Assembly: GCA_021018995.1 (NCBI GenBank)
Contig: CM037596.1
Location: forward strand, 6,957,501 to 7,021,500
Direction of reading: 5' to 3'
Source: Chloranthus sessilifolius
Taxonomy: Eukaryota > Streptophyta > Magnoliopsida > Chloranthales > Chloranthaceae
DNA: 64,000 bases
This document shows, piece by piece, positions 1-64,000 of the stretch. The notes beneath the pieces are model-generated. The model did not search any database, was not told the DNA's origin, and saw nothing but the letters and a program-made list of their open reading frames with translations. Made by a program: the position numbers and the translations under genes. Every line of letters starts with the position of its first letter. Position 1 is the first letter of the stretch.

Positions 1-1130
1 CGGCCGGCGACTCATAACTCATAATGTCTCCCAGAGACATCCGTCTTGACTGAAAGACGTTGTTGCCCTTACGGTGGCTACGCAAGGAACGACACGTACA
101 GAGACTTAAGTTGTTAATCTTTTGCTGGCCTATACAGCGGTGTTTTATTATCGTAACATATCTTATCATACTGACTCATATCATATTATACTGACTCACA
201 TCTTATCTTACTAACTCGTATCTTATCCTATCATATTAGAACTCGGGGTGATAGGGTCACCGTTTATGCCACCGTATACGAGGTTACACTGAATTCGCAC
301 TCACCCTACTCGTCATGGTGTCCCATACCACCATGATTTATAAGGCATGTGAATACGATGTACTCCCCACTTCGATACCATCTCGGTGAATTATCACGCC
401 CAAGCATAGGCATGATCTCATACACTCTCGCGTCATCTGACCTAACATGACCTTAACTCATATCATGATCAAAGTAGAGGTACAGAATCATCACACGCAC
501 AAAAGGTTTTCATTTAGATTATTGTTATATTTATTTACATAATACACCAATAAATATAGAGTAGGGAAGTAATTATGTATTTTCAATAATTCGAAGGTCA
601 GAGTTCAATTTCCACGAGGTGTCTAAGTTCTAACATTTCGTGTTATCGAAGAGGTCGCGTTGAAGCGATAAAAGTGATATTTAAAATATATTATTATCTA
701 TTATTATAAAATATTTAAATTAAATATTATTATTTTAGAAATTAAGTGCATCACGACCATCAATCGAAAAGTGCAAATGATTAATGTACACTATGTTGGT
801 TGTGCAGGAGTGAAATTATGGTGTAAATAAGATTGTCTGTTCGGACGTGAGTCAATCGATTAATTTGCGAAATCGATCGGTCAATTTAAAAGTGATTTAA
901 AACTAGCAGTGGTTTAGTCCTGTATAAAGTCGATCGATATAAAATCAATTGATCGAACATATAAAAAAATCGACTATAACAAAGCTATATTATAATAATA
1001 GATCATATTAATAAAATACTAAAGCACTTGAGTACTTATTTACATATATAGCATATAATAATATAACTCTATCTTTATTTTATAATATAATAGTTAGTTT
1101 TTTATATTAGTTTAGTGGGTAATTAGCGGG
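1..1130 (-). mobile_element. Decayed LTR remnant (Ty3-type), reading leftward
   Basis: There is no gene here. Read on the minus strand, the segment resembles the inner part of the long LTRs found elsewhere in the window: a GGTGG-rich stretch (about 230-420), then AT-rich DNA with ATTATT runs, and a small array of self-complementary motifs (852-958). No TG...CA ends or target duplication are visible because the left side runs off the window. The identification rests on architecture rather than on direct alignment, so the exact element type and the right boundary are uncertain. Confidence 0.35.
852..958. repeat. Palindromic motif cluster (TCGATYRA type)
   Basis: Several self-complementary motifs occur within about 110 bases: CAATCGATTAATTT, AAATCGATCGGTCAATTT, GTCGATCGAT and CAATTGATCG. 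The spacing is irregular. They match in style, but not in exact sequence, the palindromic arrays inside the solo LTRs of this window. This supports reading the surrounding DNA as an old LTR. Confidence 0.5.
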
Positions 1131-2588
1131 CCCTTAAGATATATCAAACGACCTTTCAGTTTTCTCAAGCATATCATACAACCATCTAATATATGAGACC
1201 GTCGTTTAATATTTGACTGTCATCGAAGATACAAGACCCTCGTCAAATGTAGTTCATCTATTTTATAGAGTAATTTTGAACTTTGGAATAAAATAAATTT
1301 AGTGAACTCATATATTTTATATAACCCAACATCTCCTCTCCATTATTATCATAGAAACCAGGTGGCTAAGGACCATCATCTACAACCACCCATCACACCC
1401 TACCTATCCTCTCCAAATATATATATATATATGGTAGAAAAATTCATTTTTCCCAAGGGCAAAAGAGTCAAATCATAACACTAGCATTTATGGGAAGAAA
1501 AGAGACTCATGTCAAGTATTATATAAATATACTCTCCTCATTTTTATTTTATTTTGACTCATCAATGCAAATTGACAACACATTGAATTGTATGCCCAAT
1601 CCCAATAGGAAATGTGTACCGGTTTCAACATCAACCAAAAGCTATGTATTTTTTGCTTGTTTGGTATATATATCACTTGTAGCTCACATATAAGTTATTA
1701 TATATGGAATAATTAAATTCCCATCTAAGAGTTAACATTGGAGAAAAGACTGTGTGTTATATGATATCATCTTATTATTTTGGTACTTTGTAGTGTTAGG
1801 CATCAGTCTATATCCAATGGTGGAAAAATGATGAGCCAAAACTTATGTGTGTGACACCTTAATTTAGGACCAATTTTTGTGTTCAATTAAATCTTAGTTC
1901 TAGTGTATTATTATAGTGTACTATATTTATAAGCTAACAATGGACAACATACTATCATATCTCTATTAAATGTGTAATTTCAAATGAAGACCACCGAGAG
2001 TTTCATCACACCTTACCACAGGCAGGTAGGCTATTCTCTGACAATGATTTATAAAATATAATGTATTTTTATAATTCCAATCCAAAGTAATAGGGGCATT
2101 TATATAATATTCAAATATTACATTATATTACATATAATATAATATATAAATAGTTGCACCAAATATAAAAGCACCAAATAAAAAAAATAAAAAAACAATC
2201 AGAGATGCAAATATAATAAATAAACAAAACATCTTATAAGATGTAATTATAATGAATAAAACAAAAAGTCACAATCATCAAATTTTATGAGTTGCAAATA
2301 TAATAATAACAAAAAAAACAAAACGTCTTGTATAATGTGTTGAGGCTACATCAATTATAATTTATTTTATTTTAACCCACAAAACTAAAAGTATAAGCAA
2401 TATCTTTTAAAGCGTGAAGCTACAACATTTGTACTGTGCAACAACAATGGGTCTTTTAAGCACACGGTGACTGTGTACCGTGGAACCTAGTGAGCGGCAC
2501 GTTATACACTAATGATATTTGGGTTCCCAATTTTACTATAATTAAAATAATATGGGTAAAAGCAAAATAGATAGTGTTCGGGTTTCGC
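1131..2588. other. AT-rich intergenic DNA, nothing recognised
   Basis: No reading frame with recognisable protein content, no tRNA-like fold and no clear element ends were seen. Short open frames (for example around 1490-1693) lack codon structure or family motifs. The stretch contains small AT runs such as the ATATAT tract near 1418-1432. Confidence 0.6.
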
Positions 2589-2613
2589 AAAAAAAAAAAA
2601 AAAAAAAAAAAAA
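2589..2613. repeat. Poly(A) tract, 25 bases
   Basis: This is an uninterrupted A run just left of a GC-richer segment (2640-2830). It could be the tail of a retroposed sequence or simple slippage. No target duplication was identified. Confidence 0.8.
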
Positions 2614-2639
2614 CAAAAACATACGCGGGTTTAATTTAT

Positions 2640-3200
2640 TTAGCCCGTCGGTACGCGATCGATCATACCTTATGTGACGGGATCTGAGAAGGACGAGATG
2701 GATGGATGGGTACCCACCTCTTGAAGCGTGATCGACGGATCGACGGCGGTTAGGGCGATAGAGATCGGCGTCCACAAGATGGTCCGTCCATGATTACTCC
2801 GCCTTCTTCCACCACGATTTGACGATAGAAAAACACCATGGTGTTCTTTGTGGAAGAACACACAAGAGATTTAAAAGAGATTTGGATGTTTTTAGAAAAA
2901 GATGGCTATAGAAGAAGCTGGAGTGATGGTTAGGGTTCTTAAGAAGAATTCTTATAATAATGATTTAGGGTTCTTTCGTAACTTTCTTATTTATAATATA
3001 TGAGCATTAATTCGGTGTTAAGCGGTCGCATCAAATAAGGGTGTATAGGCTTTTACTTCAAAGTTTAAAATAGAGGTTTAAAACTCGCATACTAATGTTT
3101 GATCCTTAGACCTCTCGTCTATAACCAAAGCCTTTCAACCACTATGCCACCACACAACTTGTGTTAAGTAAAGATAATTTTAAATATAAAACCTTTTGGA
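2640..3200 (-). mobile_element. Probable LTR/leader remnant with tRNA-like A box, minus strand
   Basis: Read on the minus strand, the order is a tRNA-like A box (TGGCATAGTGG, 3139-3149), an AT-rich TATA-like segment, a run of AACCCTAA-type sequence, then a GC-rich part with GCCGTCGATCCGTCGATC. This order resembles the promoter and leader of plant Ty3 LTRs. The A box alone would also fit a SINE, but no convincing B box follows. No ends or target duplication were found, so the assignment is weak. Confidence 0.3.
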
Positions 3201-3579
3201 AAACCAAAATGTGTATTTTCTCAACCAGGGTAGGTTACGGTGTGGAGCACTAACACCATGCTTGGTGCGAAACAAATCTAACACCACAATTTCAGTTTAA
3301 AATTTTTAGGGTCGTTACATTTTTTTCATTTTTAGAAGGCGAGTGAGGAGCCAGAAAAGCTCATCGCCTTCGGAGAAGACAAAAAGATACTTATATTGGC
3401 TCCTAGAAAGTCCAACCAATTAAATCTATAGCATGAGTTTTACTAAAAGACTTCAAGAACTCATGTTAGAATCTTCAGTGGTCACTTTGTAGATTGAATG
3501 AAGAAATAAAGCAAGAGCAATTTAATGTAAGGGTTGAATCAAAATTAAAAACGAACAGTAAACAGGGGACTCCTTCCAA

Positions 3580-4160
3580 AAAAAAAAGGGCTAATTGGCA
3601 ATTTGGACTCAGAAAAATATAAAAGATGGAGTTGACTATTGTACAACCCACAACTGGTGAAACTAATAGAATACTGGAAAGACCCATATGAGGAAAAATT
3701 CGAACCAGCTTCAACTATATGGCCGATTGATTATTTAAAGTAAGAACCCAAAAAAACTCATGCGTTAGATTTTATATGGGTATTTGGAACCAACCCAGAT
3801 GTTAGAAGAAGGCAAAAAAAGAAATTTTGACGTGGTGCAATAAGAATTAATAACCCCATATAGAATCACATCAAACTCTTCATTTGGCTTATCGGAAATA
3901 AAGAAATAAAGAAAGTACAAGGGCAAATTGGCCAGAAAATCGTGAACTTGGACTCAGAAAAAAATGACAAAAATGACAAAACGAAGTTGCCTTCTCTACA
4001 ACCAAAATTTCGCAAAAACTATTAGTCTAAAGAGACCCATTATGAGGAGAAATCTAACCTAGCTTCAACGCATCGACTCATCTGTTAATTAAACTTAGAA
4101 CCCAGAAAAACCCATGAATTCAATATGGGGAATTGAAACCAACCCAACTATCAGGAAACC
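3580..4160. repeat. Two diverged direct copies of a ~330-bp unit
   Basis: The segment beginning GGGCTAATTGGCAATTTGG near 3589 recurs in diverged form from about 3921. Shared landmarks in the same order are GGACTCAGAAAAA, AGACCCAT...GAGGA, CTAGCTTCAAC or CCAGCTTCAAC, and GAACCCA(G/A)AAAAA. No coding content was recognised. It is an old tandem duplication or a repeated part of a dead element. Confidence 0.6.
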
Positions 4161-5302
4161 CAACAAAAATAATAGAAATCTCGATGTGAGCAAGAACAGT
4201 TAATGATCAAAAACCTCAACTGGCTTATAAAAAGAAACAACAATCAAATAAAAAATGTCCTGGAGCTGGAGAACTAATAAAGCCTCCCATCTTCTATTCT
4301 CCTAATCTGGGTTTTCTCCTTCACCATCTTCTTCCTCTCCTTGTTCCACCTATTAAAAAAAATATATAATTCATGAACAGGAATCAAGCAACTAAGAATA
4401 AATATACAAAAAAACGATCTAATTCATCTGGGTATAATTAATGATTAGGAATCAAGCAAGGTAATTATTAGGATAAAACATAGCGTCATGTGTACAAAAT
4501 TGATGATTCGTTCATTCTCAAGTCTCAACAGTGAACCAGCTTGATACCCTATAATTTCTTTTAACAAATAATTATTGTCGGCATTGAGACGCAAGACGTC
4601 TCGTCTCAATACATCAAGCACTACACTTAGATTTATTGGATTTGTTCCTAAAATATTGGTATTGAACCAGAAACTTCCGATCGATAACCAGTCATGCCTC
4701 CAACGTGCCACTATGCCCAACTTCTCCTGTCCCTAGTAGTGGTGATGGATCATCATTGAATATGTCAGTTGGTCGAGGATGTCTCGTTTTGAACGAGATT
4801 TCAAACCATGGGTAATATAAGATATTATTTTTCTAATTGAGATGATAAACAGTTTCACTATGAATCCATATTGCATGCATATAATTTGTGTAAAATTGCT
4901 TAGCACCTGTGCTTTTAGAAGAAAGAGATATGCTCTTACGAATCAAATGGATAAAAACTATTTGCACTCTAAGATCAACATTGCTTTAGAGTCAAATCAT
5001 CTACGTTATATTACTTGCTTACCTTAAGCCAAGGTGTGTGTAAACTTTCATTTGAGAGTATGTGAACGCCTGGAGAAATCAATTGAATAGAAAAGGCCTC
5101 TCCTTTTGGTATGTTGGACACATAAATCATCATTTCGAAAAAAGATCAATTAATATAAGATTAAACCCATTAAATTGGTCTCCTTTTTGCACAACTTCCT
5201 CTGCAAATTTGCGAGAACTGTTCCCACTCTGCAATTAAACCCAGGCCCTGAAAACCCAAAAAAAACAAACACCAAAAAAAATTGGGAGAGGGGGTTTTGA
5301 GT
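4161..5302. other. Intergenic DNA, nothing recognised
   Basis: Open frames here (for example 4445-4720 on the minus strand and 4842-5027 on the plus strand) show no domain signature and are not supported by splice or promoter signals that I can see. Confidence 0.55.
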
Positions 5303-5392
5303 TTTGAGGAGGGTTTTCTATCGTGCGCTTGAGGGATTTTCTATCATGTGCTATGTTTTGTCTCATAGTGATAGAACGAAAACTGGAATAAA
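5303..5392 (+). repeat. 90-bp dispersed repeat, copy 1
   Basis: This copy starts TTTTGAGGAGGGTTTTC and ends near AACTGGAATAAA. It recurs in the same orientation at 8821-8910 with only a few differences. The two copies bracket the solo LTR and the EXA1-like fragment. They could mark the ends of a larger duplicated or inserted segment. Confidence 0.8.
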
Positions 5393-5606
5393 AAAAGACC
5401 TTTCATTTTTTATATATAGGTATAGTCGCCTCTTCAATGACATTGAAAGAGATTGAAATGAATAAAATCGAGCCAAAAAATTTATACAATTTCTAGAGAT
5501 TCAAAAGTCACTCCCATTTGTGCCCTGTTTTTTCAATTGAGATTGGGTGAGATCCAGAATCGGGATGCGAGCAAATATATCAGAAAACTTTCAAGTTATT
5601 ATCACA

Positions 5607-5736
5607 GCCAAGGAGCATTCCTAAATCTTGCAACCAGATTTTTATATTTTAAATTTTTTAGATAGGTGAAAGCCAAGGAGCATTCCTAAATCTTACGACC
5701 AGATTTTTTTATTTTAAATTTTTTAGATAGGTGAAT
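5607..5736. repeat. Tandem repeat, 65 bp x 2
   Basis: Two adjacent copies, 5607-5671 and 5672-5736, start GCCAAGGAGCATTCCTAAAT and end GATAGGTGAA. They differ at only a few bases, so this is a recent local duplication. No gene overlaps it. Confidence 0.9.
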
Positions 5737-6695
5737 GTAACCAAATTAATGTAGCTAGGGATTCAGAACATTTAGGCATCATATGAGACCGCCAATCCCA
5801 GCAGAAAAGGACCTAGTTATGCGAAGCTGCACCAAACAAACTGATATAACTATAAACTGGTACTAATAGTGATGTAATTTCTTTTTATCCAATAAATTTG
5901 ATACCAGTAAAAAATCACATCAATAGGCCTGTTTACTGACGCACTGCAGCTTTTGATGGTGTTTCTAAATCCAATTACCATGACATATTGGTCTCATGTT
6001 TAAGAAATTCGAATATACAAAAGTAAAATAACTACCACGAGCTCAATTCTAGTGACAGCTTGGTGCCATTTAGTAAGTGGTACAAAAAATTCTGGCCACC
6101 TCTTGGTAGAGTGCCAAACACAGAGTCCAGACTTTAGCCCACCTCTTGGATGGCTCATAGCTCAAAATCGAACCCATCGGCAATTACAGAAGTTTTATCC
6201 CTTCGTGGACCACTACTAATAACATTATAGACCGTCCACATGTAACCACTGATGTGATTTTTTAATGTAATGTTTTACTCGCAAGTGCACGAATCGGTTT
6301 ATATATAGTGGGTGCGGAGTACGAGATCGTTCCCACGAGGACTAATTTTGAAATATCTAAAAGAGACAAGCAATTCTAGAAATCTATGAAGATCTAACAG
6401 TATTCTACCAGTTTTATAATTTAAGCGGTTGATGAGATGGTAATTAATGACTACAAACTAAAATTCAATTGATAATTCAAAAGGAAAGGTAAAGATGATG
6501 ATAAAGATGAAGATACTAAATCCTCCAATCTTTGGTCCGTTCTTCCTATAATATAAATCTAAGGATTAAATTTGAGATATTTCATTGGTAACAAACATCT
6601 TTTATGAAAGATCAATGGTCAACACCCTAATAGGTTCCACATTGCATCCCTGCAATCAGGACTTAGATGATTTTCATATATAGATCTGGGATTAA

Positions 6696-7001
6696 GGGCA
6701 TGGCTAGGCACACATGATCTCAGGTTCAAATAAAAATCATCCCAAAAGTGGGTAAAAATTCCAACAAGAATACCACTTATAAATATGAAATTAAGGGCAT
6801 GGCTAGGCACACTTTATTCAGATTAGAGAGTATTTAAGATAAAATTACCATTACAGATCCAAGATCCAGGGCATGGCTAGGCACACTCGATCCCAGAACA
6901 TAATCGTAATTAGATCCACACGATGAAAGCAAAAATACCATAACAATGATTGGGTAAAATTACCGTCACAGATTTGAGATCCCGGGCATGGTTAGGCACA
7001 C
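6696..7001. repeat. Four-copy GGGCATGGCTAGGCACAC repeat
   Basis: The 18-base core lies at 6696-6713, 6795-6812, 6869-6886 and 6984-7001; the last copy has GGTTAGG. Each core is followed by a GATC-containing tail such as GATCCCAG. Spacing is 99, 74 and 115 bp. The repeat lies within the solo LTR. Its conservation against diverged spacers makes it stand out. Confidence 0.85.
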
Positions 7002-7554
7002 GCGATCCCGGTTAGTGGCGGGGATTTCATCTGTTCATGATAGCACAACAACCATAAAATAAAATCTCATATTTTAATCATAAATTTATATTATTAAAAG
7101 TACATCCCTCGGATGGGAATCATTAGATCCCCATCCCTATAAATTTAGCCACACATATTGTAATTAAATGACATAAATAAATAAAGACGGAAAAATAATA
7201 TTAATTTAATAAATTAAAATTACCTCAAACTTCAAAAGAACTTACTTTGATCCAAAAGTACGATGATCTTCAAAAATAAAATTAATGCAGGAATAAACTT
7301 TGAACAAAATTTATAAACTGAATGAATGAGTACTGAAAATTTAAGGGAACAAAGCTCTCAAAAAGGAATAATAAAACTTCCCTATTTCTATGTCTAACTA
7401 TGAAAAATAATGGCTAAAAACTAAGAACTCTAAAACTGAAACTCTTTCCTAAAATTAATTCTATCTAATTAATTCCTCTCTCTTCTTTTTCCGAAGTGTT
7501 TGAGTCGCTTTAAATAGACCCTCGTCGCGGAAGTCTCCCAAGCCAAAATTTTAG

Positions 7555-7668
7555 GGTCGATTAATCGACCAGGGAGGGTCGATGCATCGAGCCGCCAAAA
7601 AGTCCCAAAAATTTGCTTTACAGTATCAGTTTCGTGTCAGACTCTGACTTATCCTCGATTAATCGACC
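7555..7668. repeat. Palindromic array, GGTCGATTAATCGACC type
   Basis: Three copies are present: a perfect 16-bp palindrome at 7555-7570, a variant with TGCA centre at 7577-7592, and TCGATTAATCGACC at about 7653-7668. It lies inside the solo LTR 6250-8052, immediately beside the block at 7705-7800 that is shared with another LTR. Confidence 0.8.
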
Positions 7669-7704
7669 CCAGAAATCCGTGAAATTCAGCACTTTCTTTG
7701 TATC

Positions 7705-7800
7705 AGACACTGCTTCGGTATTTCGGCCATAACTTCCTGTCCCGAACTCGGATTGAGGTGATTCTTGCGCCGTTGGAAAGCGGACGAAAAGATCTACAAC
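7705..7800 (+). repeat. Block shared with the LTR at 39397-41737
   Basis: The landmarks TATTTCGG, CATAAC, TCCCGAACTC, GATTGA and CGTTGGAAAG occur in this order, and again at about 40265-40350 in the same window orientation, with roughly three quarters of bases matching by eye. In both places the block directly follows a palindromic array. Confidence 0.75.
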
Positions 7801-8062
7801 TCTCATGTTTTGACAATTTCGTAATTCAGCCATATTGAAGGTCCAAATTTAGCCGCAAGTCGCACCACGTTCTTGATTACCCAAAGCTGCAGTGTTTTGA
7901 CATTATATTCAGAATTCTTGGGCTGTTTTCTATACTTGGCTTGTATTTACCTGAAACACTTCAAATCTAATCATTCTCATCAGATAGCCTTCATCGGACA
8001 GCTAAATATAGGTATTTAGGGGTGAAATATCATCATTTTTCAGTACTCATCAACCACCAACT

Positions 8063-8517
8063 GATCCAATGGCTCGAAACTTCCAATCAGGTGGCAAAGA
8101 AATAGGACTAAGCAGATCCAATAGAATGGTTCTAATCAATGGACCTTCTCAGTTATTTCGTAACTTCATAATTAGATTCAAAAAATGCAATTACACTTGC
8201 CGGAAGTTTTTAAAAAATAAAAATAAAACAACCATTAGTCTTGATGATAGATATTATCAAACAATCAACAACGATTACCCATAAAATCACAAACAAATTT
8301 TCAATAGAATCAACGTTTGGGAGAATACATACCAAAAAAAAAGGCAGACTTTAATTCTGATATCAAATTCGAAATCAAATAGCGCAAAGGTATACAGATC
8401 TAAACCACTCGCAATAAATAATAATAATACAGATGAAAAACAAAACCCTATTGATTAATAGATTTGCAAAAAAAATGATATTTTGATAGCAATAACGAAA
8501 ACAGAAACCCTAATTAC
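8063..8517 (-). other. Probable intron fragment of the EXA1-like pseudogene
   Basis: This is AT-rich DNA left of the minus-strand exon at 8518-8593, starting with a donor-like GTAATTAG. No second exon was recognised before the solo LTR begins. It is probably part of the first intron of a gene copy whose remainder is missing. Confidence 0.35.
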
Positions 8518-8593
8518 CTGTTTTGGTCTACGGATCGTCGGAGGGTTTCAGGGAGAAGATATCGTCCGACAGATCGAACTTGTTATCGGCCAT
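8518..8593 (-). pseudogene. First-exon fragment resembling EXA1/GYF-domain protein N-terminus, broken
   Basis: On the minus strand an ATG at 8593 opens a frame reading MADNKFDLSDDIFSLKPSDD, then P, a TAG stop, and T-K. A donor-like CAG|GTAATTAG follows. The run DL-x-DD-x-x-x-x-KPSD is reminiscent of the start of plant GYF-domain proteins of the EXA1 (ESSENTIAL FOR POTEXVIRUS ACCUMULATION 1) family, where a tryptophan is expected at the stop. This is recalled family knowledge, not a search. A pyrimidine-rich 5' UTR-like sequence extends to about 8790 on the same strand. No further exons were found, so this is an orphan fragment, possibly moved by a transposon. Confidence 0.4.
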
Positions 8594-8820
8594 TGAAGTG
8601 TCTGAAAAATAACATGAATAGATCGGAGAAGGGAACTCGAATTAGGGTTTCGAAATCGGAGGATCGAATTACGGTTTCGAGGGTTTGAGGAAGCGAGAAA
8701 TATAGAGAAACAAAGGGTGAGAGAGGAGTTCACTTGGTCAGAGGAGAGAATTTGAGTGTGATTGAGGGTAGATTTTCTTGAAATGGGTTTTGGGTTGTAC
8801 CGTAGTGGAGGGGTATAGAA

Positions 8821-8910
8821 TTTGAGGAGGGTTTTCTATCGTGCGCTTGAGGGATTTTCTATCCTGCGCTGTGTTTTGTCTCGTTGCGATAGAACGAAAA
8901 CTGGAACAAA
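8821..8910 (+). repeat. 90-bp dispersed repeat, copy 2
   Basis: This is the second copy of the repeat at 5303-5392, same orientation, beginning TTTGAGGAGGGTTTTC. Confidence 0.8.
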
Positions 8911-8986
8911 GGACCCAACTGGAATAAAGGACTGATCAAACGTGGCTCCTGGTCCTGGATATAGGCTGTTACCAAGAAACAAAGGA

Positions 8987-9112
8987 CCCAACTGTTGGTC
9001 TTCACCAAGTCTTTCTCTTGGTAGTGATAGAACCCACCTGTTGGTCTTCTACTTTGTCTTGTAGTGATAGAACTCAACTGTTGGTCTTCTACTCTGTCTT
9101 GTAGTGATAGAA
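8987..9112 (+). repeat. Tandem repeat, ~40-46 bp x 3
   Basis: Three adjacent units share CAACTGTTGGTCTTC (or CACCTG...) and end GTAGTGATAGAAC. The first unit is slightly longer. It follows directly after the dispersed 90-bp repeat. Confidence 0.85.
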
Positions 9113-9164
9113 CCAAAAAAATTAAAAGGGAGAATTTGCCTTTTAATTATGCATTTTTTATAGG

Positions 9165-9165
<1 letters not shown>

Positions 9166-9222
<57 letters not shown>
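9166..9222. repeat. (AT)n microsatellite
   Basis: This is a near-perfect AT dinucleotide run of about 57 bases, roughly 0.9 kb upstream of the ATP synthase start codon. Confidence 0.95.
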
Positions 9223-9224
<2 letters not shown>

Positions 9225-9479
9225 TATTTTATTTGTTCCATCCATTGTACCGCATACTCAAACTTTTTGAAAAAGTCAAATTTTATTATCCATTGATCAT
9301 TTTTCAGTTGATTAAAATGCCAATTTTTTAAAGGTTCACCTTTTTATCAAAACAAGATTGTAAAGTTTGTAAAAAAAAAAAGAAAAAAAAAAAGGCTTTT
9401 ATGACTTTTTCCCCCTAAATTTCTTCTTCTTATTATTATTTAATGTATTTAAAATAATTTTTTATTAAAGATACATGCC

Positions 9480-9840
9480 CGACCCAACCCAAAAAACCCA
9501 ATCCGATTTGACAACGAAAAACCTACTATTTTTCATATTTTTAATATAATCTTAGGGTCGGGTCCTACCATCCCGACCAGACTCTATTTTTACCTAACCA
9601 GCCCCAACTAGTTTTTCCCAAACTACCTCTTAGTTGACTCGACTGATAACCCGTCCCGAGGGCTCATGTTCGACTTGTTGGCTCAATCTGACTCAACTTT
9701 TGCCCAATCCAACCCGATCTCTTACTTGACCTGAACTGCCCCAACCCAACCCAACCGATCCGACGGGTTAAGTTCATGTGCCCGATGCAGTAACAAATCC
9801 GGGTCGGGCAGGTCGGTATCGGGTTGACACGACCCGTTAT
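9480..9840. repeat. Degenerate CCCGACC / GGGTCGG quasi-repeat
   Basis: Irregular reiterations of GACCCAACCC, CCCGACC and, further right, GGGTCGGGC and GGGTTGACACG change strand bias part-way through. There is no coding potential. Similar degenerate tracts lie at 12380-12600, 49610-49800 and 56390-56520. Confidence 0.75.
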
Positions 9841-10138
9841 GCTCTCCCGATTTTTGGCTGTTTTGTTAATGAGTTTTGACCGTTTTGTTAGCGAAAGGGC
9901 CGAAACTATTTTTCCACATCAGAAAACCTGGACGCCAAACTCGCTCACAATTCCAGTTCATAAACTCCCTTGACGTCCGGTGCTCGCTCCCCAGCGCTCA
10001 CCACCTCTATTCTTTTCGCTCTCATTTCTGCAAACTCCAAACCGAAAATGTTGGATCCGATTAAAACCCTAAATCTCTAGCTACAAAACCCTAACTCTCA
10101 AAACCCTAATCCAAAAACCCCAAACCCAAGTTCTACCG
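9841..10138 (+). promoter_or_regulatory. Probable promoter and 5' leader of ATPB with telo-boxes
   Basis: The 300 bases before the ATP synthase start codon are pyrimidine-rich. They contain three AAACCCTAA telo-box motifs at 10064-10072, 10086-10094 and 10101-10109. Telo-boxes are common near start sites of plant genes for translation and mitochondrial functions. No convincing TATA box was seen, as is usual for this class. The transcription start is unknown, so the boxes may lie in the 5' UTR. Confidence 0.55.
10048..10080 (+). other. Possible upstream ORF, 10 codons
   Basis: An ATG at 10048 opens [10 protein letters not shown] and ends at TAG 10078-10080, 58 bases before the ATPB start. It overlaps the first telo-box. 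Its relevance depends on whether transcription starts upstream of it. Confidence 0.3.
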
Positions 10139-21959
<11,821 letters not shown>

Positions 21960-22180
21960 CTTAAATTTTTTTCCAATCTAAATGTATTGGATTTTTTTTT
22001 CCTTTCTCGTAGGTCAATTAATAATCGGATCGATGCGGACAATGCCAGCATCCAAAGTTGCATTTTTTGAGGTCAGCACTGTTGTTTGGCGCTCCGTTTT
22101 CGTATATTTTGACAAGACAAGATATGTGGTAGGCATGGGAATGATCGGAGAGTCCGCTCTGCTAGGCTTTTATTTTTCCA

Positions 22181-22186
22181 AATAAA
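22181..22186 (+). terminator. Candidate poly(A) signal AATAAA for ATPB
   Basis: AATAAA lies about 220 bases after the ATPB stop codon, a normal plant 3' UTR length. Plant signals are loose, so the true cleavage site is unknown. Confidence 0.45.
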
Positions 22187-22859
22187 AAATGTCGTGACTT
22201 TTTCCCGCCATCATTCTAATCATATATACTTTTTTCACTGAAAGCTAGATTTCATATCTTGAGTGTTTTATTTGGTCAGTTCAAACTCTGACTGTTGCTA
22301 GATTTAATGGCCCATTTTACCAGCATTTTGGATGAGATAGGATGGCTCAGCGCGCCGGCCTCCGTTGCTGAACCGATGCAATTTTCACTGGCATATTGTG
22401 TTTATATTGTTGTATCAACATTCATTTTAGGTTATTGCAACGAGGGGGACTATTACAGGGTTGTATGACTTGTCGCATGCTGATGCTCTACCCCAGGCAG
22501 GCGGATACCCCAGGCAAGCGGATGAAATACGAGGTCCTTTTTTCTGTTTCTAGGTGGACATAGAAGTGCCAGGTGAATTCTCTACTTAGCTACTATGGTT
22601 GGAAGATGGTCCTTGTTTCATTGGTATTTGGTGCACTCAGTCTTCACATTCTCTATGTTGTACGCCATGGCACGCCTCATTGACGAAGTGACCAAGTGGC
22701 CAGCCCGCCACCACCACCACCACCACCACCACCACCACCACCACCACCATCATAGTGTCTTTGTCTCAAAAAATATGCTTTGGAAGATAGGGCCCTTACG
22801 AAAGTGGAGGACAATTAAAACAGCGACCCGGATGAGTTGGAGCATCACCTTACCTTCTT
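22187..22859. other. Intergenic DNA with (CCA)14
   Basis: No gene was recognised. A CCA trinucleotide run occupies 22708-22749 (14 units) and would encode poly-His in one frame, but no gene context supports translation. Confidence 0.7.
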
Positions 22860-23063
22860 TCGAGAACTAGTTTTTATAGAAAGAGCGTAAGTCTCTCACA
22901 GGCATGAGCAATATGTCGTCTTGCTTCAAGGCAGGCCTTCTAACCCACACCCCTCTATATTCGAGAACTAGTTGCTTTATAGCAAGAGCTTAAGTCTCTC
23001 ACTGGCCTGAGCAATATGGCATCTAGCTTCAAGGCTGGCCTTCTAATTCACACCCCTCTATAG
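22860..23063 (+). repeat. Tandem repeat, ~101 bp x 2
   Basis: Two adjacent copies, 22860-22960 and 22961-23063, start TCGAGAACTAGTT and end ACACCCCTCTATA. They are moderately diverged. No coding function. Confidence 0.85.
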
Positions 23064-24318
23064 AGGAGCGCTCCAACAACTCGGCTCCCATGTCAGGTCG
23101 GCCTTTGGACCCTCCCATGCGATCTCACGCAACCTCCCCGAGTGCACTCCTCGGCATGGTATCAAATATTGGCTGATACCGATATATATGTGTCGATATG
23201 TATAGGGTATCTCTCAGCTATTTAGTTGTCTTTTCTTGCTTGTGAATGTGACTGCTGCCATGAGTGACTGCTGTAAGTTTAATTTTAATGCTCGATTGCT
23301 GACATGAGTTGACTGCTTTACTATTTTTAATGGAAGCAACAACAGGCGTTGAAAGAAGGAAGAGAACTCTAGTCACACCCACCCGTCAAGTGAATGCGCC
23401 CATATCTCAAATCCCTTTGAAAACTGTTGATTGCATAGGATCAAATGATGTAGGTTGTATATTACCTAAATATTTCACAAAATGGATATTGGGATCATGA
23501 ATCACTTATCATACGGTCAGTATTTAAGTACATGTGTCACAGATTCCTAAAAAATGACCTTTGAATCATAATGGCATATATCATGCTCAAACGTGATTTT
23601 TAGGCTATGTTTTGGGATCTGTAATTCGTGAAACCAAGAACCTATCGTTTGATAGGTGCACTATGATCCTAAGATCTATTATGTGGAAGATATGAGTAAA
23701 ACGTGACCTCCATCATCTAATTCTATGTAATTAATAATCAACAGCTTTAATGGATCTAGGATGTTGGCTCATTTAGTAAATAGGTGGGTGCTAATATAGT
23801 TACCCATCCTTTTTCAAAATTTCCTAATTCTCGGCAGATGATGGCATGACATGTCCCTTTAGTTGAGTTGATTATAACTACAGCTATTGTTTTTTTTTTT
23901 TTTTTTTTTTTTTCTTTTAAATAATTTTTGACATTTAAAATATACTAGTAAATATAAACGCTGCCACTTCAGTCTAATAGAACTGCAACATATATATATA
24001 TATAGTTTTTGACTTTTAAAATATACTAGTAAAAATAAACTGCAGACCATATGCATGAGATACGGTGCTCCGTGGAAGGAGTCAAGGAGCTGCTCCTTTC
24101 GTTGCTTTAGTTTATTTCGAGATGTGTGCTACATGGAATTGAAATCTGATCTGATGGGAGATCCATGATTTAAAGATAGTGTTTCGAAGATTAGGAAGAA
24201 TAACGATGTTCACTTGTTTGATTAAAAGCAGCCAATGATTTATTATGCATGTGAAACCCGAGTTGAGGAGGAACCATGGGATGAAAGTAAAGGTAAAGCC
24301 AAAAATCTTTGCTTCTCT
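23064..24318. other. Intergenic DNA, nothing recognised; poly(T) at 23890-23913
   Basis: Fragments such as GGTATCAAATATTGGCTGATACCGATA (about 23158-23184) recall the inverted-repeat element in ATPB intron 5. A T run occupies 23890-23913. Two TTTAAAATATACTAGTAAA strings lie about 80 bp apart (near 23935 and 24016). No gene is visible. Confidence 0.55.
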
Positions 24319-26715
24319 AGGACCCCTGATTTTATAGGGGTCAAATATCAGACCATATATTAAATTCAACTGGATTTAAGTGAGTGATCATCTATGAAAT
24401 TCAAGTGTAAATAAAAATCAGGATAATTTGAATCGTCTCAGGATAATTTGAATCGTCTCATCTATGCACTTTAATATGGATATAAAGTAGGTTACACGAC
24501 TAATTTTTAATTCTTTCTAAATTAAAACAATGAGATATGAGAAACATTTGCAAATACTTTTCAAGAGAAGCGGTCTTTTTGGCCGCATGGCTCAGCCAAT
24601 GAGCAATCAATCATACTGAGAGCCATTTTGGGCCAAAAAATCAGAACAACTGAGGATATGGAGCAACTCATCGAGGAATCCCAAAACCCAAAAATTTCTC
24701 TTAATGTCTTCGGATATGGGTTATTATAGACAAATTTTTTAAGGCTTGATATTATGGTTCTTTGATCAGATGGTTCCAATTCCATCATATGCGTGATTGT
24801 GGGATTGAGTCTCGTAGAAGTCATGGCCAATGGTGGTCCACTTGAGAACCTAATGCTAACTCATTTATAATAGGATTGGAATATTGTTTAGGATAGCCCG
24901 GATGCCCAGGTTATCAGAAAATAAAATAAAATAAAATTATTTAGGATAGCTCTAATGGCTCTCACTTAGTTGATTAGAAACGTGTTAATATTAACTATTT
25001 ATTTTTTTATTTTGAAGAATTAAATAATTTATTATTTTTAATGTTGCCTTGCAATGTGCAGGAATTTCACTATTGCTTGCTCAACTATCATTCTTATTAG
25101 TTGTTACAAATATATATATATATTTTTGACTAGACATTTAAATTTGGGCGACTTTTTAAAAATATCAACCTTAAATGATATATTTATTTGTACAATATTA
25201 AGAAAGTATAATACTTGATTTTAAAGTGCATAATAATTTATTTCTTTTTCAATTTTTGACAATAGAGTTTAGGCTTATTTAATATAAAATTTTCTTACAT
25301 TTAATTTGTTAATTTGTTTATTATTATCATACAATTTCTGTATCCAATATCGTTGATGAATTATAAGATGCAATCAAATTAAATTGAGGCACGTTTGATG
25401 GGTGCTTCTGTACCCATACTTTTTATCTTGCTAGTACCAAACAATAGAAGAGTACATAGGACATGGTTTGATGGGTGCTTCTGATTTCTCAGAGCAATCT
25501 CTATGTAAAGTATGGGTACAAATAACCGAATCCAATTTTTAAGGTTTTTCTTCCTCTGTTCTTATTTATCTCTTTTTTAAAATTTTAATGGCTGATATTA
25601 AAGTTCATCAATCATATGATTTAAATCTCTCTAAAACAATATATTTTGGGCCTGATGCACTTCAACTAGTGATCTATCACACTGTTCGGATCACCAACAT
25701 TTTAAACCGCTGATGGTGCAAGATCGTTTAAACACCAAAAGGGATTTTAGCGTTTCAATGATGGTGAGAAGATTTTGTCCGTTAAACTTATTCAACCGGT
25801 CAAAATGTTTACTTCTCTTACACCCCGATTTATAGAGGTCAAACATCAGACCATATATTAAATTCAACTGAATTTAAGTGAGTGATCATCTATGAAATTC
25901 AAGTGTACATAAAAATCAGGATAATTTGAACCGTCTGATCTATGCAGTTCAATATGGATATACAGTAGGTGTAATAGCCCTGAAATTTTGAACAAGAATT
26001 CGACTGCTTCAATATGCATGCGTGGCATGAAAATCGAGATAAAATTTAAAAATTAAAAATTAATATTATTAGAAATAATATTAATCCGTATGTATGATAA
26101 GTCATGTGTGACTTCTTGCTTAAATTCGAGACTTGTAGGACATTGATGTGGCGTAGTACGCCATAGAAGATGTGTAGGCGCTTCACACTGGAGCCAAGCT
26201 TAGAGAGGAAACTGAAATATCAAGGATATTTCAATTCCTTAGCTTATATGAGAAGGAAGAGGTTTGGATTGGATACCTTTCTTCTTCTTTCTCTTGCTTC
26301 TTGAAAAATTTGTAGCTAGGTTGTGCTTTGAGAGGTTTTTTTTTTTTTTTTGAGAAAACGGGGTTAGTGATACCCGAGGTCGTGCGTTGTCGGAAATAGA
26401 GGGTGGAGAGATCAAATAAACGCTCCACGTTTAGTCTGAGTATGTGTGCGATTTCTGCGTGTTGAAGCGGAACTGATCGTCTGCATGTTCGAGTCATAAC
26501 GGCGATAAAATTTGAGGGACAGATCCGAAACCCTCTTCCAGATCGCTTCGCCGAGAGCTGAAAAATGGCTTCTAATAGGTACGCTTTTAAATTAAAAGTG
26601 TGGAGGTTAAAGCCTCATAAATGGGAAAAATTGATGTATGTGAATGGTTGATGGAAACCATTAAAAGTATGAGATCAAATTGCTGACTGCCATTAATAAC
26701 AGAGAACTGTAATTA

Positions 26716-27345
26716 TTGATCGATCAATACTGAAGATTGATCGATCAATACTGGGGTGATCGATCAATGAGATGCATTGATCGATCAATTTGTATAAGCA
26801 TTAAGTGGGAACAATAGAGACATCTTTCTGGAATTTCAGTGTCCGATGGCATTGATCGATCAATTTGTATAAGCATTAAGTGGGAACAATAGAGACATCT
26901 TTCTGAAAGTTCAGTGTCCGATGGGCATTGATCGATCACAATGAGGTGATCGATCAATGGCAAAGATTGATCGATCAATAAAGATATTGATCGATCAGTG
27001 GAAAAGATTGATCGATCAATAAGGGCATTGATCGATCAATCTATATAAAGTTAGTATGAGAACAGGAAGAGGAAAATTTAAAATTTAGGCTTGTGATCGA
27101 TCAATGAGATGTATTAATCGATCAACTAAGCTGGTGATCGATCAATTTTTCTCTGTCAAATGTAAAGAATAAGGGGCTATTGATCGATCAATTGAAGCAT
27201 TGATCGATCAATGAGATGGATTGATTGATCGATCAATCAAGGTTGTTGATCAATCAATCAACCTTTGTCACCTATGAGTTATGTGAAGGGTTGATCGATC
27301 AATGAGATGGATTGATCGATCAATCAAGGCTGTTGATCGATCAAT
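26716..27345. repeat. Palindromic array, TTGATCGATCAA, about 20 copies
   Basis: I count about 19 exact GATCGATC cores plus two variants in roughly 630 bases, most in the full palindrome TTGATCGATCAA or ATTGATCGATCAAT. Spacers of 5-60 bases are otherwise unrelated. Part of the array (26775-26925) has been locally duplicated as a 75-bp unit. It lies in the solo LTR 25970-28678, about 140 bases downstream of the donor-like site. Confidence 0.95.
26775..26925 (+). repeat. 75-bp tandem duplication within the palindromic array
   Basis: The units 26775-26849 and 26850-26925 each start CATTGATCGATCAATTTG and contain AAGTGGGAACAATAGAGAC. A third copy of the start begins at 26926. This shows how the array may grow. 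Confidence 0.9.
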
Positions 27346-28161
27346 TGCTCCTGTTTTTAGCCTGTTTTGATTTGGTAAATTAAACGCTACTGGACACCGC
27401 ACCAGTTGATGTTCTGACATCCCTGACACCTAGTGTACTATATTTATGGTCTAAGATCAGACCATGACGCTCTGAAAAACTTTAGATTTGCTTAGAAAGA
27501 GGTCTGATCTAAAGTAGGGAAAATTCAACCTAAAATATATTTGACTATAATTTCATGATCCTTTCATATCTGCATCCTGATTTCTATTTTTAAAAAGCAT
27601 GTTTGCATATCAGTAATCTCTGTTATCTCCGACTCCTACTTTCTGATTTCTGTATTCTGAAACCTGTCCCTGATTTCTGATATCTGACTCTTGAGGTCAT
27701 ATGTGTGTATGTGATTTGAGGATTTAACTAGATGATCCCCACCGACTCGGCGGTATATCCGTGCCCTGACACAATCGTGCATTTGCTTTATAAATTTCTC
27801 GGCACAATTGCACTCCATAGATGAGACATTGTTTTAGTCTGAAATAGTTCATGTGAACGACGATTGGTTGAGATTTTCTATTGGCATATTCCTAATTACT
27901 CTGTGCTATATAATCACGGGAGTTTCTTAAGTTAGAAATATTCACAATTTAAGTAACCAAAGATATATTTATGTATAACATCTATTCTTGTTTGAAAACT
28001 CAGTACATGCCATATGATTGATCATGCCTGCATATTCTGATTTGATTTCCTGCTTTGAGATACTACCTGCATATCATGTCTTACATTTTCAGTACAATTT
28101 TAGTTGGGATTCTTCTACTGAGCTTAGATGTAGCTCACCCTGTTTTCTATAATAATTATAG

Positions 28162-28274
28162 GTTATGAGGCTAGAGCTCCCGGCGCTGAGAGCGATCCTG
28201 ATTACCAGCCTGATCCAGAGGCTGAGGCTGAGGACGAGGAGACTAACGTCCAGGCAGACGATTTTTATCCATAG
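28162..28274 (+). other. Acidic reading frame inside the solo LTR at 25970
   Basis: After an acceptor-like TTATAG, the frame reads YEARAPGAESDPDYQPDPEA and continues, rich in E and D, to ADDFYP and TAG (28272-28274). The D-Y-x-P core and the acidic residues plus F-F/F-Y before the stop recur in three other LTRs of this window. No in-frame ATG was found, so how or whether it is translated is unknown. Confidence 0.55.
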
Positions 28275-28398
28275 TCTGGGTACTTGAGTCTTTTATTTTA
28301 AGATTTTTGTATGATACTCTGGAATATTGTGTGCCTGGTGGCCACCGTCTGTATTATTATTTTAGATGTTGTTTATGGTGTTATTATACATTCTGTAA

Positions 28399-28452
28399 GA
28401 ACCACTATCGGAACAATTATTTTGGGTGATGGATGTCCATCACCAGTGGTTC
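28399..28452 (+). other. Two-part hairpin in the LTR
   Basis: The outer stem is GAACCACT (28399-28406) with AGTGGTTC (28445-28452). The inner stem is GGTGATGGA (28425-28433) with TCCATCACC (28436-28444), loop TG. The two right-hand arms are adjacent. Weaker versions of the outer stem occur at matching positions in the LTRs at 39397, 49865 and 52578, about 130 bases after the acidic frame. Confidence 0.7.
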
Positions 28453-29870
28453 TTCTTGATTCCTTTTTAGGGAATGTATATTCTTTTATCCTTATATAGA
28501 TGTTTTATTATTGCTTCTTTATTTAAAGCCATGTATGATGACTCGATCTGTCACTACGGGACAGTGCCTGCTTTGATTTCCGCTAGATGAGTAGACACTT
28601 CATGATTTGTCCTAGGGATCATCCAGAGCATGATCCTGATGACACGGATTTTCGGGCATGAAATTTCAAGCTGTCACAGTAGGTTGCCCGACTAATTTTT
28701 TATTTGTTTCTAAATTGAAACAATGAGATATAAGAAGCATTTGCAGATATTTTCCTAGAGAAGCAGTCTTTTAGTCCACATGGCACATCTAATGAGCAAT
28801 CAATCATATTGAGAGCAATTTTGGGCTAAAAAATCTTACTAACTGAAGATTTAGAACAAGTCATCGAGGAATCCCAAACTCCAAAAATTCCTCTTAGGGC
28901 CCTCAGATATGGGCTATTATAGACAAATTTTTTAAGGCTTAATATTATGGTGCTTTGATCGGATGGCTCCAATTCCATCATATGCGTGATTGTGGGATTG
29001 AGTCTCCTAGAAGTCATGGCCAATGGTGGCTCACTTGGGAACCTAATGCTAACTCATTTATAATAGGATTGCAATAGTGTTTAGGATAGCTCTAGTGGCT
29101 CTCACTTTGATTATAAAAGTGTTAATATTAATTATTTATTTTTTTATTTTGAAGAATTAAATAATTTATTATTTTTAATGTTGCGTTGCAACATGCAGGA
29201 ACTTCCATATTGCTTGCTCAACTATCATTCTTATAAGTTGTTACAAATATATATTTTTTAAATTAGACATTTAAATTTGGGCGACTTTTTAAAATATCAA
29301 CCATAAATGATATATATATTTGTACAATATTAAGAAAGTATAACACTTGATTATAAAGTGCATAATAATTTATTTCTTTTTCAATTTTTGACGATAGAGT
29401 TTAAATTTATTCAATATAAAATGTTCTTACAGTTAATTTGTTTATTTTTATCATACAATTTTGTTATCCAATATCGTTGATGAATTATAAGATGCAATCG
29501 AATTAAATTGAGGCACGTTACTTTTTTTCTTGCTAGTACCAAACAATAGAAGAGTACGTAGGACATGGTTTGATGGGTGCTTCTGATTTCTCACAGCAAT
29601 CTTTATGTAAAGTATGGGTACAAATAACTGAATCCATTTTTATGGTTTTCGTTCCTCTGTTCTTATTTATCTCTATTTTGTCAATTTTAATTGCTGATAT
29701 TAAAATTTATCAATCAGATGATTTAAATCTCTCTAAAATAATATATTTTGGGCCTGATGCACTTCAACCTGTGATCTATCACACAGTTTGAATCACCTAC
29801 ATTTTAAATCGCTGATGGTGCAATGATGGCGAGGAGATTCGGTCCCTTAAACTTATTCAACCGGTCAAAG

Positions 29871-31590
29871 TGTAGCTAGCTGCTATATAATCTCCACTAG
29901 TTTTTACCACCGTAGAAACTAATGGAGATGATACCCTTGATATATTACTCTTGCATTATATGCATAACAAGTCAACTTTTGAAAAGAAAGACTTTGACCC
30001 GTCGGTAGTCAAAGTCTAGCTGCCATATTTTTCTACCCGCTATATTAGAAACGAGTGAAGACACGAGTCACAAAGTCGACAAAATTAAGTTGAACCTTTA
30101 ACAACATATATCTCGATGGCTTAGTCTCTATAAGACAAATAGCTTCTTAATAGAAGTGATATAATATATCTCCACGTTTAGTCCTTCTTTCTATTATTCC
30201 TACCTTGATAAAGAATTTCCAATGAATATGTAGTCACCAAGTCCGGGTTCAGTTCAATAATCCGGCAAGGTTAAAATACAAAAATATCTAAAAAATTCAG
30301 GAAAAATTTTAGAGAAAAAATCAGAATAAAAAATAAAAAACTGATTAATAATATAATTTTTTTCTAAAAAACATTAAAAATTACGATTTCTTTAAATTTG
30401 TTTTGAAGGTTGCAACCGAAGATTCTTACGGTGCCTCTAATGGTTCCACCGCTCACATGTTGGCTGCCTTAAATCAAATAGTAGTGATATTTTTTGTCCT
30501 AATATTTTATACATTAGATCTTAAGATCATATTGAAAGTATCATACGGTCAAATATTTATTACAAGTGGCACACATCCTCAATTGACCGTGATCATGGCT
30601 ACTGTGGTGTAAAGTGATCATGGATGTGTGTCACATGGAATCAACATTTGACTATCTCATATGTGTGCAATAATCTCAATAACTAATGTATGGAAGGTTA
30701 GAATGAATCTACCTCTAATATCTAATTGGCATTTAAAAGGTGTGAGCGATGGAATCATAAGTTGCGCTGCAAGAATCTTTGATTGTAAAAATTGCTATAC
30801 GTTTTTGAATTATTCGTGAGTTATTTAAAAATTTCATAAATTTTAAAAAATACAGAATTTCATAATTGAATAATTCATTATTAATTCGTAGAAGCTTAAG
30901 TTTGTGAATTATTTGCTAATTTTTCCAAAATTAAAGCTGGTGCACAAGATCTATCTCACTCCACCAAACCAATCAAACTCAAGCGTCTTCAGATAACATA
31001 GCACACATGACGAACTCGTGCCATGCATCCTAAAAGAGAGAAGACTCGATGGTCAAAGTCTTGCTGCCATATTTTTCTATGGGCACAACTCTCCTTATTA
31101 TCATTTACACACCAAAATTTTGTTTAAATAATAATTTCAGCAACAATGGTTTAAGATGCGGATTACCTGTACCGTCAAAGTGATTGATCATAGATTGACA
31201 TGCAACATGCCAAAAAATAGAGTTCTACTCAGATTTAAACCATCGGGTCTGTGGAATTTAATATCAAGGGTTGTTTTTAATTTGAATGGATCCACTTAAA
31301 GGCATGTTTCTTTGGGGCTAATACATGTTCCAAGGATAGATTGCCACTTGGACATTTTAGATTGATCAGTGATGTTTGCGACATGACATTAAGAAAATCA
31401 CACTTCAATGTGGTGAGGTTAAAATTCTAACTTTAAGATCATTTAAATATTATTCCGGTGTTTAAATGTGGGTCAGGAGTCATTAACGTTGTCCATAAGC
31501 CGTGCCGTGTGGGGCGACTTATTGGAAATTCATTTTTTTAAGGCTAGTTTTTCTTAATTTTTTCATCTAAGCTAGCGGCACTCCATCCTC
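29871..31590. other. Intergenic DNA upstream of the RLP locus
   Basis: AT-rich sequence. The word GTCAAAGTCT(A/T)GCTGCCATATTTTTCTA occurs twice (near 30010 and 31050), indicating small repeats. No gene was recognised. Confidence 0.55.
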
Positions 31591-31599
31591 TATTTATAT
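31591..31599 (+). promoter_or_regulatory. Candidate TATA box of the RLP gene
   Basis: TATTTATAT lies 82 bases before the first ATG of the RLP frame (31673), preceded by a short pyrimidine-rich stretch. The position is reasonable for a plant core promoter, but it is unproven. Confidence 0.4.
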
Positions 31600-32332
31600 G
31601 TATGTAGCCATTGAAGTCTATGTCTGAGAGAAGTCCTTAAAGTTCTTATTGGCTGAGTGTTGCATAACCAATATGGGCAGCAGATATTTTCAAGCTCTGC
31701 TATTGCTTGGGTTTCTTTACTTAGAAATCACCCTTCTTCTTCTTCTTCTATTTGTAGGTTTCTCCAATGGAGATGTTGTTTGCATGGAAAGAGAGAGAAG
31801 AGCCCTTGTCAACTTCAAACGAGGTTTGACTGACCCAGCTAACCGTTTGTCTTCATGGGTGGAAGGTAATGATGAAGAAGAAGATTGCTGCAAATGGAGT
31901 GGAGTTGGGTGCAACAATCGAACCGGGCACGTCGTCAAGCTTGACCTCCCAAATCTTCATCAAATTGATCTTAGCCATGGTCGGGGTCTGTTTTTCAGTC
32001 CAAATTTTAGCTGGTCGTTGGGAGGTGAGATAAATCCTTGTTTGTTGGAGTTGAAACAGTTGAATTACTTGGACTTAAGTCTGAACAATTTCTCACAAAT
32101 CCATATCCCAAAATTCATTGGTTCCTTCCAAAGATTGAGGTATCTAAACGTCTCTAATTCGGGTTTCCAAGGAAAGATTCCTCATCAGCTTGGAAATCTC
32201 TCCAACTTGCATTATTTGGATCTCCGTCAGGACCAATATTTCCCGTGGCCATTTGGGGATAAGTTGAATGTTGACAACATTCAATGGGTGTCTCATCTCT
32301 CTTCTTTGCAATACCTTGACTTGAGTTATATA

Positions 32333-32968
32333 GACCTTTCAAAGGCATCTGCTGATTGGCTACAGGTAGTCAACATGCTTCCCTCCTTACGAGAGTTACG
32401 CTTAAGCGATTGTTCTCTTGGAAATGTCCCTGCATCCGTTTCTTACCTTAATTTCACATCTCTTGTTTTCCTCGATCTCGCTTATAATGGTTTCGACTCT
32501 ACAATTCCTGATTGGATTTTTAATCTCAGCAGCCTTGTCCATCTTGATCTCAGGTCCTATACTCCACTCGTCAATCCCAATCCCGATCTCCGGATTTCTC
32601 GTGCTTTTGAGAAGATGACTTCTCTTGCTTTCCTTGACATGAGCGGCATAGACCTTCCAAAGGCAACTGTTGATTGGATACAATTAGTGAGCATTCTCCC
32701 CTCCTTACGAGAGTTACGCTTACGCAGTTGTTCTCTTGGTAATGATGTCCATGCATCCGTTTCTTATCTTAATTTTACATCTCTTGTTTTCCTCGATCTC
32801 TCTGGAAATGATTTCGACTCTACAATTCCTGGCTGGATATTCAATCTCAGCAGCAGTCTCGTCCATCTTGATCTCAGTCATAATATGTTAACTGGTCCAA
32901 TTTCTCTCGCTTTTGAGAAGATGACTTCTCTTGCTTTCCTTGATCTCTGATAATTATTTCAACTCTAC
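32333..32968 (+). repeat. 318-bp duplication within the RLP LRR region
   Basis: GACCTTTCAAAGGCA at 32333 and GACCTTCCAAAGGCA at 32651 begin two copies of a 106-codon block. Each block contains CTCCTTACGAGAGTTACGCTTA. Copies are diverged but in frame. This is the older of two expansion events in the gene. Confidence 0.8.
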
Positions 32969-33356
32969 AATTCCTGGCTGGATATTCAATCTCAGCAGCA
33001 GTCTCGTCCATCTTGATCTCAGAGATAATATGTTCACTGGTCCGATTTCTCTCGATTTTGAGAAGATGACTTCTTGTCTTCCTCGATCTCTCTGGAAATG
33101 ATTTCAACTCTACAATTCCTGGCTGGATATTCAATCTCAGCAGCAGTCTCATCTTGATCTCAGAGATAATATGTTCACTGGTCCGATTTCTCTCGATTTT
33201 GAGAAGATGACTTCTCTTGTCTTCCTCGATCTCTCTGGAAATGATTTCAACTCTACAATTCCTGGCTGGATATTCAATCTCAGCAGCAGTCTCGTCCATC
33301 TTGATCTCAGTGATAATATGTTCACCGCTCCAATTTCTCTCGATTTTGAGAAGATG
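32777..33356 (+). repeat. 147-bp LRR-pair unit x 4, with frameshifts
   Basis: Units are 32777-32923 (147 bp), 32924-33068 (145), 33069-33209 (141) and 33210-33356 (147). Each unit encodes two LRRs and starts ACTTCTCTTG or a variant. Unit 2 lacks 2 nt, unit 3 lacks 2 and 4 nt. The sum of 8 nt exactly explains the change from the first to the second open frame. The units are otherwise nearly identical, so the expansion is young. Confidence 0.9.
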
Positions 33357-35721
33357 ACTTCTCTTTCTTTCCTTGATCTAAGCTGGAATGAATTGCAAAG
33401 TGTGAGGTGGAGATCCATGGGTGGTCTCTGCAACTTGCGCATGTTAGACTTGTCGTTTAACTCTGAGCTTAGGGGAGAGATTCAGGGAATTATAAAAAGT
33501 TTGTCCGGATGTAAAATTGGGAATAGCTTATTAGAGGATTTGCATTTGCGTTTCACTAAACTCAGTGGGTCTTTGCCAGAGGAGTTAGGGGAGTTTCAAT
33601 TTTTAAAAAATCTTGATTTTACAGGAAACTCTCTTGTTGGTCCAATTCCTGCATCTCTTGGAAGATTGTCCTTGTTGAGTACATTAGGACTTGTAGGAAT
33701 AAATTAAATGGTTCGATACCGTGTCTCTTGGAAGTTTGTCATCTTTGTCTGAATTAGATCTAAGTTTTAACCAGTTTAGTGGTCTCATTCCTAGTTCTCT
33801 CCAAGGAATGTCGTCCTTGATTTCATTAGACCTTAGTAATAACCAATTTAGTGGTCCAATTCCTAATTTCCTTTGTGCGTTGTCTTCGTTAGATACGTTA
33901 TCTCTTCCTAGTAATAAGTTCAATGGGACTATTCCAGAATGTCTTGGGCAACTTTCAAATCTAGCTTTTTTGGATGTCTCTAATAATTCATTAGAGGGTG
34001 TATTTTCGGAAGCTCACTTTGCAAATCTCACAAGTCTATACAAGTTAGACATTTCTTTGAACTCCTTAGTCTTGAAAGTGAAATCTGATTGGGTTCCTCC
34101 TTTTCAACTCAGGCATATAGGATTGCGCAATTGCCAAGTGGGGCCCAAATTTCCTACATGGTTGCAAACTCAACAACGTTACTATTTCGATCTAGATTTG
34201 TCCAATGCAAATATTTCAGCTGATATTCCATATTGGATTTGGAATTCATCCCGCTCTTTGGATCTCTCAAACAACAATATCAGTAGCAAGATTCCAGATA
34301 ATATTTCCCATATGGAGTCACTGTTTATGAGCTCCAACCATTTGCATGGTCCATTGCCACAAATGCCTAATACAATCCAAGCACTTGATCTCTCTAACAA
34401 TCAATTATCAGGATCCCTTAACCCTCTATGTAATTTTGGGGGGTCTTTGAGGCTGCTCGATCTCTCTAGAAATCATTTCTCGGGAGAAATTCCTAGATGT
34501 TTGAATTTTTCGCAAGATTTGGCTATTGTGGATTTCTCACACAACCATCTATATGGAGAAATTCATAGCAGGGTTTGTTCTATGTATAAACTCAGATCAT
34601 TACACTTGAATAACAATAGTCTCGCTGGGGAAATTCCTTTGTGTTTGGAAAATTGTTCTGACTTGATTACTCTTGATCTTGGGGAAAATGCGTTTTCTGG
34701 AAAAATACCAGAAATAAAAGGAAACAGCCTATCACATCTTAAAATTCTCCGACTACATTCAAATAAGTTTTATGGGCACATTCCTCCACAACTATGTGAT
34801 CTTACTGAACTTCAGATTTTGGACCTTGCGGGTAATAATCTATCAGGGACCATGCCATCGTGTTTGGGAAATCTTGCTGCAATGGCTGTAAGACAGAGGA
34901 TGAGTAAGGATATATTGTCTCTAGCTGAATACACTGGCTATAACAAGTATGAAGAGAGCATTTCTTTGATGGTAAAAGGTGTTGAGCGAAGATATAGCAA
35001 GATCCTTCCACTTGTGATAACCATAGACTTGTCAAGTAATAACTTATCTGGAAAAATCCCTCAAGAACTAACTACTCTCGTTGGACTGCAAAGTTTGAAT
35101 TTGTCACTAAATGATTTGGAAGGGAAGATTCCAGCGACTATCGGCAATTTGAATCAGCTGGAATCTCTTGATCTCAAGAGAAACCATCTTTCAGGTGCAA
35201 TTCCCCCAAGCATGGCCTCTCTAAATTTTTTAAGTTCTTTGAACTTCTCATATAACAACTTGTCGGGAAAAATTCCTATGGGCACCCAACTTCAAACTCT
35301 CAATGATTCATCTATTTATCTCGGCAACGATCAACTCTGTGGACCTCCACTTACAGAAAAGTGCCCAGAAGATCAAACATATCAAGATCCAACAGTTGAT
35401 GGCGGTAACAATGATGAATCAGAAATGTTTTGGTTCTACATTAGCATTATACTGGGATTTGTAGCGGGGTTTTGGGGAGTTTGGGGTTTTTTGTTGTTCA
35501 ACAAGTCTTGGAGGAAGGCATATTTTCAATTCTTTGATAACATACAAGATAAGCTTTTTGTGGCAGCAACACTGAATGTAGCTCGGTTGCAGAAGAAGTT
35601 TGAGAAAAACTGAGATTGTCAGCCATAAATTGGGGAGATGTTTAATTATTATTATTTTTTCATGAGTAGTTTGGTTTGTGGTTGTCATGAGCATGTTGTG
35701 TTAAGTGGAATGTTTTTATAA

Positions 35722-35727
35722 AATAAA
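35722..35727 (+). terminator. Candidate poly(A) signal of the RLP gene
   Basis: AATAAA lies about 110 bases after the RLP stop codon in AT-rich DNA. Confidence 0.4.
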
Positions 35728-35729
35728 AT

Positions 35730-37385
35730 TTGTTTGATATCTCTGAAATTAGAAGTTGAATTATACCATCTTTATTGTTAAGGTCACTGAATTCTATAGA
35801 TATATGAAATTAGACATTGAATTATACCATGTTTAATGTTGGGGCCCCTTACAATCAGTGTAAACAATGTTAATATGATTTTAGGAGGCTATTTATTGAT
35901 AAGCTTATTGATCTTTATAGAGAATTAATCACGCAATTGGTTTTATTTTACTTTAATTCAAATGTTGTTACCATATGAGGGAATTGGTACCTCTAATAGA
36001 GAAATGTTACCTTAGTATTTAAAATAGGATGTGTTAAGTGCACTTTGCCCTGGACCATTATCTAATTGGGAGGATAGTTTGGTCATAAGAAGATAATTTT
36101 TAGGGCATTTTCAACAATTACTAGTGTGTCGCCGTAAGATTATCTCAAAAGTTCATTATGCCATTTTTCTACCAAAAGATGACATTTATATGTTCAAATC
36201 TATTGAAAATTTGAAGGTAAGATGAATTAGAACCGAGACCCTAGCCGGTTCGATAGTAAACCGAACAATTGATTATATAGGGTACAACTGATGAACTGCC
36301 CGATTATTTGGTGAACTAACTAGTTTGGTCGATTCATGTCGGTTCACCCAAATTTTTTTAATTAACATTATTTATTGAGAAAATGCTTAAATAACCATTA
36401 GACTTCGTATTTAAAAAAAATAAGTATTAGACTTCTTAGATTGCCTAATAAAACACCTAACTAATAACATCTAATATAGCTAGATATCTTTGTTAAGTTT
36501 TTAACTTATATTATCATCTATTCTGAGTATTTCCCATTTTAAACTCATCTATTATTATTTTGGAAATTAGAAACCAAAAAATACACATAATTTAATACAA
36601 TCATATACCTTCTCCTGATATGAAATTAATATTTTTAAAAATTTTAAAATACAAAAGGAAGAAAGAATACGTGAACGGCCTAGAGGTAAGGAGATTCAAC
36701 ATCGCCATCAACCCCTGTTTAGGGCCCAAGAAAAGAATAATTATGCTGATGAAATTCCTCTTTAGAAAGGCTATAGTCGTGCATGGAAGAGCGTTGTACT
36801 GATGAAAATTTGAGATGTTGCATGCCAGCAATTGGGTTAGATGAAAGAGACATTGCAGCATCACTGGTTAGTGAGAATTGCTAATTCATGTTGACCAGCA
36901 ACTCATGGATTCTAGCATTTCGAATTCCTATTGAGCAACAACTCCTGGATTCTAACATTTCAACTCTTTAGATATCATGGGCGCTTCAAGCCTTTGAGAC
37001 CGTGGATAAGAATATCGAAATTCGATATATGCAATAATGTTAGACACACATTGCAATAGTAACTTCTTTAGAATGCGAACTTTAAGCTCCCCAGGGAGCA
37101 ATATACACCCATATCCGATTGGAGTTGCCCAAAATCACTTGTCATTTCCTCTGGCCCTGTTTGGCAACCTTTACCAAAAAGCACATTTCATGTGTTGTAA
37201 CGAGGCGTGTCACATGTGTTTCTCTTATGCTGCTTCTCAAAGAGGTCTATCACATGCTTGAAAATGGTGTTGTGTGAGAAGCATCATGGGTCAGATTCTC
37301 AACAAAGCATCATTTCCAGCTAAAGGTAACCAGTTCAAATCCTTGAGTGAAAAGTGCTTTTCATCCAACATTTTTTCCTTGAAAA
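35730..37385. other. AT-rich intergenic DNA
   Basis: A short CCGGTTCG/GGTTCACC-rich stretch lies at 36235-36350. Short open frames (36601-36864 minus, 37037-37261 plus) have no recognisable domain. No RNA gene was seen. Confidence 0.55.
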
Positions 37386-38975
37386 ATGTTTTTTGGAAAA
37401 GGGTTGAGAAATAGGCCCCCCTAGTATTCCACTACCTAATAAAGTAGACATCCTAGGTGAACTTGCTACAATAATGATTTTGGTAGCCCCTGGTGGAGGG
37501 GGCTCCCAATTAATAAAATTAAACATGGTTGTCTCGGTGTGCTGCTCCCCGACTCCAAACCTTTCCATCCACGATTTCTAGAATTCATTTATCGAACTTT
37601 TCGAACTCAAGGAAGGCTCAAGTTCCTTGTTCCACTTAATTCTTTTTATTGAACCACCTACTCAACGTATTGAAGAAATACCTAAACACTCCGTTGATTT
37701 GAAACATGTTAGAGAAGTGATTCCTGACCTTAGAGGTAGCGCAATCGATGAATAAGTGGGCTATAGTTTCTTCCCCATTTCAGCAAAACACACAACAAGA
37801 AGTTGGAGTTTTTAATCAAAATTTTTTGTTTTAATTATACCATCAACTGGGACAGCTGCGGGCAAAGTTTCCATGCCAATGTGTTGAATTTAATGGCTAC
37901 TTTAGATCTCCACACCCAATCCCATTTATTACTTTTGACAAATTTTGGATGCACTAGATCCCATGCAGAGTTTAACGACAGCTTTTCGGATTTGTTAGGT
38001 TTCCATTTCACATCCTCTATAGTAGCTATAGGGGTTGTATTGAGATATCTTGCCGAGTACAATGCTATCCATTAGAGATAGCCTCACACATCAACATATC
38101 CTTAAGCAGAGCATCAAAATGTTTTTCAATTAATGGTTTAAAACCATTCCAATTATGTTGAAGAAGGAAGGTAAAGTTGCCATGTTCAACTTCCCATATC
38201 GAGTTACTCTCGGTGGTTTGAATCCATGGTCTCATAGACCTCCAAATTCTAGAGGAGTCGTTCTTGATCAGAGCAATACATAAACAGTTATTTCCCACAT
38301 TTTTTAAAGACAAATTTTCCCCATTGTCACCTTTCAAATATAATCTTCCAACATAGTTTCACCATGGATGCATTATGGACTTCTTGGAATCTTCATATAC
38401 CGAGCTCACCATCTTCTTTTGCCCAAAAAAATGATATTATATCCAAACCAATGAGCCTTATATCTTTCGTCATTCGATCCCACCAAAACTTGGCTAGTCT
38501 CCAATCTATTTCTGTACAGATGTACATGGGAAGAGGAAAAACTGACATAAGATAAGAGGGCATGCTATCAATTACGTACTTAATCAACATTAGTCGAGCC
38601 CCTTCCGATAGCAACAAAGATTTCCATCCAACAATTTTCTTGTAGTTTTGTCAATAACAGGCCACCAATGCTTTGTCAATAACAGGCCACCAATGCTCTT
38701 TGTCAATAATAGGCCACCAATACTTATAAAAAAGACATTGAGACCTTTGCTTAATGCTTCTTCCAAACAATATAAATAAACACGAGGATACAGGCCTCCT
38801 TGCCTAAGGCCTTGAGAATCCCGGGAAGTAGCCATATGGGGTACCATTAATTACCTCTAAGAAGTGACAGCTTGTTATGCAACTATGACTAAGCTTGATA
38901 AATTGTCTGCTGAATCTCTTTCAACTTTATTATGCGCTTTTGTCACATCAAGTTTAAGCACCATGTTGCCTCCCC
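37386..38975 (-). mobile_element. LINE (L1-type non-LTR) pol fragment
   Basis: On the minus strand, from right to left: MVLKLDVTKAHNKVE (RT motif usually LKLDMxKAYDRVEW), SQGLRQGG...YLYCLEEALSKGL (usually GLRQGDPLSPYLF...EALS), LSEGARLMLIKYVIDSMPSYLMSVF, KFWWDR, WAKEDGELGI, SAWDL...WVWRSKVAIKFNTLAWKL, and a zinc-knuckle-like CCVFC...ETIAHLFIDC. These are the RT-to-zf-RVT regions of plant LINEs in the right order. Many frameshifts and stops are present, and the N-terminal endonuclease is missing. The fragment abuts Athila-like sequence at about 38975. Confidence 0.8.
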
Positions 38976-40150
38976 TAGTCCGCTTGACCTCATCACTTCC
39001 GACTCTTTGACCTGGGCCATTGTGCCTTATCGTAGAGAACCTATGCGGTCCCAGGTTGTTGTAGATGCCGCTCTCGTCCATGCCATGGGTGTTTACACTA
39101 ATGCCCTTGAGGAGGAACTAAGTCGATCCAACGCTACCTTGGTGGCCGAAAGATTGAAGACTGTTTCTCTTCGACATAACTAGCTAAAGATGGAGGACTA
39201 TGAAGATATGCACCTCAACTGGAACTATGAGAGGTATTTTCGTGATGCTGATGCTAAGAAGCATGCAGAGGCTAACGAGAAATGGGAAAAAAAGATGAAC
39301 AATTTGCGTGCCCAATTGTCTCTCATTGTTCTTGATACTGATGATGCAGATATGGGTGGAGCCACTCTTCCCTATAGTGGGAAAGGAGCAGCCTTTTGTA
39401 ATATCCTTGATATTTTTGGCCTATTTTTCGTTTACCTCGGTAAGTGTGTCCGGAAATTATTACGGGATTTTGTTGGATTTTTGGTTAGTCTTGTGTTTGA
39501 TGGGAATATTGACCAAAGGCTTTTGTCTTGGGCCTTGTGAAAGTCTTATATGTGTTAACATACACATTAAGTCCGATGTTGTGTTTAACACCGGAAATTT
39601 CTGCAATTTAAGTGGATAAGATGACAAATATAAAAATCTAGATATTTGTTTTGCTTGTTTTTTTGGTTATAAGAGAGATTGTAAAGAGAAGTGTAACTTC
39701 TCCCTCTCATTGGTTTTTTTGAAGCCTATAAGCCTTGCCTCACCCTGATCTTAGATCTTGTGAGCTTGAGAGTTCCTCTCCCCATCTCGACCATTGATTA
39801 GAATTGTACTTGAATTTTGATTGGTTTGAACCATTGAAAGAGAAGAGAGATGTGGAGAGTGATAAGATCTGTGTGATCTTGTTGGTTGCTGAGGCAGTGG
39901 CCACCTCATTATAATCATGGACTGATTTTGTAGTCCAATTGGAACTTGCTGCTTGATCTGGTGCTTGGAATTGGATCAACAGAAGCTAGGAGTAGACCTT
40001 GAAAGGTAGGCTCTTTAAACACCTTTGATTAAAATTATTTATGCTTAGAATAGTTTAGATAAAGGGTATGTCTAAAAAAGATAGATGGATTGGTGTTTTG
40101 GAATGAAAAATCAAGTCAGAAGAACAAATCTGGAACACACAGATCTGGAG

Positions 40151-40254
40151 AAATTCGAGGGTCGAATTTCAATTCGAGGGTCGAATTTAGATTTTTAAGC
40201 CTGATGCATTTTTGGGAAATTCGAGGGTCGAATTTGAATTCGAGGGCTGAATTT
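40151..40254. repeat. Inverted-repeat array AAATTCGAGGGTCGAATTT x 4
   Basis: Copies at 40151-40169, 40171-40188, 40217-40235 and 40237-40254. Each has 8-base complementary arms around GGG; the last has one change (GGCTGAATTT). They are arranged as two close pairs. The array is directly followed by the block (about 40265-40350) shared with the solo LTR at 6250. Confidence 0.9.
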
Positions 40255-41332
40255 GGTCTAACACTGCTTTGATATTTCGGTCATAACGTTTTATCCCGAA
40301 CTCAGATTGATGCAATTTTTGAGGCGTTGGAAAGAAGACATCGAGCCCTATAATTTTCATGAATTGAGAAATTTGTATATCGAATGTTATAAATGTCAAA
40401 ATTTAGGGTGAAGTAGGGACATGTTTTCACATGAGTCAACGTTACCTTAAAACTTGCCTGTTTCGCTTAGTTGTGAGAAAATTTTAGGAACTTTGACTTA
40501 TATGATAATTAGTTGGTAACATGTGTATACATGAATGTTTGTAATGTAAATTAAAGATTGGAGATCATTGAGTGGGCATTTGCTTTGCCTCTGATATGCT
40601 CGACTCTAAACTAAGGTAGGGGAACTCTACACATTATTTGCATTCTGTTATAAGTAGGGACTGTTTTGACTATTTGATAAGAAGCATAAATTTTGAGATC
40701 AATTGTTTGAAAACAGTATGAATAAGAACCTGAACATATGATACAAATCAGAAATTTGGAAACTTTGTTATGATTAAGAACTTTGTAATTTGAACCTCAG
40801 AACCTCAGTTAATTTTTGAATAAGAACTTCGAATCAGAACTCCGAAAAATTAGTAATATGTTATAAATAATAAGTTTTGATATAAATTAGCATTTGCATT
40901 CGATTTGAGGTACATACGAACGATGCCCTAGATTCTACCAACCGTGTTGACGGTATAAATTTTGGCGCAAGTTTCCCTCATAGCGTAAGGGCTTGTTGCA
41001 CTTCAGAAAATGGGTTTATGAACGACGATGGTTAATAGGGTTTCCCATCGGTTACGTAGTCCGCTCTCATGCTATAGGAAATTTGAGAGATAAAATTAAG
41101 TTATAAATTTAAGATAAGAAGCATGCTAATTCAGAAGATTTTGAACACATTAGATGAATATTTTAGTTTTGGCTCATGATTAGAACTGGAGATTTAATTT
41201 GCAAGGCATCTTTTGAAAATCATATTTGATCCGATTTCACTCTTTGAAAACCTTTACTTATAATGAAATGCAAATAGATATGTTTCCTCTATTGGGCTTT
41301 GTTGTTAGCTCACCCTCGACTATACATCACAG

Positions 41333-41427
41333 GTGCTGAGACTGACCTAGGATCAGAGGATTTGGAGGACTCCGATTACATTCCTGAGGAGGAATTGGAT
41401 ACACCTACTGAGGAGTTTTTCTCTTGA
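41333..41427 (+). other. Acidic reading frame inside the solo LTR at 39397
   Basis: After CATCACAG, the frame reads AETDLGSEDLE, then DSDYIPEEELDTPTEEFF, S and TGA. It aligns residue by residue with the frames in the LTRs at 49865 and 52578 (DSDYVP...). No in-frame ATG was seen. Confidence 0.6.
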
Positions 41428-43617
41428 TTCTAGATCACTTCTTTTGGTACTTTTGTTAGAATATTAATTGAATATTGGGCCTTAGGCCTTTGTTTTGTCC
41501 CTTTGATATCACTCGAGGAACCATTATTGTGAACCACTATTTTAGGTATTGGATTGGCCATCACCGGTAGTTCTTCCTGGTTCCTCAGAGTGATATATAT
41601 TTTTTGTTATTAAAAGCTTTTGTTTTTTATCATTGTTATGTTGCCGACTTCTGTTTGTTACGGCTTATTGAGAAATCAATGAGTTGATGAATCGGCTTTT
41701 CCTATACCTTAGGGATTGGAAAAGTCGGGCCGTCACAGCTTTGCTCCGCCCCCTCCCGCTTCATCCTCCCATAAATGAAAGGGACGTTGAGTGTGCATCC
41801 TTGGTGCTTATGCTGAATTTCTTTATTTTTCTGATTGCTCTCTTATCTTATTTTCTTGTTTATTAATTTGTGCAATGAGGGCATTGCACCACTCAGGTTT
41901 GGGAGTGTTTGTAGTAACTTTTATGGTTTTTATTTCTGTATATATGCATATTTTATTGGCCACTATTTTATCTTGCTATACCACTATTTTGACACCCTCA
42001 AAACCTCATTTTTTTTAATTTTTTTGAACTACCTTATGCTTATTTTCCATAGTTTTAATTTTAAACTTTAGTTTTTGATGCATGTGAGTTCTATTTTGAA
42101 AATGCTAATGCCTTGTTAGGACTGTTGTTGTCCATGGTTATAAAATTTAATGTGAACATTTAAAGAAAAGTCTGAAATTCATGCTTAGAAAATCTTTTGC
42201 ACCATTACCATGCTTGAGTCCAGAAATCAAGAAACTAGTCTGAACTTTGAACCTTAGGATCTTAGTGGAGACTTAATCTGGTGAGCTTTAAATCCATCTA
42301 TCCATCTTTGATGAGTGAATACATAAACTCGGAGTATATTTGAATACGAATTATCTTGTTTAATCTCATACATTTTACCTTGGCTTGTTGCTTTGCATGA
42401 CACTACTTTCATATCATCGTGTCAGAACGCATTATGTTTTTGCTCAAGACAAACAAACATATTTACCATCTTGTGAGGAAATGATTGAAGGTCATCTTTG
42501 ACTCGTTTATGCTCAAAATGTCTCACCTCATATAATTTTACCTTTAGTATCCCTTTTGAGCCTCTTTGAAAATTTTGTCGTTATATGTTCTTTGATAAGC
42601 CACGTTAACCGTTTTTCCTACACTATTTCTGGAAGTTTAAGCCTTACCCTTCTATTTTTGAGAAATTAGGAATGAGAGATGAGAGTGAATTAAAAGAGAG
42701 TAAGTGGAGAGGAATGAGTGGTGGTGTTTATTGAGAGCATATGGCAAAAAATTCAGTGAAAAGAGAAAAAAAAGGGTTTGAAAAAGAACAAAAAATTATG
42801 AGGCATTTCCAAAAAGAAAAGGAGTAAAAAGAAATGAAAAGTAAGTTGAGGAAAAGAAAAAGAAAAACTTCGAGAGATTAGAAAAGAAAAGTGGAAAAAT
42901 TAGAAGAAAAAAAAATCAAATTAGTTTCTTTCCTAGTTTCTCAAAAATTTTGAACCCCAATTTCCGTTGCTTTCTTAACCCTTACCCGATCCCTGTTACA
43001 ACCCTTTCAAAGACCTTCTTGATCTGATCTGGACATGGTAAATGCCTTGTGAAGAGTGAGAATATGATGCCTATGATACTTTGATATGGCATGCTTAGGA
43101 TACAAACATCTTTCTTTATAAGATTCATTTTATTCTTTGATGAACCATATTTCTTTTATCATGTGAGACCCTTTTATTTATTTTGTATTGATCCATCACA
43201 TGCGTGCGGAAACTTATCCATTCATTGGAGCAATTTTGTTTTGAGAGTATACCTAAGGTGAGGTTGAGTCGAGACATGGGATTCGACAATTCATTGTTTG
43301 GAACAATTACTGGTTATTATTTTGCAAAATATATATGTAAAGAAAACCAATTTTGAATACTCAATTTACGGATGGTTTCAAAAAATTATTTTGAAAGTTT
43401 GTGGGTAACTTCACTGTAAACCCTCATGAGACACAACTCCTCCACTAGGGGTTTAAAGGCTTGTTGCGTACGCTAAATGCAATCGTGCTCCCTACGAAAG
43501 TGATATTTACTTTCATAGAACAACTTGTATTTTCTAGGATAAATTGTGATTTGCTTTTGATCATATTTTTAAATTTTGCCTTTGCTTGAGGACTAGCAAA
43601 GTTGAGGTTTGGGGGTG

Positions 43618-45189
43618 TGATTAGCCTTCAAAATTGTCTATGATAGACTCGAATCCTGAATCTCGGCCTTGCTAACACTCAATTACCTAATAATGTTTGC
43701 CTTTAATATGAGATGTGCTACAACAAGTTTGAAGGTCGAAGGTATGCAAAAATGGTTAAAAAGAGCAAAGTAGAAGATGACCCGAAGCTATGACAAGTGA
43801 CAGAGTTGAAACAGAGTGAAGAAGCCTACAATAGGCAATTTGGACCGGTCAAAATAGCGCAGCAGTAGAGAAAGAAAAAAAAGAAGAAAAAATAAAAGAG
43901 ATTGCATATCTCGACCAGTCGAGATGTCCATTTAGACCGGTCAAGTCCATTGAAGCTTCAAAAATCCAATTTGGACCGGTCGAGACTAAACTCGACCAGT
44001 TGAGACCAAACAGAAAAAATAGCTCTCTTATAGTTATAATCTTGACCGGTCGAAGTTAATTTTGACTAGTCAAGTCTGAAGATACAATTTGAAGTAAATG
44101 AGAAGCAAGACTGAACGAAAGTCAGTTTCGACTGGTCGAAATTTAAGGAGAACGAGAATCGGCGCACCTGGAGAGAAAATAGAGAACTCGACCGGTCGAT
44201 ACCCAATTTTAACTGGCCGAGACAGGCATTCTGTGCAATTTTTTAGGTTTGATAGGTTGGATCTTCTAGCTTCCGAGAGTCTTTTCGTATCTATCTTCTC
44301 TAGCTGATTTCTTGGGTGATTTTAGGGATTACATGTCGTAGATAACTATCGTACTGTGGCCTTATGATCTATAAATAAGGACCCTAGAGTTAGGATTTCC
44401 TTTGAGAGTTTCCTTAGGGTTAGTTTACTTTTTGCATTTTAGGTTTAGTTTTCTAGTTTTGGAGAGTCAAGAGAGAGTTGTGTGATCTGTAATCATCACC
44501 TGATGATTGAATCAGAGATGATGAAGATCAATCAGACGATGCATGGCTAACTTCTCCAAGGCTGGAATCCTTTGTAAATCACAAATGAGTTTTTAATATA
44601 ATTTCTATTCTTTTTCTATTTCGAATTTCTTATGGTATGATTGTATGTTTGAGTCTGTGGTTGTTACCGTAGACATGTCAGTAGCAATTTATTTCTGTTT
44701 TATTTAATCCTAATGGCCTTGTAGGGATTAGGATTAGATCTCATAGGATAGACACCCTTAGATTAGTGCTTGTAACCTAGTTTTGACGGTTACGTGCGAT
44801 AATATTTACTATTTAGGTCGTTAGCGATTAGACGGATCATATCGACTAAGACTGGTCTGTGACTATAAATATGAGCTGATTCTTATACCTCTCTTTAGCT
44901 TGTAGCAAAGAGCAAGATTGTACTCGAAATTCGAAATATGATAGGAATAGAAGTCAAATTATTTACGAGTCTGTAATCGAAGAGGGATCCCAGGCTGCTT
45001 TCTCATAACTTTTTCAAATCTGTTTTATTTGCTTTTTAGTTAATTAAATAAAAAAACTTCTTTTAAAATTCTTTTCGATTAAGATTGTAGTTAGAAAGTA
45101 AACGACAAGTCTCTGTGATTCGACACCCTTGTACTTGCCCTAATACTTCGGACTTGTGCACTTGTAAGGTTTCAGATTTTAAACGATCA
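43618..45189 (+). mobile_element. 3' LTR of the Athila-like element
   Basis: It starts TGATTAGCC right after the purine tract GAGGTTTGGGGGTG and ends at about ACGATCA. Features are a GACCGGTC palindromic array (43850-44222), TATAAATAAGG at about 44370 as likely TATA box, a pyrimidine-poor leader, and a GTGCACTTGTAAGG string near the end. The right boundary is inferred from similarity to the end of the solo LTR at 6250. Sequence to the right belongs to a different, copia-type element. Confidence 0.7.
43850..44222. repeat. Palindromic array GACCGGTC / TCGACCGGTCGA, about 10 copies
   Basis: Motifs include GGACCGGTCAA, CTCGACCAGTCGAGA, AGACCGGTCAAG, GGACCGGTCGAGA, TTGACTAGTCAAG, TTCGACTGGTCGAAA and CTCGACCGGTCGA. 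Variation keeps the symmetry in several copies: CTAG, CCGG and complementary flanks. It lies in the Athila-like LTR about 230 bases from its start. Confidence 0.9.
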
Positions 45190-47478
45190 GGTGGCATGGT
45201 ACTGATTGATTGAATAAGTCCAAAATGATTAATGAAGATATTTGTCTAGTAGACAGTTGTACAACTCATATAGTTCTTAAAGATAATTGAAGGTTAATTG
45301 AAGGTTACTTAGTCAATACCTTATCAGGTTCATCAAGCTTAATTGAAGGTTACGGAAGAGGAATTATCATGTTACCAAGAGGCACAAAATTTTGCATTGA
45401 TGATGCTTTGTATTATTCCAAATATCGAGGAAATTTACTAAGTTTTAAGAATATTCGTCGTAATGGTTATCATGTTAAAACCATAAATGAAGATATTAAG
45501 GAATATCTTTATATTACTTCAATAAATTTAGGCCAAAAACTTATATTACAAAAATTACATGTTTTCTCTTATGGGCTATTTTATATGATTATGAGAACAA
45601 TTGAATCACACGTTGTGATGCACTAGAAGTGTTCTGATCCAAAGGTCTTTATGCTTTGGTATTATCGTCTTGGACATCCGAGATCAATTATAATGCGTTG
45701 AATTATTGATAACTCACATGGGCATCCTTTAAAGAACTAAAAGATTCTTTTACCGAATGATTATTTATGTGCCACTTATTCACAGGGCAAACTAATTATA
45801 AAATCATCTCCTTCTAATGTAATTATCAAATCTCCATAATTTTTATAAATAATTTATGAGGATATATGTAGACCAATACATCCACCATGTGGACCATTTA
45901 GATATTTTATAGTCTTAATAGATACATCAATAAGGTGGTCACATGTTTGTCTCCTTTATACAAGTAATGTTGCATTTGTTAGACTTCTTGCCCAAATAAT
46001 TAGGCTACGAGCTCAATTTCTTAATTATCCAATTAAGTCTATTCACTTGGATAATGCCGGTGAATTTTCATCCCAAACCTTTAATTAATATTGTATGTTA
46101 ATCGGGATTAATATTGAATATTTTGTTGCACATACTCATACTCAGAATGGTTGCTGAGTTATTTATTAAACGACTTCAACTTATTGCTAGACATTTGCTT
46201 ATGAGAATAAAACTACATATTTCTGTTTGGGGACATGCGATATATATTACACGCTACATCATTAGTTCTGATCAGACCAACTGCTTTCCATAAATACTCT
46301 CTATTGTAACTTGCATTTGGTCAACCTCCAAATATTATTCATCTTCACATATTTAGTTGTGTTGTTTATGTTCCTATTGTACCTCCCCAACGCACTAAGG
46401 TGGGTCCTCAATGTAGACTTAGTATTTATATTAGTCTTGATTCTCCCTTTATTATTAGATACTTTGAGCCTTTAACTGATGATATTTTTAAGGCACGTTT
46501 TGAAGATTGTCATTTTAATGAAATAATCTTTCCACCATTAAGGGGAGAAAAGTTGTTACTTGAAGCACGGATAGAAATCACTTGGTATCATAGACGTTAT
46601 CTCATCTTAATCATCGAACAAACCAATGTGAATTGAAAATTCAGAGGATAATTCATTTCTAGAATATTGCAAATCAATTATCGGATGCATTTATTGACAA
46701 TAAGAAAATAGTAAAATCTCATATCCTAGCTGCTAATACAACAACAAAGATTGAAATCCTAGTAAGACAACTAATCAGTACTATAATAAATGAATCAAAG
46801 GTATGCCTGAAGCGTGGAAGACCTATTGGTGCAAAGGATGAGGTCCTCTAGAAGAGAAAAGCACAAGAAAATAAAATTAATGCTCCTCAAGAGGTCATAC
46901 CCACAGAACAGGTAAAAGAAATATTAGATCAATCTAAAATTTTTGTACAATATTCTCCTGAAAAAGAATTCCCAGAAGAGGAATCTTCTTAAGAGGAACA
47001 GTTACCTAAAAATAATGAAATTTTAATAAATTATGTAAGTACGAGAGAAATATTAGAAAGAAACAAAATCGTTGTCGACGATATTTTTTCATTTAAAGTT
47101 GCTCTTGACATTAACGGAAGAATGTCGACGTAGAAATGTTGACAAATATGGAAAGAGGCAATTCAAGCATAATTAAACTCCTTAATAAAGCGTGAAGTAT
47201 TTGGACCCGTAGTTCAAGCACTTGAAGGTGTAACGTCGGTTGGGTACAAGTGGGTATTTGTACGAAAATGTAATGAGAAAAATGAACTTGTGAGATATAA
47301 AGTACGACTTGTTGCACAAGGTTTCTCGCAAAAATCTGATATTGATTATGAAGAAATATGTTCCCCAATAATGGATGCAACTACATTCAGATTTTTTATT
47401 ACTTTGGTAGTTACAGAAAGTTTGGATATGCATTTAATGGAAAGTGATTACCGCATATTTATATGGATCACTTGATAA

Positions 47479-47480
<2 letters not shown>

Positions 47481-47522
<42 letters not shown>
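47481..47522. repeat. (AT)21 expanded inside a copia RT frame
   Basis: The AT run replaces the short GATATATATATG expected in the copia phrase SLDNDIYMKI. Sequence on both sides, CACTTGATAATGAT and ATGAAAATTTTC, matches that phrase. Confidence 0.9.
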
Positions 47523-47526
<4 letters not shown>

Positions 47527-48959
47527 ATTTTCGAATGATACAAAATGCCTGAAATATATAATTCAAAATTCTGATATATTTATTCTATCAAACTTCAAAG
47601 ATATTTATAAGGGTTAAAGCAATTCAGGCGCATGTGGTACAATCGTCTCAATAAATATTTATTGAAAGAAGGATTTGAGAATAATCCAATTTGTCCATGC
47701 ATTTTTATTAAAAAGTCTGAACCTGGATTTGCTATTGTTGCAGTATATGTTGATGATTTAAATCTTATAAAAGAGCTTTCAAAAGTTGCTACTGAATTAA
47801 CGAATGAATTTGAGATGAAAGATCTTGAGAAAACTAAATTTTGCTTGGGTTTATAAATTAAACATTTTTCAAATGAAAGTTTTGTTCATCAATCAACATA
47901 TACAGAAAAGGTCATAAACACTTTTATATGGATAAAACTCATCTTTTGAGCACTCCAATGGTTGTACATTCAATTGATGTGAAAAAAAATTCATTTTTAC
48001 CCTCAAGAGAACGATAAAAAAATTTGGGTGCTCTATATTATGCAAATTATACCTGACCTGATATAGCCTTTTCAATTAACTTACTAGTAAGATGCAATTT
48101 TGCACCAAATCGAAGACATTGGAATGGGGCCAAACATATTCTATGCTATCTTTGCGGAATAATTGATATGAGATTATTTTATCCAAGTGGATCAAATTCA
48201 CAGTTAGTTGAATATGCAGACGCAAGTTATCTTTTTAATCCGCATAAACATAGATCACAAACAAGATATATATTTACATGTGGTGATACAATTATCTCAT
48301 GGAAATCTATCAAGTAAACACTGGCTGCTACTTCTTCAAATCATTCAGAGATCATTGCAATTTATGAAGCAAGTCGAGAATGTATCTGGCTAAGATCGGT
48401 CATTCAACACGTTTAAGAAAAATATGATTTATATACAATTAATGATAGTCTGACAATATTATATGAAGATAATGGTGCATATATCACACAAATTAGAAGA
48501 GATTATATCAAAGATGACAGAATCAAACACATTTCACTAAAATTCTTTTATACATATAAACTCCAAAAGAGTGGGGATATTGATGTTAAGCAGATATGAT
48601 CATGTGATAATTTGGTGGATTTGTTTACTAAAGCATTACCAATCACAACATTCAAGAAGATGGTGCATAACATTGGAATGCGTCGACTCGAAGATCTTTT
48701 GTTATAAACAGTGGAGATTTACGTTCTTTGAGGGTAGTAAATGATTAAGTGGATTGTACTCTACTCTTTTTCCTTCGTTAAGGTTTTATTCTACAAAATT
48801 TTTTTTTGCAAATTTTTAATGAGGCAATCTTAAAGTTATTTATGACACAAGAATAATGTACTCTTTTTCCTTCACCATAGTTTTTTTTGTCCCACTGGAA
48901 TTTTCTTGGCATGGTTTTAATGAGGCATGCATTCTTTGTGTATGGTCATCCAAGGGGAG

Positions 48960-49267
48960 TGTTATAAATATATTTATTATGATGAATAATCATTTAGCTT
49001 CCATCTCTTAGAATTCTTAATCACATTTATGTGGTTTCTTAGAACTCTTATCCATTATTATATAACTTTTTTGAAATTATGACAATGTGTATGTATCCTC
49101 CTAACCCTCCCCCCCTAACCTTTAATATTCTCACATTGTAATTCTATATAGAGGATTCTTGTGGAAGTATGAAAACTTAATTGAAGTGAATGATATAGAG
49201 TTCCTGAAGAACTAGTTTCATATATTACAGTCTCTTTATTTTATCTTCATTTTCTTTTAATTTTACA
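48960..49267 (+). mobile_element. 3' LTR of the truncated copia element
   Basis: It starts TGTTATAAATATATT after the purine tract CCAAGGGGAG and ends near TTTAATTTTACA. It contains a TATATAAC-like promoter at about 49058. Without a second LTR the right end is provisional. Confidence 0.6.
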
Positions 49268-49864
49268 ATATACTCAAATGATAGAATAATGCTTTATCTC
49301 AATTCTTTTAGACCAAAGATCTAAAAATCATGCCCTCCTATTTGATGATTTCACAGCTTCTAAAGAGTGACTACGTATCAAGTCATTTGAACCAAAACAA
49401 AACTCTTATTAAATGTTAGTAAGAAAGGCTTGCGCAGGGAATGAGTATGATGAATAATCTCAATTAATGCAGATCAGATCATTTGGATCAAAATTGATCA
49501 AGATCGACCGATCTATATTAGGAACGGTCAAGATTCGAAACCATTCTTCTCCCTTCAAAGAGGAGGAATCGTATTGAGGTTAGGGAAATGTATAATCAAA
49601 CCAAAATCAAAATTGAAAATTTTGGCTTTTCGTTCGGCTCAACTTGGACTGAAACATAACCAAAACTGAAATTTTTGATATACAGTTCGGTTCAGCTTGA
49701 ACCGAAACAAATCAGTTCAGTTAAATTTCTAAAATCCAAAATCAAAACTGGAAAAAACCAGTTCAGTTTGGTTCAATTTCAATTTTTTTAAAGTTTTTTT
49801 AATTATTTTATTTTATTTGGTTTTTTCATTTATTTGTTATAGATTTTTCCTATTTGGGGTCAAG
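49268..49864. other. Intergenic DNA with AACCGAAC quasi-repeat (49610-49800)
   Basis: The right half consists of degenerate AACCGAAC, CAGTTCGGTTCAG and AACCAGTTCAGTTTGG words on both strands. No gene. The solo LTR 49865-52238 begins inside this tract. Confidence 0.6.
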
Positions 49865-50477
49865 TGTAATAACCCAGAATTTCATGACACGTGTAGGTCA
49901 CGTGTGGCTTACGCTAGGTGTAAATGTTTGTGGTTGACAAGTGAACCACACCTACATTATACACTACTAGGTGTATGCATATCATATGTGAACTAGGTGA
50001 AGGGAAATAGCAAACAGGGGTGTGTGTGCGTAACACACAAATTTCTCCACTAGTTGGAAATAGGGGAGAAGAGTCTCCCATACGTTATTTCAAGTTAGCT
50101 TAGAAAGAGAGTAAAATAGAGAGCAGAAAGAATAGGGTTTTGATAAAAGAAAAGTTGGAAATAGGGATTTCTTGTGAGCAAAAGGTAGGATTCACCTTAT
50201 GGATTTTAAATACATAAGATGAGGATGGTGTGGTGAAGAGAGTGATGAAGAACCATTAGTTTTGAACTTGTGGATGATCAAGAAAGGGTTGGGAGGAAGG
50301 GTTTTGAAACCCTCTTTTTTAGACATGATCTTAAATCAAATCTAGAAGAGATTTGATGATTTAAGGTATGTTTTAATATTTATATATGCATTAAATAGTG
50401 TATAAATTATTGATAGATTTGTGATGGCATTTATTAAGGTAATAAATGATGTAGGAAGTTAGTTCTCGAAAGGATCG

Positions 50478-50738
50478 AGCAGTAATGTGATCGCTCCTCG
50501 CTCGAGCAGTTATAATAGCTCGCTCGCGCGAGGAAGGATAAAGACTATAAGTGAAAATATGTTCTGGACTCGCTCGAGCGAGACCCTTTGTGAAGGGGTA
50601 GCTCGTGCGAGCGAGGTATCACGTGAGCTCTAGGTCCCTCGTTTCGAATTTGTCGAGCGGGAGATGATACCTCATTTATCATCGCTCGAGTGAGGTCAAG
50701 TGATTGCTCGAGCGATGAATAGTGCTCGCTCACGTGAG
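50478..50738. repeat. Palindromic array CTCGCTCGAGCGAG, about 8 copies
   Basis: Copies include TCGCTCGAGCA, GCTCGCTCGCGCGAGG, CTCGCTCGAGCGAG, GCTCGTGCGAGCGAG, ATCGCTCGAGTGAGG, TTGCTCGAGCGAT and GCTCGCTCACGTGAGG. Several copies vary at the centre (CGAG, CGCG, ACGT) but keep approximate symmetry. CpG-rich against AT-rich surroundings. Confidence 0.92.
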
Positions 50739-51754
50739 GTACTACATAGAATTTTATATTTATTTTTGTTGTTCTTGGGAGCTATGGTCCTCAAGATCCT
50801 TGTAGGCTTTTCTAACAGTATTTTGGCACATGCAATATAGGTTTGGCGTGTAATTATTGCATTTGATCCCCTAAGAGATAATGATGCATTTTAGATTGAT
50901 GGCTTTGCTGTGAGGTAGGGAATACCTCGAACATGTACTTTAATTTCAAAAGCATGTATGTAGTGATATAGATTTGAATACATATGCATAGTAAAAGTAA
51001 GCCCGTAAATGTGTGTGTGTGTGTGTGACACAAAGTAAGTGAACATGTGATATTCCCAGGGGATAAGAATGAAAAAAAGGCATCTGTGAGATGCATCAAT
51101 TTAGACATCCCAAGGATGTATGTGATAGTGTAAAGAAAGAAATTAATGAGAGCTGATAAGGCCTAATCTATTATATTTTAGCACAATCACACAGTGGATA
51201 ACTATATGTAGTGTACTTGATATTTTTGATATTTAAGGTTTGAATAGAATATCCCACCGACGTGGCAGGATACCTACGACTGACTCAACAAGATATCCGT
51301 GACCGGTATAGCGGCCAATCCGTACACTAATTGCATATTTCAGGGATGTTAATATGAGAATTTGACCCCGTCGCTTATGAGAAAGGGACCTGGGTAGTAG
51401 TAATAAATGAGAAATGATATGAAAACTGTTTAGTTAGACGACGATGGAGGGTATTCCATCGGGCGCCCAACTCTATAGAAAGTTGGGGAATATTTAAGTT
51501 ACAGATTTAAGTCTTTAGGTTAAATCAGTTTAGTTTATGACCAGTTTGAGAACAGATGAAACATGTAAAGTAACGGTAATGGTAACGGTAAATGCATTTT
51601 TTCAGTCATTTAAACTGTTGTTTTTCCAGTAAATTCATTAATACATCATGCTGTCTAATGTCATAGAATATATGTGAGAATTGACTTATATGTTCATTGT
51701 ATTTTTCTCCTATTGAGCTAGGATGTAGCTCACCCTTTAGACTATGCGTCGCAG

Positions 51755-51858
51755 GTCCTGTGCTTGCGACTACTAAGGCTCCGGCAGACGTAGATCCAGG
51801 AGATTCAGATTACGTGCCCGGGGAAGATTTGGAGCCTCCTCCTAAGGACTTCTTCTAG
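51755..51858 (+). other. Acidic reading frame inside the solo LTR at 49865
   Basis: After GTCGCAG the frame reads PVLATTKAPADVDPG, then DSDYVPGEDLEPPPKDFF and TAG. Compared with the frame at 54451-54560, most base differences in the last 23 codons are synonymous. Confidence 0.62.
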
Positions 51859-52411
51859 AGGACCCGTTGCTTATTTTGATATAGATTTGAGAGAGTACTG
51901 TGCGGCTTGATATGTCAAGCCTTAATTTTTATAAACATGTAATTAAATGAATTATTCTTTTAACGAACCATCTTGGGTGACAAATGTGATGTCATTGACG
52001 GTTCGGGTGGGTTCTCCTGCTCATGTAGAAGCATGGGATCAGAACCATCTTTTGGGTCATCTATGTTGAGATTTTATATGGTAGAACTGGAGATTTATTT
52101 CAGTATCAGTTCTTATGCGCTTTGTTTTTCTTTATCATTGCTTGGTTATACTAGTGTTCCGTACAGGACTATGGGGCACGGCCTCGAGGGATGTGTTGAT
52201 GGCACGGGTTTTGAGGTGCCGAAATTCGGGCTGTCACATCAGGACTTTCAGTTTTGGATCGATTTCGGTCTGATTTGGCCGACGGATTTGAGACTTGCGT
52301 CCAACCTTGTTTTATGCGTAGGTCTCAAACCGGATCCGGTTTAAGACCGTGCATTATATGCACAACACGTGTATGGCCCACTTTTTCGAAAGAAAAGACT
52401 TGTCTGAATGT

Positions 52412-52550
52412 GAGAAGGGGAATAGCTTATCAGAGCATTTGGATTTGTCTAATAATCAACTCAACACGTCTTTGTCGGGTGAGTTCAGGGAGTTTAAAAT
52501 TTTAAAATAGTAGACAAATCCAAATGCTCTAATAAGCTATTCCCATTCTC
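52412..52550. repeat. 40-nt inverted duplication of LRR sequence (hairpin)
   Basis: The arm 52412-52451 (GAGAAGGGGAATAGCTTATC...) recurs in reverse complement at 52511-52550 with two mismatches, separated by 59 bases. Only the forward arm has a counterpart in the first RLP copy (around 33520-33550), so the reverse arm is the derived one. Confidence 0.92.
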
Positions 52551-53177
52551 TTGAAGAATTGTCGTTAACTCTGTTACTGTAAGTCTTCAAAAATTGGGAG
52601 TTTAACAGTGTTCTCGAGATATGTGCCCGAATGGTCGTAGGTTTGACCAAGTGAAAGTCAATACGATGACTATGGTTAAATTAATTTTGATGTGAATGAA
52701 CACATATGCATAGTGTTAGAGCTAGTTTAGAGGTCGCATACACCTATCTTTGGCGTGTGTGTTTTACACCAAAGCTAGAGAGGGTTAAAAGGAGGCAAAT
52801 AACTAAGAGAAGTTATTTCTCCTTAATATGGGTTGGTGTAGAGTTATGAAGAGAGAGGGAGAGTAAGAGAGAGTAATTGTAAGGGAAATGCGGTGGAATA
52901 ATGGATTGAAGCCACACGTGAGCTATAAATTTCGACAACAACGCGTAGGTGATTCGTGGAAGTCGGAGCTAGGAACCCTAGCCTTTGAGCCAAGCCATTG
53001 AATCAACCAAGGGTTGATTTGAGGTGAGTTTTTGTGGGATTTTAATGCATGTGTTGTTGTACATTAACTCTAAGTTAGATTGGCAAAATGTTGAATTAAA
53101 AATATAGAAAAGAAAAGAAAATAGTAAGGGAAGAAAGCTGAAAGAAATGCTCGCAAAGGGGCTAAGTTCTGACCAAA

Positions 53178-53463
53178 TTGATTGATCGATTTGAAAAATG
53201 GATCAATCAATTTTGACTTGGAAGTCAGCTGGGCAGAAATGCTCGAAACCGATTGATCGATTTAAAATCGATCAATTGATTTTTGAAATCCGATTAATTG
53301 ATTTAAAATCGATTGATCGTCTGAGCATTCCCGGTGGCTGGAAAATCAGAGCTTGAAAAAATCGATTAATCGATTTGAGAAATCGATCAATCGATTTTGG
53401 AATTTTGATTAATCGATTTTGGGAGTTCGATTGATCGATTTTGGAGATCGATCAATCGATTTG
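53178..53463. repeat. Palindromic array AATCGATTAATCGATT, about 11 copies
   Basis: Copies include GATTGATCGATTT, GATCAATCAATTTT, ATCGATCAATTGATTT, AATCGATTAATCGATTT, AATCGATCAATCGATTT and TTGATTAATCGATTTT. It occupies the same relative position as the CTCGAGCG array in the sister LTR at 49865 but has no sequence in common with it. Confidence 0.92.
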
Positions 53464-54450
53464 AGCAGTTTCTGTTGGCTTTTGTTTTGAACCTTGAGGT
53501 TCTAGGAGGGTCTTCTACCTTCTTTGTTGCATCTTTCTTGATGTTTTGCTCATGCTATGGTATATCATAGGTTGTACGAGTGAGTGCAAGCATGGAAAAT
53601 CGCGTTGGACCTTGATGCTTGGAAATTCAAACGTGTGAGGTAGGGAACACTTTGAACATGTACTTAAATTGCAAGAGCATATATGTAATGATATAGAATG
53701 AAATAAATGTGAAACTTAAGTGTGTGTGTGTGTGAACACTAAGTAGAGAAATTGAGATACAAATGAGGTATGTGACGTCCCCAAGGGATGAGAATGTGAA
53801 ATGAGCATCTGTGTGATGCGTTGAGCTAGTTACATCCCAGGGATGTATGTGAAGATATAAAGCAAAGTAAATGAAACTGATAAGGCCTAATTCACTATAA
53901 TTACCACAATCACATGGTAAATAACTATATGTAGTGCACTCTTGATATTTAAGATTTGGAAAATACCCCACCGACGTGGCAGAATACCCATGACTGACTT
54001 GGCAGGATATTCGTGACCGGTACGGTGGCCAATCCGTACACCAGTTGCACATCCCAGGGATGTATGTATGAGAAATAAATCCTGTCGCCTATGAGAAAGG
54101 GATCTGGATAGTATTGAATGAATGAAAAAGGATATAAAATGGTCTGATTAGACGATGATTGAGGGTATTCTATCGAGCGCCCGATTCTATAGTAAGTCGG
54201 AGAATATTTAAGTCTTTAGGCCGAATCATTGCCTTATATGAGAAAGTTGAGAACAAATAAAAACATGTAAAGTAACAGTAACATTCAGTGCATCTTTTCA
54301 GTCATTAAACTATTATTTTTCTAGTAAATTCATTGATACATCATGCTGCTAAATATCATGGAATATATGTGAGGGATTAATTTATATGTTCATTCGATTG
54401 TTTCCCTATTGAGCTAGGATGTAGCTCACCTTATAGACTATACGTCGCAG

Positions 54451-54560
54451 ATTCGGTGCTTGCTACTGCTACTGTTACTGCTTCAGGAGGTGTTGATCCG
54501 GAGGATTCGGATTACGTATCTGGAGAGGATTTGGAGCCCCCTCCTGAGGACTTCTTCTAG
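54451..54560 (+). other. Acidic reading frame inside the solo LTR at 52578
   Basis: After GTCGCAG the frame reads SVLATATVTASGGVDPE, then DSDYVSGEDLEPPPEDFF and TAG. It is the sister of 51755-51858. Confidence 0.62.
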
Positions 54561-55137
54561 AGAACCCGTGCATACTTTGATATAGTTTTGAGAGTATACT
54601 GTACGGATTGGTATGTCAAGCCCTTTTTGAGAAAATATAATTATACATTGATATATTATTTTGGTGAATCATTTGGAGTGTCCTTGTTTTATCACCGATG
54701 GTTCGGGCCGATTCTTCTGCTCATGCAGTGGCATGGGATTAGAACTGTCTTTTGAGCTTTTGCTATAATATATCATGAATGCATGAGAGATTTAGTTCGA
54801 TTCAGTTCTTATATTTTATTGTGCTTGGTTATACCAATATTTTGTGCAGGATTGTGGGGCACAACCTCGAGGGTCGTACTGATGGCACGGGTTTCGGGGT
54901 ATAGAAATTCGGGCTGCCATAGTTACATCTTAGCAATAATCAATTCAGTGGTTCAATTCCTACTTCTCTTGAAACATTGCTACTATTGTATTCATTATTT
55001 CTTCATAATAATACATTTAGTGGTCCCATATTCTTGATTCTATCGCAAGATTTCCATCTTTGAGATGCTTAGAGCTTTCTGATAACATGTTCAGTGACCT
55101 TATTCCAATTTCTCTTTGTATGTTGTCTTCAGAGGTG

Positions 55138-55165
55138 TTAGTTGTTCCAAATAATATATTTAATG
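55138..55165 (+). repeat. 28-bp host overlap, left copy
   Basis: TTAGTTGTTCCAAATAAT...TTTAATG of the RLP pseudogene occurs here at the left border of copia sequence and again at 62372-62399 at the right border, differing at three or four central bases. It is too long for a retroelement target duplication. Confidence 0.8.
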
Positions 55166-55365
55166 AATTCTAATACGGTAACTAATAAACGGTCATGTAT
55201 CGATGACATGATGCATTGACTACATTGATTTTGTATTAGTATTCTCACTGGACCGGACTGATTATAAAGACTTTGATTGAGATTGGTTAGGTCTTATCAT
55301 TCAAAGAAAGTTAGCTAACATTTGGTAATCGAATTTTATTGATATAGTGTGGCCAAGTGGGAGAT

Positions 55366-55835
55366 TGTTAGAAGTTTCTATTTTGGTGGCCGTTAGTATG
55401 GTCAATTTGTTGACCGGTGAATGGCGTAAGATCAATCTTGTGATGCAATAGTTACTAATTTGGTGAATTTAAAGAGAATAAATAACTAATAATTAATTCT
55501 TTTAGTTAGGGTATGATTGTGATTTCAAATCACAATATAATTAGTAATTCAAGTCCTTAATGGAAAATGACTCTTTGGGTATAAATATAAGGGATGCTTG
55601 GTCCCAACGATTACTCAACACACTTCAACCATCCTTATTAGCAAAAACATCCCTATTGTGCTCGGAGGTATTGAGAGCGAGGAGATTGTTAAAAATCGGC
55701 AACCCATCATTCATGGCTCACACTCAAGGTGACAACATATATTTTAATTTATAGATTGTTAATTTATTATATTGATTGACCATGCACCTAGATCCTAGGG
55801 CATATATTTGGATAGTCGGATTGATAGATCCATCA
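55366..55835 (+). mobile_element. 5' LTR of the copia element (470 bp)
   Basis: It starts TGTTAGAAGTTTC and ends GATAGATCCATCA. TATAAATATAAGGG at about 55580 is the likely TATA region. The copy matches 61921-62370 closely, apart from the missing start of the 3' copy. Confidence 0.9.
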
Positions 55836-55837
55836 AT

Positions 55838-55850
55838 TGGTATCAGAGCC
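55838..55850 (+). other. Primer-binding site, initiator Met tRNA
   Basis: TGGTATCAGAGCC lies two bases after the 5' LTR. It is complementary to the 3' end of plant initiator methionine tRNA, the usual primer of copia elements. Confidence 0.92.
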
Positions 55851-57164
55851 AAGTTTTGACGTATGATTGATTAAAACATTCTAGTTTGTTCTTATTACAC
55901 GCTTGGTGGAAATAATTGACGGTTGGACCGGCCAACTTCTTTTCACCGGTCGTTGACAACTTGTGGCAGCCAAAACGTGTTTGAATGGTTTTTTGGTGCC
56001 GTTAGCGATGGTAAGATGCCAAATAGGTTTTTCTGGTATTGGCAAGAACAAACTCTTATCGCCTTCGACAGCCAGTGAATACTAGTGTGCTTGCCTGGTG
56101 ATTTCCTCTGTTTTCTTAACTAGAAATGGCTTGGGCTGATGGAGAGTATTGGGTGTTTTGTAAGGCATCGATTATTATGCTTCCCCTAATAAGACAAAAG
56201 ATATATAAAATTTAATATTATATTCTTGTATGATATCTCCTTTTGAAGCATTATTGTTCACGTCTTTGTCACATTTTGGGATGCGTAAATTGAGATTTTT
56301 TAGGGTTTCCTCATAATGTAGAGATAACATTGTAGCCATTGAATAATGTCAAAATAGACTATTGCAATTTTCAAAGACCCATATTGCACATGACCCGACC
56401 CGATCGATAACCAAACTCAGGTCATGACCTGGTCCGGTCCAGCCCATTGTCCAACCTAGTCCATTCCCGGCCCATGATTCATGACCCGATTCAGCCCGTT
56501 AAACACGACCCGTTTGTCCTTAAGGCCCAATTGTGACCCATATTATTCCTTTTTTTGGAGTCATTTTTGGGCTATCTATAGGTCAGATTTTTGGATATTA
56601 AATATGAATTTTGACTTTCTTGGTATTTTGGATTTATTTTTAGGTCTGTTTTTGAAAATGAGCTCTCTGTTGTGACATTTTTATGACCTGATGTCTTTTT
56701 TATAATTTTTACTCGGATCATTATTGTAAATATGGGTGCCTTTAATTAGGGTTGGGTGTTGGAGGTTGTGCTCTAGCAGCAAGGCTGGTACTTATATAAT
56801 ATTACCCTTTATTATTATTAATTTTTAGCACTTACCCACAACATGAGCTGGCTACTTACATCTCTTAAGTGACTTATTTATTATTATTACTTAACCACTT
56901 TTGTTACCATCTAAAATATTATAAAACCCAAATAGAAAATATGGCTTGGAAGGATTCTTCTGTCTAACGGTGATGATCTTTCAGTGCTATGACTTTCATA
57001 GTGAGGTTTATTTTATCCAAAATCGTGTTACAAATTCAGTGAAAGTGTGTAGTAAACGTTGACATTACAACTTGAAGGATTACTTTTGCCCAACGGAGAT
57101 GAATCACTTAATATTGTGTAATGGTTGTATTTTACTATTTATTACTCTGTGTGTGGGTACTGCT

Positions 57165-57290
57165 AGCGTGTTGTGACTCAACCCAACGGAGGGTCATAAC
57201 GATATAATTAGTATCACAATTAATAATATGGATTGAGGAAGCGACTAGTGTGTTATGACTCGACCCAACGGAGGGTCATAATAATACAAA
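57165..57290 (+). repeat. Direct repeat in the copia leader
   Basis: GTGTTGTGACTCAACCCAACG and GTGTTATGACTCGACCCAACG, each followed by GAGGGTCATAA, lie about 77 bases apart upstream of gag. A GACCCGACC-type quasi-repeat lies further up at 56390-56520. Confidence 0.75.
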
Positions 57291-58041
57291 TTACTTCTCA
57301 ATAAAACCACATTACTTTATTTATTTCTTTATTATATTCCTTGCCAAAAGTGAAACACCTTAAATATAACCTTGTGGAATGGATAGTTACCAAAATTGTA
57401 TGTGGACATAATCAAACCCTTAATTATTGTGCAACATTGAGCCCGTCTTCTATTACTAATATGATTGGTGGAATTGAACTTTTGAGTGACTCGAATTATG
57501 GCAAATGGAAGGAATAAGTTACAATTATTTTAGGTTGTATGGATCTTGACTATGCTATACGATCTGATAAATCCAAGATGCTCACTGTCGATGTCTCAGC
57601 TAAGGATCTGAAAGTGAACAATACGGATTAAGAAAAATGGATAGATTAAATCGTATGAGCCTCATGATCATAAAGAGTTTCATTACTGAAGCAATCCGGA
57701 GAGGTATTTCTGACTCGCATAATACAAAGGAATACGTGCAAGCCATTCAAGAACAATTTTAGAGGACTTCCAAGGCACTTGTCAATAGTCTTATTGTTAA
57801 AATAGGAACCATGAAATATGATAGTCATAGTGGTGTACAAGAGCACATTATGAGAATGAGTAACATAGTGACACAATTGAAGAAAATGAACATGGGCTTT
57901 TATGAGGATTATCTTATTCACTTCATCATAACTTTCCTTCCTGCATAATTTGACCCGTTCAAGATTAATTATAATATATAGAAAGAGAAATGGAAGATAA
58001 ACAAGTTAATCGCTCACTGTGTCCAAGAAGAAGAAAGACTT

Positions 58042-58257
58042 ATGACTAAAAAAACTGAAAGTGCTCATTATACCACACTTGGACCATCGAAAAAAAAATT
58101 TAAGAGAAAGAAAGGACCATATAAAGAAAAGAACGTGAAAGCTTCTCCATCAAAAATCAAACAAGGAGAAGATAGAGGATCTACTTCTAGCATCAAGTGC
58201 CACTTCTGTAAGAAGAAGGGACACATCAAGAAGAATTGTCAAAAATACAGAGATTGA
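58042..58257 (+). pseudogene. Gag C-terminal part with CCHC zinc knuckle (copia)
   Basis: This is a 71-codon open piece of gag. Lys-rich sequence is followed by CHFCKKKGHIKKNC, a perfect C-x2-C-x4-H-x4-C nucleocapsid knuckle. The N-terminal gag frame is broken upstream. Confidence 0.85.
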
Positions 58258-60452
58258 CTAATTAAGAAAGGTAATGATCTAGTCTTTATGTATTTTGAAT
58301 CACTTTATGTTGATGCTTTACACAATATTTGGTGGATAGATTTTGGTGTAACTATTCACATAAGTAATTCAATGCAAGGATTTTAATCCAGCAGGAAGCT
58401 AAGTAAAAGTGAACGAACCATCAAACTCGGAAATAGAGTAGAAGTAGAAGTGGAGGCCATTGGGACTCTCCGTCTTATTTTAAATAGTAATTTTATTTTA
58501 GATTTAGTTGATACTATTTACGTTTCAAGTATCACTAGAAACCTTATCTCAATTTCTAAATTAGATTCATTAGGTTTTAAATTTAAATTTGGACATAATG
58601 TTTTTACTCTATTATTTGATTCTGATATTGTGGATAGTGGCTCACTAGTAGGCAATCTTTATCAATTGAACTTGGATTCATCTTATGTCCAATCTTTAGT
58701 TTCTCTGCATGTGGATGATAAAGTTAGTAAGAAACGAAAATGAGCAGTCGACAGTTTCTCCATTTTATGGCATGAACGTTTAGGCCATATATCTAAGAAT
58801 AAAATGTAGAGGTTAATTAAAGATGATATAATCGATGCGCTCGATTTCTCTGACTTTAATACTTGTGTAGATTGCATTAAAAGAAAACTCACGAAGACTA
58901 ATAAAAAATGAGCTATCAGGAGCACGAGTTTGCTAGAAATAGTTCACACTGATATTTGTGAACCGTTTTTAACTCCTACTATTGGTGGTCAAAAGTATTT
59001 TATTATCTTCACTGATAATTATTCTCATTTTAGTTATATATTTCTCGTCCTTGAGAAATCTGAAGCCCTGGATATGTTTAAGATCTATAAAGCCGAAATT
59101 GAGTTAGCACTCAATTCAAAGATTAAAATTGTGAATCCGATAGAGGCAGAGAGTATTATGGTAGATACTCTGAAACAAATCGCAATCCAAGACCATTCGT
59201 CTTGTATCTATAAGAGTATGACATTGTTTCTCAATATACCATGTTAAGAACACCTGAACAGAATGGTGTAGCTGAGTGACGAAATCGTACGCTTATGGAT
59301 ATGGTGAGAAGCATGTTGTGTAACTTGAAGTTACTTATATTCTTGTGGGGAGAAGCCTTGAAAACAACGGTGCATATTTTGAATCGGGTTCCTAGTAAGG
59401 CTGTTCCCATACCTCCCTATGAACTATGGGTAGGAAGAAAATAGATTTTAGGATATTTACACATTTGGAGCTGTTTAGCTAAAGCAAATGTGTTTAATCC
59501 ACAATTAGGAAAATTAGATCCGAAAACTATAAGTTGTTATTTCATTGATTATCCTAATAGGTCAAAAGGCTACAGATTTTATTGCCCTACTCATAGCACT
59601 AGGTTTATTGAGACAAGATATGTGAAATTCTTTAAAGATTGTGAGAACAATGGGAGAGTTGAGCCAAGGAAAATCACTTTTGAGGAGAATCAAGTTATAA
59701 TTCCTATCATTTTTATCCAAGAAAAGGTGGCACCGATACCAGCTATATAAGAAAGTGTTGATGCACCTGCGACTATGCCTATTAAAACACCCCACATTGA
59801 GGAGACTCTTACTCTCACGGCGACCGCCAATGATCAATCATTCGTAGTTCAGAGAGAGCAAAGAAGTCAGTCATTTCTGATGACTATATCATCTACCTCA
59901 ATGAGAGTATGATTTTGAAAAGGAAACAGATCATTTTTTTTTTAACCAAGCTATGATGAGCGACAAATCAACTCAATGGCTTGAAGCTATGAAGGATGAG
60001 TTGGAGTTAATAAAATATAGCTTAGTTTGGGATCTTTGCGAGTTACCTGAAGGAGTTAAGCCTGTAGGCTGTAAATGAGTATATAAAATCAAGCAAGACT
60101 CTAAAGGTAATGTAGAAAGATACAAGGCTAGGTTAGTCGCTAAAGGGTTAACTCAGAAGGAGGGAATAGACTATAAAGAGATATTTTCTCCTGTCTCTAC
60201 AAAGGAATCTTTCAGGATAGTCATGACATTGATAGCTCATTTTAACTTAGAATTGTATCAAATGGATGCCAAAATTGCTTTTCTGAATGGTGACTTACAT
60301 GAAAATATCTTTATGACAATCTTCAGGTTGAGAGGGAAAGTCATTTAGTTTGTAGACTCAAAAGGTCAATATATTATTTAAAGCAGACATTTCGACAATG
60401 GTACTTAAAATTTTATGAAGTTATTTCAAACTTTAATTTTTAAAAAAATACT

Positions 60453-60932
60453 GTGGATCAATGTATATATCTTAAAATTAGTGGGAGCAAGTTTATTATC
60501 CTTATTTTGTATGTTGATGATATAATACTTGCAAGTAGTAGTTTGAGCATGTTACATGAGACAAAATTTTTTTTATTAAAGAGTTTCGATATGAAAGATC
60601 TTAGTAAAGCTTCCTATGTGATAGGAATTGAGATTCATCGAGATAGATTCCGTAACATATTGAGATTATCTCAAAGAACCTATATTGATAAAGTTTTTAA
60701 AAGGTTTAACATGCATAATTGCTCCGCTACTGTTGCTCCTGTGATTAAGGGTGATAAATTTAGCCTGCCTCAGAATCCCAGGATCAATCTGGAGAGAAAG
60801 CAGATGAAGACAATTCTCTATGCATCGGCAATTGGGAGTCTCATGTATGCACAAGTCTGTATTCGTCTAGACATAGCATATATAGTTGGCATGCTTGGTA
60901 GGTATCAATGTAATCCTGATTTGAATCATTAG
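60453..60932 (+). pseudogene. Reverse transcriptase palm fragment (copia)
   Basis: A 159-codon open piece contains LILYVDDIILAS, the catalytic YVDD box, and DMKDLSKASYVIGIEIHRDR, a copia hallmark following it. Upstream RT (from about 59945) is in another frame. Confidence 0.88.
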
Positions 60933-61920
60933 AAAATAACCAAGAAAGTTTTTCGCTATTTATAAGGGACAAAAGGGCACATGCTCACGTACAAAAGGTC
61001 GAATAATCTTGAAGTTATTGGTTATTCGGATGTCGATTATGCTAAGTGTCAAAACACCTATAGGTCCACATCGGGTTATATATTTATGCTTGCAGGTGGA
61101 CCTGTATCTTGAAGGAGCATTAAACAAATGTTGACTACTTTGTCTACTATGAAAGTAAAATTTGTTACATGTTTTAAGGCAACATGTGAGGCGATATGAT
61201 TGAGAAGTTTTATCTTAGGACTTCGAATTATTGATAATATTTCAAGGCCACTTAGAATCTTATATGACAATTCCGCTGTCATAGTTATCTCCAATAACAA
61301 GACTAGTGGAGGTTTCAAATATTTTGATATCAAATATCTTGTTGTAAGGGAGAAAGTTTATAATCAAATTATATATGTTGAAAGGATCAGTACGACACTC
61401 ATGTTGGCTGACCTTCTCACTAAAGGCTTACCTCCCAAGCTCTTTTCGGAACACGTTGCGCTCATGGGATTAAAGAATAATTTTGATAGCCTTTGAGAGT
61501 GGATGCATAAGAGTGAATATATTTGTTTAATTGATTCAGAAATATGAATTATTTATTTGCTTTTCATATGTAAATAAAATTTGACACCATATACAAATAA
61601 AATTTTGAAACATATGGTGCTAATAGATGATAATAAAGTAGGACCACTAATAGATTGAGTTTATGTGTAATTACCATTCAATTTATAAACTTGCAATCTA
61701 TGTGAAATTATACAAGTTGGAATCCATGTCAGTAATGAATTCTAATACGGTAACTAATGAACGGTCATGTATCGATGACATGATGCATTGACTACATTGA
61801 TTCTGTATTAGTATTCTAACTGGACTGGATTGATTATAAAAACTTTGATTGAGATTGATCAGGACTTGTCATTCAAAGAAAGTTAGCTAACATTTGGTAA
61901 TAGAATTTTATTGACATAGT

Positions 61921-62370
61921 GTGGCCGTCACTATAGTCAACCTGTTGACTGGTGAATGGTATAAGATCAATCTTGTGATGTAATAGTTGTTAATTCGGTG
62001 AATTTGAAGAGAATAAGAAACTAATAATTAATTTTTTTAGTTAGGGTATGATTGTGGTTTCAAATCATAATATAATTAATAATTTAAGTCCTTAATGAGA
62101 AAGAACTCTTTGGCTATAAATATAAGGGATGCTTAGTCCCAACGATTGCTCGACACACTTCAACCATTCTTATTAGCAAAAGCATCCCCATTATGCTCGG
62201 AGGTATTGAGAGCGAGGAGATCATTGAAAATCGACAACCCATCATTCATGACTCACACTCAAGGTGTGGAAATATATTTTAATTTATGGATTGTCGATTT
62301 ATTGTATTGATTGATAATGGGCCTAGATCCTAAGGCATATATTTGGATGGTCGGATTGATAGACCCATCA
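61921..62370 (+). mobile_element. 3' LTR of the copia element, start deleted
   Basis: It aligns with the 5' LTR from its internal GTGGCCG to the end (ACCCATCA). The PPT and the first ~40 LTR bases are missing: internal sequence AGTGTGGCC joins LTR sequence at a GTGGCC that occurs at both places in the intact layout. Confidence 0.88.
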
Positions 62371-62371
62371 A

Positions 62372-62399
62372 TTAGTTGTTCCAAATAATTGGTTTAATG
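62372..62399 (+). repeat. 28-bp host overlap, right copy
   Basis: Partner of 55138-55165. The right copy continues into the next LRR codons (GGCCCTGTTCC...), as expected from the RLP at 33900. Confidence 0.8.
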
Positions 62400-63480
62400 G
62401 CCCTGTTCCATAATGTCTTGGCAGCTTTCAAACCTCGCTTATTTGGATATCTCTAGTAAATTTTTAGAGGGTATAATATCTGAAGCGCACTTTGTAGATG
62501 TCACTAGTTTAGAATATTTAGACATTTCTATCTAACTCCTTGGATTTGAAAGTGAAATCTGATTGGGTTCCTCCCTTTCTACTCCGAGAAATCAAAATGA
62601 GCTCTTGCCAAGTAGGGCCCAAATTTCCTACATGGCTACAAACTCAAACAACGTGTAAATCTAGCTCTGTCCATTGCCAGTATTTTAGGTGATATTCCAA
62701 GTTGGTTTTGGAACATGTCCAGCTATAGTTTGGATCTCTCAAACAACAACATCAGTGGCAAAATTTCACGTATAATTCTTTAAAAAAAAAATAAAAAATA
62801 TTCAGGTATAATGAACTCATCTTTCACTCATTTGGATCTCTCCAACAACGAGATCGTTGGCGAGATTCCAGATTTATGGACTAGTTCTATTAGAGAACTA
62901 TTTCTGAGTTGGAACCATTTGTATGGTCCCCTGCCACAGATGTCTTCTTACATGGAAGCACTAGATCTCTTAAACAACCAAATTTCAGGATTCCTTGATC
63001 TTGTTTGTGATATTATTAGTGTCGGAAATTTGGATCTTCTCGATCTCTCTGGAAATCAGTTCTCAAGAGAAATCCCTAGATGTTGGAATCATTTGACATC
63101 GGTTCCCAACTTGGTTGTTATGGATTTTTCAAACAACAATCTATCTGGAGACCATTCTAGCCAGATTTGTGCATTGCCTGGGCTCAAATCACTGCACTTG
63201 AGTAACAATAATCTCTCCGGAGAAATTCCTCTTTGCTTGAAAATGGGTTCTCTGGAAAAATACCTGCAATGATTGAAGAGAGTACATCAGATCTTAGAAT
63301 TCTCTGCCTACAGTCAAACAAGTTATATGGGTACATACCTCGACAACTATGTCAAACTTACTCAACTTCAAATTCTGGACCTTGCCTCTAACAATCTATC
63401 ACGAACCATACCACAGTGTTTCGGAAAACTTGCTTCGATGGCCATGACACAAAGGAAGATCGAGGATCTGTTGAATCTAC

Positions 63481-64000
63481 CTCACACACTTCCCAAATAC
63501 CTGATTCGTAAATTGGTCAAATTATCGATAAATTTTCATAAATTTCAGATTTTGTTTGAAAATATGCTCCGAACTTTGCCGAACTTTATTTTATTGATTT
63601 TTTTTAACTCTTTAACATTATTAGAACGCATATTAAGGGAAACTTGGAGAGAGAGGCTTTGAAATCATGGGACTCACTTGCATTTTAGAAAGGTATCGGT
63701 ATTTGCAACTGAATATTAAGAGAAACTTTGGATTTACACCCTAAGAGCTGTTGATTGGATTGAATTCAATGATAGAGAAAATGTTTTGTCTCAATCGATC
63801 ATACAATGTATCTTGAGCTCATGCAAAACATATTAGACGGTCAGATTTTGATTTCACATTGAATGAATCTCAAAAGTGACCTGAGAACTATTCTCATGAT
63901 ACGCCCATAATCAGGGTCACTTTGGGGATGTATGCCACGTGGAATTAAGATCTGACCGTCTGCTAGTTGGGCTATGATTGCAGGATTTACTATATGAAAT
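63481..64000. other. Window end; short inverted repeat at 63835-63961
   Basis: RLP similarity fades at about 63480. AGACGGTCAGATTTTGATTTC at 63835 recurs inverted at the right (GAATTAAGATCTGACCGTCT, ending 63961), enclosing about 85 bases. This may be a small foldback element. No target duplication was confirmed. Confidence 0.45.

Follow-up and report, generated by a model that had tools for sequence, protein, structure and literature searches.

Two solo LTRs of Chloranthus sessilifolius join different palindrome-bearing 5′ cassettes to a common 3′ module

Introduction

Why LTR control regions diverge much faster than the remainder of the retrotransposon is an old question. Two solo LTRs in a 64,000-nucleotide stretch of the Chloranthus sessilifolius genome (contig CM037596.1, positions 6,957,501 to 7,021,500; hereafter the window, whose numbering is used throughout) raise it in a particular form: each carries an array of short palindromes, the motifs of the two arrays are different, and an earlier note on this DNA had proposed that the array is replaced or rewritten within a conserved LTR, with evasion of small-RNA silencing or of a host DNA-binding protein, a need for hairpins, or recognition in dimerization or recombination as candidate reasons. 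What, then, is the unit of change, the array or a larger part of the LTR, and what might the arrays do?

Results

Both LTRs lie on the + strand and have the ends that had been assigned to them. LTR1 (49865..52238), with an S-type 5′ half, terminates in CA and is bordered by a target-site duplication matching at 4 of 5 bases (tcaag/tcagg), and LTR2 (52578..54921), with an A-type 5′ half, terminates in TA between 5/5 matching bases (gttac/gttac); both therefore show the TG..CA-like ends and 5-base target-site duplication of Ty3/gypsy elements. The arrays themselves also proved real, each ~600 bases from its LTR start. Palindromes covered 46 bases of the CTCGCTCGAGCGAG-like, S-type array of LTR1 (about 50467..50745, +) as compared with a mean of 11.5 in dinucleotide shuffles (2 of 500 as high), and 116 bases of the ATCGATTAATCGAT-like, A-type array of LTR2 (53175..53465, +; 10 units at ≤2 mismatches) as compared with 33.3 (0 of 500), while neither LTR was enriched in palindromes over shuffles in its 5′ or its 3′ portion outside the array. 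Many of the core palindromes are loop-free, and those of LTR1 are irregularly spaced rather than head-to-tail tandem. The earlier view that the arrays share nothing beyond self-complementarity was right as to motif, none being in common, and wrong in that both are CpG-rich (observed/expected 1.47 in LTR1 and 2.25 in LTR2 versus 0.32-0.75 in the flanks) and both contain TCG-N6-CGA (three matches in LTR1, four in LTR2).

Other elements in the window have arrays of their own. Two distant relatives on the + strand, LTR3 (25970..28678; duplication gtagg/gtagg) and LTR4 (39397..41737; duplication ccttt/gcttt, 4/5), carry a TTGATCGATCAA array at 26714-27345 and a AATTCGAGGGTCGAATT array at 40150-40245, respectively, so that the motifs differ among LTR1 to LTR4 and the place of the array within the LTR is alike. 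A nearby hAT-like MITE bears similar palindromes with no loop in the dyads. Outside the window, palindrome arrays were judged by eye to be present in 3 of 10 random genome pieces (L042, L045 and L048), these being the first 10 of 80 positions drawn from contigs up to C15 other than C9 and C11 and cut to 6 kb. Pattern scans of IMG/VR with two conserved motifs returned 0 matches. TCG-N6-CGA was considered as a general shared grammar: it had 15 matches in ~2.05 kb of arrays versus 8 in the other 61.9 kb of the window, an enrichment that is partly circular because the arrays were chosen for palindrome richness. It is absent from LTR3, from LTR4 and from the array at 20.3 kb (20299-20352), where 69 of 500 shuffles reached the observed palindrome coverage, so that this array does not exceed chance. 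Across 60 kb of randomly drawn genome sequence, moreover, TCG-Nk-CGA was more frequent at k=2 (25), k=20 (16) and k=17 (14) than at k=6 (13); the pattern is therefore not claimed as general.

The two LTRs had been said to align on both sides of the array. Instead, blastn gave a single long alignment (50909-52236 versus 53634-54919, 73.7%), which spans the last 1.3 kb; its 5′ end, near TGAGGTAGGGAA (50910/53635), is already on the 3′ side of the arrays, as is every flank motif offered as two-sided evidence. On the + strand, LTR1 divides into a 5′ cassette of S type (49865..50909), alignable solely with other S-type copies, and a 3′ module (50910..52238) whose first ~400 bases are closest to A-type copies, with similarity to A-type LTRs starting at a sharp boundary, GTGAGGTAGGGA (50910..50921); LTR2 divides into an A-type cassette (52578..53634) and its module (53635..54921). 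Acidic open frames followed by a stop are located at 51799..51858 in LTR1 (GDSDYVPGEDLEPPPKDFF) and at 54501..54560 in LTR2 (EDSDYVSGEDLEPPPEDFF), both on the + strand.

The same division was seen among 77 copies compared in the 2.17-Gb genome, 66 with ATCGATTAATCGAT-type (A) and 11 with CTCGCTCGAGCGAG-type (S) arrays, the class being assigned by motif counts for 66 rows and by eye together with a 5′-half match for the last 11. These copies comprise 38 of 40 scored LTR2-module matches (both LTRs of two elements counted separately), 38 of 40 scored LTR1-module matches, and L079; the scored matches were the best 40 of 6611 and the best 40 of 6090 first-look candidates, a sample skewed to close kin. 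The 5′ halves aligned over at least 200 bases in all 2145 A-A pairs and all 55 S-S pairs, but in 0 of 726 A-S pairs at E 1e-5. In all 8 S/A pairs compared, alignment started within three bases of one common point, and the 3′ modules were 90-94% identical. The LTR1 module was 88-92% identical to its 17 nearest matches, of which the 15 retrieved were all A (best 40 candidates scored; partly near-identical neighbors on one contig, L052-L054, L055-L056 and L057-L058, and hence not independent), as compared with about 84-85% for S-type copies, and over the first 100 module columns it was 95% identical to A-type L052, 86% to S-type L067 and 84% to S-type L065. Since LTR1 and LTR2 each have module kin at 90-92% elsewhere in the genome, they are not the closest relatives that the term "sister LTRs" implied.

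The array class, by comparison, was constant within each 5′-half type, in 38/38 LTR2-module copies compared (best 40 scored) and in the 10/10 LTR3-type copies retrieved out of 40 scored LTR3 matches, such that each LTR type has one motif class in the copies compared, as family-specific noncoding motif arrays do. Rewriting of the array alone, in place, was rejected, since in no A-S pair did the 5′-half sequence surrounding the array remain similar at E 1e-5. Because the array is tied to its own 5′ half while the 3′ modules interleave, it is a ~1-kb cassette that was exchanged; judged from these alignments, the unit of change is the whole 5′ half and not the array by itself.

Trees of the 3′ module bear on how often this happened. 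On the 66-row tree the array class changed 4 times, with all 4 changes forced by starred branches and a single S clade rejected (p-AU 0.00016); on the tree of 76 of the 77 rows (L059 excluded for length) it changed 5 times, 3 of them forced (p-AU 0.00045). One S clade had a p-AU of 0.005 on the first 200 module bases alone and was rejected only at p 0.044 on the second 220; for three trees of the four, the bootstraps had yet to settle. The motif is thus uncoupled from the phylogeny of the 3′ flank, as the earlier note had anticipated, and coupled to the 5′ half, which travels with it. The alternative that these are two old LTR lineages whose arrays evolved slowly, the 3′ module being merely slower and its mixing tree noise, would account for arrays that are constant within type, and it draws on a module signal of only about 400 bases, many open forks and a clustered array label (0 of 500 label shuffles as low). 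We regard it as unlikely given the rejection of a single S clade in all four trees, the placement of LTR1 in an otherwise-A clade of 6 rows (support 98/94), and the complete lack of A-S similarity in the 5′ half at E 1e-5 despite modules that are 90-94% identical in 8 pairs. Cassettes have thus become linked to differing 3′ modules on repeated occasions, and the pairs compared have a single joint in common.

A neutral origin, in which palindromes grow by slippage or conversion and are carried along with LTR promoters without a function, is compatible with the range of 6 to 13 A-array units among 38 copies, with the indels in their alignment, and with transitions that are, per site, ~2.5 times as frequent at CpG as elsewhere, as dead copies under methylation show. 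It is nevertheless improbable, for palindromes are enriched at one place per LTR with CpG above flank level, the LTR1 units lack head-to-tail spacing, and the different motifs of LTR1 to LTR4 occupy a like place.

For 7 arrays besides those of LTR1 and LTR2, of which 4 are within the window and 3 in random pieces, a TATA-like box follows at a distance of 16-154 bases when the array is read in its presumed sense, a count made without a chance control and with patterns picked after reading the sequence; neither LTR1 nor LTR2 has such a box within 500 bases 3′ of its array. A donor-like splice site precedes the A array in 55 of 66 copies (reverse strand 1/66) and the S array in 10 of 11 (reverse strand 6/11, hence weak for S), which suggests that transcripts may include the A arrays as part of an intron. 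A U3/R border at the joint, where strong-stop transfer would explain the fixed position, was set aside because the upstream donor-like site favors an earlier transcription start; given that site, the U3/R border, and hence the exact exchange step, is not fixed.

Retroviral RNA has palindromic dimer sites, and the arrays might likewise act as RNA, through transcript hairpins or homotypic dimerization and packaging, with cassette type setting which RNAs pair. Strong predicted folding (z of -6.2 for the LTR1 array and -10.5 for the LTR2 array) and the donor-like site, which suggests that A arrays are transcribed, speak for such a role; the z-scores are not discriminating, however, as palindrome arrays in general fold well. 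Compensatory change between palindrome arms was not seen in 38 copies (15 cells versus 18.5 in shuffles), in a comparison of low power because the differences there are probably mostly post-insertion decay. With loop-free cores and similar palindromes in a MITE also counting against it, we assign an RNA role a low probability.

Two pieces of pol place the family. L029 and L030, which lie between LTR2-type (A-type) LTR pairs ~10 kb apart and 88-90% alike, have RVT_1, RT_RNaseH, Integrase_H2C2 and SH3_Tf2-1 in the reverse transcriptase-RNase H-integrase order of Ty3/gypsy (in L029, RVT_1 was below the Pfam cut-off and rve only a weak match). For the Del/Tekay chromodomain, SH3_Tf2-1 was present and no Chromo match was obtained at E 0.01 in 10 pieces with broken frames. 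LTR ends such as TTCGGGCTGTCACA resemble the Del/Tekay U3/U5 attachment letters in the accessible part of PMC4029996, to whose numbering they could be matched only tentatively.

Discussion

We consider it probable that swapped cassettes, each with a stable and regulatory array, explain LTR1 and LTR2 as a whole. The two LTRs are two-module mosaics, in which a 5′ cassette of ~1 kb (LTR start, leader and palindrome array), occurring as types A and S without alignable sequence, precedes a 3′ module of ~1.3 kb that begins near TGAGGTAGGGAA and is common to both. The likeliest route of exchange would be template switching during reverse transcription of co-packaged A-type and S-type element RNAs. 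The array is a stable component of the cassette and would most likely be a cluster of putative sites for a dimeric DNA-binding protein controlling the LTR, such that cassette exchange would exchange the control input. We count in favor of a regulatory reading the loop-free dyads, which fit a protein dimer, the palindromes in a MITE, which is not a retroelement, and the TATA-like boxes downstream of 7 other arrays; the lack of such a box near the LTR1 and LTR2 arrays, the donor-like site 5′ of the arrays, the strong RNA folding and, for the exchange itself, the weaker second module segment, the unsettled bootstraps and the non-independent neighbors among the kin of LTR1 count against our explanation, and we treat the arrays as candidate cis-regulatory sites. 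A broader proposal, which we hold tentatively and with some doubt, is that Ty3/gypsy LTRs and the MITE of this plant use interchangeable cassettes, each with a dyad array read by a sequence-specific dimeric protein, and that a family could, through a single swap at one joint, come under a different regulator or evade a repressor.

Two discrete front halves, a shared back half, one joint and countable arrays make the question of LTR divergence testable, as to the protein that reads each array and the effect of a swap on expression or silencing. They also advise caution, since families defined by whole-LTR similarity may conceal cassette exchange.

The arrays resemble those targeted by VANC proteins of VANDAL elements, which in the accessible text are fast-diverging, family-specific arrays of short motifs in noncoding parts, introns included (PMC5735166, PMC10398659). 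That the arrays here are likewise sites for an element-encoded anti-silencing protein, with motif turnover yielding family specificity, would suit a separate motif for each LTR type, perhaps intronic. We think it very unlikely, as the motif is constant within LTR type and the two pol pieces scanned encode no DNA-binding protein that we could see. VANDALs differ in being DNA transposons with a known cognate VANC protein, none being known here, and their motif YAGTATTAY is not palindromic. Retand elements have family-specific short repeat arrays in a Ty3/gypsy setting, but these are internal, between pol and the 3′ LTR, and in the accessible text "palindrome" appears only in the reference list (PMC11963269). 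Del (Tekay) LTRs, also of Ty3/gypsy elements, have plastic CpG islands of variable length toward their 5′ end, which were proposed to aid escape from host control; the accessible main text reports none in its eudicot group and has no word beginning "palindrom" (PMC4029996). In centromeric retrotransposons, new subfamilies have arisen where a chromovirus had a portion of its LTR replaced by that of another, with template switching as one proposed route, and the breakpoints differ between hosts according to the text available (PMC4079200), unlike the one joint in the pairs compared here.

Modular LTR exchange is thus known, and its palindromic form was not found in print: the literature searched, with subscription papers mostly outside its scope, held no account of plant LTRs whose front halves carry palindrome arrays. 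Tnt1, Retrolyc1 and Retrosol, which are Ty1/copia elements, offer the parallel in modularity, regulatory types uncoupled from the rest, which we found between the two LTR parts. Their accessible main text, with no words beginning "palindrom" or "tandem", describes discrete regulatory LTR-end types on a shared element, the U3 type being uncoupled from the coding region (PMC1838419). Compared with a Tnt1-type U3, the exchanged unit here is a ~1-kb cassette that includes a palindrome array and meets the 3′ module at a single sharp joint.

Palindrome arrays in LTR1 and LTR2

LTR1 (49865-52238) and LTR2 (52578-54921), both solo LTRs with a target-site duplication, each carry a palindrome array about 600 bases from their start; the array palindromes exceeded those of shuffled sequence (the observed level was reached in 2 of 500 shuffles for LTR1 and 0 of 500 for LTR2), and palindromes in the remaining parts of both LTRs were not above the shuffled expectation. 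Both LTRs lie in a stretch, presumably of LRR-type genes, whose spacer at 52400-52507 matches 33501-33608 elsewhere in the window. The earlier note had the two LTRs aligning on both sides of the array, but alignment was confined to 50909/53634 onward (73.7% identity) and no 5' similarity was found; the motifs it cited therefore all lie on one side. We call the shared 3' part of ~1.3 kb the module, and the two array classes, each with its own 5' cassette of ~1 kb, A (ATCGAT-type, LTR2) and S (LTR1).

The LTR2 module (53634-54000) was compared with the genome, giving 6611 first-look candidates, the best 40 of which were scored, all at 87% or above. An ATCGAT-type array of 6 to 13 units occupied the same place in 38 of the 38 copies examined among these 40, the window's own included, and TTGATCGATCAA arrays were present in all 10 copies fetched, among the best 40 scored, of the LTR3 type (LTR3, 25970-28678, is a distant relative); thus, in the copies examined, the array is a stable trait of its LTR type. 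The LTR2 type belongs to Ty3/gypsy, since two pol pieces between LTR2-type LTR pairs match RT, RNase H, integrase and SH3_Tf2-1.

Probable exchange of 5' halves

With the LTR1 module (50909-51300) as query, the best 40 of 6090 candidates were scored, and the 38 examined comprised 27 A and 11 S copies. LTR1's 17 nearest module matches besides itself among these 40 were 88-92% identical, and the 15 of them fetched (L052-L059, L080-L084, L088, L089) all had an A-type array and an A-type 5' half, several of LTR1's nearest relatives being near-identical copies on contig C9 and not independent; modules bearing S-type arrays were about 84-85% identical to LTR1. In a comparison set of 66 A and 11 S copies, including the distant A-type L079 from a random sample (67.7% module identity), 5' halves aligned over at least 200 bases in 2145/2145 A-A and 55/55 S-S pairs, and 0/726 A-S pairs aligned at any length at E 1e-5.

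A and S interleave in the module tree, with 4 changes (4 forced) in 66 rows and 5 changes (3 forced) in 76 rows, against a mean of about 10 for shuffled labels. Forcing the S copies together cost 92 (66 rows) and 96 (76 rows) log-likelihood units (p-AU 0.00016 and 0.00045); one S clade was rejected by the module's first 200 bases alone (p 0.005) and marginally by the next 220 (p 0.044). Exchanges between A and S are few, since the label is clustered on the tree (0 of 500 shuffles as low). Bootstraps were rough in three of the four module trees, which counts against the exchange reading.

In eight S/A pairs selected across the tree, with modules 90-94% identical, similarity set in within 3 bases of TGAGGTAGGGAA, and upstream there were short weak matches at most (best E 0.002). 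A joint fixed in this way could stem from a single old non-homologous replacement, with homologous exchange within the module afterwards, or from recurrent exchange at a mechanistically fixed point, e.g., the end of strong-stop DNA. Over its first 100 module columns LTR1 is 95% identical to A-type L052, 86% to S-type L067 and 84% to S-type L065; this A-likeness from the first module bases favours, for LTR1, recurrent exchange at such a fixed point or else a crossover close to it. The first module bases of L065, the tree partner of A-type L062, are not telling. Nothing is inferred from the last ~400 columns, because identity falls there in all pairs, A-A and S-S included.

Acidic frame of the 3' modules

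The 3' modules retain an acidic open frame (..DSDYVPGEDLEPPPEDFF stop), at 51799-51858, 54501-54560, 41365-41427 and 28191-28274. It looks protein-coding, given 136, 62 and 222 changes relative to LTR2 at the three codon positions and 2 premature stops (39 ungapped of 46 copies), and may be the final exon of a gene carried by the LTR. Just upstream lies a conserved box, TATTGAGCTAGGATGTAGCTCACC (LTR1 51705-51736, LTR2 54398-54430), which looks like a candidate splice acceptor; looser versions occur in LTR3 (28110-28141) and in another distant relative, LTR4 (39397-41737; box 41280-41315). LTR3 itself interrupts one copy of a duplicated stretch (24302-29823), and the other copy has, at about 24492, what looks like the empty site around GTAGG.

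Palindrome arrays elsewhere and their possible function

Further arrays lie at 43908-44215 (TCGACCGGTCGA), 7555-7666 (TCGATTAATCGA and TCGATGCATCGA), in a MITE at 18816-19310 (TCGCATATGCGA) and, weakly, at 20299-20352, and three of 10 random 6-kb genome pieces (L042, L045, L048) carry them. Downstream of all seven, read in the presumed sense direction, stands a TATA-like box at a distance of 16-154 bases; LTR4 has one at 143 bases and LTR3 at 444, with none within 500 bases in LTR1 or LTR2. The box patterns were chosen after the sequence had been read, and the distances are without chance control. A general motif grammar that looked general within the window failed in the random pieces.

The TCGACCGGTCGA array belongs to a presumably Tat/Athila-like LTR (43616-44220) that begins after TTTGGGGG, and stands 154 bases before CTATAAAT. 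The MITE with the TCGCATATGCGA palindromes, presumably hAT-like, has CATTGTTGTCAAA as its inverted ends, CTTGCAAT at either side and a minus-strand TATA-like box. A stretch TTTCGGYCATAAC..CCGAACTCRGATT..CGTTGGAAAG adjoining the palindrome array occurs both in LTR4 (at 40270-40345) and in another element (at 7715-7785), whose presumed LTR is on the opposite strand. At L042:3400-3960 an S-type array and then a TATA-like box stand 3' of the end of a Ty3/gypsy frame, which we take to be chromodomain-like, with no LTR1 match.

At E 1e-8, blastn matched neither LTR1 nor LTR2 to the sequence around the S motif of L042 or around the A motif of L045. Taken together, the recurrence of one motif in unrelated contexts, different motifs at comparable positions, loopless dyads and presence in a DNA transposon suggest that the arrays may be sites for dimeric DNA-binding proteins. 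Strong RNA folding of the arrays counts against such DNA sites; arrays could act as RNA, and a splice-donor-like site precedes them in 55/66 A copies (reverse strand 1/66) and 10/11 S copies (reverse strand 6/11), which would fit an array that is transcribed, and perhaps lies in an intron, at least for type A. No covariation between palindrome arms was found, in a test of little power. Two further explanations are that the arrays expand neutrally or that they serve anti-silencing proteins; in VANDALs, according to passages of PMC5735166 and PMC10398659, anti-silencing proteins bind arrays specific to each family.

Comparison with known systems

As passages of the respective papers describe, U3 types are modular in Tnt1 (PMC1838419), centromeric elements have exchanged LTRs (PMC4079200), and the CpG islands in LTRs of Del are plastic (PMC4029996). 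In the literature searched, we found no account of LTRs whose exchangeable front halves carry palindrome arrays. Modular LTR exchange as such is already known; such array-bearing front halves would be a new form of it.
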